From Methylocystis rosea (lineage in GTDB: Bacteria > Pseudomonadota > Alphaproteobacteria > Rhizobiales > Beijerinckiaceae), in NCBI RefSeq assembly GCF_003855495.1, contig NZ_CP034086.1, forward strand, positions 3,385,501 to 3,449,500: DNA of 64,000 nt. Reading direction: 5' to 3'. Made by a program: the position numbers and the translations under genes. Under the pieces are notes generated by a model. The model saw only the letters and a program-made list of their open reading frames with translations, was not told the DNA's origin and did not search any database. The stretch's first letter is position 1; each line of letters begins with the position of its first letter. Shown one piece after another: positions 1 to 64,000 of this stretch.

Positions 1-350
1 TCGCCGCCAAGGGCGGAGACGCCGCCGGCGCGGAGCGCGAAATCACCCTCAAGAAGGGCGGCGTTCTGAAGGAGGGGCTCGATGAATATGACGCTTCGGC
101 GTTCAAGCTGTCCTGGCGCATGTCTGATCCAAATCTCGACGCGCTGCCCGTAAGTTCCTACACGGTCACCTTCACGATCGAACCTGCGTCAGGGGGAGGG
201 AGTGCAGTGAAATGGTATGGCCGTCTCTATCGCGGCGACACCAGCAATGAGCCGCCGGAAAACCTCAATGATGACGCCGCGCGCGCGGCGATGACGAGCT
301 ACTTGCGCGACGGCCTTCAGGGCCTGAAGAAGAAAGTGGAAGGGAAATAG
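1..350 (+). CDS. mxaD: MxaD-like periplasmic protein, C-terminal part (cut by window edge)
   Basis: The reading frame is open from base 3 of the window and ends at 350, so only the last ~115 residues are visible. The translated tail has the layout of the MxaD C-terminus: a run of alternating beta strands (KKGGVLKEGLDEYDA, ALPVSSYTVTFTI), then VKWYGRLYRGD, NEPPENLNDDAA and a final amphipathic helix ending GLKKKVEGK. MxaD is an SRPBCC-fold periplasmic protein thought to help methanol dehydrogenase interact with cytochrome cL. The following lipoprotein and the regulator pair fit the usual mxa order (D-E-H-B). The signal peptide lies outside the window. Confidence 0.75.
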   Translation, partial: AAKGGDAAGAEREITLKKGGVLKEGLDEYDASAFKLSWRMSDPNLDALPVSSYTVTFTIEPASGGGSAVKWYGRLYRGDTSNEPPENLNDDAARAAMTSYLRDGLQGLKKKVEGK

Positions 351-357
351 CTCGGCG

Positions 358-864
358 ATGCGCTTTCGCGAAGCGATCATTCTTGCAGGCGTCTGCGCGC
401 TCTTCGCCTCATGCGGCGAAGAGCGGCGCGCCGCCGAGCAGGATGATCTGATCGACTCGGGAGTCCTTAAGGGCGTTGACGTCTGGTTGCGCGCCACCGA
501 TCGCACTGAACCTGCGCTCTGGCTCGCGCAACGCGAAGCCGGCGGCGCCGTCGGCGCGCGCGAATCTGCGGTAGAGCGCATACGCGCGGCTCTGCTCTCG
601 GCGCAGCCGCATTTCCTCGAGTCCGACCGCATGCTCGCGAATCGCACCGCTCAGGTCGGGCAGATGCTCGCGGCCGACGGCCATGCCGAGGACTTCGCGG
701 AGCTGATCAACTCGCTTGTAGAAGTCGCCGCGATCGCCGGTCAAAAGCAGACCTATGGCGAGGTTTGCCAGCACTATTACAATCTGCGCCACAGCGGAGC
801 TGAACGGGAGGAGGCGCTGCGGATGCTCGCCGCCCGTTATCGCACACAGAAGCAATTCAGATAG
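358..864 (+). CDS. small lipoprotein of the mxa cluster (MxaH/MxaE-position)
   Basis: 168 aa starting 7 bp after the mxaD stop, so very likely cotranscribed. The N-terminus is a lipoprotein signal: two basic residues, a hydrophobic stretch and the lipobox LFASC with Cys19. The mature part is mostly helical, with no catalytic motif I recognise. Its place between mxaD and the mxaB-type regulator is where mxaE and mxaH sit in Methylobacterium, and a lipoprotein there suggests MxaH, a protein without a defined biochemical role. I infer the family from position rather than from a strong sequence signature. Confidence 0.6.
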   Translation: MRFREAIILAGVCALFASCGEERRAAEQDDLIDSGVLKGVDVWLRATDRTEPALWLAQREAGGAVGARESAVERIRAALLSAQPHFLESDRMLANRTAQVGQMLAADGHAEDFAELINSLVEVAAIAGQKQTYGEVCQHYYNLRHSGAEREEALRMLAARYRTQKQFR

Positions 865-870
865 CGGCGC

Positions 871-967
871 CTAAAGCGCTTCCGGTCACATGAAATCATG
901 GGATCGAAGGAATCGCCTTTGGAGCAGGGTCTCATCGAAAAAGTCTGTCAACTTTTTCGGAACCTGC
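871..967. repeat. palindromic intergenic element with terminator-like hairpin
   Basis: This gap between two converging genes contains nested inverted repeats: CATGAAATCATG near 892-903 and a strong hairpin at 936-959 (CGAAAAAGT, 6-nt loop, ACTTTTTCG). The overall text (AAAGCGCTTCCGGTCACATG followed by ATGGGATCG) resembles a palindromic intergenic element common in Rhizobiales genomes. It may also act as a bidirectional terminator. I cannot see a second full copy in this window. Confidence 0.4.
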
Positions 968-968
968 T

Positions 969-1601
969 TTAGGCAAGTTTCATTGCAACCTTGTTTTCGA
1001 CGGCGATACGCAGAAGATCCGCTTTCGAACGCGCGCCAAGCTTGCGCTTTAGAAGAATGCAATTATTGGCGACGGTCTTGTAGGAGACCTTAAGAATATG
1101 CGCGATTTCCGTCATATCCTTGCCGTCGGCGAGATTGCGCAGGATCTCGATTTCCCGGCCGTTCAGCGCGTCGAGGGGGTTGCTGGCGCGGCTCTGATCG
1201 GCGAAGGCGAGCTTGAGCGCGAGAGTGTTCGACAGATAGCGCTCGCCCGCCGCGACGGCGCGGATCGCCTTGATAAAGACGCGTGGGTCCTCGTTCTTCG
1301 CGACATAGCCGCGCGCCCCGCCCTCGATCGCCCGCGCCGCAAATACCGGATCGTCGTTCATGGTGAAAACGATGATTTGAGCGTTCGCGTCCCGCTTCAA
1401 GATGCGGCGCAGCAGTTCGAAGCCGGACACGCCGGGTAGATTGATGTCGAGCACCACGACGTCGGGCGCTGCGGACGCATAGGAGTCAAGCGCCTCATTG
1501 GCGTCATGCGCCTCGAGGACTTCGATGTCTTTTTGTCCCGAAAGCATGCCGCGGCAGCCCTCGATCACCATGGGGTGGTCGTCGACGATGAGAATGCGCA
1601 T
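969..1601 (-). CDS. mxaB: LuxR/NarL-type response regulator, MxaB/MoxX-like
   Basis: 210 aa, complete two-domain regulator. The receiver domain has acidic Asp7-Asp8, phospho-acceptor Asp52 (VVVLDINLPG), Thr80 and Lys102. The C-terminal ~60 residues form a LuxR-type helix-turn-helix (LNGREIEILRNLADGKDM onward, with the recognition helix around VSYKTVANNCILLKRKL). It lies next to mxa genes and diverges from a histidine kinase, matching MxaB of Methylobacterium and MoxX of Paracoccus, which activate methanol dehydrogenase genes. The 88-bp divergent gap presumably holds both promoters. Name inferred from context plus family. Confidence 0.75.
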   Translation of the reverse strand: MRILIVDDHPMVIEGCRGMLSGQKDIEVLEAHDANEALDSYASAAPDVVVLDINLPGVSGFELLRRILKRDANAQIIVFTMNDDPVFAARAIEGGARGYVAKNEDPRVFIKAIRAVAAGERYLSNTLALKLAFADQSRASNPLDALNGREIEILRNLADGKDMTEIAHILKVSYKTVANNCILLKRKLGARSKADLLRIAVENKVAMKLA

Positions 1602-1689
1602 CCTTTTTCGCTTGTTTGAGAGCCTGAACCTATGTTGTGAAAACCGCTAGTCTTGTCAATCGACTGTAAATGGACGTCAACGGTTAAGC

Positions 1690-3096
1690 ATGGAAACGAG
1701 GGCGTTCATGCGCGGGGTTTCGCTTAAAGCCAGACTGGGCGGATTGATCGGCGTCGTGCTCATCGCGACGTTGCTGATCAATCTTGCAATCCAGCTTCTT
1801 CACGCTGGCCCGCGCGTGCGCGCGGAAGCGGGAAGCAATCTCAGATTGATGCGGGAATTTGTCCTGGCAACGATTGCAAATCTTCCCGAAAATGAAGATC
1901 CGCTTCCCGCATTGCGGCGGCTCTACGCGTCGCTGGGGAACCTTCGCCATGCTGATGTTGAGATCCTCGCCGCTAACGAGACCGCGCCGCGCGACTGGCT
2001 GGAGAAGATCCGCCATTCCGGTCAGGACGTGCCGGAATGGTTTGTGAAGCTCGTCGGCGCCTCGCCGCGCGTGTTGACGATTCCCGTGATGGTCGGCGGG
2101 CGCGCCTACAGCAATATTGTGGTGATTTCGAACCCCTTCGACGAACTCGAAGAGATCTGGTCCGACATGCTATGGCTGGCGGCGATCAGCCTCGCCGTCA
2201 CGATCATCTTCCTGACGCTCGTGCTGCTGTTCCTGCGCTCCTCGCTTGCGCCTTTCGATGCGCTGAAGTTCGGCCTGGCGCAATTGGAGGCTGGCAGGAG
2301 CGGCGTGCGGCTGTCGGTCAGCGGCGCGACGGAATTTCGATCGATCGCCGCCGCCCTGAATTCGCTCGGGGCGACGCTTGATCGCGTCAAGCAGGAGAAT
2401 CGCGATCTCGTCGATAGGCTTTTTCAGGTGCAGGAAGGCGAGCGCAAGGATATCGCGCGCGATCTGCATGATGAAGCCGGTCCATGTCTGTTTTCGATAC
2501 GCGCCACGTCGGCGACGCTACAGGAGCTTCTCTCGCATCCTGCTCCCGACCTGAGCCGACTGAGACAGATGAGCGCAACGATCGACAAGGCGAGCGAGTC
2601 GCTTCAATCGCTGTTCAGAGGCCTGCTCGGACGGCTGCGGCCAAAAGGCCTCGAGGAACTTGGTCTAGAACCAGCGCTGAAGGCGCTCTTCGCCTCCTGG
2701 ACGCTCACCCATCCCGAGGTCGATCTGCGGCTCGTCGCGCGCCACGATCTCTCATCGCTTGATGAGGAGACGGCGCTGACGGCCTACCGTGTGGTGCAGG
2801 AGGGCGTAACCAATATCTTCCGCCACTCCGGCGCGGATAAGGGCCAAGTCACGCTGGAATTCGGCTTTGACGCGTCAGCAAACTCCTCGGAGGTCGACGC
2901 AGAAGCGCCGCCGCAATTAAAGATCACGATTGAGGATAATGGCGTCGGCATTTCGGAGCGTGTTGCTCCGGGCATGGGTCTGCTTGGCATGAACGAGCGC
3001 GTGCGCGCGCTTGGCGGCGCGCAGCGGATCGAAAGGCAGGAGTCCGGCGGCACGCGGATCACGGTGTCGCTTCCGCTGCTGGACGATGTGGAATGA
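1690..3096 (+). CDS. membrane sensor histidine kinase, MoxY-like (HisKA_3)
   Basis: 468 aa. A transmembrane helix lies at about residues 10-31 and a second at about 155-178, framing a ~120-residue periplasmic sensor. A HAMP linker follows (~180-235). The HisKA_3 phospho-acceptor is in ERKDIARDLHDEAG with His260, and the ATPase domain shows the N box EDNGVG (from 415) and G box GMGLLGMNERV (from 428). This class pairs with NarL-type regulators, and the divergent MxaB-like gene is the obvious partner. It corresponds to MoxY of Paracoccus by architecture and position. The start at 1690 is the first ATG; an ATG at 1708 is possible. Confidence 0.8.
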   Translation: METRAFMRGVSLKARLGGLIGVVLIATLLINLAIQLLHAGPRVRAEAGSNLRLMREFVLATIANLPENEDPLPALRRLYASLGNLRHADVEILAANETAPRDWLEKIRHSGQDVPEWFVKLVGASPRVLTIPVMVGGRAYSNIVVISNPFDELEEIWSDMLWLAAISLAVTIIFLTLVLLFLRSSLAPFDALKFGLAQLEAGRSGVRLSVSGATEFRSIAAALNSLGATLDRVKQENRDLVDRLFQVQEGERKDIARDLHDEAGPCLFSIRATSATLQELLSHPAPDLSRLRQMSATIDKASESLQSLFRGLLGRLRPKGLEELGLEPALKALFASWTLTHPEVDLRLVARHDLSSLDEETALTAYRVVQEGVTNIFRHSGADKGQVTLEFGFDASANSSEVDAEAPPQLKITIEDNGVGISERVAPGMGLLGMNERVRALGGAQRIERQESGGTRITVSLPLLDDVE

Positions 3097-3253
3097 CTGA
3101 GACAAGGAGCTCGTTCTTCCGACCCCCGTCCTGATCGGGAAATTTTGGAAGCGTGGATGGCGAAATTTTGAAGGTGTAACGATGCGCGCGCTTCATTATT
3201 CTCCACCGGAGCCGTCGTGTCGGGCGGACTACGAAAAATGGAGGAGCAACGCC

Positions 3254-3331
3254 ATGGCCTGGTCGCAACCGATCATCGTCGAAATCTGCGTCGGGATGGA
3301 AATCACCAGCTACGAATCGGCTGAGATCTGA
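3254..3331 (+). CDS. pqqA: PQQ precursor peptide PqqA
   Basis: A 25-codon gene, ATG at 3254, TGA at 3329-3331, with GGAG in front. The peptide has the conserved core EICVGMEITSYESAEI. Glu16 and Tyr20 stand in the E-x3-Y spacing that PqqE (radical SAM) and PqqD use to crosslink the two side chains into pyrroloquinoline quinone. PQQ is the cofactor of methanol dehydrogenase, so the position just after the mxa regulators makes sense. No pqqB, C, D or E follows; a strong terminator comes next, so this is a single-gene transcript. Confidence 0.95.
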   Translation: MAWSQPIIVEICVGMEITSYESAEI

Positions 3332-3414
3332 TCAGCCCGTCGCGGGGGTCGAGACCTGGGCCCGCCTAAGCTGAAGCACCGGGCGGAGCCTGGTCGACAA
3401 AATAAACATGAGCT

Positions 3415-3446
3415 AGCGCCGTCGCTTGCGACGGCGCTGCTGTTTT
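3415..3446 (+). terminator. rho-independent terminator after pqqA
   Basis: Perfect 11-bp inverted repeat (AGCGCCGTCGC at 3415-3425, GCGACGGCGCT at 3428-3438) followed within 4 nt by TTTTT. It ends the pqqA transcript 84 bp after its stop codon. Confidence 0.85.
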
Positions 3447-3626
3447 TGCGCGCCTTCCGCGCCCAGAGTTTTTTCTAAGCTGCGCCGGCGTTGAGGAGCG
3501 CATTTTTGGCACTCACCTCCGGCTGCTGATAGCACATTGTTTTTTCAGGCCTTTGCCTTTCCTGGCGCTTGCTCTCCGAGGATTTGCTCCTAATCTGAAG
3601 GGAATCAGATCGTCAAGGAGCATGCC

Positions 3627-3896
3627 ATGGCGTCCAGCGGCTTCCGTTTGCAGCTTCAAGGCTACGGCCTGACGACGGCGAATATTCTCTATCGTCTGCC
3701 GGATTATCCGAAGATCATCCAATCCTACATCTGGCAGGAATATGATCTTCATCCCGAGTTTCCGGAGCTGCGCAAATTTCTCGATTTCTGGATGCGCAGC
3801 CTCGATGGCCCGCTGCATTCCGTCACCGTCGCGCATTCGAACCTCATCAAACCGGCTGAGTTGAAGCTACTTGATAAGGAATTCAAGGTGCACTGA
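3627..3896 (+). CDS. usg: Usg family protein
   Basis: 89 aa, start ATG 3627 preceded by AAGGAG. The sequence has the features of the small alphaproteobacterial Usg family: LQGYGLTTANILYRLPDYP, SYIWQEYDLHPEFPELRKF, then LDGPLHSVTVAHSNLIKPAE. Members were once labelled as a probable subunit of phosphoribosylanthranilate isomerase; the function is not established. It stands alone between pqqA and a small membrane protein, with no tryptophan genes nearby. Confidence 0.85.
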   Translation: MASSGFRLQLQGYGLTTANILYRLPDYPKIIQSYIWQEYDLHPEFPELRKFLDFWMRSLDGPLHSVTVAHSNLIKPAELKLLDKEFKVH

Positions 3897-3972
3897 AAAA
3901 CTCATATGACCGCCACCTTGCGCAACGCGCTTCGCCGAGACAAAATTGAGGCGGGTTGGAGCGAGGGCTGCC

Positions 3973-4428
3973 GTGAGGGACGAGGGCGATACGAAATCAT
4001 GGATGGGAGTCTGGGAAGCGGCCGCGCTGATCGTCATCGTGGCGACGGCTTTCCTTCTCGCGAGGCAATATCGGGAAAGCCTTAATATCGATGAGCCGCC
4101 GGAGCCTCTCTCGCTGGCTTTGGAGCGAGAAGCGGCGGAGGTGAACGCGACGCTTCCAGAGATGGTCAGCGAGGGCGTTCGTCTCGATAAGGCGACGGCG
4201 GGTCCGGGCAACGCGTTCAATTACAGCTATACGATCGTCGACGATGAAACAGCGCGAACTCTAATCGGCAACGCCAAGAAGCTCGCCGCATTGAGGGCCC
4301 AGCTGCAGGAGCGCGTGTGTCTGACGATGCCGAATCATCGCGCGAGCGGCGCCATCGTCCGATATTCGCTGAAGGACAATAAGGGCGAGGTGATCGCCGA
4401 CGTCTCAATTGATGCGGGCGACTGCTGA
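3973..4428 (+). CDS. small membrane-anchored protein of unknown function
   Basis: 151 aa from the GTG at 3973, chosen because AGGG lies 5 nt upstream; TTG 3946 and ATG 4003 in the same frame are alternatives. One N-terminal transmembrane helix (AAALIVIVATAFLLA) is followed by a ~115-residue extracytoplasmic domain with two cysteines (in ERVCLTMP and at the very C-terminus, DAGDC) that could form a disulphide. I do not recognise the family. It converges on nifA1. Confidence 0.55.
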   Translation: MRDEGDTKSWMGVWEAAALIVIVATAFLLARQYRESLNIDEPPEPLSLALEREAAEVNATLPEMVSEGVRLDKATAGPGNAFNYSYTIVDDETARTLIGNAKKLAALRAQLQERVCLTMPNHRASGAIVRYSLKDNKGEVIADVSIDAGDC

Positions 4429-4539
4429 GAAGGGTGGGCGCCGGCTTTAGCGCGGCGCCCGCTGGGGACGACGCGGACGGCACGCCACGACTGTCGCTGG
4501 TAGAGCAAATCGCCGAGCGCTTCGCCAGCGCGGAGGAAC

Positions 4540-6282
4540 TCAGAACTTCTTGACCTCGACGCCATGTTTTTGCAGCGCGTAGCCAATCTGACGAGGGGTC
4601 AGTCCAAGCAGCCGGGCCGCCTTGGCCTTGACCCAGCCCGCGCGCTCCATGGCGTCCACCAAACGTTCGCGATCGGAAGGGCCGTCACGCTCCACGGCGG
4701 TGCAGTTTTCGGCGCCGGGACAGGTCTCGGGCGAAGGGTCGGCGTTAGGGCGCTCACTCGTCGTCGCCGGCGGCGGCGCAGGCTGACGCTCTCGCGGCGG
4801 CGCCAGGGTCGGCACGCTCGCGACGGGTGGAGGAGGCGCCGAACGCTCCAATGAGCCGCTCCAAAGCACCGAAGAGAGGCAGCCGTCGTTGCGACAGGAG
4901 AAATCCTTGTCGGTGATGACATTCCCTTGCGCCAAAGTCGCTGTCCGAAACACGCAGTTTTCCAGCTCTCGGATGTTGCCCGGAAAGGCGCAGGCCGTGA
5001 GCACGTGCAGGGCCGATTCCGAAAAGCTCAGCCGTCCGCCTTGCTCCGCGTTGAAGCGACGCAGAAATTCATTGGCGAGAGGTTCGAGATCGCCCTTACG
5101 GTCGCGCAGCGGCGGCACGAAAATGGGCACGACGCTGATGCGGTAGTATAAATCGGCGCGAAATTCGTTGCGCTTGACCGCCTCTTCGAGATTTTTGTTC
5201 GTCGCGCACACGAGTCGAACATCGACTTTCTGCGTGCGCGTGCCGCCCACCCGTTCGAATTCGCCTTCCTGTAAAACGCGCAGCAGCTTTGCCTGAAACG
5301 CCGGCGTGATTTCGCCGATCTCGTCCAGAAACAATGTGCCGCCGTCGGCCAGTTCGAAACGGCCCTTGCGCATGTTCACTGCGCCGGTGAAAGCGCCGCG
5401 CTCATGGCCGAAGAGCTCCGATTCCAGCACGCTCTCGGGGAGCGCCGCGCAATTCAGCTTGATGAAGGGTTTCGAGCGGCGCGGCGAGAGATTGTGTATC
5501 GCCGCGGCAAACAGCTCCTTGCCGGTGCCCGATTCGCCGCGCAGAAGGACGGTGGACTTGGCCTTGGCGACGACGCGAATCTTATCGATCACCGCGCGCA
5601 GCGCCGGGCTGCTGCCGACAACGCCATTGATGCCGCTGTTCTTTGCTTCGATCTGCGGAAGGCGGTCGCCTTTTTCGAGCCAGGCCTTTTCCTGCATCAA
5701 ACGTTCGCGGTCGCGTGCGATGAGCTTGTGCAGTCGAAGGGTCTGCCCGACGAGATTGGCGATCATCGTCAGGAAGCGCACGTCATGGTCGAACAGCGTC
5801 ACTGAACGATCGTCGTAGACGCGATCCACCGTCAGCGTGCCGACGACGGCGTCGCCCTCCTTGATCGGGACGCCGATCAGCGAGAACGGCCGGCCGTCGG
5901 TCGGTCCCCATTCGGAAAAGTCGGAGCCTTGGAAGAGCGGCGAGGCTGCGACATTCTCGACGACGAGCGGCATTTTCGTCGCGACGATCTGCCCTACGGC
6001 GCGTTCGGGCAGCCGGTCGAAGAAACGCTTGGCGGAATCTTCGCTCCAGCCCGACCCAACCACAACCTCGGGCCCGCCCGCCGCGTCGAGCAACGCGACC
6101 AAGCCATGGCGCATATCAAGAAAACTCGAAAGCAGCGCGAGCACGCCCGCAAGCGTAGTTTCCAGACGGTTTGGCGACGCCAGAAGCTTCGATATTTCGT
6201 AGATGCCGACGAGAGCGGTGTCTCTCACATCGAATTCGCGCGCCTTCGGCGCGCATGCGCCGCCTGCCAGCTGCAAACCCAT
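4540..6282 (-). CDS. nifA: NifA, sigma54-dependent nif activator (copy 1)
   Basis: 580 aa from the ATG at 6282; the frame is open further upstream but a sigma54 promoter just before this ATG fixes the start. Order: GAF domain (~25-180), AAA+ sigma54-interaction domain (~220-445) with GESGTGKE (Lys255) and GAFTGA (296-301), linker, Fis-type helix-turn-helix (~540-580). The four cysteines Cys431, 443, 463 and 468 give C-X11-C-X19-C-X4-C, the mark of oxygen-sensitive NifA that lacks a NifL partner. A further CPGAENC lies in the linker. It is a paralogue of the NifA at 25137 and sits about 19 kb outside the main cluster. Confidence 0.93.
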   Translation of the reverse strand: MGLQLAGGACAPKAREFDVRDTALVGIYEISKLLASPNRLETTLAGVLALLSSFLDMRHGLVALLDAAGGPEVVVGSGWSEDSAKRFFDRLPERAVGQIVATKMPLVVENVAASPLFQGSDFSEWGPTDGRPFSLIGVPIKEGDAVVGTLTVDRVYDDRSVTLFDHDVRFLTMIANLVGQTLRLHKLIARDRERLMQEKAWLEKGDRLPQIEAKNSGINGVVGSSPALRAVIDKIRVVAKAKSTVLLRGESGTGKELFAAAIHNLSPRRSKPFIKLNCAALPESVLESELFGHERGAFTGAVNMRKGRFELADGGTLFLDEIGEITPAFQAKLLRVLQEGEFERVGGTRTQKVDVRLVCATNKNLEEAVKRNEFRADLYYRISVVPIFVPPLRDRKGDLEPLANEFLRRFNAEQGGRLSFSESALHVLTACAFPGNIRELENCVFRTATLAQGNVITDKDFSCRNDGCLSSVLWSGSLERSAPPPPVASVPTLAPPRERQPAPPPATTSERPNADPSPETCPGAENCTAVERDGPSDRERLVDAMERAGWVKAKAARLLGLTPRQIGYALQKHGVEVKKF

Positions 6283-6328
6283 ACTATTTAGCCTCACGAC
6301 ATGCGTGGGTGTTTTCACAGGTTTTGAC

Positions 6329-6343
6329 GCAAGCACCGTGCCA
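6329..6343 (-). promoter_or_regulatory. sigma54 -24/-12 promoter of nifA1
   Basis: On the minus strand the sequence reads TGGCACGGTGCTTGC, an exact match to TGGCACG-N4-TTGC. The predicted start is near 6317, leaving ~35 nt to the ATG at 6282. A one-mismatch NifA site (TGT-N10-ACG) lies at 6520-6535, ~200 bp upstream; no exact one is visible. Confidence 0.85.
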
Positions 6344-7114
6344 TACCGCCTTTTTGCCCTTAGCCTCACAAAAACAATGGCCTGCAATTGCCTCGACATC
6401 GGCGTTGGCGCGCATGCTTGATCAACTCTTGCGCCTTCTGCCGTCTCCTCCGGCGCCGCCGCCCGATTGATCGGCGATCGGCTCCATCCACACCGTGCTC
6501 GCGCCGCAACCGACATGGATGTCGCCTTGCCGACGCCGGCGCGAAGACTTGCGCTTAGTCGCCACGCGCATCGTAACGGGTCGATAGCTGATTTACAGGC
6601 GCTTACATGCCTTATGCGGCATTTCGCCGCCATGAGTCGGCTGTCGCGCTTAACGATTTCCGCACTCCCGATCGCGCAGCGGCGCGACCTATTGAGCGCA
6701 ATCTTTGACGATCTGGCACGGAGAACCGAGCACGTCGACCGACATCTACGCGATTCTTCCTTACCATGGCGCTCGAGCGATCGACGCAATGACGACCGAC
6801 TGCGCCTGATCCGCGCCGAAACTCAGCGGCGGGCGGCAAGCCGCTTTGGTTGCATGCAGTCGAAGCAATCTGACGTGAAGGACATGATCGCGCTGCTGCC
6901 TAGATTTGTAACAGATTGGATAGTTATTGGTCGGTTATGCGGAAGGCGTGTGATATGCGCCGCGCCATACCGATGATATAGACGCGATCGTGCAATCCCA
7001 TTTCATCGAAGGAAACCCGGCTCGAGCGGCTGATTATTATGCCGTAGCCGTAACGACGTCGGGCGCCGTCGAGGGAGGCCATAGCGATAGCTGCTTTTCT
7101 TAGGAGCCGACGAC
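6344..7114. other. 771-bp intergenic region between nifA1 and mop
   Basis: Apart from the weak NifA-like site at 6520-6535 I find no gene, tRNA or clear repeat. Open frames here have unconvincing composition (Arg/Ser-rich). An AGGAG precedes the mop start at its right end. Confidence 0.5.
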
Positions 7115-7321
7115 ATGAAGATTTCCGCGCGTAACAGCCTTCCCGGGACGGTCAAGCACATCCAGAAGGGCGCAACCACGGCGCATGTGACGATCGACGT
7201 CAACGGATTGACCGTCACAGCTTCAATCACCAACGAATCCGTCGAGGAGCTTGGACTCCGCGAAGGGTCGAAGGTCAAAGCAGTCATCAAGTCGTCGGAT
7301 GTGATGATCGCGGTCGACTAA
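7115..7321 (+). CDS. Mop-domain molybdate-binding protein (molbindin)
   Basis: 68 aa, a single TOBE/Mop domain: ARNSLPGTVKHIQKGATTAHV, then VTASITNESVEELGLREGSKV and VKAVIKSSDVMIAVD. Molbindins of this length assemble into rings that store or buffer molybdate in the cytoplasm. A role in molybdenum supply for FeMo-cofactor is a reasonable inference from the neighbouring nifA. The start has AGGAG upstream. I saw no sigma54 promoter or ModE site in front of it. Confidence 0.9.
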   Translation: MKISARNSLPGTVKHIQKGATTAHVTIDVNGLTVTASITNESVEELGLREGSKVKAVIKSSDVMIAVD

Positions 7322-7344
7322 CGCTCGTGGGCGGCCGATGGACG

Positions 7345-7770
7345 CTATGGCGCCGGAACGCGCGACGGCTTTCCATCGGCGTCGACGAAGGGGAACAGCC
7401 CCGACTGGAAGCATTGCGTCATGTGGGCGGCTTTCGCGATCGCCTGCTCGGCCTGCGTCTTCGGCAGCGCTTCATTGGCGCTTTCGCTAAAGAGTTCGAG
7501 CCAGCGCGTAAAATGCTGAGGCTCAATCGGTAAATTGATATGCGCGGCGAAGGGCTGGCCCTGATAGCGCTCCGTGCCGAGCAAGGTCCTGGACCAGAAA
7601 TTCGCGACGATCCCCATATGCTGGTCGAGACCGTCAATCGCCATAAAGATAGGACCCAACAGCGGATCTTCGGCGCCCTTGGCGTAGAAGCGACGCACGC
7701 AATCGTCGATTGCGATCTCTAAGCTGTCGCGTTCGGCGCCGTCCTCGATCGGCGGAATGGCGGGCTCCAT
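7345..7770 (-). CDS. group III truncated haemoglobin
   Basis: 141 aa. The family signature is present: FYAKGAEDPLLGPIF in the early helices, NFWSRTLLGTERYQG, and AAHINLPIEPQHFTRWLELF, where His86 is the expected proximal haem ligand and His77 is the other conserved histidine. Group III haemoglobins bind oxygen or NO; near nifA and an iron uptake operon a role in oxygen or NO handling is possible but inferred. The upstream receiver-domain gene on the same strand ends 42 bp before it. Confidence 0.88.
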   Translation of the reverse strand: MEPAIPPIEDGAERDSLEIAIDDCVRRFYAKGAEDPLLGPIFMAIDGLDQHMGIVANFWSRTLLGTERYQGQPFAAHINLPIEPQHFTRWLELFSESANEALPKTQAEQAIAKAAHMTQCFQSGLFPFVDADGKPSRVPAP

Positions 7771-7812
7771 GGCGACCTCCCTGCATAATGTCGATTGGCG
7801 GCTGTTCAGGCG

Positions 7813-8250
7813 CTAGCGCAGGTTCAGAACGGCCCGGGGGATCGCGCCGGACTTTTTCCTGGCGCTCAGCAGCGCGTCGACCTTATCGCGCAGCAGTGCA
7901 ATTTGCAGCGGCTTCGCCAAAAAACCGTGCGCGCCCTCGGCGACGCACTCCTGGCCGAATCCGCTCGATATCTGATCAACGATGACGATGATTTTGGTTT
8001 CGGGAACCCGCGCCAGAAACTCTTGAATGAGATCCAGCCCGTTGACGCGGATGACGCCTTCGGCAAGCACCAGTAAGTCCGGCCTTATTTGCTCCGCTTT
8101 TGCGAGCGTTTCGGACGCGCTCGCGAGTTCATGCGCCTCATATTCGTCATGGAGCATGAACTCGATCGCCGCGCGAAAGCTTTCATTGTCGTCCACGACA
8201 AAAACGCGCCTGCGTTCAATGGCTTTCGCCACCTTGACGCTGATCTGCAT
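7813..8250 (-). CDS. stand-alone receiver-like protein without phospho-Asp
   Basis: About 145 aa from ATG 8250 (GAGG upstream); an ATG at 8286 is an alternative. A single CheY-like domain: acidic pair Asp20-Asp21 (VFVVDDNES), conserved Lys113 (GFLAKPLQ). The position of the phospho-acceptor reads LLVLAEGVIRVNG, so Ala63 replaces Asp. It probably cannot be phosphorylated in the normal way and may act as a constitutive or ligand-gated adaptor. It has no output domain and no adjacent kinase. Confidence 0.75.
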   Translation of the reverse strand: MQISVKVAKAIERRRVFVVDDNESFRAAIEFMLHDEYEAHELASASETLAKAEQIRPDLLVLAEGVIRVNGLDLIQEFLARVPETKIIVIVDQISSGFGQECVAEGAHGFLAKPLQIALLRDKVDALLSARKKSGAIPRAVLNLR

Positions 8251-8543
8251 GGCAGCCTCGCGCGGTGATTGACTCACGAATGTCAAAGCAAGTCGCGTGC
8301 CGCGCTAGATACTGCAGCGTTGCGCAGCGTCGCGGCTTTCGACGGGAGTGCGTCGACGCACCTGCGTCAGCGCATAGCGGCGCCCGACTGGGGGGCCGCC
8401 AATCGTCGGCCAAATCGAACTCTTGCGCGGAAACTCTACGCGCGCGGCGCTGCGCTGGGATCAAGAACAATATCTTCGCAGGAAAATTACTGCCGCGTAG
8501 TTTGGAATTAAAGCGTTTCCAAACTAGCGTGTGGCCGAAAGGT

Positions 8544-8593
8544 AACAATTGTCCAAAAAATTGTTGTATCTGTCTGAAACTATACAGATTACA
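8544..8593. promoter_or_regulatory. AT-rich double inverted repeat upstream of the siderophore receptor
   Basis: Two inverted repeats abut in a region much richer in A+T than its surroundings: AACAATT / AATTGTT with an 8-nt spacer (8544-8565), and TGTATCTGT / ACAGATTACA (8565-8593, one extra base in the second arm). They lie 115-165 bp before the TonB-dependent receptor start, a plausible site for an iron-responsive repressor (Fur, Irr or RirA type). The match to a specific regulator is not established. Confidence 0.45.
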
Positions 8594-8708
8594 ATACTTC
8601 CATTCAACAGTTTATCAGTTGACCGTGGCCGCCGCCAAATTTAGCTTTAATCAACTTCTTCGCACGAGGCGAAAGTAGACAACGCACAACCCTCCCTGGC
8701 GGTTCCCC

Positions 8709-11225
8709 ATGAGCGACGTAAAAACTCCAATTTCTCTACGAATGTTGACTCAGTCGCTTCCGCGGACTCGTGCAGGAGATCTGACGTCGGTGAAGGCGCT
8801 GAGCGTTGCTGCGGCGCTTGCATCGAGCGTCAGCGCATCGGCTCTGGCGCAATCCGCTTCGACGACGCTGCCGCCCGTTAAAGTCGACGCGCCGCAGGAG
8901 AAGCCGCGCGCGGCGGCGCCGGCGAAACCCAAGCCGATCGCCGTCGCTCAGCCGCATCCGGCGCGTCATGCCGCCGCCAGTCAGGCCTCGGGGCAGCGGC
9001 GCGGCGCGCCGGGCGCTTCAAACGCCGGCGGCCAAGGCGCAGGCAGCGGAGGCCTTCCGATCTTCGCAACGGCGCCCAACGCCAATCCTTACGCCGATCC
9101 AGTGGCGCCCTATAAGGTCGACCGCCTGTCTTCGCCGAAATTCACCGAGCCGGTGCTCAACACGCCGCGCACGATCACGGTGCTGACCAAGGAAGTGCTC
9201 GACGACAAGAACGCCTTCACGCTGCGTGAAATTGGTCGCAGCACGGCAGGCGTGACGCTGGGGACGGGCGAAGGCGGCAACGCGTTCGGCGATCGCTTCT
9301 TCATTCGCGGCTTCGACGTTCGCAACGACATCTTCGTCGACGGCGTGCGCGATCCCGGCGTCAGCATTCGCGAGAACTTCTATACCGAGCAGGTCGAGAT
9401 TCTGCGCGGGCCAGGATCGACTTTCGCCGGTCGTGGCACGGCGGGCGGCGCGATCAACATCGTAACGAAACAAGCGACCGATCGCGACTTCGTCGAACTC
9501 AAAGCGATTGGCGGCTTTTCCGACCACATGAAGCGGGTGACGGCTGACGTCAACAAAGTGATCAGCCCGATCCTCGCGGTGCGCGTCAACGCTCTTTATC
9601 ACGACTCGAATGTCGCGGGCCGCAGCTTTGTCACCGACTATCGCGACGGCGTCGCGGGCTCAGTGGTGTTCAAGCCGATCGAGGACCTGACGCTGACCGC
9701 TCAATACACGCATGTCTATCAAAATGGCCTGCCGGACTTCGGCGTGCCGTATAACCGAGTCTGGAATAGACCGTTCCCCGAAGGCGTCATTCCTCGCTCC
9801 AACTGGTACGGTTTCCTCGACCGCGATTTCCAAGTTGCGATGCAGAATTTCGGCACCTTCACCGCCCACTATCGCTACAACGACAATCTCGTATTCGACA
9901 ATCGGTTCCGGCAGAGCCGCTCCGTTCTGGACTATATCGGATCGCTGACGGGGAGCGCGGATCTATTCGCTTCGACAGTGAGAATCGGCGCGCAAAGCCG
10001 ATATCAGGTGGTGAACACGCTCGACAACCAGACGGAGGCGACGCTCAAAGTCGATACGGGACCGGTCAAGCATGCGCTCGTCGCCGGCGTGGAGTTCGCC
10101 CGCGAAGGCGTCACGCGCACCAATTATCAGGGCCTCGCTTCCGAGTTGAATGGGATACCCACCGGCAATACGGTGACCTGTAACCTCTATCTTCCGTGCA
10201 CCTATCTGCCGTTCCTCAACACGCCCTACCGCAATACCAATCCCACGCGGATCGCCGTCGACACGAAATCAGGCTATTTGATCGAAACTGCGAACTATCA
10301 GGACGTCGTGATCGTGAACGGCGGCGCGCGCTTTGACGATTACAACATCACAAGCCGCACGGAGACGCTTTCGACATTCGCCAAGAGCCATTCGGGTCTG
10401 TTCAACTGGAACGCCGGCGTCGTCTTTAAGCCGCTGCCGAACGTCAGCGCCTACGCCGCCTACGCCACCTCGGCGACGCCCGTCGGAGCCGAGCTTGACG
10501 GCGGCGCGGCAAACTACGGCGGCCTGAACACGGCGTCGCAAATCTTTGCTCCCCAACTCAACAAGGCGGCGGAGGTCGGTCTGAAATGGGAGCTGTTCGA
10601 CAGGCATCTGCTCGCGACAGCCGCCTTCTTTAAGACGGATGTGAGCGGCGCGAGAGAAGTGAACTCCGGCACCACCACCGGCAACGCGTCCTATTACGTC
10701 CAGGGCGTCGACCTCGAGGTTGCGGGCAATATCACGGATAAGTGGATGGTCCTTGGCGGCATCGTGCTGATGGACTCGCGGGTGACCAACTCCTACGCGC
10801 GAACGAATATCGGTCTTCAACTCGCAAATATCGCGCATGAGTCCTTCAGCCTGCTGTCCAAGTACAAATTCGGCGACCTGATCGGCCTCGCTCCGAATGC
10901 GCTCGAATTTGGCGGCCAGGCCATCTACCGTTCCAGGATCTATGGCGGCAACAATATCGTCGCCAATGGCGGCACATCGTTCAACGCGTTTGGCTTGCCG
11001 ACGCCGACCGCGACGAATTTTCTGAACGTTCCAACGATCCTGCCTTCATACTGGCGCTTCGATGTTTTTGCTGAGGCGAAGATCGGCCAAAACATCACGA
11101 TGAAGTTCTCGGTCAACAATCTCTTCGACCGCACGATCTATGACGCCTTCTATCAGACGTCGACGCCTTTCGCGCAGATGTCGCCCGGCCGCTCCGTCTA
11201 TCTCGAAACGAGCATTTTGTTCTAA
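8709..11225 (+). CDS. TonB-dependent siderophore receptor (Fiu/PiuA type)
   Basis: 838 aa outer-membrane receptor. Signal peptide around residues 29-48 ([20 protein letters not shown]), a ~60-residue Pro/Ala-rich linker, a plug domain ([56 protein letters not shown]) and a 22-strand barrel ending in aromatic YLETSILF. The plug motifs are those of catecholate siderophore receptors. It is followed at 13 bp by PiuC-like hydroxylases and then exbBD-tonB, the typical partners. AT-rich inverted repeats upstream suggest iron control. Confidence 0.9.
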
Positions 11226-11238
11226 GGGAGCGCTTCGA

Positions 11239-11922
11239 ATGCTTGCTCACATACAAGGCGCGCTTGATCGGAAGGAGGTCAACGTCCTTCGCGAGGCGAT
11301 GGCGCAGGCGGCGTGGGAGGACGGCGCCTCCACCGCCGGGGCGAACGCCGGCGAGGCGAAGCGCAACGAGCAACTCCCGCCTGACTCTGAAATCTCGCGC
11401 GCGCTCGGCAAGCGGCTGCTCTCGTCGCTCCTCGCCAATGCCGCTTTCGTTTCAACGGCTGTGCCGCTGCGCATCTATCCGCCGTTGTTCAACCGCTACG
11501 GCGTCGGCGACCACTTCGATCCGCATGTCGACAATGCGATACGCGGCGACGCCATGACCGGCGCGCGTATCCGCGTTGACCTCGCCGCGACTGTGCTTCT
11601 TTCTGATCCCGACGAATATGAGGGCGGCGAACTGATCGTCGAGGACATCTACGGATCCAGGCGGTTCAAGCCGCCGGCGGGCGATCTCATTCTTTATTCG
11701 GCCGGCAGTCTGCATATGGTGACGCCCGTCACCAGCGGCCTACGTCTCGCCTCATTTTTGTGGCTGCAAAGCATGATCCGCGCCGACGAGGCGCGCAGCC
11801 TCGTTTGCGATCTCGACGAATCGATACAGGAACTCGCGCCGCGCGTGGGCGCGGACGATCCGGATCTGCGCAAGCTGGTGACCGTGTACCACAATCTCAT
11901 CCGCTACTGGGGAGAAGCATAG
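11239..11922 (+). CDS. PiuC-like Fe(II)/2-oxoglutarate PKHD-type hydroxylase (copy 1)
   Basis: 227 aa from ATG 11239. Jelly-roll dioxygenase with the ligand set visible: [11 protein letters not shown] (His and Asp), distal His in GSLHMVTPV, and Arg in SGLRLASF as 2-oxoglutarate anchor. PiuC/YbiX proteins accompany catecholate siderophore receptors; their substrate is unknown. It shares framework sequence throughout with the next gene, so the two arose by tandem duplication. Confidence 0.88.
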
Positions 11923-11927
11923 CGCTG

Positions 11928-12611
11928 ATGCTTATTTGCATACCCGAAGTTCTTTCCAAGCAGCAGGTGGCCTTTTTTCGCGCGGCCATGGACCAGGCCC
12001 AGTGGGAGGATGGCCGCGCGACCGCTGGCTCGCAGTCCTCTTTGGTGAAGAACAATCTTCAACTGCCGCAAGCCGGCGACGTCGCGCGCGAACTTGGCGA
12101 ACATGTGCTCGAGGCGCTTGCGCAGTCGTCGATGTTCGTCTCGGCGGCCTTGCCGCACAAGATTTTTCCGCCGCTCTTCAATCGCTATGGCGTTGGGCAC
12201 GACTTCGGATTGCACGTCGATAATGCGATCCGCGGCATTCCCGGAACGCCGATTCGCATTCGCACGGATCTTTCTTGCACGCTGTTCCTCTCAGAGGCGG
12301 ACGAGTACGATGGCGGCGAATTAGTGATTGAGGATCGGGTCGGACAGCAGGAAGTGAAACTTCCGGCAGGCGATCTCGTGCTTTATCCTTCAACGAGTCT
12401 CCATCTTGTCAAAGGCGTCACGCGTGGTGAGCGCATCGCCTCGTTTTTTTGGATGCAGAGCATGATTCGCGACAATGTGGCGCGCGCTTTGCTCTTCGAT
12501 CTTGACCAGGCCATCCAATCCCTGACGACTCGGCTGGGCGCCGGCGATCCTGCCTGCGTCAAAATGTCGGGCGTTTATCACAATCTGATCCGAACATGGG
12601 CTGAAGCATGA
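11928..12611 (+). CDS. PiuC-like Fe(II)/2-oxoglutarate PKHD-type hydroxylase (copy 2)
   Basis: 227 aa, exactly the same length as the preceding copy and starting 5 bp after it. Ligands are retained: [11 protein letters not shown] (His, Asp), His in TSLHLVKGV, Arg in RGERIAS. Its stop codon overlaps the exbB start (ATGA), so it is translationally linked to the energising complex. Differences between copies are spread along the sequence, so this is an old duplication rather than a recent one. Both look functional. Confidence 0.87.
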
Positions 12612-13417
12612 AACGTTCTTTGCAGTTTCTCGTGATCTCAATCATCGCGCTTCTCGCTGCGCAGAGCGTCGCAGCCGCACCAGGGTCGCCAGCGCTCGAT
12701 GCAGCGATAGCGGCCACTAAACCTCATGATCTTTCTGTGTGGACGATGTTCGTCAACGCCGACATCGTCGTGAAGATCGTGATGATCGGGTTGTTGTTGG
12801 CGTCCGTCGCGACATGGACGATCCTCATCGCCAAAACGATCGAATTGAAACGGGCGCGCGAGCGCGTGACGACGGCGATACGCCGCCTCTCCGAGGCGCG
12901 CGGCCTCTCCGAGGCGCGACTGGCGCTTGGCGGCGGCGACCGTTTGACGCAGGCGCTGCTTGGCGAGGCGACGCGGGAAATGAAGCTGTCGTCCGATATT
13001 CTTGCGGCGCCGGGCGTGAAGGAGCGCATTGCAGCGTGCTTCGCCGAAATCGAGCGCGCCGAAGCGCTTTCGATCAAGCGGGGCACCGGACTGCTCGCCT
13101 CCGTCGGATCGACGGGCCCCTTCATCGGACTGTTCGGCACCGTCTGGGGCATCATGAACAGCTTCATCGGCATTTCCAAAGCGCAGACCACCAATCTGGC
13201 CGTCGTCGCGCCCGGCATCGCCGAAGCGCTGCTCGCGACGGCGGTCGGCCTCTTCGCCGCCATCCCGGCGGTGCTCATCTACAATCATCTTGCGCGCCAG
13301 GCGACGTCCTATCTGGAACTGGTCTCGAATCTCGCCGGCGAGTTGCTTCGTATCGTCTCGCGCGACCTCGATCGCGCCGGACAGGCCTCCACCAACAAGA
13401 TTCATGCGGCGGAGTAG
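12608..13417 (+). CDS. exbB: TonB-system energiser ExbB
   Basis: 269 aa. N-terminal signal-like helix (residues 5-23), first membrane helix around [20 protein letters not shown], and two more near the C-terminus ([20 protein letters not shown] and [21 protein letters not shown]) with the conserved proton-channel Thr and Gly residues. ExbB forms the pentameric proton channel that drives TonB. The gene overlaps the upstream PiuC-like stop by 4 nt and precedes exbD by 3 bp. Confidence 0.93.
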
Positions 13418-13420
13418 ATC

Positions 13421-13846
13421 ATGGCCGTTCATCTCAAAAGCGATCTTCAGGAAACGCACGAAATCAACGTCACGCCGTTTATCGACGTGATGCTCGTGCT
13501 GCTCATCATCTTCATGGTGGCGGCCCCCCTCGCCACTGTCGATCTTCCGGTCGATCTTCCGGCTTCCAACGCCGCGCCGCATGAAAAGCCCGACAAGCCG
13601 ATTTACGTGACGATCCAGGGCGATCTCGCGCTCGCCCTGGGCGAGACGCCCGTCAAACGCAACGATCTCGTTTCTGCTCTCGACGGGCTCCTGGGCGACA
13701 AGTCGAAACGCATCTATTTGCGAGCCGACACCAGCGTGCCCTATGGCGAGATGATGGCGATCTTGGAGCGGTTGCGCGCTGGCGGTTATCTGCGCGTGGC
13801 GCTCGTCGCGCTCGACGCGGGCGGCAAGGAGCAGGCCCCGCAATGA
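13421..13846 (+). CDS. exbD: biopolymer transport protein ExbD
   Basis: 141 aa. Short cytoplasmic tail, a single membrane helix with the essential Asp ([20 protein letters not shown]), then a periplasmic domain with the [15 protein letters not shown] and [15 protein letters not shown] elements typical of ExbD/TolR. It pairs with ExbB in the proton channel. Its stop overlaps the tonB start (ATGA). In an iron-uptake operon it is ExbD rather than TolR. Confidence 0.93.
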
Positions 13847-14634
13847 GCGCCGCCGCCGCTCTCCAGAAGCCGCAGTCGAACGGCAAGCTTTGGGGCGCCG
13901 CAGTCGCCCTGGCGCTGTTTCTGCACGTCGGCGGCGCCGTCGCCGCGCTGGTGACCTTGCGGGGCGACCTCGACGAGGACGCGTCCGGCGCTCCAGCGAT
14001 TGAATTGTCTCTCGAGCCTGCCGCGCCGCGAGACGCCGAGGCCGCGGATCTGCCGCCTGGACCCCTCTCTGACGAAGCGGCCGCCGCTGCGCCTTCCGTC
14101 GCCGCATCAGAGGCGAAGGAGACGAACGAAGAGCGGATCACCCACGCCGAGTCGGAAGACGCCGAGTTCACGCACAACGTTCGGCCGGAGAAGCCGATCG
14201 AAGAAGAGAAGAAACATCAGGCGCAGCCGGTCGTCTCGGCCGAGTCTGCCGCCTCCGAGGCGACTGCGCCGCCCAAGTCTGACGCCGACCGACAATCCGA
14301 CCGGCCCGTGGCGCCTGTTCAAGGGGCTGACGCCGTCGCCAACGCCGTCAAGCTGACGTGGCAAAAGGCCCTGCTCTCGCATCTCAACCGGCATAAGCGC
14401 TATCCTGGCGCCGCCGGGCGTCGATCCGCGGAAGCGAGCGTTTCGTTCACGCTCGACAGGCACGGCCATGTCGTCAGCTACAGCATCAAACGTTCTGCGG
14501 GACATCCACTCTTCGACGACGCTGCGCTCGCGATGATGAAGCGCGCCGACCCCGTTCCGCCGCCGCCGCCGGTGATCGCGGACGAGGGGCTGACCTTCGA
14601 AGTGCCCGTGCAATTTCGCATTGGCAAGAAATAG
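13843..14634 (+). CDS. tonB: energy transducer TonB
   Basis: 263 aa. N-terminal anchor (KLWGAAVALALFLHVGGAVA, including the conserved His of TonB anchors), a long Ala/Glu/Pro-rich periplasmic spacer (~45-165), and the C-terminal TonB box-binding fold with LLSHLNRHKRYPGAA, VSFTLDRHGHVVSYSI and the end ADPVPPPPP..FEVPVQFRI. It transmits proton motive force to the receptor encoded first in this operon. No terminator is evident after it. Confidence 0.92.
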   Translation: MSAAAALQKPQSNGKLWGAAVALALFLHVGGAVAALVTLRGDLDEDASGAPAIELSLEPAAPRDAEAADLPPGPLSDEAAAAAPSVAASEAKETNEERITHAESEDAEFTHNVRPEKPIEEEKKHQAQPVVSAESAASEATAPPKSDADRQSDRPVAPVQGADAVANAVKLTWQKALLSHLNRHKRYPGAAGRRSAEASVSFTLDRHGHVVSYSIKRSAGHPLFDDAALAMMKRADPVPPPPPVIADEGLTFEVPVQFRIGKK

Positions 14635-14841
14635 CTGCGGCTTGAACGGAGGCGGTTCGAGAGCCGAGGCTTACCGACCGCCGCTATGAATAGTCAGCTG
14701 CGACTGAACGTTGTGAAGCTTAGTTTGGGGTTCTCCACAGCGCTTATTTGCGGCTAAGCTTTTCTATTCCTTAAAAAATATGGACCATTGTCGGAACAGA
14801 TTTTCGAATCGGCGCTTCATTCCCCGTGTGGAGAGCTCCTG

Positions 14842-15042
14842 ATGCCGCCACATGAACAGAGGCTGATAGAGACGACAATGCGAGGAAATCGATACATACG
14901 CGATGCGGTTGATGTGGAGCCGAGCGTGAGGCGGCTCGGTGAGCAGCTTCGGCGCCAATTTTCGGATATCGCTACGGAGCCGCTGCCTGACGATATGCTG
15001 GCCCTTCTGGAAGAGCTTGGCCAGATTAGCGCGGTCGAGTGA
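14842..15042 (+). CDS. NepR-like anti-sigma factor homologue (plus strand)
   Basis: 66 aa from ATG 14842 (GGAGAG upstream); a TTG at 14788 is less likely. The C-terminal half carries the NepR signature: RRLGEQLRRQFSDIATEPLP followed by DDMLALLEELG. NepR proteins hold the general stress sigma factor EcfG and are removed by phosphorylated PhyR. Neither gene is in this window. A convergent second NepR-like gene starts on the other strand, 24 bp from this stop. Confidence 0.65.
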   Translation: MPPHEQRLIETTMRGNRYIRDAVDVEPSVRRLGEQLRRQFSDIATEPLPDDMLALLEELGQISAVE

Positions 15043-15065
15043 CGCGCAAAGAGATTTCTCGAATC

Positions 15066-15260
15066 TCAGCGCATCTTGTTGGGACGATCCGCGAAGTCCA
15101 ATTTGATCAGGAGTCCTTTGAGGTCCTCGGGCACCGGCTTCATGATCAAGTCGAGATATAAAAGCGAGAAGCGCTTTCCGAGCGCCTCGCTTAGAGAGCG
15201 CCGAAGCAGCGCTCTCTTGCCCTGTCTAAGGGCGATTTTCGGAGAAGCTGCATTCATCAT
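15066..15260 (-). CDS. NepR-like anti-sigma factor homologue (minus strand)
   Basis: 64 aa, ATG 15260 with AGGAGG about 10 nt upstream. The core SEALGKRFSLLYLDLIMKPV followed by PEDLKGLLIKLD matches the two-helix NepR pattern, more diverged than the opposite-strand copy. The start overlaps the stop of the 62-aa gene upstream (ATGA), and both lie behind an EcfG-type promoter at 15477-15502. It is likely a stress-regulated modulator of EcfG signalling; function is inferred from the motif only. Confidence 0.6.
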   Translation of the reverse strand: MMNAASPKIALRQGKRALLRRSLSEALGKRFSLLYLDLIMKPVPEDLKGLLIKLDFADRPNKMR

Positions 15261-15445
15261 AAAGAACGCGCCTCCTGCTTGAACAACGACTGCCAGGCGG
15301 AGAGTTCAGGGCGCATGTGCTTGCGCGCGGGCGCACGTTCGGTCGATTGCTCCGAAAAGCGGAACGCGCCGCCGCCACGGGAAGCGTGCGATTTGCCACG
15401 TTTCGATCGATATTCGACGGTGAACGGGCGAACAGTTTTCTTCAT
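15257..15445 (-). CDS. 62-aa basic protein upstream of the NepR-like gene
   Basis: 62 aa, rich in Arg, Lys and Ser, beginning MKKTVRPFTVEYRSKRGK. I do not recognise it. Support for being real: an EcfG-type promoter ends ~30 bp before its ATG, an AAGG lies upstream of the start, and its stop overlaps the next start by 4 nt. It is presumably expressed under general stress. Confidence 0.5.
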   Translation of the reverse strand: MKKTVRPFTVEYRSKRGKSHASRGGGAFRFSEQSTERAPARKHMRPELSAWQSLFKQEARSL

Positions 15446-15476
15446 CGATAGACCTTCGTCTTGGGCGCCTTTATAA

Positions 15477-15502
15477 AACCTCGGCGCAAAGCCAGATGTT
15501 CC
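15477..15502 (-). promoter_or_regulatory. EcfG-type (general stress) promoter
   Basis: On the minus strand: GGAAC, 17-nt spacer, GGTT, close to the alphaproteobacterial EcfG consensus GGAAC-N16/17-CGTT. The start would fall near 15470, 25 nt before the ATG at 15445. The csbD promoter at 15903-15928 has the same flanks (GGAACATCT and GGTTTTAT) and spacing. Confidence 0.6.
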
Positions 15503-15622
15503 GGCGCTCTAATTGCTGAACGCAATTTCGCGAACACATTGCTCGCGCGCGGGTGGATTGCATTTCAAAATGAAAACGCCGGCGAAGCTATTTCGCCGGC
15601 GTCTTGCAATGGTGGGCGGGAG

Positions 15623-15820
15623 CTAGTGGCGCGACATCCAGCTGTCGACCTGCTCCTTGGCCTTGTCCTTGGCGACGCCGTAGCGCTCCTGGATCATGCC
15701 TTCGAGCTGCTCGCGGTTCCCGTTGATGCGCGTAATGTCATCGTCGGTGAGCTTGCCCCACTGCTCCTTCACGTTTCCGGTGAACTTCTTCCAATTGCCT
15801 TCGATCGTGTCCCAGTTCAT
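15623..15820 (-). CDS. CsbD family stress protein
   Basis: 65 aa with the full CsbD pattern: MNWDTIEGNWKKFTGNVKEQ, WGKLTDDD, REQLEGMIQERYGVAKDKA and a short tail. CsbD-like proteins are small, hydrophilic, general-stress-induced and without known activity. A strong ribosome site (AGGAGG) precedes the start. An EcfG-type promoter lies ~90 bp upstream, consistent with csbD genes being regular members of the EcfG regulon. Confidence 0.9.
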   Translation of the reverse strand: MNWDTIEGNWKKFTGNVKEQWGKLTDDDITRINGNREQLEGMIQERYGVAKDKAKEQVDSWMSRH

Positions 15821-15902
15821 GAATTCCTCCTTGTCAGGAGGCGGCCGCAGTCGCGGCGACGCCTTGGAAAGCCGAGCCCGGGCCTAGCTTTCACGAGCAT
15901 AA

Positions 15903-15928
15903 AACCTTTTCGACGGATAAGATGTTCC
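15903..15928 (-). promoter_or_regulatory. EcfG-type promoter of csbD
   Basis: Minus strand GGAAC, 17-nt spacer, GGTT; flanks identical to the promoter at 15477-15502. Predicted start near 15896, giving a ~75-nt leader to csbD. Confidence 0.6.
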
Positions 15929-16119
15929 CTGTGGACTTGTGCTTTCGCTATAAATTAGCAGTCTAGCCCATGTTTGCCGCGTTCACTTCCCGCTGGGCAA
16001 GCTTAAGAATTCTGGCCTATGCCTGCGCTGTATTTTTTGCTCGCGCACGCACTCGGATTCCACATAAGCGGCAGCCGGCCTCAGAATTGACGCTGGGTTT
16101 GGTTGGCGCTCAATGATGG

Positions 16120-16593
16120 TCAACCCGTCATCGTGAGGTGCTTGAGCAGCGCGTCGCGCGCCTCGACGATGCGGCGATACTGTTCGTCGCTGCCGCCTGC
16201 ATCGGGATGCGCGGTCTTGGCCAACTGACGGAAGGCGGCGTTGATCTCGGACAGATTGAGCAGGCCCTCGAATGGCAGCCCTAAAATTTCCCGATGTTCA
16301 TGGTCGTCGTCGAGATCCGCCCGAAAAAATAGCGTGCGGCGCTTTGCTCGCGCCTCGAGGCGCAGATTGAGCTGATCCTCTCGCCATCGCTGGCGTGACA
16401 TAACCAGACATTCGCCAAAGGCGATCCGGCCCAGCGTTTCAAGTTCGTCAAGACTGAAGGGCCCCACGACGCCATAGGGCGGCGCCAGAGACGCCCTCCT
16501 GCCGGTCTCGTCATGCTGGATATCGCCGATGGTCGCCATATCCAATATTCCCATCGAGCCGTTCCAGACGACCCATTCCTCTTTGTCCGTCAT
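16120..16593 (-). CDS. C-terminal J-domain protein
   Basis: 157 aa. The last ~60 residues are a J domain: EILGLPFEGLLNLSEINAAF, RQLAKTAHPDAGGSDEQY with the HPD tripeptide, RRIVEARDALL. The N-terminal ~90 residues are not familiar. J proteins stimulate DnaK ATPase and deliver clients; the client here is unknown. It is a single gene with ~210 bp of featureless spacer before the divergent SRPBCC gene. Confidence 0.8.
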   Translation of the reverse strand: MTDKEEWVVWNGSMGILDMATIGDIQHDETGRRASLAPPYGVVGPFSLDELETLGRIAFGECLVMSRQRWREDQLNLRLEARAKRRTLFFRADLDDDHEHREILGLPFEGLLNLSEINAAFRQLAKTAHPDAGGSDEQYRRIVEARDALLKHLTMTG

Positions 16594-16804
16594 GCGGAGC
16601 GCTCATGCTGACCCGACCCGCGCTTCGCCTTTTTGTACAAAAGCGTTCACGAGAGCTGAGCCATGAGCCATGCATGTTCAGAGCCAAAGCGCATGCTGCG
16701 CGTGAGCCGAGCCGGGCGTCGATAAACGCATGATGTCTACTTCCGCGCCGCCCGCAGGCCTGGCTTGAGCCTTGCATGTTAGGCGGTAACGGGAGCAGGA
16801 CTCG

Positions 16805-17275
16805 GTGCTTGACGCTACACAGACACGCAGTCTCACGACGGAGAAGGACCTCGAACATCCGATCGAGGCCGTTTGGCGCGCGATGACAGATTCGGAGTGG
16901 CTCGCCGTTTGGTTCTTTCCAAATGACGTTGAGCCGGTTGTCGGCCACAAGTTCACGATCTGGAGCCGCCCGATCGAGCGCTGGGACGGCGAATTCAAGT
17001 GCCAGGTTCTCGCCGTGGAGCCCGGCCGTATGTTGCGTTTCAGCTGGTCGGGCGGTGATGACGAGCTGAAGGGTTTTGGCCGATACATCGACACGACAGT
17101 TACGTGGACGATCTCGCAGCTGCCGGATGGCGGCACGCATTTTGTTTTTGTCCAGGACGGAATCGACGCTGCCCCTACGGCGGACGCGGTCTACGACGTC
17201 ATGCTCAAAGGCTCGCAGAGCGTGTTGAACTCTCTTGCCAAAAGACTCCCTGACCTCATCGAACACGGCGCCTGA
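16805..17275 (+). CDS. SRPBCC (AHSA1-type) domain protein
   Basis: 156 aa starting at GTG 16805. It has the START/AHSA1 layout: LEHPIEAVWRAMTDSEWLAV WFFP at the N-terminus, FKCQVLAVEPGRMLRFSWSG in the middle, VTWTISQLPDGGTHFVFVQD and a long C-terminal helix. Such proteins form a hydrophobic cavity and have varied or unknown roles. The next gene follows closely on the same strand and may be cotranscribed. Confidence 0.75.
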   Translation: MLDATQTRSLTTEKDLEHPIEAVWRAMTDSEWLAVWFFPNDVEPVVGHKFTIWSRPIERWDGEFKCQVLAVEPGRMLRFSWSGGDDELKGFGRYIDTTVTWTISQLPDGGTHFVFVQDGIDAAPTADAVYDVMLKGSQSVLNSLAKRLPDLIEHGA

Positions 17276-17330
17276 AACGCCACGCTTGCCCGAGCTCATC
17301 GGAGCGGCGACCAGGCGAGCTCAGAGCAAC

Positions 17331-18437
17331 ATGTCAGCCACATTCCCAGATTCGACGAGCGAGCCTAACGCGCCCATCACTCCCGCCGTCGACGACGACA
17401 CATGCGTCGGAGGCGCGCCGCTCGACTTTTCTGGCGCATCGCTCTTCTTTCCGGAAAATTATGCAGGATCAACGCTCCGCACGGATGCGCCGATAGGTTC
17501 GCCTCAATCAGCGGCGGAAGCCGCGGCGCTCTCGGATGCTTTATGCGCGAAGATTTCGCCCGTTTCTTTTGGCGACCGCGTGTTTTTGCTTCCCTCCGAG
17601 TCCGACGCCTGGCGTGTCGCCGTCGAAATGGTTCGGCGCTACCATCGCCTCGTCGGTCGCCCCAAGCGACGTCGCTTTATTGTCTGCGTCGGGCCTGCTG
17701 ATGGATCGGAGAGCCTTCCGCCTGGCCTTGAGGGCGACGACGAGATCGTCACTCTCCGAACCGACGATCACGCTGCAGTGCAGGCGGAAGTCGATGTCAG
17801 GACCGCGGGAATTCTGATCGCGCCGGTCAGGACGCAAGCCGGTTTTGAGGTCGTCTCAGGAAGCGTCCTCGCCAGACTGCGCGAGACCGCAGACGAATAT
17901 GGGCTCATACTCGCTTTCGACGAAAGTTTTTGCGGCTTCGGCCGCTCAGGCATGCTTTGGGCGCACGAATGGACCGGCGTCACCCCTGACATGATGGTCG
18001 CCAGTCACTCGCCTGCAGACGCCCCGCCGCTGGCTGCGCTCGTCGTCACGCAAAGACTGGCACGAGGCGCGCTCGGCGGCTCGACGCTTGCTGACGGGGC
18101 CGCGCTTCTGGCTGGGCACGCGCTAATCGACGCTCTGTCGACGCCAGGCTTTCAGGAACGTGTGCAGAACCGAAGCTGGTATCTCGAAGACCGGCTGTCC
18201 GCCTTGTTTTATCGGCGTCGTGCAGCTTTTACGGCAAGGGATGGCCTTGGCCTGATGCAGGCGCTAACGCTCGCGGGAGACGCGGAGCCCATGCGCGCGA
18301 AGCTGGCCGCGCACGGGCTCCTCGCGCGCGCGATGGGGTCGGTCCTGGGTTTATTTCCTCCGCTCACAACTGAGGAAAGCGACATCGATGCGGCGGTATC
18401 CTGCATCGAAATGGTTTGCGCGCAGGAGGAACGATGA
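17331..18437 (+). CDS. class III aminotransferase-like protein lacking the PLP lysine
   Basis: 368 aa from ATG 17331; the open frame reaches back to a TTG at 17235 inside the previous gene. The ArgD/class III fold is recognisable: LAFDESFCGFGRSGMLWAHE WTGVTPDMM (family: DEvQtGfGRtGk.fa.e..gv.PDi). Where the catalytic lysine should follow (tlaKglggGfPlgA) the sequence reads MMVASHSPADAPPLAALVV, so His226 replaces Lys and the glycine loop is lost. It cannot form the usual internal aldimine and is likely non-catalytic or repurposed. The next gene downstream has also lost its active site. Confidence 0.65.
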   Translation: MSATFPDSTSEPNAPITPAVDDDTCVGGAPLDFSGASLFFPENYAGSTLRTDAPIGSPQSAAEAAALSDALCAKISPVSFGDRVFLLPSESDAWRVAVEMVRRYHRLVGRPKRRRFIVCVGPADGSESLPPGLEGDDEIVTLRTDDHAAVQAEVDVRTAGILIAPVRTQAGFEVVSGSVLARLRETADEYGLILAFDESFCGFGRSGMLWAHEWTGVTPDMMVASHSPADAPPLAALVVTQRLARGALGGSTLADGAALLAGHALIDALSTPGFQERVQNRSWYLEDRLSALFYRRRAAFTARDGLGLMQALTLAGDAEPMRAKLAAHGLLARAMGSVLGLFPPLTTEESDIDAAVSCIEMVCAQEER

Positions 18438-18504
18438 GCGCGCGAGTCGTTCGCCTCCGCCTCACTGAGGCATTCCTTAAAATCCTGGCGGACCGTTCAA
18501 CATC

Positions 18505-19155
18505 ATGATCGAGATAAATGCGGCTGATCCAAATTTACGAGTCATCGGGCGAGACCCGGTTCCTCCCTCGCTGCGGCGATTCATCTGGGACATTCAGTCC
18601 ATGGTCGAACTCGCCGAAAGCGAGCGGGAGATTTTGCTGATCGGCCGCGATCTCATGGCCCGGCTCTTTACGACGGACGATTGGCTGCCAACGGTCTTCG
18701 CCGTCCCAAATCCCGCCGGAGGCCAGCAATTCCAGATTTATCGCGACGGGCTCGATCGCTTTTCCGTCGTGAGCACAATTTTGTCGGGCGGCGCCTGCGT
18801 GACAATCTCTCAGCCTTCGGTTTGGGAGATTGCGGGCGTGTTGCGCGGCGCAATCAACCGCCAGCAACTCGATGCTCCCACGAACAGCGCGCAGGCCGGC
18901 GCGTCCCGTCTATTGCAAGCGAGCGCTGTGGAAGCCGCCCGGTCGTCCGCGAGCGGCGAGGCCGTCGAGCTTCGCAACGCGCTGGATGATCAAACATCCA
19001 TCATCATCCATGTTTATGGCGGCGACATCGGCAGGATCAGTCGCCGATCCGGCGCATCAGGCGGAAGCGGCGACGCGCCGCCATTGGGCTACGCCAATTC
19101 GGACAACGATCCTCCTTACGATATTTTTTCAATTCAGAACGAGATCCGGGATTGA
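18505..19155 (+). CDS. cysteine-dioxygenase-like cupin lacking the metal histidines
   Basis: 216 aa. Residues 25-120 follow the predicted metal-dependent double-stranded beta-helix family related to cysteine dioxygenase: DDWLPTVFAVP, LDRFSVVSTILSGGACVTI, VWEIAGVLRGA. The family motif tPiHDHtvWg appears here as TISQPSVWE (residues 100-108), so both first-shell histidines of HxH are gone. The C-terminal ~90 residues are Ser/Gly-rich and unlike the family. It follows the lysine-less aminotransferase homologue and is probably a non-enzymatic derivative. Confidence 0.5.
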   Translation: MIEINAADPNLRVIGRDPVPPSLRRFIWDIQSMVELAESEREILLIGRDLMARLFTTDDWLPTVFAVPNPAGGQQFQIYRDGLDRFSVVSTILSGGACVTISQPSVWEIAGVLRGAINRQQLDAPTNSAQAGASRLLQASAVEAARSSASGEAVELRNALDDQTSIIIHVYGGDIGRISRRSGASGGSGDAPPLGYANSDNDPPYDIFSIQNEIRD

Positions 19156-19229
19156 GGCGCGAACGCTGAAGGTTCTCGCCACCGGCGATTGATCATGCGC
19201 GCCAGAGGATGCCGGAAAGAGAGTGATTT

Positions 19230-19484
19230 CTATGAGGGATCGAAATATTCGATCTTTTGGCCTGGATCCCTGTTCGGGCAGGGGATTTCTTTGAACAGAA
19301 CTTCGGCGAAGGCCTTGAGGCCGGTGTTCGTGCGTAGAGACAGGCGATTGGGGTCGGACGTCCAGCTTTGATAAGTGACGATCCCACGGGTGATGCTGAT
19401 CACCGTGTATTTTTCGGAGTTGATTTCGCCGCCCTTCGTCCGATAGCACTTCCCGGGCAGAACGCTTTCTTCCTTCATCGGCAT
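19230..19484 (-). CDS. 84-aa protein of unknown function
   Basis: 84 aa, start ATG 19484. Contains Cys13 and Cys69 and a predicted beta-rich core (EKYTVISITRGIVTYQSW, SLRTNTGLKAFAEVLF). No family recognised. It lies downstream of the ferredoxin gene on the same strand (gap 118 bp) and converges on the cupin-like gene. Confidence 0.5.
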   Translation of the reverse strand: MPMKEESVLPGKCYRTKGGEINSEKYTVISITRGIVTYQSWTSDPNRLSLRTNTGLKAFAEVLFKEIPCPNRDPGQKIEYFDPS

Positions 19485-19602
19485 GGATGCTCACCCTGCA
19501 TCTTGGCGCTGCGTGCATGGCCGTTGAGCAAGTTCCAGACCATATAGCGTTTCCGCGGGAACGTTCGCTGCAACCATCGACGTTCGAAACGGTGCGGGCG
19601 AA

Positions 19603-19932
19603 TCAAAAGCCGGTCGCATCCTCCGGGGCGATGCGGATCGCCATTCCGTCGAACGTTTCTTCGAACCTGATTTGACAGGCGAGACGCGAATTGAATTTGC
19701 GATGGCTGGCTGTCGCAAGCATCCGGTTTTCTCCGGGTCCGGAGTCGGCCATTTCAATCCCCTGAGGCAGGGTGAGATAGACATGGCACGTCGCACAGGC
19801 GCAGCTGCCGCCGCATTGCGCGACTAGCTCTTCGACGCCGGCGCGCCGGATTAATTTCATCAGCGAGACGCCATTTTTGCCGGTGATTTCCTGGCTGGCG
19901 CCGTCTCTGGTTTCAAGAGTGAACGTGGCCAT
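19603..19932 (-). CDS. 2Fe-2S ferredoxin, adrenodoxin type
   Basis: 109 aa. Cluster ligands Cys40, Cys46, Cys49 and Cys86 give C-X5-C-X2-C-X36-C (AQCGGSCACATCHVY and SRLACQI), the vertebrate/ISC-type 2Fe-2S pattern. It carries electrons to a P450, Rieske oxygenase, Fe-S assembly or another partner that cannot be read from the sequence. The MtnC-like gene lies 52 bp upstream on the same strand. No sigma54 element was found in front of this pair. Confidence 0.88.
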   Translation of the reverse strand: MATFTLETRDGASQEITGKNGVSLMKLIRRAGVEELVAQCGGSCACATCHVYLTLPQGIEMADSGPGENRMLATASHRKFNSRLACQIRFEETFDGMAIRIAPEDATGF

Positions 19933-19984
19933 CTGTCTCCATCTGCCCGAAGCCGTCAGCGATGTTTTCCTTGGCGCGAGCGCG

Positions 19985-20671
19985 TCACGATCCCAAATTC
20001 ACTGACGCGAAATCAAGGCAAACCGCATGGCGACTATCCGCAGGACCTTCTCGCGCGATGAGCGTCGTGGCAAGGCCCGCCGACTGGGCGGCGTCCAATT
20101 CGTCCCCATCGCCCGACAGCGCCAGCACTGATCCCGAAGGCAAATCGAGACGCTCGCAGATCGCGCGGTAGGAGGCCGGTTCGACTTTCTGACCGATGGA
20201 CGTGTCGAAGAAATCCTCGAACAGGCTTGTGAGGTCGCCGCAGGCGCTGTGGCTCAGCAAGAGTTGCTGCGCCAATCTCGAATGGGACGAGTAAACAAAC
20301 AGGCGAAGGCCCGATGAGGCCCATGATCTCAGCGATTCCGCGACGTCCGGATAAAGCTCGCTTTTGATCGCGCCTGCCTCATAACTCTCGCGCCAGATCA
20401 GGCCCTGGATCGTCTTCAGCGGGGTCGCCTTGCGGTTCTGCTTCATCCAGCGCAGCAACAGCGCTTCGGCTTCCTCGAGCTTCAAGTCGAATCCGCCAAG
20501 GAGACGCCCCGTTTCCTCCAAGGCGTCTTCCACATCGGGGTCCGAGGCATGTTCTGCGATGAAGGCGCCTAGCCGCGCCTGCGCGAGCGGCATGAGAGTC
20601 CCGGTCGCGAAAGCCATCGGAACGGCGGCGCCTTCGAGCTCAATCAGGACGGCGCGCACCGGTTCACTCAT
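19985..20671 (-). CDS. MtnC-like HAD protein with altered nucleophile
   Basis: 228 aa. Similarity to enolase-phosphatase E1 (MtnC) covers the length: RLFVYSSHSRLAQQLLLSHS, GDLTSLFEDFFDTSIGQKVE, ASYRAI, and a final SGDGDELDAAQSAGL. The HAD nucleophile motif DIEGT is replaced by LIELEGAAV, with Glu11 in place of the first Asp, so the phospho-aspartyl intermediate should not form. No other methionine salvage genes are nearby. It probably has another role, possibly with the downstream ferredoxin. Confidence 0.65.
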   Translation of the reverse strand: MSEPVRAVLIELEGAAVPMAFATGTLMPLAQARLGAFIAEHASDPDVEDALEETGRLLGGFDLKLEEAEALLLRWMKQNRKATPLKTIQGLIWRESYEAGAIKSELYPDVAESLRSWASSGLRLFVYSSHSRLAQQLLLSHSACGDLTSLFEDFFDTSIGQKVEPASYRAICERLDLPSGSVLALSGDGDELDAAQSAGLATTLIAREGPADSRHAVCLDFASVNLGS

Positions 20672-20888
20672 CGTGGATCCGTTTGGTGTAGAATTGTCGC
20701 AGTCGCGGCGCCGGCCGCCTGTGCTTCAGCCGTTCCCAAAGTTGGCTCTGGCAAGCATCATATGTGCCGTGTACTCCCGCGCGAGGCTCCAAGGCGATCG
20801 TGTCGCTCCCTGCGCCACATCGACGGGTAGGCAGCGCGACGTGCTCGCGGCGTCGGCGATAGCGAGAAGATTGTTCGGAGGCCCCACA

Positions 20889-21515
20889 ATGGCTGCAAGC
20901 GCGGACGAGTTGAAAGCGGTCACGGGCGGCACGCTGCAACATTACAATCAGCGCGCCGAGTCGTTCTGGGAGGGAACGCGCAGCCACGACGTCACACAAA
21001 ATATCGCGGCGATGCTCAGCCACATTCGCGGCGAGCCTCCTTTCACCTTGCTCGATTTCGGTTGCGGGCCTGGACGCGATTTGAAGGCGCTCGCCGCGCT
21101 TGGGCATGTCGCGATCGGGCTTGATGGAGCGCCGCGCTTTGTCGAAATGGCGCGCATTCACAGCGGTTGCGAGGTGTGGCTGCAGGATTTTCTCGCGCTC
21201 GATTTGCCTGATCGCCACTTTGACGGAGTCTTCGCCAATGCGTCGCTGTTTCATGTGCCGCGCAGCGAATTGCCACGCGTCCTGCGCGCGCTTCGCGCCG
21301 CTCTGAAGCCCGGGGGCATCCTGTTCAGCTCCATTCCGCATGGCGCGGATCAGGAAGGATGGAGCAATGAACGCTATGGCGTGTTTCACGCCCCCGAAAG
21401 CTGGCGCGCTTTCGGGTCGGCGGTGGGCTTCATCGAGGTCGAGCATTATTACAGGCCCAGCGGCGCGCCGCCGGGCGAACAGCCATGGCTGGCGAGCGTA
21501 TGGCGACGCGAATAG
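20889..21515 (+). CDS. class I SAM-dependent methyltransferase
   Basis: 208 aa from ATG 20889 with GGAGG 7 nt upstream. Rossmann-fold methyltransferase: motif I LLDFGCGPGRDL, motif II acidic residue in AIGLDGAPRFVEMAR, LALDLPDRHFDGVFANASLF, and post-motif LKPGGILFSSIPHG. The C-terminal WYR-like EVEHYYRPSG and PWLASVWRR complete the fold. The substrate is not predictable. It diverges from the MtnC-like gene and converges on the YyaL-type gene. Confidence 0.85.
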   Translation: MAASADELKAVTGGTLQHYNQRAESFWEGTRSHDVTQNIAAMLSHIRGEPPFTLLDFGCGPGRDLKALAALGHVAIGLDGAPRFVEMARIHSGCEVWLQDFLALDLPDRHFDGVFANASLFHVPRSELPRVLRALRAALKPGGILFSSIPHGADQEGWSNERYGVFHAPESWRAFGSAVGFIEVEHYYRPSGAPPGEQPWLASVWRRE

Positions 21516-21539
21516 GCGACGTCGGATGCGGGAAGCGAG

Positions 21540-23567
21540 TCACGTCTCGCGCAGAGCCGCCGCGAGCGCATCGGGCTCGACGATAGGCAGCGAGCAGACC
21601 ATTCCCCGGCAGACATAAGCCGTGGCGCGATCGCCCAGCAAGGTTTTGCCGAAAGCCGGATGCGCGCGAGGCAGCGCGGCGCCCGGCGCGATGACGCTCA
21701 AAACCCGACCGGGCCGACTGACGCCGTAAATCACGCGCTTCAGCGCCGCGGTATCCGCGGCGTCCGTTTCGCCAATCACGACAATCTGCAAGGCCGCTCG
21801 CAGCATTTCTATGCCGTTCAACAGTGACGAAAAACCAAGAACGCGCTCGCGAATTGTCCCGGAAAAGTCCTTTGCGATCGCCTCGGCGCGTTGCCGGTAG
21901 ACGCTCTCGCCCGTCAAATAATAGAGCTGCGCCAGCACCTGCAGCATCATGCCATTGCCGGAGGGAAGGGCGGAGTCCTCGGCGATTTTCACGCGCGCGA
22001 TCAGCGTATCGGCGTCGTCGGCGGCATAAAAATAGCCGCCGTTTCGATCGCGATAATGATGCTCCACATGCTCGACCCAGCGTCGCGCGCGTTCGAGATA
22101 GGACGGCGCGCCGGTGGCTTCGTAGAGCGCCAGCGCCGCTCGGCACATTGCGCCGTAGTCGTCGAGGACGGCCATATGACGTGGGCGCCCGCAACGCCAG
22201 GAATGGAGCAGACGACCATCGTCCGTCGTCATCGCGCCCTTGACGAAATCGAAGGCTTCGATGGCGATATCGAGCCAGTCCCCACGTTCAAACACGCATG
22301 CCGCCTTGGCGATGGCGGCGATCGTCAATCCATTCCAGTCGGCCAAGACCTTATCGTCGCACCCCGGCCTGACGCGGCGCTCGCGCACCGAGAACAAGGC
22401 GGCGCGGTCTTCCGCCAGCGCCGCCTCGCTCTCCTCATCCAGCAGCTCGATTGAGCCCAGACGGTTGAGGACGGACTTGCCGTGTTCCCAGTTGCCTTCG
22501 CGGCTGACGCCATAGGCGCGTTCGAAGAACGGCGCGCGCGCGCCCAGAGCTTCCCCTATTTCTGCTTCGCTCCAACTGTAGAACTTGCCTTCTTCGCCTT
22601 CGCTGTCGGCGTCGAGACTGCTGGCGAACCCGCCGCCTGGCGCGCGCATCTCGCGCGTCATCCACTCGATCGTCTCTGTCACGCGCAGGCGATACAGTTC
22701 GCGACGTTCGTCTTGCCAGACCTCCGTCAGTAGTTCGATCAGCTGCGCGTTGTCGTAGAGCATTTTTTCAAAATGCGGCACCAGCCATCGATTGTCGGTC
22801 GAGTAGCGCGCGAAACCGCCGCCCAAATGGTCGTAGACGCCGCCCTGCGAAATATGATCGAGCGTCAAAACGACGGCTTGTCGCAACGAGTCGCGACCCG
22901 TTCGCTTCCAGGCCCTCCAGAGAAAGTCGAGGCTGGTCGCCTGCGGGAATTTTGGCGCCGACCCGAAGCCGCCGTCCACGTGGTCGAGCCGTTGCTCCAA
23001 CTGCGCGCAAATGCTCTCGACGAGGTCGGGCGAGACCGGCTCTCCGGGAGTCGTTTCGGACAGGCTGGCCAGTCCTGCGCTGAGCTCGGCGACATTATGT
23101 TCGATCGCATTGGCGCGCGTGCGCCAAAGTTCCGCGATGGTTTTTAGAAGCTCGGCGAATCCGGGCCTTCCGCCCTGCGCAGAAGGGGGGAAATATGTTC
23201 CGCCCCAGAAGGGCTTGCCCTCCGGCGTCAGAAACATCGTCAAGGGCCAACCGCCGCGCTGACCCATCATCATCAAAGCTTGTTGATACAGATAGTCGAC
23301 GTCCGGCCGCTCTTCGCGATCCACCTTCACATTGATGAAAAATTCGTTCATCAACGCCGCGATTTCGGGGTCCTCGAACGATTCATGGGCCATCACATGG
23401 CACCAATGACAGGCGGCGTAGCCAGACGAGAGCAATATCGGCTTGCCCGTCTGCTTGGCGAGCGCGAGCGTTTCCGCGCTCCAAGCCTGCCAGTGCACCG
23501 GATTGTGCTGGTGCTGCAACAAATAGGGGCTGGTCTCTTGACCGAGCCGGTTGCTCTCGACGCTCAT
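21540..23567 (-). CDS. YyaL/spermatogenesis-associated-20-type thioredoxin-domain protein
   Basis: 675 aa, the usual length for this family. It opens with the conserved [21 protein letters not shown], a thioredoxin-like domain with [18 protein letters not shown] and [31 protein letters not shown], then an alpha/alpha barrel resembling glycoside-hydrolase folds ([35 protein letters not shown]). The CxxC sits at residues around 55-60. The biochemical role of the family is not settled. Single gene. Confidence 0.92.
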
Positions 23568-23773
23568 GGAGTCGTCCTCCCTGTGCGGATTACATACGGC
23601 TGCCGGACGTCAAGCGCCAATCGCTGCGGGCGGATTTCGCCGATGCGCCGCAGGCGAGAAAATTCGTCGGGCGCAAAGAGCAGAGGGGCGGCTGGGAAGA
23701 GGCGTTTCCAGGGAAGGAGAGTCGCGCGCGGCGCTTGGGTCCGCCTTGATGGTTCGCTGGCGCCGCGCGGTGG

Positions 23774-24076
23774 TTAATGTGGCGCGGCTTCGTTGCTCGG
23801 GAGCACGTCGCGGATGCGCTTGCCTTCCACCCAGACGAAAGCCCCGTCGGGTTCGGCGCAGGCGATGTCCTGTTCGGCGATCAGCTTGTCGCAGAGCATG
23901 ATGCAAATGGCGTCGATCGGCGCGTCTCTGTCGTTTTCCTCGGTCATGCGGTCGATCGAGATTTCACCCATCTCCTCGTCGTCGACCAAATGGATAATAA
24001 ACACTTCCTCATGGCCGGGAGAGCCATGCGCGTTCACCCGGAAGGTTTCCCCCTTGTAGCGGAATTCGCGTATCAT
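23774..24076 (-). CDS. unknown 100-aa protein behind a sigma54 promoter
   Basis: 100 aa from ATG 24076 (AAGGG six nt upstream; ATG 24094 is an alternative). Acidic protein: MIREFRYKGETFRVNAHGSP, then EEVFIIHLVDDEEMGEIS and DIACAEPDGAFVWVEGKRIR. No family recognised. A sigma54 promoter matching the consensus lies at 24162-24176 on this strand, so it is probably part of the nif regulon. It forms a divergent pair with the TPR gene at 24407. Confidence 0.6.
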   Translation of the reverse strand: MIREFRYKGETFRVNAHGSPGHEEVFIIHLVDDEEMGEISIDRMTEENDRDAPIDAICIMLCDKLIAEQDIACAEPDGAFVWVEGKRIRDVLPSNEAAPH

Positions 24077-24161
24077 TCCTGGCCCTTTTTTCATTTGCTT
24101 GGTTGTGTCCGCGATCGCGCGCCTCTTGGCGTTTGGCGGCCCCCGCGTGCCCGGCGCGCAC

Positions 24162-24176
24162 GCAAACTGCGTGCCA
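24162..24176 (-). promoter_or_regulatory. sigma54 -24/-12 promoter
   Basis: Minus strand TGGCACGCAGTTTGC, exact match to TGGCACG-N4-TTGC. Predicted start near 24150, 75 nt before the 100-aa gene. A near NifA site (TGT-N10-ACT) is at 24201-24216. Confidence 0.8.
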
Positions 24177-24379
24177 TTTGTGCGTCGTGGACCTTGGTTT
24201 TGTACGAACATGTACTGAATTGCTTTTGAAGGAGGCAAGAGGCGCTTGGGAGATCGGAAAAGCGCCATGCCGGCCCCGTCCTCGTCGAGCGTCATTTCCG
24301 TCTGCTACTCAGCCGTCTCGATCGCGCGCGAAAATCGCGCGAGGCGTTTTGCGGATGACGTCCACGACGATCCCCATAT

Positions 24380-24395
24380 TGGCTCAGCGATTGCT
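24380..24395 (+). promoter_or_regulatory. sigma54-like promoter abutting the TPR gene
   Basis: TGGCTCAGCGATTGCT matches the -24/-12 consensus except A5T and G7A. The predicted start (about 24406) coincides with the ATG at 24407, so the transcript would be leaderless unless the true start codon is further in. Confidence 0.45.
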
Positions 24396-24406
24396 TTGAG
24401 CCGGCC

Positions 24407-24886
24407 ATGAACGCTTCGCGCGCCGACGCTGACGTCGTGAACTTCGGCGAACTTGACCCGAAGACAAACGAACTGCTGCAGCAGGGCGTCGTCGCTTATC
24501 GGACTGACCGTGAGAAGGCCGACAACCTGTTCAAGCAGGCCTTGGCGCTGACGCCGCAGGAGCTGGCGCCCTATTACTGTCTCTACAAAATCCACACCTA
24601 CATGGGCAGTCTCGACTACGCCGCTGACGTCGCCGCGCAAGGCATGAAGGAGGCCACGCGTCAGGCGGGTTGGCCAAGCGATCCTATGGCGTGGCCGGCG
24701 ACGGCCGAGGCGCATGACGGGCCGGCGCGCTTCGCCCTCTATACGCTGAAGGCGCTAAGCTTCATCGAATTGAAGCGCGGTCACAGCGAAACCGCAAAGG
24801 AATATCTCGATATCCTCTCCCGCGCCGATCCGCAGGGCAGCGTCGGGTGGAAGGTGATCGAGGAATTGGCGCAGGGCAGCGTGTGA
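24407..24886 (+). CDS. nif-associated TPR protein (copy 1)
   Basis: 159 aa built of TPR-like helix pairs: ELLQQGVVAYRTDREKADNL with FKQALALTPQEL, then APYYCLYKIHTYMGSLDYAA, and FALYTLKALSFIELKRG with AKEYLDILSRADP. It shares the plan and several motifs (RFALYTLKAL against RFFLFTLKGY) with the TPR gene at 34390 next to nifB-fdxN. Both precede or flank ferredoxin and LRV genes, so a shared assembly or scaffolding role in nitrogenase maturation is likely but inferred. The start codon is uncertain because the promoter-like element ends 12 nt before it. Confidence 0.75.
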   Translation: MNASRADADVVNFGELDPKTNELLQQGVVAYRTDREKADNLFKQALALTPQELAPYYCLYKIHTYMGSLDYAADVAAQGMKEATRQAGWPSDPMAWPATAEAHDGPARFALYTLKALSFIELKRGHSETAKEYLDILSRADPQGSVGWKVIEELAQGSV

Positions 24887-24968
24887 TCGATGCGCGTGAC
24901 ACCGCCATGTCGTAACCTCAACAAAACTGCGCACGAATGTCACGCTTCGACCGATATCGCGCTGCACT

Positions 24969-24984
24969 TGTCGTAAAACCGACA
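24969..24984. promoter_or_regulatory. NifA upstream activator site (nifA2)
   Basis: TGT-CGTAAAACCG-ACA, an exact TGT-N10-ACA, 153 bp before the nifA2 ATG. It implies NifA-dependent (auto- or cross-) activation. Confidence 0.65.
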
Positions 24985-25017
24985 TTGTGCGCTGCGCCTG
25001 GGCGACAAAGCGCTGCT

Positions 25018-25033
25018 GTGCGTGGTTCTTGCA
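25018..25033 (+). promoter_or_regulatory. weak sigma54-like element before nifA2
   Basis: GTGCGTGGTTCTTGCA has a perfect -12 block (TTGCA) but a poor -24 block (TG for GG). It is the best candidate downstream of the NifA site at 24969; low confidence. Confidence 0.25.
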
Positions 25034-25136
25034 TAAAACAAACTATGAACCGCGTGAGACGATCGGAATCGATCCTCGCATGTGCGAACGGAAACCCTGG
25101 CTTCGTGCTGACGGCGGCTGTTCGAGGAAGGCGGCC

Positions 25137-26921
25137 ATGGACGACGTAGCCACTTCACGCTCTACGCTCACAGGAGGCATGGCGGCAAAGCCGCCGCGGG
25201 CGAGACCCCCGTCCGCCGATACGGCGCTGCTCGGCATCTATGAAATCTCAAAAATCCTGACCGCGCCGGCCCGCCTCGAGCAGACGCTGGGCAATGTCGT
25301 CGCCGTGCTCAGCTCCTTCCTCGACATGAAATTGGGGATGATCACGATCCTCGACCAGCACGGCAATCCGGAGATCGTCGCGACCTCGGGTTGGACCAGC
25401 CGCGACGGCAGCAAGCCGATCGACACGCTGCCGGCCAAGGTGATCGACCGACTTGTCGCCACCGCCATGCCTGTCATTGTCGAGGACGTGTCCCGCGACG
25501 CCTTGTTCGCGACGGCCGCGGAGACGATCACCCGGGCGGTGGGCGCGAAAGTCTCCTTCCTCGCTGTTGCGATCAAGAGCGATAGCCGCGTCGTTGGGAC
25601 GTTGTCGATCAATCGCTCGTCAGAAGATTGGATCTCCTACGCTTTCGACGCCGATCTGCGTTTATTGACGATGATCGCCAATCTGATCGGCCAAACGGTG
25701 AAGCTGCACCGCATGTTTTCGGCCGACCGGCAGCGGCTGCTGAACGAATGCAGCACGCTGGAGAAGGCGCTGGTCTCCTGCCTGCCGAAGGAGATTCGTG
25801 GAGAGCGGCCCGACGTCGCAGGCATCATCGGCGAGAGCCCGGCGATCTTGGAAGTGCTCGACACCATCGCCATCGTCGCGAAGTCCAATTCGACCGTGCT
25901 GCTGCGCGGCGAGAGCGGCACAGGCAAGGAGCTTTTTGCTCGCGCGGTGCACGACCTGTCGCGCCGCAGCGCCAAGCCCTTCGTCAAGCTGAACTGCGCC
26001 GCGCTGCCGGAAAGCGTTCTTGAATCGGAGCTGTTCGGTCATGAACGCGGCGCTTTCACGGGCGCCGTCGCGCAGCGTGCGGGGCGCTTCGAACTGGCCA
26101 ATGGCGGCACGCTGCTGCTCGATGAAATCGGCGAAATATCGCCCGCCTTCCAGGCGAAGCTGCTGCGTGTGCTGCAGGAAGGCGAATTCGAGCGGGTTGG
26201 CGGGTCCAAGACCTTGAAAGTCAACGTTCGTTTCGTTTTCGCCACCAACAAAAATCTCGAAGAGGCGGTTGAGAAGGGCGAGTTCCGCGCCGACCTCTAT
26301 TACCGCATCAGCGTTGTGCCGGTGTTTCTCCCGCCGTTGCGCGAGCGGCCTGGCGACGTTTCGCTGTTGGCGCAGAATTTCATTGAGACGTTCAACAGCG
26401 AAAACGATCAAAAGCACGAACTCTCGGCGAGCGCCATTGAGACGCTGCAACGCTGCTACTTCCCGGGCAACGTGCGCGAACTGGAAAATTGCGTGCGCCG
26501 CACGGCGACTTTGGCGCGCGACGAAACCATCGTCGATCATGACTTCGCCTGCGCGTCCGGCAAATGTCTCTCGGCCTTGCTATGGACCAGCAGCGCCAGC
26601 GGCGCCTATCCGCATGCGCATCCCGAACCGGCCGGCATGCGCGCCCCCGCTCCGCCCGAAGAGATGGCGACGGCGAGCCGCGGCGCAGCTGCGTCGGTTC
26701 CGACCTTCGTCAAGGAGAACTCGTCGCCGCTGGACGCCGCCGGGGCGGGGGAGAGCGACGGTTTCGCATCCTCCCGCAAGATGATCGACCGCGAGCGCCT
26801 CATCGAAGGCATGGAGAAGGCCGCCTGGGTCCAGGCCAAGGCTGCGCGACTGCTCGGCCTGTCGCTGCGCCAGGTCAATTATGCGCTGAAGAAATACAAC
26901 ATCGAAATAAAGCGCATCTGA
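25137..26921 (+). CDS. nifA: NifA, sigma54-dependent nif activator (copy 2)
   Basis: 594 aa from ATG 25137, chosen for the AGGAAGG upstream. GAF domain (~30-190), AAA+ domain (~225-455) with GESGTGKE (258-265) and GAFTGA (305-310), linker, C-terminal Fis helix-turn-helix (~555-594). Cys440, 452, 472 and 477 form C-X11-C-X19-C-X4-C, the oxygen and redox-sensing cysteines. The central domain is almost the same as NifA1, while GAF and linker differ, suggesting different inputs acting on the same promoters. It has a NifA site upstream and lies before the fdx-LRV-suf operon. Confidence 0.94.
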   Translation: MDDVATSRSTLTGGMAAKPPRARPPSADTALLGIYEISKILTAPARLEQTLGNVVAVLSSFLDMKLGMITILDQHGNPEIVATSGWTSRDGSKPIDTLPAKVIDRLVATAMPVIVEDVSRDALFATAAETITRAVGAKVSFLAVAIKSDSRVVGTLSINRSSEDWISYAFDADLRLLTMIANLIGQTVKLHRMFSADRQRLLNECSTLEKALVSCLPKEIRGERPDVAGIIGESPAILEVLDTIAIVAKSNSTVLLRGESGTGKELFARAVHDLSRRSAKPFVKLNCAALPESVLESELFGHERGAFTGAVAQRAGRFELANGGTLLLDEIGEISPAFQAKLLRVLQEGEFERVGGSKTLKVNVRFVFATNKNLEEAVEKGEFRADLYYRISVVPVFLPPLRERPGDVSLLAQNFIETFNSENDQKHELSASAIETLQRCYFPGNVRELENCVRRTATLARDETIVDHDFACASGKCLSALLWTSSASGAYPHAHPEPAGMRAPAPPEEMATASRGAAASVPTFVKENSSPLDAAGAGESDGFASSRKMIDRERLIEGMEKAAWVQAKAARLLGLSLRQVNYALKKYNIEIKRI

Positions 26922-26935
26922 CCGCATCCGGCGAT

Positions 26936-26951
26936 TGTCGCTTTTAGAACA
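26936..26951. promoter_or_regulatory. NifA upstream activator site (fdx-LRV-suf operon)
   Basis: TGT-CGCTTTTAGA-ACA, exact TGT-N10-ACA, just after the nifA2 stop and ~190 bp before the -24 element at 27135-27161. Confidence 0.65.
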
Positions 26952-27134
26952 TTTGTTCAGTTCGTGCAGCCAAGCGGGCCGTATCGTTTCACCCGAAGGG
27001 GGTGAGCGAACGCGCCTGGAGGCGGACGGACTAAACCGGGCGGACGGTCCAAACCGACCCTGGCCCGCGCGTTTACAGGCGACATGCGATCATCGGCTTT
27101 CGTTCCGCGGCTTGCCGTTGGCGGCAAACAGGCG

Positions 27135-27161
27135 TGGTATGCGGCTGGCATGCGATTTGAA
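27135..27161 (+). promoter_or_regulatory. sigma54 promoter of the fdx-LRV-sufBCD operon (two overlapping candidates)
   Basis: Two registers overlap: TGGTATGCGGCTGGCA (27135-27150, keeps GG-N10-GC) and TGGCATGCGATTTGAA (27146-27161, keeps TGGCA and TTG but has GA for GC). A ribosome-like AGGAGGGG follows at 27162. One of the two is probably used. Confidence 0.5.
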
Positions 27162-27203
27162 AGGAGGGGACAAGCTTGCAGTGAATCCATGAGGAATCGC
27201 GAC

Positions 27204-27398
27204 ATGGCGTACAAAATCATCGCCTCACAATGCACAGTGTGCGGCGCTTGCGAATTCGAATGTCCGAATGCGGCGATCCGCCTCAAGAACGACATGTACA
27301 TCATCGACCCGAAGAAATGCACCGAGTGCGAGGGGCACTTCGATAAGCCGCAGTGTGCGGTCGTGTGCCCTGTCGAAAACACATGCGTGCCGGCCTAG
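27204..27398 (+). CDS. FdxN-type 2[4Fe-4S] ferredoxin (copy 1)
   Basis: 64 aa, ATG 27204. Two cluster motifs: [12 protein letters not shown] (C-X2-C-X2-C-X3-CP) and [18 protein letters not shown], the longer second loop typical of nif-linked FdxN. It is closely related to the FdxN at 33805. FdxN proteins donate electrons to nitrogenase or to NifB. The gene heads the operon with an LRV/FeS protein and sufBCD, and a NifA site lies upstream. Confidence 0.9.
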
Positions 27399-27424
27399 CG
27401 CTATAAGTGCGGCCGAGCGGGGCG

Positions 27425-28180
27425 ATGCAACGCATGGATCGCATGGACGCTGTCGACTGGCTTGGAAACTTCCTATCCTGCCGCGATTGTCCGCATGGGG
27501 AGATTCGCGAGAAAGGCCTTTGCGATCTCGGCCAGGTTTGCGTGCGCGACCGAAGGGCCCGCCGCATAGACAGGTTCTTCGCCGCGAGTCCGCAAGAATC
27601 TGCGAAATATCTCGATCATCCCTATTTTGAACTGCGCGTCGGCGCGGTCAAATATGCGAGCGTCTTTCAGTTGCGCGCGCTGATCGATGACGAGGAGCCG
27701 GACGTCAGAGCCATGGTGGCGCAACGTCTGCCGTTGCGTCTCGCTGAAAAATTGATCGGCGACTCCGACCGCAAAGTGCGCATGGCGATGGCCCAGCGAG
27801 TCGAGGGCGCAGGTCTCGTGAAGCTGCTTTTCGACGAAGACAGCGGCGTGCGCCTGATCGCCGCGCGTCGCGCGCCGCCCGATATCCTCGCCGGCGCGAC
27901 CAACGATGACGACTCGCAGGTGCGATGCGAAGCGGCGCGCCGGGTCGCCCTCGACAAGCTTCCGGCCATGGCGCGCGATCCCGAACCCCGCGTGCGCATG
28001 ATTATTGCAGAGCGGTTGGCGCCGGCGCAATTGGGACTGCTCGTCGCCGACGAAGATTTACGAGTCCGCTTCCTGGTGGCGGAGCGATGCGGGACGGAAT
28101 TGCTGGCGCGTCTGCGCGACGATCCTGATCCGGAAGTGAGGCGCCTCGTCCAGGCGCGCCTGGACGAAGCGCAACAGTGA
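27425..28180 (+). CDS. LRV-repeat protein with N-terminal FeS cluster domain (copy 1)
   Basis: 251 aa. N-terminal CRDCPHGEIREKGLCDLG and a further Cys give C-X2-C-X10-C-X5-C, the LRV_FeS 4Fe-4S motif, followed by RRIDRFF. The rest is a series of ~24-residue leucine-rich-variant helical repeats (DDEEPDVRAMVAQRLP, DSDRKVRMAMAQRV, DEDSGVRLIAARRAP and so on). A homologue follows nifB-fdxN in Azotobacter; its function is unknown. Start taken at ATG 27425; GTG 27407 is possible. A second copy is at 34913. Confidence 0.88.
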   Translation: MQRMDRMDAVDWLGNFLSCRDCPHGEIREKGLCDLGQVCVRDRRARRIDRFFAASPQESAKYLDHPYFELRVGAVKYASVFQLRALIDDEEPDVRAMVAQRLPLRLAEKLIGDSDRKVRMAMAQRVEGAGLVKLLFDEDSGVRLIAARRAPPDILAGATNDDDSQVRCEAARRVALDKLPAMARDPEPRVRMIIAERLAPAQLGLLVADEDLRVRFLVAERCGTELLARLRDDPDPEVRRLVQARLDEAQQ

Positions 28181-28192
28181 ACGGAGAGCGAA

Positions 28193-29680
<1,488 letters not shown>

Positions 29681-29706
29681 CGCCTCTATAGAGTGGGAGT
29701 GGTGGA

Positions 29707-30465
29707 ATGACGGCGCTACTGGAAATTCGCGACCTCAAGGCCGAGATTGCCGGCAAGCAGATCCTGAATGGCTATGACCTCACCGTGAAGGCGGGCGAGG
29801 TGCATGCGATCATGGGGCCAAATGGCTCGGGTAAATCGACGCTGTCCTATGTGCTCTCCGGCCGGCCCGGCTATAAAATCACTGAGGGACAGGCGCTGCT
29901 TGCCGGCGCCGATCTGTCGCAGATGAGCGTCGACGAACGCGCCGCGGCGGGGCTGTTCCTCGCCTTTCAATATCCGCTGGAGGTGCCGGGCGTCGCAACG
30001 ATGACCTTTCTGCGCGCCGCGCTCAACGCGCAGCGCAAGAAGCGCGGCGAGGAGGAAATGTCTTCGCCCGATTTGATCAAGCGCGTCAAGGAGCTCGCCA
30101 AGATCCTCGATATGGACATGGAGATGCTGCGGCGTCCGGTGAATGTCGGATTCTCGGGCGGTGAGAAGAAGCGCGCCGAGACGCTGCAGATGATGCTGCT
30201 TGAACCCAAGCTGTGCATCCTCGACGAGACCGACTCGGGACTCGACATCGACGCGCTGAAAGTCGTGTCCAACGGCGTCAATCAATTGCGCTCGAAGGAC
30301 CGCGGCATCGTTGTGATCACCCATTATCAGCGGCTGCTCGATTACATCACGCCGGACGTCGTTCATGTGCAGTCGGCCGGCCGCATCGTGCGGACCGGCG
30401 GGAAGGAGCTTGCTCTGGAACTCGAGGAAACGGGCTACGCGCGCTACCAAAGCGAGGCGGCATAA
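29707..30465 (+). CDS. sufC: Fe-S assembly ATPase SufC
   Basis: 252 aa ABC ATPase: Walker A GPNGSGKST, Q-loop FLAFQYPLEVPGV, signature FSGGEKKRAE, Walker B LCILDETDSGLDID, switch His in IVVITHYQRLLDYI. These residues and the length are those of SufC, which energises conformational change in SufB-SufD. 26 bp after sufB and 3 bp before sufD. Confidence 0.96.
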   Translation: MTALLEIRDLKAEIAGKQILNGYDLTVKAGEVHAIMGPNGSGKSTLSYVLSGRPGYKITEGQALLAGADLSQMSVDERAAAGLFLAFQYPLEVPGVATMTFLRAALNAQRKKRGEEEMSSPDLIKRVKELAKILDMDMEMLRRPVNVGFSGGEKKRAETLQMMLLEPKLCILDETDSGLDIDALKVVSNGVNQLRSKDRGIVVITHYQRLLDYITPDVVHVQSAGRIVRTGGKELALELEETGYARYQSEAA

Positions 30466-30468
30466 GTC

Positions 30469-31794
30469 ATGGGCAACGCACCTACCACTCCCGCGCGCAA
30501 ACTCACCGACGCCGAGGCTCGGCTGGCGGAAATCTTCGCCATGCAGCAAAGCGCGAGCGCGCCGCAACTTGCGAAGCTGCGCACCGCCGCCTTCGACGCC
30601 TTTGCCAAGACCGGCCTTCCCAACCGCCGCGACGAGGCATGGAAATACACGGATTTGCGCGCCCTGCTGCGCGACGTGAAGCCCCTGGCCGCGCCGCCGG
30701 AAGATAGCGCGAAGCAAAGCGCGCGGAATGCGGCGGTTCTTGAGGGCGTCGCGTCGCGTCGCGTCGTGTTCGTCGGCGGCTATTTTGTTCCGGAGCTTTC
30801 CGATCTTGGCGATTTGGAAGCAGGGCTGAGCGTGATGTCGCTGTCGGAGGCCTTAGCCAAGGGCGACGCCGCGACGACCGCGCGGATCGGGAATGTGGGA
30901 GAGGTCGACGATCCGGCCTTTGCGCTCAACACCGCTTTCATGGGCGAAGGCGTCGTCGTTCGTGTTGGCGACGGCGTATGCGTGGACAGGCCGATACATT
31001 TGGTTTTCGTGGCGGGCGCGCAGCCGGCGACCTATTTCCTGCGCTCGCTTGTCATCGTTGAAAAAGGCGCGCGGGCGACTCTGATCGAGAGCTTTGAGGG
31101 CGAAACGGCGCAGGAATACCATGTGAACGCCGCGACCGAAGTTGTGCTGGAAGAGGGCGCGTCCCTCGAGCGACTCAAGATCAGTCGCGAAGGCGCCGCC
31201 GCGATGCATGTCTCGACATTCGTCGCCTCGCTCGCCGCCGATGCCCAGCTGAGCGATTTCGGATTCAATCTCGGCGGAGCCGTGTTGCGCAACCAGTCCT
31301 TCATCAACATTAACGGGCAGGGCGCCCATGCCGGCCTGCGCGGGGCCAACATATTGAAGGGCAAGGAGCACGCCGACGCGACCTTGTTCCTCGATCATGC
31401 GGCGGAACGTTCGGAAAGCAAGGCGCTGTTCAAATCCGTCCTGGACGACTCGTCGCAGGCGGTGTTTCAGGGGAAGATCCTGGTTCGGCCCGGCGCGCAA
31501 AAAACCGATGCGCGCATGATGGCCCGCACGCTGTTGTTGTCCGAAGGGGCGCAGGCCTACTGTAAGCCTGAGTTGGAAATCTTTGCTGACGACGTGCAAT
31601 GCGCGCATGGTTCGACCGTCGGCGCGTTGGACGAGAATTTGATTTTCTACCTGATGGCGCGCGGGATTCCCCAAGCGGAAGCCCAATCGCTGCTGACGGA
31701 AGCCTTCGTCGGGGAAGTGATCGACGTCGTGGCGAATCGCAGCCTTCGAGAGGCTCTCACCGACCTCGTTTCCGAGCGGCTTAGAACGCGATAA
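30469..31794 (+). CDS. sufD: Fe-S cluster assembly protein SufD
   Basis: 441 aa. N-terminal helical domain with LPNRRDEAWKYTDLRALL, a conserved SufD feature, then a beta-helix core and C-terminal ADDVQCAHGSTVGALDENLI FYLMARGIPQAEAQSLL. SufD completes the SufBC2D complex and is needed for iron acquisition. It is the last gene of the operon; ~235 bp of spacer precede the nifB activator site and no clear terminator hairpin was found. Confidence 0.94.
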   Translation: MGNAPTTPARKLTDAEARLAEIFAMQQSASAPQLAKLRTAAFDAFAKTGLPNRRDEAWKYTDLRALLRDVKPLAAPPEDSAKQSARNAAVLEGVASRRVVFVGGYFVPELSDLGDLEAGLSVMSLSEALAKGDAATTARIGNVGEVDDPAFALNTAFMGEGVVVRVGDGVCVDRPIHLVFVAGAQPATYFLRSLVIVEKGARATLIESFEGETAQEYHVNAATEVVLEEGASLERLKISREGAAAMHVSTFVASLAADAQLSDFGFNLGGAVLRNQSFININGQGAHAGLRGANILKGKEHADATLFLDHAAERSESKALFKSVLDDSSQAVFQGKILVRPGAQKTDARMMARTLLLSEGAQAYCKPELEIFADDVQCAHGSTVGALDENLIFYLMARGIPQAEAQSLLTEAFVGEVIDVVANRSLREALTDLVSERLRTR

Positions 31795-32028
31795 AGATTC
31801 CCAAACCTGTGAGCGACGCATCATATGACGTCGCGCGGTTGCGTCGTGACGTTTCGATTTGGATGTAAATCCACGGTAGCCGCGCGTCGATCTGGACAAC
31901 GCGGCGTAAATACCTCGACATGGATAATGCGGCAGACGCTCGTCTAGCGGATGAGCCGCCCTGCGTCGCCGAACACTGTCGACGATGTTGAATCTGTAAC
32001 AAGTGTCGTCATACGGATTGTAGGGACG
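31795..32028. other. spacer between sufD and the nifB regulatory region
   Basis: About 230 bp without a gene. A+T content rises towards the nifB promoter. I see no tRNA, repeat or clear terminator. Confidence 0.5.
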
Positions 32029-32044
32029 TGTTTGAATATTTACA
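32029..32044. promoter_or_regulatory. NifA upstream activator site (nifB)
   Basis: TGT-TTGAATATTT-ACA, exact TGT-N10-ACA, about 90 bp upstream of the predicted nifB transcription start. Confidence 0.85.
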
Positions 32045-32098
32045 TTGTTGGATCGCGATACAGCATTGAAATATAATGCAAAAGGTTAGTTCAGTCGC

Positions 32099-32114
32099 TG
32101 GCATGGTTGTTGCG
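32099..32114 (+). promoter_or_regulatory. sigma54 promoter of nifB
   Basis: TGGCATGGTTGTTGCG: consensus apart from T at position 6 and the last base. Predicted start ~32125, leaving a ~74-nt leader to nifB. Confidence 0.85.
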
Positions 32115-32198
32115 ATCCCTCCGACAAACTGATGCATCGCTCCGTCTCAGCCGAGAGTCGGCACAGACGACTTTGCAGCGACAGAAGGAAGCAAAGCC

Positions 32199-33770
32199 AT
32201 GACGTCTCTGGATGTTGGAACGGCGGAGGCAGCTGAAGGGGTGAACGGGGCGGTCGCCATGGGCGACGTGATGCAGAAGATCGCCGAGCACAAGGGGTGC
32301 GGCACGTCGGGCGGCAGCGGCAAGGCGAGCTGCGGTTCGGGCGCCGGTGAGGGCGACCTGCCGACCGAGATTTGGGAGAAGGTCAAGAACCACCCCTGCT
32401 ACAGCGAAGAAGCTCACCACCATTATGCGCGCATGCATGTCGCCGTCGCGCCCGCTTGCAACATCCAATGCAACTATTGCAACCGCAAATATGATTGCGC
32501 CAATGAATCGCGCCCCGGCGTCGTCAGCGAGAAGCTGACCCCGGAGCAGGCCGCGAAGAAAGTTTTGGCCGTCGCCTCCACCATTCCGCAAATGACGGTT
32601 CTCGGCATCGCCGGCCCGGGCGATCCGCTCGCCAATCCGGAAAAAACCTTCAAGACATTCGATCTGATCTCGCGCACCGCGCCGGACATCAAGCTCTGCC
32701 TGTCGACCAATGGTCTCGCCTTGCCGGATCACGTCGACACGATCGCTGGTTACAACGTCGATCACGTCACGATCACCATCAACATGGTTGATCCGGAAGT
32801 CGGCGCGAAGATCTATCCCTGGGTGTTCTGGAAGCATAAGCGCTACACCGGCGTCGAAGCGGCGAAGCTTCTCACCGACCGCCAGCTGCAGGGCCTGGAA
32901 ATGCTCACCGAGCGCGGCATTTTGTGCAAGGTGAATTCGGTGATGATCCCGGGAATCAACGACAAGCACCTCGTCGAAGTGAACAAGGCCGTCAAATCTC
33001 GCGGCGCCTTCCTGCACAACATCATGCCGCTGATCTCGGCTCCGGAGCACGGCACGGTGTTCGGCCTTAACGGTCAGCGCGGTCCGTCGGCGCAAGAGCT
33101 AAAGGCGCTGCAGGACAGCTGTGAAGGCGAGATGAATATGATGCGCCACTGCCGCCAGTGCCGCGCCGACGCGGTCGGCCTGCTCGGCGAAGATCGCAGC
33201 GCTGAGTTCACGACCGAAAAGATCATGGCGATGGAGGTCGACTACGATCTTGAGTCCCGCAAGGCCTATCAAGAGAAGGTCGAAGAAGAGCGCGTCGCCA
33301 AGGTGGCCGCGAAGCAGGAAGAGCTGGCGACGCTGGCAGGCGCGGCGAGCGACATCAAGTTGCTGATCGCGGTGGCGACGAAGGGTTCGGGCCTCATCAA
33401 CGAACATTTCGGTCACGCCAAAGAGTTCCAGGTCTATGAACTCTCGACCTCGGGCGCGAAGTTCGTCGGACATCGCCGCGTCGATCTCTACTGCCAGGGC
33501 GGATATGGCGACGAGGACAGTCTGGAGACGGTTATCCGCGCCATCAACGACTGCCATGCGGTGTTCGTCGCGAAGATCGGCGGTTGCCCGAAGAACGACC
33601 TGATCAAGGCCGGGATCGAGCCCGTCGATCAATTCGCCCATGAGTTCATCGAGAAGTCGGCGATCGCCTGGTTCAAGGCCTATCTCGACAAGGTGAACAG
33701 CGGGGAAATCGAACATCAGGAGCGCGGCGACGCCGAAATCCGACAGGGCGCGCTCATCAACGCGGCTTGA
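32199..33770 (+). CDS. nifB: NifB, FeMo-cofactor core synthase (radical SAM) with NifX-like domain
   Basis: 523 aa. Radical SAM motif CNIQCNYC (Cys87, 91, 94), preceded by a Cys-containing N-terminal stretch ([16 protein letters not shown]) and followed by [15 protein letters not shown] and the [13 protein letters not shown] loop. From ~385 a NifX/NafY-like domain begins ([27 protein letters not shown]). NifB fuses two 4Fe-4S clusters with a carbide to make NifB-co. It heads the nifB-fdxN-IscA-TPR-LRV operon behind an exact NifA site and a strong sigma54 promoter. Confidence 0.97.
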
Positions 33771-33804
33771 GACATGCGTCAAGGAACCAGCTAGGGAGCA
33801 AGAC

Positions 33805-34029
33805 ATGACGCTTAAGATCATTTCCTCGCAGTGCACGAGTTGTTCAGCCTGCGAGCCGGAATGCCCGAATGTGGCGATCACCGAGAAGAACGGCACATTC
33901 GTCATCGATCCGAAGAAATGCACGGAGTGCATCGGCCATTTCGACGCGCCGCAGTGCGCGGCGGTCTGCCCGGTCGACAACACTTGCGTGATCGACAACG
34001 CCTATCCCCGTTACCAAGCACCGGCTTGA
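33805..34029 (+). CDS. fdxN: FdxN 2[4Fe-4S] ferredoxin
   Basis: 74 aa. [12 protein letters not shown] and [18 protein letters not shown] supply eight cluster cysteines. The immediate nifB-fdxN order (34-bp gap) is conserved in alphaproteobacteria, where FdxN supports NifB activity. It is a close paralogue of the ferredoxin at 27204, with a longer C-terminal tail ([11 protein letters not shown]). Confidence 0.93.
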
Positions 34030-34039
34030 GGAGGCCGCA

Positions 34040-34378
34040 ATGAAATTTACGCTTACGCCGGCCGCACAAAAATTCATCCGGCGAATGATTCAGTTCAGCG
34101 CCAATCCAGGCGGAGGCTTTCGCCTGATGGTGTCGCCGGGCGGGTGCTCCGGGCTCAGCGCGCTGTTTGACGTCGAAGCCGCGCCGCGCGCCGGCGATCA
34201 GGAGTTCGTCGTCGAAGGCGTGAAGTTCTTCCTGCCGGCCGAAAGCCGCCTGCTGCTCGATGGCGTCACGATTGACTTCGCCGATTCCTCTTCAAGCGGC
34301 GGGCTGGTCTTTCACGATCCAAAGAACACGGGATCGTGCAAGAGCACCAGCGGACCCGTGGTGGAGCATGTGCATTAA
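34040..34378 (+). CDS. IscA/HesB-like A-type carrier with incomplete cysteine set
   Basis: 112 aa of the HesB/IscA fold: FRLMVSPGGCSGLSALFDVE with Cys36, then VKFFLPAESRLLLDGVTIDF. The C-terminal CxC-G of A-type carriers is reduced to a single Cys100 in TGSCKSTSG. With two rather than three conserved cysteines it may bind a cluster differently or act as iron donor. 10 bp after fdxN in the nifB operon. Compare the canonical IscA at 51162. Confidence 0.8.
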   Translation: MKFTLTPAAQKFIRRMIQFSANPGGGFRLMVSPGGCSGLSALFDVEAAPRAGDQEFVVEGVKFFLPAESRLLLDGVTIDFADSSSSGGLVFHDPKNTGSCKSTSGPVVEHVH

Positions 34379-34389
34379 AGGCGCGCGTC

Positions 34390-34923
34390 ATGGTGAATGG
34401 CGAGCAAGCTGCTCTAAGCCCCGACGAGAAGGAACTTCTCGCCGGGGCCCTGCTTGGCGAGGGTCTGCCGCTGGAGGCCGAAGAGTTTCTCCATCTCGCC
34501 AGCGAAACCTACGCTGACTCTGAAACGGCGGAGCGTTACTTACGCCAGGCCCAGCAATGGGCCCCGGACCACGCCGCGGTGCTGATCGGCTTCTATCGCT
34601 TTTACTTCTACAAAGGCAGATTGCGAGAAGCATTGGAGATCGCCAATCGCTGTCTCGAAAAAGCGGCGCGCGAAAACAACATGCCGCGAGATTGGCGACG
34701 CGCCTCGGCGCAGGACGCGGTTTTCGATCGCTACGACGAAATTCTGCCGCGCTTCTTTCTCTTTACGTTGAAGGGCTACGCCTATTTGCAGATGCGCCTT
34801 GGCGAGTTCGACGAGAGCCGGGTCGCCATCGCCAAGCTTCTCGAACTCGACCCATCTGACAAGATCGGCGCCAAGGTTCTTCTCGGCGTTCTGGACAGAA
34901 TCGGCTTTGACGATGACGCGTGA
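34390..34923 (+). CDS. nif-associated TPR protein (copy 2)
   Basis: 177 aa from ATG 34390. TPR-type helices: TAERYLRQAQQWAPDHAAVL, IGFYRFYFYKGRLREALEIA with NRCLEKAARENNMP, and FFLFTLKGYAYLQMRLGEFD with LLELDP. Homologous in plan to the TPR gene at 24407. Its stop lies 11 nt inside the following LRV gene, so translation is coupled. Likely a scaffold in nitrogenase or FeMo-cofactor assembly; the partner is unknown. Confidence 0.78.
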   Translation: MVNGEQAALSPDEKELLAGALLGEGLPLEAEEFLHLASETYADSETAERYLRQAQQWAPDHAAVLIGFYRFYFYKGRLREALEIANRCLEKAARENNMPRDWRRASAQDAVFDRYDEILPRFFLFTLKGYAYLQMRLGEFDESRVAIAKLLELDPSDKIGAKVLLGVLDRIGFDDDA

Positions 34924-35668
34924 GATCGACGAAGCGCGCGACTGGCGCGGGTTGGATATCGATTGTGCGAACTGCGCGCATCGAGACCTGCTGGCCGCGG
35001 GACGGTGCGAATTGCGCAAAGCATGCGTACACGACCGATATGCGCGGCGCATCGATCGCTTCTTCAATTGGAATCCCGAACTCGCCGACGGCTATCTCGC
35101 GCATCCCCATTTCGAAGTGCGCGCCATAGCGGCGAAATTCGCCAATCCGTTTCTCTTGCCGCGCTTATTGTCGGATCCCGATGAAACCGTGCGCTGGGAA
35201 GCCGTGCGGCGACTGCCTGCGCGCTATCAATGCGAATTGCGCAATGATCCGCATCGCGAGGTGCGCATCCGCGTCGCCACTCTGCTTGATGATCCAGACC
35301 TCCTGCCGATGATGCAGGATGAGGACTATTACGTGCGTATCGTCATCGCGCGGAAGGTCGCGCCAGCGCTGCTGGTGATGATGTTCGATGACCCTGAAGT
35401 GGAAGTCCGGCGTATTGTCGCGCAACGGGTCGACGCACAGTGGCTCGGGCGAATGTGTCGAGATTCAAACGCCGAAGTGCGCCTTGAAGCGGCGCAAAGG
35501 ATGACGCCCGAACAATTGTCGGATTTGAGAGATGACGTCGATTGGCGTGTGCGCCATTACGTCGCGACCAGACTGAACGTGGACGAAATCGGACATTTGA
35601 TCAATGACAGCGATCCGCTCGTCGCGGAAGCGGCCCGCGAGCGTCTCGCGGGCGAGGCAATGAAGTGA
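34913..35668 (+). CDS. LRV-repeat protein with N-terminal FeS cluster domain (copy 2)
   Basis: 251 aa, the same length as copy 1 at 27425. N-terminal CANCAHRDLLAAGRCELRKA and a further Cys repeat the C-X2-C-X10-C-X5-C spacing exactly, followed by RRIDRFF, then about eight LRV repeats (DPDETVRWEAVRRLP, DPHREVRIRVATLL, DDPEVEVRRIVAQRV). It is the last gene of the nifB operon. Two copies in the same two-operon arrangement indicate module duplication. Confidence 0.88.
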   Translation: MTREIDEARDWRGLDIDCANCAHRDLLAAGRCELRKACVHDRYARRIDRFFNWNPELADGYLAHPHFEVRAIAAKFANPFLLPRLLSDPDETVRWEAVRRLPARYQCELRNDPHREVRIRVATLLDDPDLLPMMQDEDYYVRIVIARKVAPALLVMMFDDPEVEVRRIVAQRVDAQWLGRMCRDSNAEVRLEAAQRMTPEQLSDLRDDVDWRVRHYVATRLNVDEIGHLINDSDPLVAEAARERLAGEAMK

Positions 35669-35845
35669 TGTGCCTGCCGTCGGCGCTCCGCCATGACACA
35701 TATCCTCGCCGATCAGGCTAGAGAGCGCATGGCGAATAAGGTTGCGAGAAGCGCGCTCTGCGACGTGAAGGCGGGGTTGAAAGCGGGTCGTCGCTGATCT
35801 GGATAAACGCGCCGCATCAGCCTTAGACCGGCTTCAACTCGCAGC

Positions 35846-36670
35846 CTACCCCACGACGAACTGGAGGGACGCGCCGCCAGCAGTCAGGACTGTTCCGGCC
35901 GCCATAGCGTCGGCAAGTCTGTCCAGGCGGATCAACGCGAGGCCCCGATCGTCGCTGTGTGAGCCCGCCACGCCGACTTCGATCTCGCCCGCCATGACTT
36001 TTGTTCCGGGCGGCGGAGCTTCGCCGTCCACGTGGTAAGGCGTCACGCGCTTGCGCGCGAGGTTGCGATGCTTCGTGCGCGAGACCACTTCCTGGCCGAT
36101 ATAGCACCCCTTGGTGAAATCGACGCCGGCGAGCAGGTCCATGTTCGCTTCGTGCGGAAATGCGGCGCCATAGGCGAAATCAACACCGCCTTGCGGAACG
36201 CCGGCGGCGATCCGCGCGGCTTCATAGTCGTCGCGAGCGTCTACCGCTTTCGCGCCGCGCGGCGCGATCAAACGCCAGCCGAGCGTCTCGGAGCGCGGGT
36301 CCCGCGCCATCGCCAGCGCAGGAATTTCCGGTCGCGCCTCCCCGAGAACGGCGAAGGCTGCGAATTCGTCGCTTCTGGATGTGACGCTCACCGCCGCGCG
36401 CAATTTGTACATGCCAAGGCGACGCAGGAGATCCGGCTCCAAGCTACTCGGGCAATCAAGAAAATAGCGGCGCGTCTCGCCGTCGCCTTCCACAAAGACA
36501 AGGAAGTCGACCAATATCTTCCCCTGCGGCGCCAGCAGCGCGCAGAAGCGGGCTTCGCCCGGGACGAGCTTGGAGATGTCGTTGGTGACGAGATTATGCA
36601 AGAATTTCGTCGCGTCGGCCCCGGCAATTTCGACAATGCCGCGATCCCGCAGGCTGATGACTGCTGACAT
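35846..36670 (-). CDS. ygfZ: YgfZ/GcvT-like folate-dependent Fe-S protein maturation factor
   Basis: 274 aa. Folate-binding fold with IVEIAGADATKFLHNLVTND at the start and the diagnostic YgfZ motif KGCYIGQEVVSRTKH with its redox-active Cys. YgfZ (IBA57 in mitochondria) helps make or repair particular 4Fe-4S enzymes. It is a single minus-strand gene between the nifB operon and the divergent nifH promoter. Whether it is nif-regulated is not clear; I saw no sigma54 element in front of it. Confidence 0.9.
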   Translation of the reverse strand: MSAVISLRDRGIVEIAGADATKFLHNLVTNDISKLVPGEARFCALLAPQGKILVDFLVFVEGDGETRRYFLDCPSSLEPDLLRRLGMYKLRAAVSVTSRSDEFAAFAVLGEARPEIPALAMARDPRSETLGWRLIAPRGAKAVDARDDYEAARIAAGVPQGGVDFAYGAAFPHEANMDLLAGVDFTKGCYIGQEVVSRTKHRNLARKRVTPYHVDGEAPPPGTKVMAGEIEVGVAGSHSDDRGLALIRLDRLADAMAAGTVLTAGGASLQFVVG

Positions 36671-36923
36671 TGTGTCTTATGCTCCAACCGCGTCTGTAAG
36701 CCGCCGCGGTTTGTCGTAAGCGCGCGACCCGCCGGATCGATTCTGGAAGCAACGATCCTGCCATGGCTGCAACCCTCAACCCCAAACCGCAAAGCGCGCG
36801 CGGCGCACACGCACGGGGTTCGCCATCGCGCCGCCGCGTCTTCCAAGGAAGCGGCCCTAATCAAAACCACCCGTGCGCGGCGAAAAAACGCCCAAAAACT
36901 TTCTACCGCGTCGGCAATAACTT
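36671..36923. other. ygfZ-nifH intergenic region, left part
   Basis: No gene or repeat seen. The ygfZ promoter must be here; the nifH control elements begin at 36924. Confidence 0.5.
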
Positions 36924-36939
36924 TGTCGCCCACATCACA
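36924..36939. promoter_or_regulatory. NifA upstream activator site 1 (nifH)
   Basis: TGT-CGCCCACATC-ACA, exact TGT-N10-ACA, ~130 bp before the predicted nifH start. Confidence 0.85.
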
Positions 36940-36943
36940 TGGT

Positions 36944-36959
36944 TGTTAGCTTTTTGACA
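36944..36959. promoter_or_regulatory. NifA upstream activator site 2 (nifH)
   Basis: TGT-TAGCTTTTTG-ACA, exact. It lies 20 bp centre to centre from site 1, roughly two helical turns, so both can face the polymerase. Confidence 0.87.
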
Positions 36960-37037
36960 TCGAACAACCGGTCGTAGCTCATTCACAAATGATTGATTCA
37001 AAGCCATGTTCATTCGGCGATCACACTCTGCAAGCCC

Positions 37038-37053
37038 TGGCATGGACATTGCG
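37038..37053 (+). promoter_or_regulatory. sigma54 promoter of nifHDK
   Basis: TGGCATGGACATTGCG, same variant as at nifB. Predicted start ~37064, giving a ~125-nt leader with AGGAG before nifH. Confidence 0.88.
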
Positions 37054-37164
37054 AAAGAGGGACCGGCTCGACAGAATCGAGGGCCGTCGAAGAGAACCTC
37101 TTACTGGGAGTCCTTCTCTAACTCGGCAGCGAAGCAAGGCGCCGCGAGAGAGCTGCGGCAATGA

Positions 37165-38076
<912 letters not shown>

Positions 38077-38095
38077 CCCGTCAACGCATAAGCGA

Positions 38096-38119
38096 CGACC
38101 TCCCGCACGCGGGAGGTCG
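38096..38119 (+). other. stem-loop between nifH and nifD
   Basis: CGACCTCCCG / CGGGAGGTCG, 10-bp perfect stem with a 4-nt loop, 19 bp after nifH. No T run follows, so it is more likely an mRNA-stabilising or processing element that raises nifH mRNA over nifD. Confidence 0.65.
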
Positions 38120-38154
38120 AGCTGAAATCCAGAAAGCATTGAAGGAGACATCAA

Positions 38155-39657
38155 ATGAGTGTTTCGCCCACATTGAGCGTTGCGGAGATCAAGGACCGCA
38201 ACAAAGCGCTCATCGAAGAAGTTCTGAAGGTCTATCCCGAGAAGACCGCCAAGCGCCGCGCCAAGCACCTCAACGTGCATCAGGAAGGCAAGCCGGATTG
38301 CGGCGTGAAGTCGAACATCAAGTCGATCCCCGGCGTCATGACCATTCGCGGCTGCGCTTACGCCGGCTCGAAGGGCGTTGTCTGGGGTCCGATCAAAGAC
38401 ATGATCCACATCAGCCATGGCCCGGTGGGCTGCGGCCAATATTCCTGGGCGGCGCGCCGTAACTATTACATCGGCACGACCGGCATCGACACTTTCGTCA
38501 CGATGCAGTTCACGTCCGACTTCCAAGAGAAGGATATCGTCTTCGGCGGCGATAAGAAGCTCGCGAAGATCATGGACGAGATCCAGGAGCTGTTCCCGCT
38601 GAACAACGGCATCACCGTTCAGTCGGAATGCCCGATCGGCCTCATTGGCGACGATATCGAAGCGGTGTCGAAGGCCAAGTCGAAGGAATATGACGGCAAG
38701 ACCATCGTCCCGGTGCGTTGCGAAGGCTTCCGCGGCGTTTCTCAGTCGCTCGGCCATCACATCGCCAACGACGCGATCCGTGATTGGGTGTTCGACAAGA
38801 TCGCTCCCGACGCCGCGCCGCGTTTCGAGCCGACGCCCTATGACGTCGCCATCATCGGCGACTATAACATCGGCGGCGACGCCTGGTCGTCGCGCATTCT
38901 GCTCGAGGAAATGGGCCTGCGCGTGATCGCGCAATGGTCGGGCGACGGCAGCCTCGCCGAACTCGAAGCGACGCCGAAGGCGAAGCTGAACGTTCTGCAT
39001 TGCTACCGTTCGATGAACTATATTTCACGCCACATGGAAGAGAAGTACGGTATTCCGTGGTGCGAATATAATTTCTTCGGCCCGAGCAAGATCGCCGAAT
39101 CGCTGCGCAAGATCGCTAGCTATTTCGACGACAAGATCAAGGAAGGCGCCGAGCAGGTCATCGCCAAATATCAGCCCCTGATGGACGCGGTGATCGCCAA
39201 ATACCGTCCGCGTCTGGAAGGCAAGACGGTCATGCTGTTCGTCGGCGGCCTCCGCCCGCGTCACGTGATCGGCGCATACGAAGACCTCGGCATGGAAGTC
39301 GTCGGCACGGGCTATGAGTTCGGCCACAACGACGACTATCAGCGCACCGCCCAGCACTACGTTAAGGACGGAACGCTGATCTACGACGACGTGACCGGCT
39401 ACGAATTCGAAAAATTCGTCGAGAAGATCCAGCCCGATCTCGTCGGCTCCGGCATCAAGGAAAAATACGTCTTCCAGAAGATGGGCGTGCCTTTCCGCCA
39501 GATGCACAGCTGGGACTATTCGGGCCCCTACCATGGCTATGACGGTTTCGCGATCTTCGCGCGGGACATGGACATGGCGATCAACTCGCCGGTCTGGAAA
39601 ATGACCAAGGCGCCTTGGAAGACCGAGGAACTGCCGCTGCTCCAAGCCGCGGAATAA
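38155..39657 (+). CDS. nifD: nitrogenase molybdenum-iron protein alpha chain NifD
   Basis: 500 aa. P-cluster ligands Cys67, Cys93 and Cys159 ([30 protein letters not shown]); FeMo-cofactor ligands Cys283 ([10 protein letters not shown]) and His451 ([10 protein letters not shown]). The His and Gln residues of the Mo-type active site are in place, and there is no Vnf/Anf delta subunit, so this is the molybdenum enzyme. AAGGAG precedes the ATG. Confidence 0.99.
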
Positions 39658-39663
39658 ATCAGC

Positions 39664-39692
39664 GCCGGCGCGTCGCGAAGGCGCGCGCCGGC
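39664..39692 (+). other. stem-loop between nifD and nifK
   Basis: GCCGGCGCG / CGCGCCGGC with an 11-nt loop, starting 6 nt after the nifD stop. No T run. Together with the hairpins after nifH and nifK it suggests segmental mRNA control. Confidence 0.5.
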
Positions 39693-39723
39693 TCCCCGAA
39701 ATGCATGACGCGAGGGTTCGACC

Positions 39724-41283
39724 ATGCCGCAGAGCGCAGAACACGTCCTAGACCATTTTGACCTCTTCAGAGGTCCCGAGTACCAGCAGATGCTGGCGAA
39801 CAAGAAGAAGATGTTCGAAAACCCGCGCGATCCGGCTGAGGTGGAACGCGTTCGGGAATGGGCCAAGACCCCCGAATATCGCGAGAAGAACTTCGCTCGT
39901 GAGGCGTTGACGGTCAATCCGGCCAAGGCCTGCCAGCCGCTCGGCGCGGTCTTCGCCGCCGTCGGTTTCGAGCAAACGATTCCTTTCGTTCATGGATCGC
40001 AGGGCTGCGTCGCCTATTACCGCAGCCATCTGTCGAGACACTTCAAGGAGCCGAGCTCCTGCGTGTCCTCGTCGATGACCGAAGATGCGGCGGTGTTCGG
40101 CGGCCTCAACAACATGATCGACGGCCTGGCCAACACCTACAACATGTACAAGCCGAAGATGATCGCCGTCTCGACCACCTGCATGGCGGAAGTCATCGGC
40201 GACGATCTGAACGCCTTCATCAAGACCTCGAAGGAAAAGGGTTCGGTTCCGGCGGAATACGACGTTCCCTTCGCTCACACCCCGGCCTTCGTCGGCAGCC
40301 ACGTCACCGGCTACGACAATGCGCTGAAGGGCATCATCGAGCACTTCTGGGACGGCAAGGCCGGCACAACGGCCAAGCTCGAGCGCAAGGCGAATGACAA
40401 GATCAACTTCATCGGCGGCTTCGACGGCTACACGGTCGGCAACATGCGCGAAGTCAAGCGCATCTTCGGCTTGATGGGCATCGACTACACGATCCTCGCC
40501 GACAACAGCGAAGTCTTCGACACGCCGACGGACGGCGAGTTCCGCATGTATGACGGCGGCACGACGCTGGAAGAGGCTGCCGATGCGATCAACGCCAAGG
40601 CGACGATCTCGATGCAGGAATATTGCACCGAGAAGACGCTGCCGCTGATCGCCGCGCATGGGCAGGAAGTCGCCGCCTTCAATCACCCGATTGGCGTCTC
40701 GGCGACCGACAAGTTCCTTATGACCTTGTCGCGCATCACCGGCAAGCCGATCCCTGAAGAGCTGGCGCGCGAGCGTGGTCGTCTTGTTGACGCTGTGGCC
40801 GATTCAAGCGCCCACATTCACGGCAAGAAATTCGCGATCTACGGCGATCCGGATCTGTGCCTCGGCCTCGCCGGGTTCCTGCTGGAGCTTGGCGCCGAAC
40901 CGACGCACGTGCTCGCCACGAATGGCGGCAAGGCTTGGGCGGCAAAAGTGCAGGAGCTGTTCGACTCCTCGCCGTTCGGTCAGAATTGCCACGTCTATGC
41001 CGGCAAAGATCTTTGGCATATGCGTTCGCTGCTGTTCACCGAGCCGGTGGATTTCCTGATCGGCAACACCTACGGGAAATATCTCGAGCGCGACACCGGC
41101 ACGCCGCTGATCCGCATCGGCTTCCCGATCTTCGATCGCCATCATCACCACCGCTATCCGGTGTGGGGCTATCAGGGCGGCTTGAACGTTCTGGTGTGGG
41201 TGCTCGATCGCATTTTCGAATCGATCGACGCCACCACCAACGTGCCGGCGAAGAGCGACTATAGCTTCGACATCATCCGTTAA
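39724..41283 (+). CDS. nifK: nitrogenase molybdenum-iron protein beta chain NifK
   Basis: 519 aa. N-terminal extension, then P-cluster cysteines in [31 protein letters not shown] and [28 protein letters not shown] and the conserved Ser region follow. The C-terminal [13 protein letters not shown] is typical. It pairs with NifD as the alpha2-beta2 tetramer. Followed by a strong stem-loop and nifE. Confidence 0.99.
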
Positions 41284-41289
41284 GACAAC

Positions 41290-41317
41290 GTGGCTCCCGC
41301 TTTGCAGCGGGAGCCAC
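41290..41317 (+). terminator. stem-loop between nifK and nifE, possible attenuator
   Basis: Perfect 12-bp stem GTGGCTCCCGCT / AGCGGGAGCCAC with a TTGC loop, 7 bp after nifK. No T run, so at most a partial terminator; it could lower nifEN relative to nifHDK. Confidence 0.55.
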
Positions 41318-41361
41318 ACCTTGCTCGCAGTATCGCTGTCGCAACGTGAAGGAGAAGAGGC

Positions 41362-43032
41362 ATGAGTTCGCTTTCGGCCACGATCCAGGACGTTTTCAAC
41401 GAGCCAGGCTGCGGTAAGAACGCGAACAAATCAGAAGCCGAACGCAAGAAGGGGTGCACCAAGCAATTGCAGCCCGGCGGCGCGGCTGGCGGTTGCGCCT
41501 TCGACGGCGCCAAGATCGCTCTTCAACCACTCACCGACGTCGCCCACCTCGTGCATGGCCCGATCGCCTGCGAGGGCAATAGCTGGGACAATCGCGGCGC
41601 GAAGTCCTCCGGCTCCAATCTGTGGCGCACCGGCTTCACGACCGACATCAACGAGACCGACGTGGTCTTCGGCGGCGAGAAGCGGCTGTTCAAATCCATC
41701 CGCGAGATCATCGAAAAATACGATCCGCCGGCGATCTTCGTCTATCAGACCTGCGTGCCCGCGATGATCGGCGATGATATCGACGCCGTGTGCAAAGCGG
41801 CGCGCGAGAAATTCAACAAGCCGGTCATTCCGATCAACTCCCCGGGCTTCGTCGGGCCGAAAAATCTCGGCAACAAGCTTGCGGGCGAGGCGCTGCTGCA
41901 ACATGTGATCGGCACGGAAGAGCCGGAATATACGACGCCCTACGACCTCAATATCATCGGCGAATACAATCTGTCCGGGGAATTGTGGCAGGTGAAGCCG
42001 CTGCTCGACGAGCTCGGCATTCGCATCATGGCCTGCATCTCCGGCGACGGAAAATATAAGGAGGTCGCCTCCTCGCATCGCGCCAAGGCCGCGATGATGG
42101 TCTGCTCCAAGGCGATGATCAATGTCGCGCGCAAGATGGAGGAGCGCTACGGCATCCCCTTCTTCGAAGGCTCCTTCTACGGCATCGAGGATAGCAGCGA
42201 CTCGCTGCGCGAGATCGCGCGCATGCTGATCGAGCGCGGCGCGCCCGCCGAACTGATGGATCGAACCGAGGCGCTGATCGCGCGGGAAGAGGCAAAGGCC
42301 TGGGCGGCGATCGCCAAATACAAGCCGCGCTTCGAAGGCAAGAAAGTGCTGCTGATCACCGGCGGAGTCAAATCCTGGTCGGTCGTCGCGGCGCTGCAAG
42401 AGGCGGGTCTCGAACTTGTCGGCACCTCCGTCAAGAAGTCGACGAAGGAAGACAAGGAGCGCATCAAGGAGCTGATGGGTCAGGACGCCCATATGATCGA
42501 GGATATGACGCCGCGCGAAATGTACAAGATGCTCAAGGATGCGCGCGCCGACATCATGCTCTCGGGCGGCCGCTCGCAGTTCATCGCGCTGAAAGCCTCG
42601 ATGCCCTGGCTCGACATCAACCAGGAGCGGCATCACGCCTATATGGGCTATGTCGGCATGGTGAAGCTCGTCGAAGAGATCGACAAGGCGCTTTACAATC
42701 CCGTTTGGGCGCAGGTGCGCAAGCCGGCGCCTTGGGAAACGGCCGGAGAAAATTGGCAAAGCCGCGCGATGGCGCAGGCGGAAGCCGAGGCGGCGGCGCT
42801 CGCCGCCGATCCGGTGAAGGCGGAAGAGGCTCGCCGCGCGAAAAAGATCTGCAATTGCAAGAGCGTCGAACTCGGCGTCATCGAGGATGCGATCCTCGCG
42901 AACAATCTCTCGACGGTCGAAGGCGTGCGCGAGAAGACGAACGCCTCTGGCGGCTGCGGCGCCTGCGCCGTGCGCATCGAAGAAATTCTCGCGCAGATGG
43001 TCTCGGCCTCTCACGCAATCGCGGCGGAGTAA
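41362..43032 (+). CDS. nifE: NifE, FeMo-cofactor assembly scaffold, with C-terminal BFD-like 2Fe-2S domain
   Basis: 556 aa, about 80 longer than Azotobacter NifE. The main part resembles NifD (GCGKNANKSEAERKKGCTKQ, GGCAFDGAKIALQPLTDVAH, YQTCVPAMIGDDIDAVC). From ~490 an extra domain reads KKICNCKSVELGVIEDAI, then ASGGCGACAVRIEEIL: Cys-x-Cys and Cys-x2-Cys spaced as in bacterioferritin-associated ferredoxin and the NifU centre. Extended NifE occurs in other rhizobial-type nif systems. The extra cluster may bring electrons to cofactor assembly. Confidence 0.97.
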   Translation: MSSLSATIQDVFNEPGCGKNANKSEAERKKGCTKQLQPGGAAGGCAFDGAKIALQPLTDVAHLVHGPIACEGNSWDNRGAKSSGSNLWRTGFTTDINETDVVFGGEKRLFKSIREIIEKYDPPAIFVYQTCVPAMIGDDIDAVCKAAREKFNKPVIPINSPGFVGPKNLGNKLAGEALLQHVIGTEEPEYTTPYDLNIIGEYNLSGELWQVKPLLDELGIRIMACISGDGKYKEVASSHRAKAAMMVCSKAMINVARKMEERYGIPFFEGSFYGIEDSSDSLREIARMLIERGAPAELMDRTEALIAREEAKAWAAIAKYKPRFEGKKVLLITGGVKSWSVVAALQEAGLELVGTSVKKSTKEDKERIKELMGQDAHMIEDMTPREMYKMLKDARADIMLSGGRSQFIALKASMPWLDINQERHHAYMGYVGMVKLVEEIDKALYNPVWAQVRKPAPWETAGENWQSRAMAQAEAEAAALAADPVKAEEARRAKKICNCKSVELGVIEDAILANNLSTVEGVREKTNASGGCGACAVRIEEILAQMVSASHAIAAE

Positions 43033-43036
43033 CGCG

Positions 43037-44413
43037 ATGGCGAACGTCTCCGTCAGCAAGAAGGCCTGCTCGGTCAATCCGCTCAAGATGAGCCAGCCGA
43101 TCGGTGGCGCCTTGGCCTTCATGGGCCTGCGGGGCGCGATGCCGCTCCTGCATGGCTCGCAGGGCTGCACGTCTTTCGGCCTGGTGCTGTTCACGCGGCA
43201 CTTCAAAGAAGCCATTCCGATGCAGACCACCGCGATGAGCGAAGTCGCGACGGTCCTCGGCGGCTATGACAATGTCGAGCAAGCGGTGCTCAACATCTAC
43301 AACCGCACGAAGCCAGAGATCATCGGCATTTGCTCGACGGGGGTCACCGAGACGAAGGGCGACGACGTCGACGGCTACATCAAGCTCATTCGCGAGAAGA
43401 ACGCGGCGGTCGCGCATCTGCCGATCGTCTATGTGTCGACGCCCGACTTTAAAGACGCCTTCCAGGACGGCTGGGAAAAGACGGTGACGCGCATCGTCGA
43501 AACGATGGTCGAGGCGCCAAAGAGCGCCGCGCGCCGCGATCCGACGAAAATCAATGTGCTGCCAGGCTGCCATCTGACGCCGGGCGATCTCGATGAATTG
43601 CGCACGATCATCGAGGATTTCGGCTTGGAGCCGACTTTTCTGCCCGATCTCGCCGGTTCGCTCGACGGCCACATACCGGATGATTTCACCCCGACGACGA
43701 TCGGCGGCGTCGGCGTAGAAGAAATATCCATGATGGGCCAGGCCGGCTGGACGATCGCGATCGGCGCGCAAATGCGGCAGGCCGCCGAAGCCATGCAAAA
43801 GAAGACCGGCGTTCCGTTCCGGCTGTTTGAACGGCTGTGCGGGCTTGAGGCCAATGATGCGCTCATGTCGTTCCTGACGGACATCAGCGGTCGCCCGGCG
43901 CCGATGAAATATCGTCGCCAGCGCGGCCAGCTCGTCGACGCGATGCTGGACGGTCATTTCCACATCGGCGGGCGAAAACTCGCGGTCGGCGCCGAGCCGG
44001 ATCTGCTCAACGAGATCGGCGGTCTGCTCACCGAAATGGGCGCGCAACTTCTTGTCGCGGTGACGACCACGCAATCGCCGGTGCTCGAACGACTGCCGAC
44101 CGAAGAGGTGCTGATCGGCGATCTCGAAGACCTCGAGAATTTGGCGAAGGCCAAGGACTGCGATCTGATGGTCACCCATTCGCACGGCAGGCAAGCGGCC
44201 TCTCGCTTGAAGATCCCGTTCTTTCGCATGGGCATTCCGATGTTCGACCGCCTCGGCGGCGGGCATCAGTTGATGGTCGGCTATCGCGGCGGTCGCGATT
44301 TGATCTTTGACATCAGCAATCTGTTGATGGCCGATCACGAAGACAACCACGAACCGACACCTGACAGCTGGCGCGATGGCGTCGGCCCGTCACACGCCGC
44401 AACCTCGCACTAG
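43037..44413 (+). CDS. nifN: NifN, FeMo-cofactor assembly scaffold
   Basis: 458 aa from ATG 43037, 4 bp after nifE. NifK-like: KKACSVNPLKMSQPIGGALA, LLHGSQGCTSFGLVLFTRHF KEAIPMQTTAMSE and ICSTGVTETKGDD. NifEN receives NifB-co and exchanges it for the Mo-homocitrate form. Length and motifs are ordinary for the family. Confidence 0.98.
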   Translation: MANVSVSKKACSVNPLKMSQPIGGALAFMGLRGAMPLLHGSQGCTSFGLVLFTRHFKEAIPMQTTAMSEVATVLGGYDNVEQAVLNIYNRTKPEIIGICSTGVTETKGDDVDGYIKLIREKNAAVAHLPIVYVSTPDFKDAFQDGWEKTVTRIVETMVEAPKSAARRDPTKINVLPGCHLTPGDLDELRTIIEDFGLEPTFLPDLAGSLDGHIPDDFTPTTIGGVGVEEISMMGQAGWTIAIGAQMRQAAEAMQKKTGVPFRLFERLCGLEANDALMSFLTDISGRPAPMKYRRQRGQLVDAMLDGHFHIGGRKLAVGAEPDLLNEIGGLLTEMGAQLLVAVTTTQSPVLERLPTEEVLIGDLEDLENLAKAKDCDLMVTHSHGRQAASRLKIPFFRMGIPMFDRLGGGHQLMVGYRGGRDLIFDISNLLMADHEDNHEPTPDSWRDGVGPSHAATSH

Positions 44414-44432
44414 GGGCGAAAAAGGAGGCGCT

Positions 44433-44828
44433 ATGAAAGTCGCATTCGCAACCCAGGATTTGAAACGCGTCGACGCGCATTTCGGCTGGGCCAAGAACAT
44501 CGCGATCTACGAGATTGGACCGGAAGGTCACGAATTCGTCGAGGCCATCCAATTTGACGGCGATCTCAAGGAAGATGGCAATGAGGACAAGCTCGCGCCG
44601 AAGATCGACGCGATCAAGAATTGCGCCATTCTTTATGTCGCTGCCATTGGCGGCTCTGGCGCGGCGCGAGTCGTCGCCAACAACATTCATCCGATGAAGG
44701 TCAATCAACCGGAAGCCATCTCAGACCTCCTGGACAAGCTCCAGGAAGTGTTGAGAGGCGTGCCGCCGCCATGGCTGCGCAAAGCATTGACCAAGGGAAA
44801 AGAGCGCGTGCTCGATTTCGAAGAGTGA
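44433..44828 (+). CDS. nifX: NifX, FeMo-cofactor carrier
   Basis: 131 aa from ATG 44433 with AGGAGG upstream. KVAFATQDLKRVDAHFGWAK, ILYVAAIGGSGAARVVANNI and PEAISDLLDKLQEVL define NifX, which binds NifB-co and the cofactor precursor between NifB and NifEN. The NifB protein here also ends with a domain of this fold. Confidence 0.97.
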   Translation: MKVAFATQDLKRVDAHFGWAKNIAIYEIGPEGHEFVEAIQFDGDLKEDGNEDKLAPKIDAIKNCAILYVAAIGGSGAARVVANNIHPMKVNQPEAISDLLDKLQEVLRGVPPPWLRKALTKGKERVLDFEE

Positions 44829-44837
44829 GGAACGACC

Positions 44838-45308
44838 ATGTCTGAACCTACCGCCGTGCTCGAAAAAACTCCGGTCGCCGAGCTTCCGTTCATGAAGGAG
44901 CTCATCAAGGTCTGGCGCGCCCAGGACACGCACGGGACCTGGGAGACGAAGGGCGACCTCGAACTCTTGGCTCCCTATGTTCTTGACAAAGAGGCGCGCC
45001 GCGCGCTGCCGATCATCGGCGATCCCGACCCCGAGACGATCTGGCGCATGGAGCTCTTCTTCAACGCCATCGCGCTCTCCATCGAACGCGCCACGGGCGT
45101 CATGATCTCGCCCATGCTGAAGATGAGCCACGAGGGTTTCGGCCGCATGGTGCTGATCGGCGGACGCTTGATCGTCGTGAACAAGCAGCTGCGCGACGTG
45201 CATCGCTTCGGATTCGACAGTTTCGAGAAGCTCGCGTCAGAAGGCGACAAATATGTGCAGTCCGGCGTCGAGATGATCGAAAAATACCCGGACGTCGCAA
45301 AATACTGA
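44838..45308 (+). CDS. NifX-associated nitrogen fixation protein (DUF269)
   Basis: 156 aa, 9 bp after nifX. Signature stretches: [39 protein letters not shown] and [20 protein letters not shown]. This DUF269 family almost always follows nifX; its role is not established but it may take part in cofactor or electron-transfer steps. Ordinary length. Confidence 0.95.
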
Positions 45309-45316
45309 GGTCACTG

Positions 45317-45517
45317 ATGAGCGAGATCGACGATCTGAAGCAGGAAATCAAAAAGCTTTCGGCGAAGGCCATGCAGGCCAAAATGGATCTGCATGATCTT
45401 TCGGAAGAGCTGCCGATCAATTGGCCCACGATCCCTGAGATCGCGCAAAGGGCGCATGAAGCTTTCGCCGAGCTGGAGAAGAAGCGCGCAAAGTTGAAGT
45501 CCCTGGAGACGGTCTAA
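45317..45517 (+). CDS. CCE_0567-type small metalloprotein (DUF683)
   Basis: 66 aa, two long helices: EIDDLKQEIKKLSAKAMQAK MDLHDLSEELP and IPEIAQRAHEAFAELEKKRA. This is the DUF683 pattern, a small helical hairpin reported to bind metal and found in nif operons between DUF269 and fdxB. Function unknown. Confidence 0.93.
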   Translation: MSEIDDLKQEIKKLSAKAMQAKMDLHDLSEELPINWPTIPEIAQRAHEAFAELEKKRAKLKSLETV

Positions 45518-45541
45518 CTCGAGAAAAGAAAGTATACGGCC

Positions 45542-45841
45542 ATGTCACAAGCGACGCGCGATGGGCGCGATTGGTGTCCAGAATACCTTGTTGCGATCGA
45601 TCCCGGTAAATGCATCGGTTGCGGGCGCTGTTTCAAGGTGTGCGGTCGCGACGTGATGACGCTGAAAGGTTTGAACGAGGACGGCGAACTGGTTGCGCTG
45701 GACGACGATGAGGACGAAGAAGTCGAAAAGAAAATTATGGTGATGAATGATACCGGCGCCTGCATCGGCTGCGGCGCCTGCGCGCGCGTGTGTCCGACCA
45801 ATTGTCAAACGCATGCGGCGGAAGACGTCGCGCTGGTTTGA
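45542..45841 (+). CDS. fdxB: nif-specific ferredoxin III, 2[4Fe-4S]
   Basis: 99 aa. Cluster motifs CIGCGRCFKVCGRD and CIGCGACARVCPTN are separated by an acidic insert (LDDDEDEEVEKK), the FdxB/ferredoxin III layout. It closes the nifHDKENX operon and is an electron-carrier candidate for nitrogenase. A strong hairpin follows 10 bp after its stop. Confidence 0.96.
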   Translation: MSQATRDGRDWCPEYLVAIDPGKCIGCGRCFKVCGRDVMTLKGLNEDGELVALDDDEDEEVEKKIMVMNDTGACIGCGACARVCPTNCQTHAAEDVALV

Positions 45842-45851
45842 GTAGAAAAAA

Positions 45852-45878
45852 TGCGAGCCTCCGTCCAGGAGGCTCGCA
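45852..45878. terminator. bidirectional terminator between fdxB and the rhodanese operon
   Basis: Perfect 11-bp stem TGCGAGCCTCC / GGAGGCTCGCA with a 5-nt loop. An A run (45846-45851) on its left gives a U tail to minus-strand transcripts, so it terminates the rhodanese operon best and shields the nif operon. Confidence 0.8.
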
Positions 45879-45897
45879 ACGCCAATCGTGAATTGCG

Positions 45898-46212
45898 CTA
45901 CTCGATGCCCTGCTCGCGCGCCTTCCACATGGCGGCGATGCGAAAGCGCTCAGCGATCGCGATTGGATCGGCCAGCATCATCGCCTGAGCGTCGGCGAGC
46001 GCCTTCCTGACGGTTGCGGTCTCTTCCGCGTTCAGCGCCACGCGCCCGGCGACATGGGTCGCGTCCGGCATGATCGACCAGATTTTTCGCTTCGCGGGGT
46101 GCATCTTCACCTCGGTGAGATCGACCGCTTCGAGAGCGCCGTCAAGATAGAGCGCAAAGCCTTTGACTTCGAGTTTTCGTCCATCTTCAGTGATCTTCAC
46201 GAGAGTCGTCAT
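45898..46212 (-). CDS. unknown 104-aa nif-region protein
   Basis: 104 aa from ATG 46212 (the frame is open to 46260). LVKITEDGRKLEVKGFALYL DGALEAVDLTEV is followed by a helical C-terminal half (ETATVRKALADAQAMMLADP). No family recognised. It starts 2 bp after the stop of the 84-aa gene and ends the four-gene minus-strand operon, which carries a sigma54 promoter. Confidence 0.6.
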   Translation of the reverse strand: MTTLVKITEDGRKLEVKGFALYLDGALEAVDLTEVKMHPAKRKIWSIMPDATHVAGRVALNAEETATVRKALADAQAMMLADPIAIAERFRIAAMWKAREQGIE

Positions 46213-46214
46213 CG

Positions 46215-46469
46215 TCACTCTTCCTGTTGCGCGAGCCAGCCATAGCCGCCCTGATCCCAAAGTTGGGCGAGCAGTCTATCTGCATTCCAGTCGGGATATT
46301 GGAGCTTCAATTCGTCGTAATCCTTGAGAAAGCGCGCGGCGTCGTCGCCGTGCAATTCAGCGATCATTCCGTCGGCTTTGTTGTGGAGCGTGAAGCGCGT
46401 CCGATCGGCCGCGGTGGAGAGAGCATACTCGTCTCCCGTTTCGAGCTCATGGTCATCGCGAACGCTCAC
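46215..46469 (-). CDS. unknown 84-aa nif-region protein
   Basis: 84 aa. DEYALSTAADRTRFTLHNKA DGMIAELHGDDAARFLKDYD, with a Trp-rich end (YPDWNADRLLAQLWDQGGYG). No cysteines and no recognised motif. Cotranscribed with the rhodanese gene (15-bp gap) and the 104-aa gene. The pairing with a sulfurtransferase under sigma54 control suggests a part in nif sulfur handling, by context only. Confidence 0.6.
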   Translation of the reverse strand: MSVRDDHELETGDEYALSTAADRTRFTLHNKADGMIAELHGDDAARFLKDYDELKLQYPDWNADRLLAQLWDQGGYGWLAQQEE

Positions 46470-46484
46470 GCGCTGCTCTCCTTC

Positions 46485-47339
46485 TTAAGCCGCCACCGCC
46501 GCTTGTTCGGCGCGCTCCCACTCCGCCCAGGATCCGTCGTAGACGGCGACATCGCCCCGTCCGAGGAGATAGAGCGCCAGCGCGTCCATGCAGGACGTCA
46601 TGCCCGAAGCACAGGTGGCCACGATCGGCTTGCTCAGATCCACGCCGGCTGCTTCGAACCGCGCGCGCAGCCCCTTGGAATCGAGGAGCACGCCTGTCTG
46701 CGGATCGACCAGATCGGCCCAAGGCACGTTCACGGCGCCCGGAATATGTCCGAGTTTCTTGAAGGGAAAGACGTCGGCTTGCGAGCCGTCGAATTTGCCC
46801 GGCCCGCGCCCGTCGACAATCTGCTCGCCGCCGTTCCCGACAACGCGTTTCATTTGATCGAAATTGCGGACGAGTTCGGGCCTGAAGTTCGGCGTGAAGG
46901 TCCTGGGCTGCGGACGCACCGGCGACATTTCGGTTGGATGTTTGGCGGCGACCCATTGGTTGAATCCGCCGTCGAGCATCGCCACGTTGTCATGGCCGAA
47001 GACGCGGAACATCCACCACACGCGCGCCGCCGCCGAACCGCCGAAGAGCCGGTCGTAGACGATCACGCGGTCGCCGTCTCCAATGCCGAGCAGTCCGACT
47101 TTTTTGGCAAAGTCCGCCGCATCCGGCAACATGTGCGGCAGATCGGAATTCGGATCGGCGATGTGATCGACGTCGAAATGAACGGAGCCCGGCAAATGCC
47201 GGCCGCGATATTGATTGCGGCCGTCGAGATTGGTGCTCGGATGATGCCAGGTGCAGTCGAGAATGCGAATGTCGCCGTCGCTCAGATGCTCGGCTAGCCA
47301 TGCCGCGCTGACGAGCGCGCCGGTCAGGGGTTCAGCCAT
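46485..47339 (-). CDS. sseA: two-domain rhodanese, thiosulfate/3-mercaptopyruvate sulfurtransferase
   Basis: 284 aa, two rhodanese domains. Domain 1 has ILDCTWH and RGRHLPGSVHFDVD; domain 2 has VDGRGPGKFDGS, IPGAVNVPWADLVD and the active loop CASGMTSC with the catalytic cysteine first. The loop (CxSGxT) points to 3-mercaptopyruvate rather than thiosulfate preference. In this sigma54-linked operon it is a candidate extra sulfur source for nitrogenase clusters. Confidence 0.9.
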   Translation of the reverse strand: MAEPLTGALVSAAWLAEHLSDGDIRILDCTWHHPSTNLDGRNQYRGRHLPGSVHFDVDHIADPNSDLPHMLPDAADFAKKVGLLGIGDGDRVIVYDRLFGGSAAARVWWMFRVFGHDNVAMLDGGFNQWVAAKHPTEMSPVRPQPRTFTPNFRPELVRNFDQMKRVVGNGGEQIVDGRGPGKFDGSQADVFPFKKLGHIPGAVNVPWADLVDPQTGVLLDSKGLRARFEAAGVDLSKPIVATCASGMTSCMDALALYLLGRGDVAVYDGSWAEWERAEQAAVAA

Positions 47340-47399
47340 CGGTCGGACCTCTTGTCTGCAAGTTCACAATAGTCGCGCGTCGCCAAGCGTCGCCAAGCG

Positions 47400-47855
47400 T
47401 CACGGAGCGACGGGAAGCGGATAGCCGGAGCGCGGACGCGTGCCGTAATAGTCGGGCCGCTCCGGCCAATCGCCCTGCTTAATGGTGAATTTGACAACCT
47501 TCACTGGAGCGCCGGGCGAGCAGGAAACCTCGGCGAATTTGATTTCCCGATCGCCGCTGCCGGCGGAAAAATCCGCGACCACCGTGCCGTCGGCCTTGCG
47601 CGCCCGCGCAAATCCGGGGGTGCCGGTCGTGGACGCCGGAACGGAATCGGCGACGAACAAGGGCGTCTCAACGCCGTCGGTGGCGGGACCAAAAGCCGGC
47701 GAGGCGAACGTAAAGGCCGCCAGCACGCCGCTGCGGTCGACCGCTATGTTCGCCGTCGCGGGGCGCGCGACGGAGTAGACGGTCAACGTGCCGCCGCTCA
47801 GCAATTCCTTCAACTCGTCCGGCGAGCAGTTGGCGAATTCGGTGGCCAGATTCAT
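47400..47855 (-). CDS. unknown 151-aa protein heading the rhodanese operon
   Basis: 151 aa, rich in Ala, Gly, Pro and Val, mostly beta-strand predicted; cysteines at 9 and ~110 (FANCSPDEL, EVSCSPGAP). No recognised family and no signal peptide. It is first in the minus-strand operon, 48 bp downstream of a sigma54 promoter on this strand. Confidence 0.6.
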   Translation of the reverse strand: MNLATEFANCSPDELKELLSGGTLTVYSVARPATANIAVDRSGVLAAFTFASPAFGPATDGVETPLFVADSVPASTTGTPGFARARKADGTVVADFSAGSGDREIKFAEVSCSPGAPVKVVKFTIKQGDWPERPDYYGTRPRSGYPLPVAP

Positions 47856-47892
47856 CTTCGACTCCTTAGCTGTGCAACTCCAGCCGGGAGGT

Positions 47893-47907
47893 TCAAGTTT
47901 CGTGCCA
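47893..47907 (-). promoter_or_regulatory. sigma54 promoter of the rhodanese operon
   Basis: Minus strand TGGCACGAAACTTGA: perfect -24 block, -12 block TTGA for TTGC. Predicted start ~47881, 26 nt before the ATG. No exact TGT-N10-ACA site was found in this divergent region. Confidence 0.7.
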
Positions 47908-47948
47908 TGACGTCCGATAGATCAGCCGTTCGCGCGTCGCCGAGAATC

Positions 47949-47964
47949 TTGCACACTAATTGCT
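47949..47964 (+). promoter_or_regulatory. sigma54 promoter of the flavoprotein-Rieske pair
   Basis: TTGCACACTAATTGCT: perfect -12 block, -24 block with TG for GG and A for G at position 7. Predicted start ~47975, 25 nt before ATG 48000. It is back to back with the promoter at 47893. Confidence 0.6.
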
Positions 47965-47999
47965 ATCCACTGCATCGAACAGGGAGCGGACGACGCAAC

Positions 48000-49607
48000 A
48001 TGTTGGACGTGGCGATCATCGGCGGCGGGTTATGCGGTTTGGCGCTGGCGCGAAAGCTCCATCTGCGCGGACAAGACATTGCGATCTTCGAGGCGCGCGA
48101 TCGCCTTGGCGGGCGCATTCTCACGGCGCCGCGCGGCGACGGCGGCGGTTTGGACCTTGGCCCAACTTGGTTTTGGCCAAAAACGCAACCGCTGATCGCG
48201 CAACTCGTCAAAGAACTGGCGCTGCCTGACTTCGCCCAGCACGATGAAGGCGCCGTGCTGCATTTGCGCGAAGGCGAAAAAAGCGCCGAACGCATCGAAG
48301 ACAAGCGCCTTTACGACGACGCGCGGCGTTTGCACGGCGGGATGACGGTCTTGGTGCAGGCTTTGGCCCGCGCACTGCCGGCGGCGTCAATGCAGCTCGG
48401 TCACGAGCTGGCGGGCCTGCGCGATTGCGGCGACCACGTGATGCTCGAATTCAAGACCGGCGAAGAACCTATGGAGATTGCGGCGCGCCGCGTCGTTCTC
48501 GCTCTGCCGCCGCGCTTGCTGTGCGAGGCCGTTCGCTTCACGCCGCCTTTGGACGAGGCGACGGACCAAGCCATGCTTGGCGCCGAGACCTGGATGGCGG
48601 CGCAGGCGAAGGTTGTGATGGAATATCGCGACGCCTTTTGGCGGGAGCAGAATCTCTCCGGCTCCGCCTTCGTCACGCATGAGCAAGCCGTGATCGGCGA
48701 AATCTTCGACGCCTGCGACATGGCCGCGGGTCTTCATGCGCTCGGCGGCTTCTTGGCCCTCAACGCTGATTTGCGCGAGGCTTTCGGCGTAGGTCTGCCG
48801 GTGTTGCTTGAGAGTCAAATCTGCAATGTGTTTGCCCGCAATGTCGAACCATTGCACATTCACTATCAGGATTGGGCGAAAGAGCGACTGACGTGCAGCG
48901 CGGCTGACCGCGCGCAGCAGGGCGCCGACGGTACGCACGACGTCGCGAATCCTCTGTTGCGCCAAGCGCTGTGGGATAAGAAGCTCTTTCTCGGCGGCTC
49001 GGAAACCGCGGCGCGCAACGCCGGTTATCTGGAAGGCGCTTTGGACGCCGCGAGACGCATCGAGCGCGTCTTGGCCGGCATCGAGGCGAAAAAGGCGACC
49101 TCCGGCGACGCCCTGTTCGACGAAATGCCGGTGAACGAGGCGAGTCTGGCGCGTTTCTCCGCTTGGGTGGACACGCGCGCCGACGAGGTTTTCGAAAATT
49201 ATCGCCGGCGGCTCAACCGCGCCCTGGCGTCGCAAGAGCGCGACAATCTTACGCAGGTGGCTGTGCTCGGGGCGATGGAGGAGGTGTTCCAACAAGCGCT
49301 GAGCCAGTTGGCGACGCTGCCCTTCGACATGGATGACGTTGCGATCGAACGCGGCCGCACGGCGCTGACGCCGCGCATCCAAAAGCCTTTTGGCGACTTG
49401 CTGCAGTCGATCATGGATGACGTGGTCGCCTTCAACCAGACGTCCTGCGCCCTTTCCAACTTCCCGGACGAACACAAATTGTCTCAAGAATACACCCGGG
49501 TCATCATGCAGGACATCGCCGCGGCCTGGCGGGAATTTTCGCTTGCGGCGAATGGGCTATTGCTGGCGAAGCGGCGCGAGGCGCAGGAGCAGGAGATGTC
49601 GCGATGA
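48000..49607 (+). CDS. FAD-dependent amine-oxidase-like protein with extra C-terminal helical domain
   Basis: 535 aa from ATG 48000, fixed by the sigma54 element 36 bp upstream. N-terminal dinucleotide fold VAIIGGGLCGLALARKL, FEARDRLGGRILTA, WFWPKTQPL; a second FAD contact near the end of the oxidase part (LFLGGSETAARNAGYLEGAL). From ~380 an extra ~155-residue helical region follows (FSAWVDTRADEVFENYRRRL and on), absent from ordinary family members. The stop overlaps the Rieske start by 4 nt, so the pair probably works as a flavoprotein and a 2Fe-2S partner. Confidence 0.82.
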   Translation: MLDVAIIGGGLCGLALARKLHLRGQDIAIFEARDRLGGRILTAPRGDGGGLDLGPTWFWPKTQPLIAQLVKELALPDFAQHDEGAVLHLREGEKSAERIEDKRLYDDARRLHGGMTVLVQALARALPAASMQLGHELAGLRDCGDHVMLEFKTGEEPMEIAARRVVLALPPRLLCEAVRFTPPLDEATDQAMLGAETWMAAQAKVVMEYRDAFWREQNLSGSAFVTHEQAVIGEIFDACDMAAGLHALGGFLALNADLREAFGVGLPVLLESQICNVFARNVEPLHIHYQDWAKERLTCSAADRAQQGADGTHDVANPLLRQALWDKKLFLGGSETAARNAGYLEGALDAARRIERVLAGIEAKKATSGDALFDEMPVNEASLARFSAWVDTRADEVFENYRRRLNRALASQERDNLTQVAVLGAMEEVFQQALSQLATLPFDMDDVAIERGRTALTPRIQKPFGDLLQSIMDDVVAFNQTSCALSNFPDEHKLSQEYTRVIMQDIAAAWREFSLAANGLLLAKRREAQEQEMSR

Positions 49608-50062
49608 GCGAGCAGGGAACGACGATCGAGCAGAACGAGGCGACGCCGGAAGTCGTCGTTTACGCCTTTTGCGCAATGAGCGACATTCCAAGCCAGAAGG
49701 CGCGCGGCTTCAACCTCGTGCGGCTCGACGACAACGGCGAAGAGAAGCCGTTTCCGATCGTCGTCGTGCGCTGGGGCAAGCAAGTGTTCGGCTATCTGAA
49801 CAAATGCCCGCACGACGGCGTCAATCTCGATTGGGAGCGAAATACGTTTCTCGAGCCCAATTACGGGCTGCGCCTAATGTGCGGCAAGCACGGCGCGCTG
49901 TTCGAGCTCGGCACCGGCATGTGCATTGAGGGCCCGTGCAAGGGACGCGGCCTCGTTCCGGTGCCTCTCGCGATCATCGACAATGACATCTGCGTCGTCG
50001 GCGTCAAACTGGCGGAAGATGTCGACGAAGACGCCGAAGAAGGGGAATGCGCCGGCGAATGA
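49604..50062 (+). CDS. Rieske-type 2Fe-2S protein (copy 1)
   Basis: 152 aa. Ligands CPHDG (NKCPHDGVNLDW) and CGKHG (LMCGKHGALFELG) supply the Cys-His/Cys-His Rieske set. The end is acidic (EDVDEDAEEGECAGE). No membrane anchor or Tat signal, so it is cytoplasmic and of the small ferredoxin-like class. It overlaps the flavoprotein gene (ATGA). Two paralogues of this plan are at 58133 and 60502. Confidence 0.88.
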   Translation: MSEQGTTIEQNEATPEVVVYAFCAMSDIPSQKARGFNLVRLDDNGEEKPFPIVVVRWGKQVFGYLNKCPHDGVNLDWERNTFLEPNYGLRLMCGKHGALFELGTGMCIEGPCKGRGLVPVPLAIIDNDICVVGVKLAEDVDEDAEEGECAGE

Positions 50063-50244
50063 CGCGGACGCGATCCGCTTCCGCCTCAGCGGAAAGTTCG
50101 CCCGAAGCCGTGGGCCGGCGGAGGTAAAGATTTGAAGTCCGCGGCATCGTCCCCCGAATCGCATCGCGATTGGAACGGTTCCCTAGCGCACGCCTCTCGC
50201 AAAAACTGTCTCCACGTTTTTGCGGCTATCTAGTGCAGGGGACG

Positions 50245-50291
50245 GGAGCCGGAGACGGTCGGGGCCGGCATCAGCCGCCGACCCCGGCTCC
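50245..50291. terminator. GC-rich hairpin between converging genes
   Basis: Nested inverted repeats GGAGCCGG / CCGGCTCC and GGTCGG / CCGACC. No T run; probably a structural terminator between the Rieske gene and the minus-strand gene at 50306. Confidence 0.4.
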
Positions 50292-50305
50292 ATGGATCCA
50301 CCGGA

Positions 50306-50896
50306 TCAAACCGGCCGGTTTTCGTTACGGTTCTTGACGGGCTCCATGCGCTCGACGCCCTGTTGATACGCGATGACTTCGTAAGCGTCGTTGAACTTCT
50401 GCGCGGTGTCGAGAAGAACGTCGAGCTTGCCGCCGGTGTCGAGCTTCTTGATGTCATTCTTGTCGACCATGGCGAGATCCATCATCTCCTTCCAAACGGT
50501 CGATTCATCGCAGGGCAGCACATTGTAAGTGATCTCGCCGAGCTTGACGCGGAATTTCGCGAGCAGGTCGATATTGTTGCAGAACATGAAGTAGGCGCCC
50601 GTGGGCGAGAGAAGATCGCCGATCACTTCATGGGCCGCTTCGAGATAAGCGAAATTATGCAGATAGCCGGCGAGGATCGGGATCGTCGCTTCGCCTTCGT
50701 TCGCGTAGGTGAGCACCTGCTCGATGCTATAATCCGGCGGCCGCTTCTCGTCGGCCAGCTGCGCCTGGAATTTTAGCGCGATATCGCCCCGAAAACCGAA
50801 ACGTCCCGGCTTGCCGGTCGGCCCCTTAAGCACTGCGTTGAGCAGGCGGCCCTCCCGATCCAGCCGAGCAAGGGCAGTCTTCTCAATTTGAGTCAT
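50306..50896 (-). CDS. unknown 196-aa nif-region protein
   Basis: 196 aa from ATG 50896 (GGAGAA seven nt upstream). Largely helical: YSIEQVLTYANEGEATIPIL AGYLHNFAYLEAAHEVIGDL, then GAYFMFCNNIDLLAKFRVKL and VLPCDESTVWKEMMDLAMVD. No family recognised. It is divergent from the iscA-nifS operon; a NifA site at 51042 lies about 95 bp from its predicted sigma54 start, so it probably shares the nif regulon. Confidence 0.65.
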   Translation of the reverse strand: MTQIEKTALARLDREGRLLNAVLKGPTGKPGRFGFRGDIALKFQAQLADEKRPPDYSIEQVLTYANEGEATIPILAGYLHNFAYLEAAHEVIGDLLSPTGAYFMFCNNIDLLAKFRVKLGEITYNVLPCDESTVWKEMMDLAMVDKNDIKKLDTGGKLDVLLDTAQKFNDAYEVIAYQQGVERMEPVKNRNENRPV

Positions 50897-50965
50897 CGAC
50901 AGTTCTCCGCTTTGCAATCCGTACGCAGCATCCGCGCGGGGGATCCTTCGTTACGCCGCGCCCCA

Positions 50966-50981
50966 TGCAAAAACTTCGCCG
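50966..50981 (-). promoter_or_regulatory. candidate sigma54 promoter, minus strand
   Basis: Minus strand CGGCGAAGTTTTTGCA: keeps GGC and TTGCA with the right spacing, poor in between. Predicted start ~50955, ~60 nt before the 196-aa gene, with the NifA site at 51042 correctly spaced. Confidence 0.4.
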
Positions 50982-51041
50982 CAGTTTCGAAGCCTCGATG
51001 GCGCGATCGGCGCGACGGAACCGACATGGGCCGGTTGGCAA

Positions 51042-51057
51042 TGTACGAAACAAGACA
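51042..51057. promoter_or_regulatory. NifA upstream activator site shared by divergent promoters
   Basis: TGT-ACGAAACAAG-ACA, exact. About 83 bp from the predicted iscA start and 95 bp from the predicted start of the opposite gene. Confidence 0.8.
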
Positions 51058-51106
51058 AAACCTCCCGATATTTCGGGCTCCTGCGCCGTTTCGCGCGCGA
51101 TTGTCG

Positions 51107-51122
51107 CGGCACATGAATTGCT
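51107..51122 (+). promoter_or_regulatory. sigma54 promoter of the iscA-nfu-nifS operon
   Basis: CGGCACATGAATTGCT matches GGCAC and TTGCT. Predicted start ~51133 rules out the upstream start codon at 51123 and supports ATG 51162. Confidence 0.75.
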
Positions 51123-51161
51123 TTGAGTGAGGCAGCCGCATTTGGATACTGGAAGAACGAC

Positions 51162-51482
51162 ATGATCAACCTGACCGACAGCGCCCTAAATGCAGTGCAG
51201 ACGGCCATTTCGAGCGCCGCCGATCCCGTCGATGGGCTGAGGATCATGGTGGAGGCCGGCGGTTGTGCTGGCTATCAATACAAAATGGGTCTTGTGCGTG
51301 AAGCCAGTCCCGACGACACGGTGATTGAGCGCAGCGGGGTCAAGGTGTTCATTGACAACACCAGCCACGAACTCCTGACAGGCACGACCATCGACTATGT
51401 CGTCGCGGTGCAGGGCTCGGGGTTCACCTTCGACAATCCGAACGCGCAATCAAGCTGCTCCTGCGGCAAGTCTTTCGGATAA
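51162..51482 (+). CDS. iscA: nif-linked IscA A-type Fe-S carrier
   Basis: 106 aa from ATG 51162 (GGAAG upstream). Canonical A-type cysteines: Cys35 in EAGGCAGYQY, Cys99 and Cys101 in SSCSCGKSFG. It carries Fe-S clusters or iron between scaffold and target. With nfu and nifS it takes the place of a complete NifU. Compare the reduced paralogue at 34040. Confidence 0.92.
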   Translation: MINLTDSALNAVQTAISSAADPVDGLRIMVEAGGCAGYQYKMGLVREASPDDTVIERSGVKVFIDNTSHELLTGTTIDYVVAVQGSGFTFDNPNAQSSCSCGKSFG

Positions 51483-51546
51483 TCTCGGCCCGACTTCACA
51501 ATTCATGAGAGCGCGTCCGCGGGACTGCGTTGCGGAGGACGAAGCT

Positions 51547-51846
51547 ATGTTGCACGACAACCAGAAGAACGAAGAAGCTGAACAGATCGAAACGGCTCCG
51601 TCGCCGGAGCGCGAGCAGGTCATTCGCTCCGTCATCGACCAGATTCGCCCCAATCTGCGCCGCGACGGGGGCGATTGTGAGCTCATCGAAATCTGCGGCA
51701 ACAAAATCATGGTGCGACTCACGGGAGCCTGCGTGCTCTGCAAGTTGAGCAGCGCCACGCTCGAGGGCATCCAGGCCAAGCTGATCGAAGAGCTCGGCGA
51801 ATTCGTGCGGCTCGTGCCTGTGCCGGGTGCCGCGGCGCGTCTTTGA
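51547..51846 (+). CDS. NifU C-terminal-domain (Nfu-type) scaffold
   Basis: 99 aa from ATG 51547. Nfu domain: IRPNLRRDGGDCELIEICGN, then LTGACVLCKLSSATLEGIQA with CxxC at Cys62 and Cys65. This is only the C-terminal third of NifU; the N-terminal IscU-like and central 2Fe-2S parts are missing. It binds a 4Fe-4S cluster across a dimer for delivery to apo-nitrogenase. 12 bp before nifS. Confidence 0.92.
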   Translation: MLHDNQKNEEAEQIETAPSPEREQVIRSVIDQIRPNLRRDGGDCELIEICGNKIMVRLTGACVLCKLSSATLEGIQAKLIEELGEFVRLVPVPGAAARL

Positions 51847-51858
51847 GCGAGAGTGTCG

Positions 51859-53046
51859 ATGCGGCGCGTCTATCTCGACAATAACGCGACGACGCGCACC
51901 GACCCTGAGGTCGTGGCGAAGATGCTGCCGTTTTTCAGCGAGGAATTCGGCAACGCCTCGTCATCACACGGCTTCGGCGTCGAGGTCTCGGGCGCGGTCC
52001 GAGAGGCACGGCGCAGCGTGCAGGCGCTGCTCGGCGCGGCGCATGATCACGAGATTGTGTTCACCTCAGGCGGTACGGAATCGGACAATGCGGCGATCTT
52101 GGCCGGGCTCGCGGCGCGCGAGGGTCACGACGAGATCGTGACCACGGCCGTCGAGCACCCCGCGATCCTGTCGCTCGTCGAACATCTGCAAAAGAACCGT
52201 GGCGTCACCGTTCATCTCATTGGCGTCGACGCGCGCGGGCGCATCGATCTCGACGCTTATCGCGCGGCGCTGGGGCCGAAGACGGCGATCGTCTCGGCGA
52301 TGTGGGCGAACAACGAAACCGGCACGCTGTTTCCTGTCGAAGAACTGGCGCGTCTCGCGCATGAGGCAGGCGCTTTGTTTCATACCGACGCGGTGCAGGC
52401 GGTCGGCAAGATTCCGATCGATCTGAAAACGACGCAGATCGATTTCCTTTCGCTTTCCGGACATAAGCTGCACGGCCCGAAGGGAATCGGCGCGCTCTAT
52501 GTGCGTAAGGGAACGAAATTCGCTCCGTTCCTTCGTGGTGGCCATCAGGAACGGGCGCGCCGCGGCGGGACAGAGAATACGCCGGGGATCGTCGGACTTG
52601 GCGCCGCCGCCGAATTGGCGCGATTGCGCCTGCAAGAAGACGCCGTCCATATCGCGGCCTTGCGCGACAGGCTCGAAACCGGCGTGACTCAGCGGATCGA
52701 CGAGTGTCAGATTTCCGGCGACGTCGACAATCGGCTCGTCAACACGTCCAACATCGCCTTTTCCGACATAGAGGGCGAAGCGATATTGACCCATTTGGAT
52801 CGCGTCGGCATCGCCGCCTCAACCGGCTCGGCCTGCACGGCGGGATCGACCGAGCCTTCGCATGTGCTGCGCGCGATGAACGTGCCGGATGAGGCCTTGC
52901 ATGGCGCGATACGCTTCTCCCTGTCGCGAGAAAACACGATCGCAGAGATCGACGATGTGCTGGAGACGCTGCCCGGCATCGTCGCCAAGTTGAGAGAAAT
53001 CGCGCGGGCGTCGCGCCATACGGAAGCGCAGCTGCTCACGAACTAG
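51859..53046 (+). CDS. nifS: cysteine desulfurase NifS
   Basis: 395 aa from ATG 51859 (GTG 51853 possible). YLDNNATTR, TSGGTESDNAAI, VEHPAIL, NNETGTLFPV, PLP lysine in SGHKLHGPKG, and active-site Cys in STGSACTAGSTEPSHVL with the long flexible loop of NifS/IscS class I. It supplies sulfur for cluster assembly. No other desulfurase is in the window, so it may also serve SufBCD. Confidence 0.97.
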   Translation: MRRVYLDNNATTRTDPEVVAKMLPFFSEEFGNASSSHGFGVEVSGAVREARRSVQALLGAAHDHEIVFTSGGTESDNAAILAGLAAREGHDEIVTTAVEHPAILSLVEHLQKNRGVTVHLIGVDARGRIDLDAYRAALGPKTAIVSAMWANNETGTLFPVEELARLAHEAGALFHTDAVQAVGKIPIDLKTTQIDFLSLSGHKLHGPKGIGALYVRKGTKFAPFLRGGHQERARRGGTENTPGIVGLGAAAELARLRLQEDAVHIAALRDRLETGVTQRIDECQISGDVDNRLVNTSNIAFSDIEGEAILTHLDRVGIAASTGSACTAGSTEPSHVLRAMNVPDEALHGAIRFSLSRENTIAEIDDVLETLPGIVAKLREIARASRHTEAQLLTN

Positions 53047-53078
53047 GGCGCGATGACCGCGCCAAAGGAGTCAATGTA

Positions 53079-53294
53079 ATGAAGATCATGATCCGCCGTT
53101 CGCCAGAGACCGGCTTGTCGATCTACGTCCCCAAAAAGGACCTGGAAGAGCCGATCGTTGAAACCGAGCACGAGAGTTTGTGGGGCGGCTGGATCAAGAT
53201 CGCCAACGGCTGGGTTCTCGATCTGCCCGAGATGGCGGCCGGCACTTCGCTCCCGATCACAGTCAATGCGCGCAAGCGCGGCGAGGGGGAGTGA
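53079..53294 (+). CDS. nifT: NifT/FixU family protein
   Basis: 71 aa. KIMIRRSPETGLSIYVPKKD LEEPIV and WGGWIKIANGWVLDLPEM are the NifT hallmarks. Small beta-rich protein, conserved with nif genes but dispensable in species tested. 32 bp after nifS. Confidence 0.96.
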   Translation: MKIMIRRSPETGLSIYVPKKDLEEPIVETEHESLWGGWIKIANGWVLDLPEMAAGTSLPITVNARKRGEGE

Positions 53295-53299
53295 ACGCG

Positions 53300-54163
53300 A
53301 TGAACGCGCCATTTGACAGCTATGTCCTCCTTGAAGGCGAGAAGGCCGAGGAAGCGCTCGGCGAAATCGCCGCTGAGCTGAAGACGGGGACCGTGATTCC
53401 CTATATCGGTCCTGGGTTGACGCAGCTCTCGCCAACCGAGGTGCCGATGACGCCCGAGACGCTGGCCGCGTTTTTCGGGACAAAGGTGGCGCTGCCAAAA
53501 CGCGCCAAAGGCAACTGCTGGGCAAGCGCGCAGCACATCGAGAACATGAAGCATCGTTCGACCGTCTCGACGTTGATGTCGCAGGCCTTCAACGACAGCA
53601 TCGCGCCGACGCCGCTGCATTTCTACCTTGCATCGCTGCAGCTGCCCATGATCGTCGACAGCTGGTACGACGCGACGATGCGTTCGGCGCTCGAAGGGCG
53701 TAGCGACTGGGGCGAGATCCAGGGCATCACCCGCGCCGGCATCGGCGAGGATCGCTGGTATCGGTTCTACGCAGCGGACGGAACGGAAGCCACCAAGGAC
53801 CAAGCCGACGCTTGGAAGACCGTCCTCTACAAGCCGCATGGCAGCATTGCGCCCGCAAAGAATTTTCTGATCTCCGACGCGGATTACGTCGAGGTGCTGA
53901 CAGAGATCGACATTCAGACGCCCTTGCCGGAGGCGGTAAAGAATCGCCGGTCCGAGCGCAGCTTCCTGTTTGTCGGCTGTCGCTTCCACGATCAGTTGTT
54001 GCGCACGTACGCCCGGCAGATCATGAAGCGCTCGACGACGACGCATCACGCCATCGTCGACCCGGCCGTGCTGACGAAAAACGAGCTGAAGTTTCTCACG
54101 ATCCAGGGAATCATACCGATCGCGCTCCCCATCGATCGCGCATGCGAGATCCTGATCCGCTAA
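53300..54163 (+). CDS. SIR2-like domain protein in the nifS-nifT operon
   Basis: 287 aa from ATG 53300 (GTG 53291 possible). SIR2_2-type fold: VIPYIGPGLTQLSPTEVPMT near the N-terminus, VLYKPHGSIAPAKNFLISDA DYVEVL, and SFLFVGCRFHDQLLRTYARQ. The glycine loop GAGxS is GPGLT here, and no catalytic deacylase His motif is evident. It is 6 bp after nifT, so cotranscribed. SIR2-like domains often hydrolyse or sense NAD; what it does in nitrogen fixation is unknown. Confidence 0.8.
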   Translation: MNAPFDSYVLLEGEKAEEALGEIAAELKTGTVIPYIGPGLTQLSPTEVPMTPETLAAFFGTKVALPKRAKGNCWASAQHIENMKHRSTVSTLMSQAFNDSIAPTPLHFYLASLQLPMIVDSWYDATMRSALEGRSDWGEIQGITRAGIGEDRWYRFYAADGTEATKDQADAWKTVLYKPHGSIAPAKNFLISDADYVEVLTEIDIQTPLPEAVKNRRSERSFLFVGCRFHDQLLRTYARQIMKRSTTTHHAIVDPAVLTKNELKFLTIQGIIPIALPIDRACEILIR

Positions 54164-54311
54164 GCGATCGCTACCTTACTCTCGCGCCTGGCGCGGCGGC
54201 GGTCGAGCTGACCAAAGCGCTGGGTGATTCGTGCGCGTCGGCGGAAGATGCATGGCCGAAACTGCCGTCGCGTCTTCAGCGCAGAAGCGTAGCCAAACAA
54301 ATTTCGACCGA
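54164..54311. other. spacer before the nifZ regulatory region
   Basis: No gene seen. The region becomes A+T-rich just before the two NifA sites; no clear terminator after the SIR2-like gene. Confidence 0.5.
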
Positions 54312-54327
54312 TGTTGCATTTTTTACA
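54312..54327. promoter_or_regulatory. NifA upstream activator site 1 (nifZ)
   Basis: TGT-TGCATTTTTT-ACA, exact TGT-N10-ACA, ~118 bp before the predicted start. Confidence 0.82.
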
Positions 54328-54353
54328 TTCATTCTTGACTGCCATGTCTCGCT

Positions 54354-54369
54354 TGTCGGCAAAGGTACA
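54354..54369. promoter_or_regulatory. NifA upstream activator site 2 (nifZ)
   Basis: TGT-CGGCAAAGGT-ACA, exact, 42 bp (four helical turns) from site 1. Confidence 0.82.
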
Positions 54370-54411
54370 GACCCGCAGCCCTTTTTCGCTCGGCCTCTTC
54401 ACACTGCAGCG

Positions 54412-54427
54412 TGGCACGCATGTTGCC
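54412..54427 (+). promoter_or_regulatory. sigma54 promoter of the nifZ operon
   Basis: TGGCACGCATGTTGCC, consensus in both blocks except the last base. Start ~54438, ~130-nt leader. Confidence 0.88.
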
Positions 54428-54567
54428 TCTTGTCGGGCGAGGTGACAAACGCGGCTTTGCGGTTCCGTCACGCAGTTCGACGGCGCCGACTCAGGTCGAT
54501 GACGAGACGATTCCCGGCGGCTTGAGCAGCGTGCAACTGCAGGCCGGCACCACGGAAGAAGACAGCG

Positions 54568-54870
54568 ATGAGCAACATCGTTCGCGACAGTGAAGTTTGT
54601 GAACTGACTGCGCCGCCCGTCTTTTCCTTCGGCGAAAAAGTGAAGGCGAAGCGTACGATCCGCAACGACGGGACATACGCCGGCAAGGAGATCGGCGAGG
54701 TTCTCGCCAAGAAAGGCGAGGAAGGCTACGTCGTCAGCATCGGCACCTTTCTCCAACAATTCTATATCTACGGGATTGAGTTCACCGAAAGCGGCAATCG
54801 CGTCGGCATGAAGCGCAAGGAACTCGAGTCGGCTAATCCGCGCGATGACGTCGATCTCCCGCTGCCTTGA
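54568..54870 (+). CDS. nifZ: NifZ (copy 1)
   Basis: 100 aa. FSFGEKVKAKRTIRNDGTYA, GEVLAKKGEEGYVVSIGTFL and YIYGIEFTESGNRVGMKRKE are the NifZ layout. NifZ acts in maturation of the second P-cluster of NifDK. First gene of a seven-gene operon with two NifA sites. Confidence 0.93.
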   Translation: MSNIVRDSEVCELTAPPVFSFGEKVKAKRTIRNDGTYAGKEIGEVLAKKGEEGYVVSIGTFLQQFYIYGIEFTESGNRVGMKRKELESANPRDDVDLPLP

Positions 54871-54881
54871 GGAGTGTGAAC

Positions 54882-55121
54882 GTGTTCGAACCACGAATGC
54901 CGAAATATCAATGGGGTCAGCGCGTAAAGACGCTCGTCGATCTGGTCAATGATGGAAGTTATCCCGACGAGAAACCGGAGGCGCTGCTCGTCGCCAACGG
55001 CGGTTTGGGCGAAATCGTGCAGGTCGGATCGCATACGGATACGAATACGCCGATCTATCTCGTTGAATTTCCTGACGGCCGTGTCGTCGGTTGTCTCGAG
55101 GAAGAGATCGCGCCCTTGTAA
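54882..55121 (+). CDS. NifZ-like protein (copy 2)
   Basis: 79 aa from GTG 54882, chosen because GGAG lies 7 nt upstream; TTG 54867 would overlap copy 1. KYQWGQRVKTLVDLVNDGSY, LVANGGLGEIVQVG and PIYLVEFPDGRVVGCLEEEI follow the same beta-barrel plan as the preceding gene, shortened. Two consecutive NifZ genes occur in some other diazotrophs. Confidence 0.85.
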   Translation: MFEPRMPKYQWGQRVKTLVDLVNDGSYPDEKPEALLVANGGLGEIVQVGSHTDTNTPIYLVEFPDGRVVGCLEEEIAPL

Positions 55122-55129
55122 GAGGAGCG

Positions 55130-55495
55130 ATGGCGAGCATGCGACCGACGGTCACGACACTCGGTGGGGCCGCGTCGGCTCAGCCGAACGAATTCGACTA
55201 CAAGCGCATCGTGCGCGCCTTGGAACAACGGCGTCGCTACCGCTATGTCACGCCAGTCGTGACGAAAACGGCGAACGGCTATCGCATTCAGAGCCCGTGT
55301 TGTTCGCGGAACGTCGACCCGGACGGCGGCGTCATCGATATCGCCTTAGTGCTCTTCGACGAGCGCAAGGGCAATTGGCGCCTTCTTCGCAAGGACCATG
55401 CAATCGGCGTGTGGGAGCTCGACAGCGAGTTTCCACGTCTTGCTGAGTTGCTCGACCATCTCAAGGAAGACGCCGAGCGGCGCTTCTGGCAGTGA
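55130..55495 (+). CDS. nif-associated protein with SPCCSRN motif
   Basis: 121 aa from ATG 55130 (AGAGGAG upstream). YVTPVVTKTANGYRIQSPCC SRNVDPDGGVIDIALVLFDE is the conserved core, followed by GNWRLLRKDHAIGVWELDSE. I recall close homologues in nif operons of Azotobacter and alphaproteobacteria, labelled only as DUF (possibly DUF3024). The CC pair may bind metal. Function unknown. Confidence 0.75.
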   Translation: MASMRPTVTTLGGAASAQPNEFDYKRIVRALEQRRRYRYVTPVVTKTANGYRIQSPCCSRNVDPDGGVIDIALVLFDERKGNWRLLRKDHAIGVWELDSEFPRLAELLDHLKEDAERRFWQ

Positions 55496-55517
55496 GTTTG
55501 ATCTCGACAGAGGATAG

Positions 55518-55784
55518 ATGATGGCGATCAGCGACGTGGAACTGACGGAGATCGAAAGATTGCTCGGGGCCGAGGCGACGCCGGCGCTTTCGGAGCTGCG
55601 CGCCAAATTCTCCCATCTCTCCTGGACGCGCTGCGACGTGTCGGACGTGCTCGAAACGCCTTTCCGCAGCTTTACGGCCTGCGACGTGCATTTGCTCGAC
55701 GGCGCCGATCATTGCGTGACGGTTACCGACGATCCGGCGCGCGCCACCGGCGTTATCGTCGCCTTCCGGGGGAGTTTGCGATGA
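55518..55784 (+). CDS. small nif-associated protein (DUF6129-like)
   Basis: 88 aa. SDVELTEIERLLGAEATPAL, LRAKFSHLSWTRCDVSDVLE and a beta-rich C-terminus (DVHLLDGADHCVTVTDDPAR). Resembles a small family seen between nifZ and ferredoxin genes in other diazotrophs; DUF number from memory and uncertain. Overlaps the DegT-like start by 4 nt. ATG 55521 is an equal start choice. Confidence 0.7.
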   Translation: MMAISDVELTEIERLLGAEATPALSELRAKFSHLSWTRCDVSDVLETPFRSFTACDVHLLDGADHCVTVTDDPARATGVIVAFRGSLR

Positions 55785-56992
55785 ATGCGCGGGCCGAAGT
55801 GAACGATAAATTCGAAGCGAAGCCGCCTGCGCCCGCTGAGGCATTGGCCGGCGATCTCATTCCGCTCTCTGATCCCGACATCACGCTCGACGACATTGCC
55901 GCCGTCGAGGCGGTGCTGCGCTCCAGCCGCTTGTCCAGCGGCCCGGTGATGGAGGCTTTCGAAGCCGCCTTCGCCGCCTATCTCGGACGCAAATACGCCG
56001 TGGCTGCGCCAAGCGGCACGATGGGGCTGCTGCTCGCGCTCGCCGCGTATGAGATCGGTCCGGGCGACGAAGTGATCGCCTCTCCGCATTCCTTCCGCGA
56101 AACCGTGCATGCGATCGCACTTGCCGGCGCCAAGCCGGTGTTCGCCGACATCGACTATTGGTCTGGCGTCATTGCAAGCGGAAAGATCGAGGCGCTGATC
56201 ACCGACAAAACGCGCGCGATCGTGGCGAGCAACACCAATGGCCATCCGGCGCAATGGGCGGAGCTGCGCGACATCGCAACCAAGCATAGGCTCATCCTGC
56301 TCGAAGATTCCACCGAAGCAATCGGCTCCAAATACAAGGGCGCGCTTGTCGGCACCTTCGGCGACGCGTCGGTGTTCGATTTCTCGCAGCCCGGGCCGCT
56401 GGTCTGCGGCGAAGGCGGGATGGTGGTCACCGACGACATTGACGTCGCGGTGGCGATGCGGCGCTTTCGCGCGCATAGACCGAGCGAGCGAGCATCGGTC
56501 GTGGTGGGCTCCAGCGCGCCCTATCAGGCGGCGATGAGCGACATGAGCGCGGCGCTGGGCATGGCGCAGCTGCGAAGGCTCGAAGAAATTCTCGAGAAGC
56601 GTAAGCTCATCGAGCACTACTACTTTAAGCACGTCAAATCCTTCGAAGGCATCAAAGATCCCTTCATCGGGCCAGAAGTCGACGAGGTGCACTGGTTTCT
56701 TTACGTCGTTCATCTCGGCACACGCTTCAGCAAATCCAGCCGCGACTCGATCGTCGAGGATTTGCTGGTCGAAAAGGTGGAAGCCGCCGCTTACAGCAAT
56801 CCCTTGCATACGCAGCGGCGCTATTTCGACTACGGCTATCGTCGCGGCAGTTTTCTCGTCGCCGAAAAGGTATCGGACCGCGCCGTCGCGATGCCTTTCC
56901 ACGTCCATCTGCAAGAGCGCCAAATCGCTTTCATCGTGCAGACGATGAAGGAGGCGTCGATCAATGTCGGCGCGGGGGCCGCCATTTACTAA
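55781..56992 (+). CDS. DegT/DnrJ/EryC1-like aminotransferase homologue lacking the PLP lysine
   Basis: 403 aa from ATG 55781. Fold type I DegT layout: SRLSSGPVMEAFEAAFAAYL, AAPSGTMGLLLALAAYEIGP GDEVI, LLEDSTEAIGSKYKGALVGT FGDASV. The lysine site, normally FSFhptKnlttGEGG, reads VFDFSQPGPLVCGEGGMVV, with Gly205 where Lys should be. So it should not act as an aminotransferase; some DegT relatives without Lys bind sugar nucleotides or have other chemistry. Sixth position gives it full nif-operon context. Confidence 0.78.
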   Translation: MNARAEVNDKFEAKPPAPAEALAGDLIPLSDPDITLDDIAAVEAVLRSSRLSSGPVMEAFEAAFAAYLGRKYAVAAPSGTMGLLLALAAYEIGPGDEVIASPHSFRETVHAIALAGAKPVFADIDYWSGVIASGKIEALITDKTRAIVASNTNGHPAQWAELRDIATKHRLILLEDSTEAIGSKYKGALVGTFGDASVFDFSQPGPLVCGEGGMVVTDDIDVAVAMRRFRAHRPSERASVVVGSSAPYQAAMSDMSAALGMAQLRRLEEILEKRKLIEHYYFKHVKSFEGIKDPFIGPEVDEVHWFLYVVHLGTRFSKSSRDSIVEDLLVEKVEAAAYSNPLHTQRRYFDYGYRRGSFLVAEKVSDRAVAMPFHVHLQERQIAFIVQTMKEASINVGAGAAIY

Positions 56993-57021
56993 TCGTCTAG
57001 ATCCCAACCAGGAGTATCGAA

Positions 57022-57330
57022 ATGCCGACCGTAACCATCATGCCCTCCGGAAAGACGGTGGACGCCGCCGAGGGCGCAACCTTGCTGCAGATCATCATGT
57101 CGAGCGGCGAGGAGATCAATCACAAGTGCGAAGGAAAAGCGCAATGCGGCTCTTGCCACATCTACGTGCATGAAGGCCGCAAGGGCATTTCGAAGATCGC
57201 GCGCGAAGAGAACGAAAGGCTCGACACCATCGTTGGCATCGGCTCGAAGTCCCGCCTGGCGTGCCAGGCGAAGATCCTCGGCACGGAAAATGTCAAGGTC
57301 GAACTGCTCGGCTTTGCGTCGGGCCTATAA
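57022..57330 (+). CDS. nif-linked 2Fe-2S ferredoxin (FdxD-like)
   Basis: 102 aa. Cys36, 42, 45 and 81 give C-X5-C-X2-C-X35-C (HKCEGKAQCGSCHIYV, SRLACQAK). Adrenodoxin-fold ferredoxin; similar proteins close to nif genes in Rhodobacter (FdxD) protect or feed nitrogenase. 29 bp after the DegT-like gene in the nifZ operon. Confidence 0.87.
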   Translation: MPTVTIMPSGKTVDAAEGATLLQIIMSSGEEINHKCEGKAQCGSCHIYVHEGRKGISKIAREENERLDTIVGIGSKSRLACQAKILGTENVKVELLGFASGL

Positions 57331-57344
57331 GGGAGGGGGGAGAA

Positions 57345-57575
57345 ATGTCTTCCGACATCGTCATGCTTCATGTTCGCTTTGCGCCTGACGGCGGCGTCGT
57401 TGAAATCAGCGAGCGGCCGACGCCGAATTCCGCGCAGGCCTGGTTCGACTGGGTCAGCCTGAACGCGCCCGACGCCTATCAGGCGCTTTCCGGCGGTCGT
57501 GGCGTGTTCCGTCTGACGCGCGACAAGCTCGAAGAACTGCGCGCGAGCATCGCCGCCAACAATGCGGCGGCCTGA
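57345..57575 (+). CDS. 76-aa protein ending the nifZ operon
   Basis: 76 aa, ATG 57345 with a strong AGGGGGGAG upstream. IVMLHVRFAPDGGVVEISER P and AWFDWVSLNAPDAYQALSGG followed by a charged helix. No family recognised. Last gene before a hairpin at 57603; 14 bp after the ferredoxin. Confidence 0.65.
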   Translation: MSSDIVMLHVRFAPDGGVVEISERPTPNSAQAWFDWVSLNAPDAYQALSGGRGVFRLTRDKLEELRASIAANNAAA

Positions 57576-57602
57576 TTTGGCCCATCGCGTCGCGTAAAAG
57601 GA

Positions 57603-57634
57603 TCCCTTCCGCGAAGGACGTATTGCGGAAGGGA
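57603..57634. terminator. hairpin between converging genes
   Basis: Perfect 10-bp arms TCCCTTCCGC / GCGGAAGGGA with a 12-nt loop. Only weak T runs on either side; likely ends the nifZ operon and the minus-strand gene at 57644. Confidence 0.55.
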
Positions 57635-57643
57635 AGCTTGGTT

Positions 57644-57925
57644 TCAGGTCAGGAAGGTTTCGGCGAAACGGGCGCGCTTTTCGGCCGTGTCGAGCCCATT
57701 GGCGATGGGCCACTTATTGTCGTAAAATAATGAATTGACGGCGCGGCTGACTTCCTTGCCGCGCAAATACCAACGCACCACGCCATCGGGAAAAATCACC
57801 GCGGGGCCGTCTTCGCGATGGACGATGCCGTCTTCGACGCTGATGTGCGTCCCGGCGTAGAGGTAGCAGCCGGCAAGGCGCGAAAGATCGTCTTGATTGC
57901 GTTCGTCAACCTGGAGCATGACCAC
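57644..57925 (-). CDS. unknown 93-aa protein
   Basis: 93 aa. HISVEDGIVHREDGPAVIFP DGVVRWYLRGKEVSRAVNSL resembles short repeated motifs (H-R-x-D-G-P-A) of the MORN-like hydrophilic repeat type seen in phage and bacterial hypotheticals. No defined function. Divergent from a Rieske gene; only a weak sigma54-like element (57964-57979) lies on this strand. Confidence 0.55.
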   Translation of the reverse strand: MVMLQVDERNQDDLSRLAGCYLYAGTHISVEDGIVHREDGPAVIFPDGVVRWYLRGKEVSRAVNSLFYDNKWPIANGLDTAEKRARFAETFLT

Positions 57926-57990
57926 TTTTCGCCTCCGCTGAAAGCCTTCGACCTCTACGACGAAGCAATAATCGCGCTTGGCGCAGGGTT

Positions 57991-58006
57991 CGGCAAGAAT
58001 AATGCT
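57991..58006 (+). promoter_or_regulatory. candidate sigma54 promoter of Rieske copy 2
   Basis: CGGCAAGAATAATGCT: GGCA and TGCT kept with correct spacing, two mismatches. Start ~58017, long leader to ATG 58133. Confidence 0.45.
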
Positions 58007-58132
58007 TGTTCGCGCCCTGGACGCGGCGCGAGGAAGATTGTTGTCTTTCAGACACTATCGCGCGCTGAAATTTCCGCTCTCGCGCGCGATGCGCCTACGC
58101 GGGAGTGGATAGACGACTACGGGGATTTTGGC

Positions 58133-58573
58133 ATGCAGGGCGATGTGAGTCTCTATGTCATTTGCGCGCTCGACAGTCTGGAGCGCGGCCAAGCGGCGCC
58201 TTTCAGCCTGTCGCGCGTCACGGATGAAGGAGAAACGCGCCCCTTTTCGATTTTCGTCGTTCGGACCGAAAACGATCAATGCGTGGGTTATGTAAACATC
58301 TGCCCGCACCAAGGCTCCTGGCTCAACATCGGCGATGGCAAATTTTTTAGCGAGGACGGTCAAAGATTGCGTTGCGGCAGGCACAAGGCCGAATTCGACG
58401 TCGAGACGGGTGTGTGCGTCACGGGGCCGTGCGTGGATAAAATGATCGAGCCCGTCGCGCTCGTCGTCATGGATGGCGATGTGTGCCTGTGTGGCGTCAA
58501 ACTCGCCGAAGAAGAGATTTCCGACGACGACGATCTGGACGAAACGATGGAGATCATGATCCATCCAGGCTGA
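58133..58573 (+). CDS. Rieske-type 2Fe-2S protein (copy 2)
   Basis: 146 aa from ATG 58133. LYVICALDSLERGQAAPFSL, FVVRTENDQCVGYVNICPHQ and LRCGRHKAEFDVETGVCVTG give the CPHQ/CGRH ligand set. Acidic C-terminus (EEEISDDDDLDETMEI). No anchor. Clear paralogue of copies at 49604 and 60502, all sharing an unusual tail V-x-L-A-E-E/D before the acidic end. Electron transfer to an unknown partner. Confidence 0.87.
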   Translation: MQGDVSLYVICALDSLERGQAAPFSLSRVTDEGETRPFSIFVVRTENDQCVGYVNICPHQGSWLNIGDGKFFSEDGQRLRCGRHKAEFDVETGVCVTGPCVDKMIEPVALVVMDGDVCLCGVKLAEEEISDDDDLDETMEIMIHPG

Positions 58574-58608
58574 GTGGCGCAGCGGATGGTACGTATGAAA
58601 GGCGCACG

Positions 58609-58776
58609 ATGACCGTGGCTGAATTGATCGTGAAATTGGCGGAGTTGCCGCAGGAGGCCGTGGTGCTGATCGACAGCGACGGCGGGCTTTCTCGCGTCAG
58701 CGGATTGGACTTCGTCGAGGGCCAAGGTCCGGGCGCGCCGGCGGAAGTCATCCTCGCGCCGAGTCTCGACGAATGA
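58609..58776 (+). CDS. 55-aa protein
   Basis: 55 aa from ATG 58609: TVAELIVKLAELPQEAVVLI DSDGGLSRVSGLDFVE. Similar wording occurs in many small unrelated hypotheticals (helix, then VVLxDSDGG). 35 bp after the Rieske gene, probably cotranscribed. No function can be given. Confidence 0.55.
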   Translation: MTVAELIVKLAELPQEAVVLIDSDGGLSRVSGLDFVEGQGPGAPAEVILAPSLDE

Positions 58777-58806
58777 AGGTTGGCCTCCCGGCTTTCGCCT
58801 GAGCCT

Positions 58807-59073
58807 TCACTCGGGGGCCGCTGAAGGCTCTCCGTGCAGCGGTATCCCAAAGAATGCCTCGTCGTCGCCGCCCCATGCCTTATGCAGCGCGAAAGCTTCG
58901 CGCCACCGGATTTGCTCCGCTTCCGTCGCCGCGCGATGGGTCACTTTCCCGGCTGGCTTTTCGGCGAGAAGAAACGCCTTACCGTTGCGCAAGAATCGAT
59001 TGAGATCCTTCGTGTCGATCGGGCGGACGACGCAGCGCGGGTCTTCATCGATCAGAATGGTCGTCGGCAGCAT
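58807..59073 (-). CDS. unknown 88-aa protein (sigma54-linked pair, second gene)
   Basis: 88 aa. TTILIDEDPRCVVRPIDTKD LNRFLRNGKAFLLAEKPAGK, then EAEQIRWREAFALHKAWGGD. No recognised family. 24 bp downstream of the 80-aa gene on the same strand and behind the same sigma54 promoter. Confidence 0.6.
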   Translation of the reverse strand: MLPTTILIDEDPRCVVRPIDTKDLNRFLRNGKAFLLAEKPAGKVTHRAATEAEQIRWREAFALHKAWGGDDEAFFGIPLHGEPSAAPE

Positions 59074-59097
59074 GAGCGCAGCTCCCGTTGCGATGGA

Positions 59098-59340
59098 TCA
59101 AAAACCTTCCGCCTTGCTTCCCCAGGGATGCGAACCGGGGACCAGCGAGGCCTTGATACCCGCCTTTTCGATATCGGCGAGGGTTTTGTAATAGGTGCCT
59201 TCATGCATGAGCGCACCGCTCTTGGTCATGATCGCCACATAGCGCGCCACTGTGTCGGCTTCGCATAAATAGCCGCCGCCTGGATCGCTCGTGCTGCGCG
59301 CGTTGCCGTCCCAGTCGATGAAAAAGCCTTCGTCAGCCAT
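59098..59340 (-). CDS. unknown 80-aa protein (sigma54-linked pair, first gene)
   Basis: 80 aa from ATG 59340, fixed by the sigma54 promoter ~44 bp upstream. ADEGFFIDWDGNARSTSDPG GGYLCEADTVARYVAIM and LMHEGTYYKTLADIEKAGIK. No family recognised. Its promoter is one of the better sigma54 matches in the window, making it a firm nif-regulon candidate. Confidence 0.65.
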   Translation of the reverse strand: MADEGFFIDWDGNARSTSDPGGGYLCEADTVARYVAIMTKSGALMHEGTYYKTLADIEKAGIKASLVPGSHPWGSKAEGF

Positions 59341-59383
59341 GTTTCCTCTCGCGTTGATGTTTGAATCCCTCACTCGGGAAGGC

Positions 59384-59399
59384 AGCAAGTTTCTTGCCA
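59384..59399 (-). promoter_or_regulatory. sigma54 promoter of the 80-aa/88-aa pair
   Basis: Minus strand TGGCAAGAAACTTGCT: one mismatch (A for C at position 6). Start ~59373, 33-nt leader. Confidence 0.75.
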
Positions 59400-59418
59400 A
59401 TGCCTTCGGCGCTGCAGC

Positions 59419-59434
59419 GGGAACGAGACTTGCT
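59419..59434 (+). promoter_or_regulatory. sigma54 promoter of the GNAT-like gene
   Basis: GGGAACGAGACTTGCT: GG, ACG and TTGCT kept. Start ~59445, 46 nt before GTG 59491. Divergent from the element at 59384. Confidence 0.6.
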
Positions 59435-59490
59435 TGCAAAAGGCATGTTCGCGCGCAATGCACGCAAGCGCGCAATCGAAGGAGAAGCAG

Positions 59491-59973
59491 GTGGCTGACC
59501 TCGCGCATAGAAATGCATCGCTTGACGACATGAAAGACCTTTGGGCCTTGATGCGGCAAACGGCTGCCGACATTCCGTGTTCGATCGAAAGCGAAAGCGA
59601 TCAGGAGCGGGCGCTGACGGAAATCATGAAGTGCTGCACGGCCGAATTCTCGCCGGTTATTCTCGATGCGAAGCGTAATGTCGTCGGGGCCTTGCTCGCG
59701 CGTCGCGATGAACTCGATTGGGGTCTGCGCAACATTGAAACAATCAACGTCTCGCTGGCGGCGGTGTCCGCCGACCATCGCGACAACGGCGCATTCAAAG
59801 TGCTGATCGACGCGATATTGAAGCGCAATGCGCCGGTCTATGTCGAAGTGAAAGCCGGCGACGCGCAGGGGTTAGCTGCGGAACTCAAAGGCTGCGGCTT
59901 CTCCTTGACGAAGACGGAAGAGGGCGCAGAACTCTACAAATGGGAGCCGATGGCGGAAGCCAAAGCCGCCTGA
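59491..59973 (+). CDS. GNAT-fold-like protein, nif-regulon candidate
   Basis: 160 aa from GTG 59491, supported by GGAG six nt upstream and by the sigma54 element; a longer frame reaches 59434. SLDDMKDLWALMRQTAADIP at the N-terminus, FSPVILDAKRNVVGALLARR, INVSLAAVSADHRDNGAFKV LIDAIL and LAAELKGCGFSLTKTEEG follow the strand-helix order of GNAT acetyltransferases, but the acetyl-CoA loop (RxxGxG/A) is only partly kept as HRDNGA. Assignment by fold impression only. Confidence 0.55.
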   Translation: MADLAHRNASLDDMKDLWALMRQTAADIPCSIESESDQERALTEIMKCCTAEFSPVILDAKRNVVGALLARRDELDWGLRNIETINVSLAAVSADHRDNGAFKVLIDAILKRNAPVYVEVKAGDAQGLAAELKGCGFSLTKTEEGAELYKWEPMAEAKAA

Positions 59974-60016
59974 GATCGCTTTCCAAGCGTGGTGCGGGCG
60001 CGTCTCGCGCCGCGCT

Positions 60017-60340
60017 CTAGGCGCTCTCGTCTTGCGCTCCATAATCGGCGTAGGCTTTTTCCAGCAAGGCGACACAGGTCTTCAGACGCTGATACTCCGC
60101 CTTGTCGACCAGGACATTCTCCGCATCCGACGCCGGGCCAGGCGTCGGCGGCTTGGTGGCCTGGATCGCCTCGAACATGGCGGCTTGCAGGCGGAAGATG
60201 CGTTCGCTGGCGCGTTCGAGATAAGGTAGCGGATTGGCGCGAATATTCGCCTCATGCAGCGCGTCGAGTTCCAGCAATTGGCCGAAGCGCCGCTCCGTGA
60301 GGCGGTTCGACAAGCCGAAATCATGTTCGATGACGCTCAT
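60017..60340 (-). CDS. unknown helical 107-aa protein
   Basis: 107 aa. RRFGQLLELDALHEANIRAN PLPYLERASERIFRLQAAMF EAIQA, then a Pro-rich turn and a second helix (YQRLKTCVALLEKAYADYG). Predicted all-helical; no family recognised. Divergent from Rieske copy 3, with no sigma54 element found on its strand. Confidence 0.6.
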   Translation of the reverse strand: MSVIEHDFGLSNRLTERRFGQLLELDALHEANIRANPLPYLERASERIFRLQAAMFEAIQATKPPTPGPASDAENVLVDKAEYQRLKTCVALLEKAYADYGAQDESA

Positions 60341-60420
60341 GATCGTCGCTCCTTGTTGGCCGGATCTATTGGCCAGAAGTATTGATGGGCTTCAATTCTT
60401 GCATCACAGCGCGCAACGCA

Positions 60421-60436
60421 TGGCTCGTCAATTGCA
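60421..60436 (+). promoter_or_regulatory. sigma54 promoter of Rieske copy 3
   Basis: TGGCTCGTCAATTGCA: a single mismatch (T for A). Start ~60447, ~55-nt leader to ATG 60502. Confidence 0.8.
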
Positions 60437-60501
60437 CGGGCAGGGCGCGTCGCTGAGACAGCGTGGTTTTGCAAGGCGCGCGCCAAACGAGGAGCCGGCG
60501 G

Positions 60502-60930
60502 ATGAACGAACTCTATGCGATTTGTCAAACGGGGGAGATCGAAGACGGCGACGCCACGGGCTTCATTTTGATGCGGATCGAGGAGACCGGCGAGCCAAAG
60601 CCCTGGCCGATCCTGATCACGCGCAAAGGCAACAATTTCTATGGTTTCGAGAACGCCTGTCCGCATAAGGGCGAGCGTCTCGACGCGGAGGCAGGGCATT
60701 TTCTCGATGAAGAGGGGAATTTCCTCACCTGCGGCCATCACCAGGCGCAGTTCGATCTCGACACGGGGCATTGCTTCATCGGTCCCTGCCAGGGCAAGAA
60801 GTTGCAATCCATTCAAATCGTCATTGACGACGGCGACGTTTGCCTCACCGGCGTGGAGCTCGCGGAGGAGGATGGGTTGGGTCTCGAAGAGCCGGACGAG
60901 GCTCCCGAAGTCATGATCACGTCTGACTGA
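60502..60930 (+). CDS. Rieske-type 2Fe-2S protein (copy 3)
   Basis: 142 aa from ATG 60502. FENACPHKGERLD and LTCGHHQAQFDLDTGHCFIG supply the CPHK/CGHH ligands. IVIDDGDVCLTGVELAEEDG and acidic tail as in the other two copies. Cytoplasmic. Its sigma54 promoter is the best of the three Rieske promoters, so a function during nitrogen fixation is likely. Confidence 0.88.
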   Translation: MNELYAICQTGEIEDGDATGFILMRIEETGEPKPWPILITRKGNNFYGFENACPHKGERLDAEAGHFLDEEGNFLTCGHHQAQFDLDTGHCFIGPCQGKKLQSIQIVIDDGDVCLTGVELAEEDGLGLEEPDEAPEVMITSD

Positions 60931-61148
60931 GGCAAGACCGCAGCTTCGTGAGTGTCTTGACGGAGCGTTCGAGAAGGCGCCGCCTTCCTGCCTCACATCG
61001 GTGACAATGCGCGGAGGTTTGCGATGTTTCAAACCATCCGCGCAACGACGAACCCTTCCTCGCCAATCTCGTAATCAAAAGCTTGTCTGACGCTTGACGT
61101 TGGACAATGGCGCCGCATGCGCCAAGGCGCTTGCGGCGAAGCGCGTCC

Positions 61149-61862
61149 TCACGCGTCCGGCGGACCCATGTCGTCGCCGCTCTTCTTCTTTTTCTTGTCG
61201 ACCTTGGCCTGCGCATAGGAGCCGGAGTTCTTCAGCGCGATCGGCTTCTGACCCTCGACATATTGCGAGATCCAAAACAACGTGCGCTCGCGCGCCGATT
61301 GCGCGGCGGCTTCGTTGAAACTCTCCGCGGCGTCGAAATTGAAGCCGTTGCGGGCTTCGGGATAGGAGAAGGCGCTTACGTCGGGTCGTTGGGCGCGAAA
61401 TTGGACGATTTCTTCCATCGGCAACGACGGATCATTTTCAGGCAGGTGCAGCAGCGTCGGAATTTTCCGCTTCACCCAGCGTTCCTCTGAAATTCCGGCC
61501 GGATAATAGCTGATCGCACAGGCGACGTCGCTGAGGCTATTGGCAGAAACATAGGCGAGATAGCCGCCCCAATCATAGCCGACGATCGCCACCTTGCCGA
61601 CGCCCTTGACGGCGTCGACAGTAGCCTGAATGTCCTGCAGGGCCGTCGTGACGGAAGGACCGTCGCTCTCGCCTTCCTGAGACGCAAGCGCGGGCGCGAT
61701 CGCGACATAACCCTCAGCCGCGAAGCTTTCGACTTCCTTTTGCAGATGTGGGGTGACGCCGTAAACGTCCGGCAGCACGACGACGGCGCCCTTGGGAGCC
61801 TCAGCGGGTTCGGCTCGATAGGCGGAAAAACTGCGTCCGTCTCCGGAAGTAAGTTCGATCAT
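61149..61862 (-). CDS. dienelactone-hydrolase-family protein with Asp at the nucleophile
   Basis: 237 aa alpha/beta hydrolase: AVVVLPDVYGVTPHLQKEVE, FAAEGYVAIAPAL, IVGYDWGGYLAYVSA, PTLLHLPENDPSLPMEEI. The DLH nucleophile elbow GFCWGG reads GYDWGG with Asp97 for Cys. Other hydrolases do use Asp, so it may be active on a different substrate or inactive. C-terminal Lys-rich tail (KKKKKSGDD). 138 bp downstream of sufT on the same strand. Confidence 0.78.
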   Translation of the reverse strand: MIELTSGDGRSFSAYRAEPAEAPKGAVVVLPDVYGVTPHLQKEVESFAAEGYVAIAPALASQEGESDGPSVTTALQDIQATVDAVKGVGKVAIVGYDWGGYLAYVSANSLSDVACAISYYPAGISEERWVKRKIPTLLHLPENDPSLPMEEIVQFRAQRPDVSAFSYPEARNGFNFDAAESFNEAAAQSARERTLFWISQYVEGQKPIALKNSGSYAQAKVDKKKKKSGDDMGPPDA

Positions 61863-62000
61863 GACGGCCTCGATGTGCAGGAAGATTACGGAAGCTCTCG
61901 AAGAGAGACGGCGGAATCATCTCACGCCTGCACATCCCGTTGCGAATATCATGCCTGCATGACGAGACGCATCGTTCGACGTCTTGCCGAGCGACTCGGC

Positions 62001-62387
62001 TTAAGAGTCGAAAAATCCCAATTCCAGCTTGGCTTCGTCGCTCATCATGCTCTGATGCCACGGCGGATCGAACACGAGATTGATCTTTACGCTCGCGACT
62101 CCGTCGACCGCATCGACAGCCTTCTTCGTCATCCCGACCATTTCGCCCGCGACGGGACAACCTGGCGCCGTCAACGTCATGTCAATGTCGATGTCGCGTC
62201 GATCGATAACGTCGATGCGATAGATCAGTCCCAGATCGTATATGTTCACCGGAATTTCCGGGTCGAACACGGTCCGCAGCGCAAGGACGACTTCTTCATA
62301 AAGCGCCTGCGCCTCGGGCGAAGAATCGCTGCGGCCGACGCGACTGTTCGGCTCGGAAAGCTGTGTCATGTCGCTTCGTGGTTCCAT
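62001..62387 (-). CDS. sufT: SufT/PaaD-like Fe-S cluster assembly factor (MIP18 fold)
   Basis: 128 aa. VVLALRTVFDPEIPVNIYDL GLIYRIDV and MTLTAPGCPVAGEMVGMTKK, then VKINLVFDPPWHQSMMSDEA: the DUF59/SufT pattern with its conserved Cys. SufT supports maturation of Fe-S proteins. A sigma54 promoter (62439) and an exact NifA site (62564) lie upstream at proper spacing, which would tie it to nitrogen fixation. ATG 62369 is an alternative start. Confidence 0.9.
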   Translation of the reverse strand: MEPRSDMTQLSEPNSRVGRSDSSPEAQALYEEVVLALRTVFDPEIPVNIYDLGLIYRIDVIDRRDIDIDMTLTAPGCPVAGEMVGMTKKAVDAVDGVASVKINLVFDPPWHQSMMSDEAKLELGFFDS

Positions 62388-62438
62388 CGGAGTATCCTAC
62401 GTGGCGCGAGCCGCGTTCGCGACTGCTCTGTTCAAACG

Positions 62439-62454
62439 AGCAAGTAAGGCGCCA
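62439..62454 (-). promoter_or_regulatory. sigma54 promoter of sufT
   Basis: Minus strand TGGCGCCTTACTTGCT: two mismatches in positions 5 and 7. Start ~62428, ~41-nt leader; the NifA site at 62564 is ~143 bp upstream. Confidence 0.65.
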
Positions 62455-62471
62455 GTCAGCTTTGCTGAGGC

Positions 62472-62487
62472 TGGACTGAAATTTGCA
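62472..62487 (+). promoter_or_regulatory. candidate sigma54 promoter of the thioredoxin-like ferredoxin
   Basis: TGGACTGAAATTTGCA: TGG, G and TTGCA kept. Start ~62498, ~97-nt leader. The only exact NifA site nearby lies downstream of it. Confidence 0.5.
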
Positions 62488-62563
62488 ATCATTCCACGTC
62501 CACGGTCCGCGGCGTCATGGTTGAGCGCCTTCGTCTACGAAGCGCATTTCTCACAGAGCGCCG

Positions 62564-62579
62564 TGTTACAATCCTCACA
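62564..62579. promoter_or_regulatory. NifA upstream activator site (sufT)
   Basis: TGT-TACAATCCTC-ACA, exact TGT-N10-ACA, spaced for the minus-strand sufT promoter; 15 bp before the ferredoxin start. Confidence 0.6.
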
Positions 62580-62594
62580 AAGGCTCGGTGCAGT

Positions 62595-62945
62595 ATGTCG
62601 GATACGCCTGAAGAAGAATTTGAGCTTCCTCAACTTTACAAGCGACATGTCTTTGCTTGTTTCACGCAGCGGCCGCCGAACCATCCGCGCGGCAGTTGCG
62701 GCTCGCTCGGCGCGCAACCGCTTTGGGACCGGCTCGGCAAGCGCGTTGAAGCGGACGGCGGCGGAGAGATCGGCTTCACCTCCGCGGGGTGCATGGGCTT
62801 TTGCTCGGCGGGGCCGCTGATGGTGGTTTATCCCGAGGGCGTCTGGTATCGGCCGACGACGGCCGAAGACATTGACGAGATTTACGACTCGCATCTCAAG
62901 GGCGGCAAGCGCGTCGATCGCCTGGTGATGATCTTGTCGCGCTGA
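62595..62945 (+). CDS. thioredoxin-like 2Fe-2S ferredoxin
   Basis: 116 aa from ATG 62595. Cys22, Cys35, Cys66 and Cys70 (VFACFTQRPPNHPRGSCGS, AGCMGFCSAGP) show the C-X12-C...C-X3-C pattern of the Clostridium pasteurianum/Aquifex-type ferredoxin. The C-terminus VVYPEGVWYRPTTAEDIDEI is typical. Members near nif genes interact with nitrogenase MoFe protein in Clostridium. Divergent from sufT. Confidence 0.88.
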   Translation: MSDTPEEEFELPQLYKRHVFACFTQRPPNHPRGSCGSLGAQPLWDRLGKRVEADGGGEIGFTSAGCMGFCSAGPLMVVYPEGVWYRPTTAEDIDEIYDSHLKGGKRVDRLVMILSR

Positions 62946-62959
62946 GCATTCCCGAGTGT

Positions 62960-63400
62960 TCAGGACACCGCGCTGGAGGCCGCGAGCAACTCGCGAGCCT
63001 CCGCGTGGATGCGCCCGACCATCGACTTGAAGCCGTTGGAGCGCTGCGGCGTCAGATGTTCGCGTAGGCCAAGACGCTCGAATAGCGCGACAGGATCCGC
63101 CTTTAGGATTTCCGCGCCGGTTTTGCCGGAGCAGAGCGCCAGCAAGATTGCAACGAGGCCGCGGACAATATGTGCGTCGCTGTCGCCGCGGATCATCAAC
63201 GCCGGTTCGCCGCCGTTTGCGTCGGAAATCGTCGTCGCCAGCCAGACTTGGCTGGCGCAGCCCGAGACTTTATTCTGATCGTTCTTCAACGCATCTGGAA
63301 GCGGCTCGAGCATTTTGCCGAGCTCGATGACATAGCGGTAGCGGTCCTCCCAATCGTCGAGCAGGGAGAAATTTTCGATGATGTCGTCGATCGTCGTCAT
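62960..63400 (-). CDS. sufE: SufE, cysteine-desulfurase sulfur acceptor
   Basis: 146 aa. DIIENFSLLDDWEDRYRYVI ELGKMLEPLP, NKVSGCASQVWLATTI with the sulfur-accepting Cys, and ALCSGKTGAEILKADPVALF ERLGL. SufE takes persulfide from a SufS/CsdA-type desulfurase; here the desulfurase partner in sight is NifS. Its start overlaps the stop of the ankyrin gene by 4 nt. Confidence 0.94.
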   Translation of the reverse strand: MTTIDDIIENFSLLDDWEDRYRYVIELGKMLEPLPDALKNDQNKVSGCASQVWLATTISDANGGEPALMIRGDSDAHIVRGLVAILLALCSGKTGAEILKADPVALFERLGLREHLTPQRSNGFKSMVGRIHAEARELLAASSAVS

Positions 63401-63867
63401 GTTTCGACCATTCCTTCAGCTTTGAGCCGATCGCGGCGCTGGCGCGACGCGATGCGCAAGACTTGGAGGCATTCGATGTTCGACGCCAGATCAAGCGCCG
63501 AAAATCCATCGACGTTCTCTTGCAGGGGATCTGCGCCAAGCGCCAGCAGGAGCGTCACGACCGCGGTCTTGCCCGCCGACGCCGCGTAGATCAGCGCCGT
63601 CGAGCCGTCGGGATTGCGATGGTGAAGGTTGGCCCCGGCGGCGGAGAGCAGCTCGATGACCTCGACGCTGTCCTGCTTGCACGCCAACCAAACCGCGTTG
63701 TTGCCATCACGCGTCATGGCGTGGAGATCCCCGCCCTCTGCAATGATTTCGCGCAACGCATCGACGTTCGCCTCGGCCGCCGCTCGAAGAAGCGGCGTGA
63801 GGCCGTCGACGCCGACGGCGTTCACGCCTTCCGTCGGAAAGCCTTGCGTCGTCAACCATTGCGTCAA
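63397..63867 (-). CDS. ankyrin-repeat protein, start unresolved
   Basis: Stop at 63397, overlapping sufE (ATGA). Ankyrin repeats: DGLTPLLRAAAEANVDALRE, DGNNAVWLACKQDSVEVIEL, DGSTALIYAASAGKTAVVTL, DGFSALDLAS. The frame is open to an ATG at 63999, but that would run deep into the preceding gene; in-frame TTG 63867 and 63855 or GTG 63825 are alternatives, and a sequencing frameshift near 63890 is possible. Pairing with sufE in the nif region recalls ankyrin proteins near nif genes elsewhere; role unknown. Confidence 0.7.
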   Translation of the reverse strand: MTQWLTTQGFPTEGVNAVGVDGLTPLLRAAAEANVDALREIIAEGGDLHAMTRDGNNAVWLACKQDSVEVIELLSAAGANLHHRNPDGSTALIYAASAGKTAVVTLLLALGADPLQENVDGFSALDLASNIECLQVLRIASRQRRDRLKAEGMVET

Positions 63868-63925
63868 CTGCGGGGTAATGCCGTCGCTCCATCGCAGCGC
63901 CGACGAGACGTCGGCGTGTATTGAA

Positions 63926-64000
63926 TTAAAGTAGCCCCAACTGCACGAGCGGCTTGGCGCCGCCGCGCCCGAGGACCGTGTCAACCTTCTGCCGCACATT
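63926..64000 (-). CDS. C-terminal tail of a gene cut by the right window edge
   Basis: The minus-strand frame ending in TAA at 63926-63928 reads as the last 24 residues of a protein (ending GRGGAKPLVQLGLL), composition typical of a coding end. Too short to identify. Confidence 0.4.
   Translation of the reverse strand, partial: NVRQKVDTVLGRGGAKPLVQLGLL

Follow-up and report, generated by a model that had tools for sequence, protein, structure and literature searches.

Among the described systems closest to the locus analysed here, the NIF system of the Azotobacter type relies on NifU and NifS; NifU itself contains nine conserved cysteines, three of which are in the scaffold domain, as described in PMC2644719. 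Paenibacillus adopts a different solution, in which sufCDB, a nifS-like gene and an Nfu gene are reported to be needed for full nitrogenase activity; the need for SufBCD was shown genetically, and its scaffold role for nitrogenase was proposed (PMC8038749). The operon that serves in this way in Paenibacillus polymyxa, sufCDSUB, is described as lying outside the nif genes (PMC8038749). In Bradyrhizobium sufBCDX or sufBCDSE are mentioned in passing among the nif genes, without their role being addressed in that mention (PMC11973431, PMC6167111). The preliminary description of this DNA treats suf genes as normally belonging to stress responses or housekeeping, which is fair, but nif-located suf had already been published for Bradyrhizobium. 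Our literature search, from which subscription journals were mostly absent, found no report of nif-linked suf in Methylocystis, of mutual exclusion between NifU and SUF, or of the cysteine loss described below, and a word search of the main text of an alphaproteobacterial NifA-regulon reconstruction (PMC4999443) returned no suf gene and no 'Methylo'. Thus, nif-linked suf (Bradyrhizobium) and a need for sufCDB (Paenibacillus) were known before; the locus presented here appears to represent a nif-dedicated SUF system that stands in for NifU.

The window, by which we mean the whole 64-kb stretch of Methylocystis rosea DNA that was analysed, contains an intact sufB-sufC-sufD set downstream of a ferredoxin gene and an LRV-FeS gene, all of them behind nifA (coordinates here and below refer to the forward strand unless stated otherwise). 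The sigma54 activator NifA, the presumed regulator, is encoded at 25074..26921 (719.5 bits in TIGR01817, for which the cut-off is 528.85). The first gene of the operon, fdx (27204..27398), encodes a 2x[4Fe-4S] ferredoxin with Fer4 Pfam matches, its match to the YfhL family being below the cut-off, and is followed by the gene for an LRV protein with an FeS4-cluster domain (27431..28180; PF05484, LRV_FeS, 1.7e-20; PF01816, 5.1e-18), for which an alternative start is possible at 27407. The nif-type sufB (28193..29680; TIGR01980, 631.9 bits), the ATPase gene sufC (29707..30465; TIGR01978, 346.7 bits) and sufD (30469..31794; TIGR01981, 260.3 bits) all score above their cut-offs, and thus the three proteins of the SUF scaffold complex SufBC2D are encoded in the operon. 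These matches bear out the complete sufBCD set reported in the preliminary description, whereas the intergenic gaps, given there as 12-27 bp, measure 32, 12, 26 and 3 bp from fdx through to sufD. After sufD comes nifB, which has a separate NifA/sigma54-type promoter of its own (31986..32114), comprising UAS-type sites at 31986 and 32029 and TGGCATGGTTGTTGCG at 32099. The LRV protein of the window has matches of 93-99% at 11 loci, in metagenome bins or in named strains that include M. rosea SV97 and M. silviterrae; the gene order at these loci is the same, with an added sufS after sufD at three of the 11.

Further downstream, the nif cluster retains an A-type (IscA/SufA-like) carrier gene (51123..51482; TIGR00049, 129 bits against a cut-off of 58.8) and nifS, encoding a cysteine desulfurase (51853..53046; TIGR03402, 586.3 bits against 530.75). 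In four relatives (L056, L057, L061 and L062) a full nifU sits between iscA and nifS, but the same interval of the window holds the C-terminal Nfu domain alone, encoded by a truncated nifU (51547..51846) that aligns with positions 213-290 of NifU_proper. The cluster therefore resembles the Azotobacter-type NIF system in its nifS, A-type carrier and Nfu domain, which are ordered as in the NifU-bearing relatives, and differs from it in lacking two parts of NifU, the scaffold domain and the central [2Fe-2S] domain, and in having SufBCD instead. A search of the whole genome for the NifU N-terminal domain gave a single weak match of 31.8 bits, to a 150-residue protein encoded next to folE that is without the third scaffold cysteine, and beyond this match no full NifU with its N-terminal scaffold domain was found. 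Comparable weak second matches are also present in the NifU-bearing genomes of the genus. The suggestion that the NifU scaffold is missing is thus upheld. SufBCD in the absence of NifU, together with an Nfu carrier, is the feature shared with P. polymyxa (SufCDB, a NifS-like protein and YutI; PMC8038749), although in the window a dedicated copy lies within the nif cluster itself, and this co-location is the feature shared with Bradyrhizobium (PMC11973431, PMC6167111). On this and the evidence that follows, we put at roughly three in four the probability that the fdx-LRV-sufBCD operon is a NifA/sigma54-controlled, nitrogenase-dedicated SUF scaffold that replaced the scaffold domain of NifU.

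The upstream activator site (UAS) of NifA has the form TGT-N10-ACA, and the sigma54 -24/-12 element the form GG-N10-GC, with TTGC(A/T) as the usual -12 part. Both elements noted in the preliminary description are present in the spacer ahead of fdx. The UAS-type site (26936..26951) is an exact match, and of 14 Methylocystis spacers 12 retain it exactly. The sigma54-type element TGGCATGCGATTTGAA (27146..27161) falls where conservation of the spacer is highest. Its conservation is greater than chance would give: this block is 98% identical in the 14 Methylocystis spacers compared with 72% for the spacer as a whole, and the best-conserved 16-mer begins one base ahead of TGGCATGCGATTTGAA and overlaps it. 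The element reads TGGCATG-N4-TTGAA, in which the -12 part TTGAA has GA in place of the consensus GC; all 18 aligned spacers contain both TGGCAT and TTGA. Both the UAS and the sigma54-type element are retained in the three Methyloceanibacter spacers, and a similar arrangement precedes the ferredoxin gene that leads suf in G352 and G171, which belong to another family, so that NifA/sigma54-type promoter elements are conserved across three families. In the 64-kb window, the strict sigma54 pattern has nine matches, counting both strands, and the UAS pattern 15 on the forward strand. The 1.95 kb preceding the ordinary sufB of the genome contain no sigma54 match and a single UAS-type match, which is inside an iscS-like gene. 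Neither sigma70-type promoters (1 found against 1.1 expected) nor terminator-like sites were in excess over shuffled sequences. The predicted control of the fdx-LRV-sufBCD operon by NifA is thus well supported at the level of sequence.

The preliminary description had proposed searching the genome for a second, housekeeping suf set, which a nif-dedicated reading predicts. There are four SUFBD-domain genes in the genome, two in the window and a further sufB and sufD approximately 2 Mb away on the same contig. The latter belong to a run at G000:C1:1400399 comprising iscS-like, sufB, sufC, sufD, sufS, sufT and sufA genes (the names iscS, sufS, sufT and sufA rest on similarity and inspection). The set in the window is therefore not the sole Fe-S scaffold of the genome, a case that the preliminary description had named as counting against its proposal. 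Both sets encode the SufBCD complex, but that of the window is inside the nif cluster with a NifA/sigma54-type promoter, has no adjoining sufS, sufT or sufA, and its products share 83% (SufB), 64% (SufC) and only 41% (SufD) identity with their housekeeping counterparts. It could be argued that such a second set is a matter of dosage or protection, an extra oxygen-tolerant SUF boosting Fe-S supply during nitrogen fixation in an aerobic methanotroph, with the two sets interchangeable and the loss of NifU coincidental. The divergence of SufC and SufD, which in their nif-type form make up a clade of their own, argues against interchangeability.

The relationship between NifU and a second sufB can be assessed within the genus, in which 30 genomes have a nifB match (29 over the cut-off; in G407 the match is partial at a contig end). 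A strong full NifU, scoring 168 bits or more for the domain, is present in 12 of these genomes, each of which has one sufB. In the other 18 no full NifU was found, and each of them carries two sufB genes. The absence of an extra sufB from every NifU-bearing genome of the genus (0 of 12) again runs counter to the dosage explanation. Among the 18, the estimated completeness of G407 (59%) and G424 (64%) and the contamination of G423 (7%) and G427 (9%) mean that absences in these four weigh less. The nif-type suf set adjoins nifB in 15 of the 18 genomes. G407 and G427 instead contain a sufBCDS paralogue nearer to the housekeeping set, its sufB in G427 being on the nifB contig, and in G403 the sufBCDS operon is present a second time, 35 kb from nifB, the two copies matching at 99.8% over 4740 bp, a duplication that does fit a dosage effect. 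No NifA sites were found upstream of the second suf set in G403, G407 or G427. In a GyrA tree that covers 29 of these 30 genomes the NifU/SUF trait changes at least three times, and G420 and G432, which have nif-type SUF, fall inside the NifU clade, in keeping with an apparent movement of nif clusters from one lineage to another. All three independent contrasts on this tree were in the predicted direction; with only three, significance is out of reach (sign test, p 0.25).

Across the order, 69 of 397 genomes have nifB over the cut-off, and at least eight of these (G000, G074, G191, G284, G245, G364, G352 and, in decayed form, G171) have suf within or beside the nif cluster. Because linkage was assigned by position on the contigs, broken assemblies may hide further cases. 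Among the 44 nifB-bearing genomes without a strong NifU, approximately 39 show no nif-linked suf among the matches listed (the remaining 25 of the 69 include G282, with a partial NifU), and four genomes from other genera of the same family (G435, G440, G468 and G470) have just one sufB and likewise no strong NifU. The proposition that NifU loss always brings a nif-linked suf is therefore rejected, within the matches listed; a dedicated copy is not needed after NifU loss, and is one solution rather than a necessity. Evidently a single SUF can bear the loss, as in Paenibacillus (PMC8038749). Outside the order, nif-linked sufB was found in none of 11 nif-bearing genomes, five of which had no sufB match at all, and a plasmid search with SufD returned 123 records, all below 60% identity, the best at 41.7% (among the matches listed, 25 of 123).

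These order-wide absences speak in favour of dosage. Nif-linked suf and NifU occur together, among the matches listed, solely in three Methyloceanibacter genomes (G074, G191 and G284), which contain nif-linked sufBCDS; a search of 17 Methyloceanibacter genomes for further NifU returned the same three. All three NifU proteins have lost the first cysteine of the scaffold (Cys35), with Phe, Phe and Tyr in its place, but retain D37 and the remaining eight cysteines. Loss of this cysteine occurs in none of 35 other NifU proteins, in which all ten positions are intact. As the three Methyloceanibacter represent one lineage, the substitution counts as one or two events. Thus, the earlier proposal that SUF replaced the NifU scaffold is supported both by the finding that genomes of the genus have either full NifU or a second sufB and never both (12 against 18 genomes) and by the loss of a scaffold cysteine where nif-linked suf and NifU coexist. 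That loss also speaks against the dosage explanation, which we consider unlikely.

The nif-type sufBCD genes show signs of having been conserved. Residues C254, C405 and E434 of SufB and H360 of SufD were reported as essential in mutational work on the Escherichia coli proteins (PMC5571166). The equivalents of the three SufB residues are invariant in 17 of 17 nif-type SufB sequences, a comparison that leaves out the broken sufB of the metagenome-assembled genome G420 (the near-identical relative G432 has a whole sufB), and the H360 equivalent and the Walker A lysine are present in all 19 nif-type SufD and all 19 SufC sequences, respectively. Pairwise comparison with other Methylocystis (four pairs) gave dN/dS values of 0.025-0.049 for SufB, 0.012-0.029 for SufC and 0.12-0.19 for SufD, low values that indicate that the genes are kept. 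This conservation bears on a further explanation, that suf entered the nif cluster by an accident of transfer and serves general Fe-S needs in response to another signal. The apparent mobility of nif clusters (G420/G432) and the decay of nif-linked suf in G171, in which nifB is intact, would fit such hitch-hiking. The low dN/dS, the retention of the promoter elements in three families and the chance-level frequency of sigma70-type promoters all speak against it, making it very improbable.

In the proposed replacement of NifU by SUF, NifA would turn the operon on under nitrogen limitation, as its sites suggest, and the predicted SufBC2D complex would then assemble Fe-S clusters with sulfur supplied either by NifS or by the housekeeping SufS with a SufE-like protein; a gene for a SufE-like sulfur acceptor, a possible helper, lies in the window (62960..63400, reverse strand; PRK09296, 123.9 bits, below the cut-off of 160). 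The retained Nfu domain and the A-type carriers may then hand the clusters on to NifH, NifB and further proteins of nitrogenase, with SufBCD taking the place of two NifU domains that this lineage lacks, the N-terminal scaffold and the central [2Fe-2S] domain. A narrower role can also be envisaged, in which the set serves a single nif protein, for instance NifB or the linked LRV-FeS protein, and housekeeping SUF supplies the general nitrogenase clusters. The order nifA-fdx-LRV-sufBCD(S)-nifB, common to 15 Methylocystis and three Methyloceanibacter loci, would fit a single client. In G364, however, sufBCDS adjoins nifH, G352 has nifA-fdx-sufB without LRV, and nothing points to any one client; we regard this restriction as improbable.

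A broader formulation, which we lean towards with less assurance, is that of a hybrid NIF-SUF system, in which the NifU scaffold was exchanged for a specialised, NifA-driven SufBCD that spread with nif clusters through several alphaproteobacterial families, Nfu was kept as a carrier, and NifU persists alongside only with a disabled scaffold cysteine. If so, in the second suf sets of G403, of G407/G427 and of G245 the same exchange would have arisen in parallel. Nitrogenase in this methanotroph may be built with a different tool from the textbook NifU, and the locus offers a natural test of the Fe-S machineries that can serve nitrogenase. As close relatives differ in having either NifU or nif-SUF, the interchangeability of the scaffolds is testable by gene swaps within one genus, and is a practical question for the transfer of nitrogenase into plants. 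SUF may also suit nitrogen fixers living in air.

With respect to the origin of the cassette, a tree of 40 SufC+SufD sequences places the nif-type sets of Methylocystis, Methyloceanibacter and family f36 in one clade (bootstrap 100) that adjoins the housekeeping SUF of f36 (support 82) and not that of Methylocystis. An origin from the organism's own suf operon is thus rejected, and the tree points to a cassette that derived from a duplicated suf operon of another lineage and would travel within nif clusters. A single nif-type SufB clade was not recovered in the SufB tree and was not rejected either (p-AU 0.253), and the different sufBCDST run near nifH in G245 is outside the nif-type clade. 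The window retains only approximately 90 bp of the start of sufS, as a remnant of the 5' end of the gene (31788..31907) that aligns over 125 columns with the sufD-sufS junction of G413 at 83% DNA identity. The cassette's own sufS would have decayed later in this lineage, and sulfur is now probably provided by NifS or the housekeeping SufS. In relatives sufS follows sufD in four of the 15 Methylocystis (G413, G420, G430 and G432), in the three Methyloceanibacter and in G364 and G352, and it is in one piece at loci L032, L035, L039 and L040. The remnants, together with these intact copies, indicate that the ancestral cassette was sufBCDS. In G191 the gene is in two overlapping pieces, and G424 has two sufS fragments.

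In one Methylocystis genome (G403), which carries three nifB genes and from which a full NifU is absent, the sufBCDS genes have been duplicated as 4.7-kb copies that are 99.8% alike (L058:8588-13325 and locus L082), the duplication site being located ~35 kb from one of the nifB genes. In G171, a genome from another family, the suf genes of locus L053 are decayed, as is the nifA-like stretch that precedes them; the NifA/sigma54-type promoter at this locus appears, from its sequence, to be intact, and the nifB of this genome, found at another site, is intact. The nif-type sufB of the metagenome-assembled genome G420 is interrupted (L035:8967-10375), while in a near-identical relative, G432, the gene is whole; the interruption may reflect either an assembly error or a real break.

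Within the window, a TPR-like protein (34384), a second LRV-type protein (34913-35668) and an unassigned protein upstream of nifA (24407-24886) are encoded, and the 11 Methylocystis loci again have these three alongside their nif genes. A further strict sigma54-type match, TGGCACGCATGTTGCC (54412), lies ahead of small genes 3' of nifS, and is accompanied by UAS-type sites at 54312 and 54354. Shortly past the window end is an extra nifH (L006:1232-2116; G000:C1:3450231-3451115), the product of which displays 100% identity to the window NifH (37189-38076) over the 295 residues compared.
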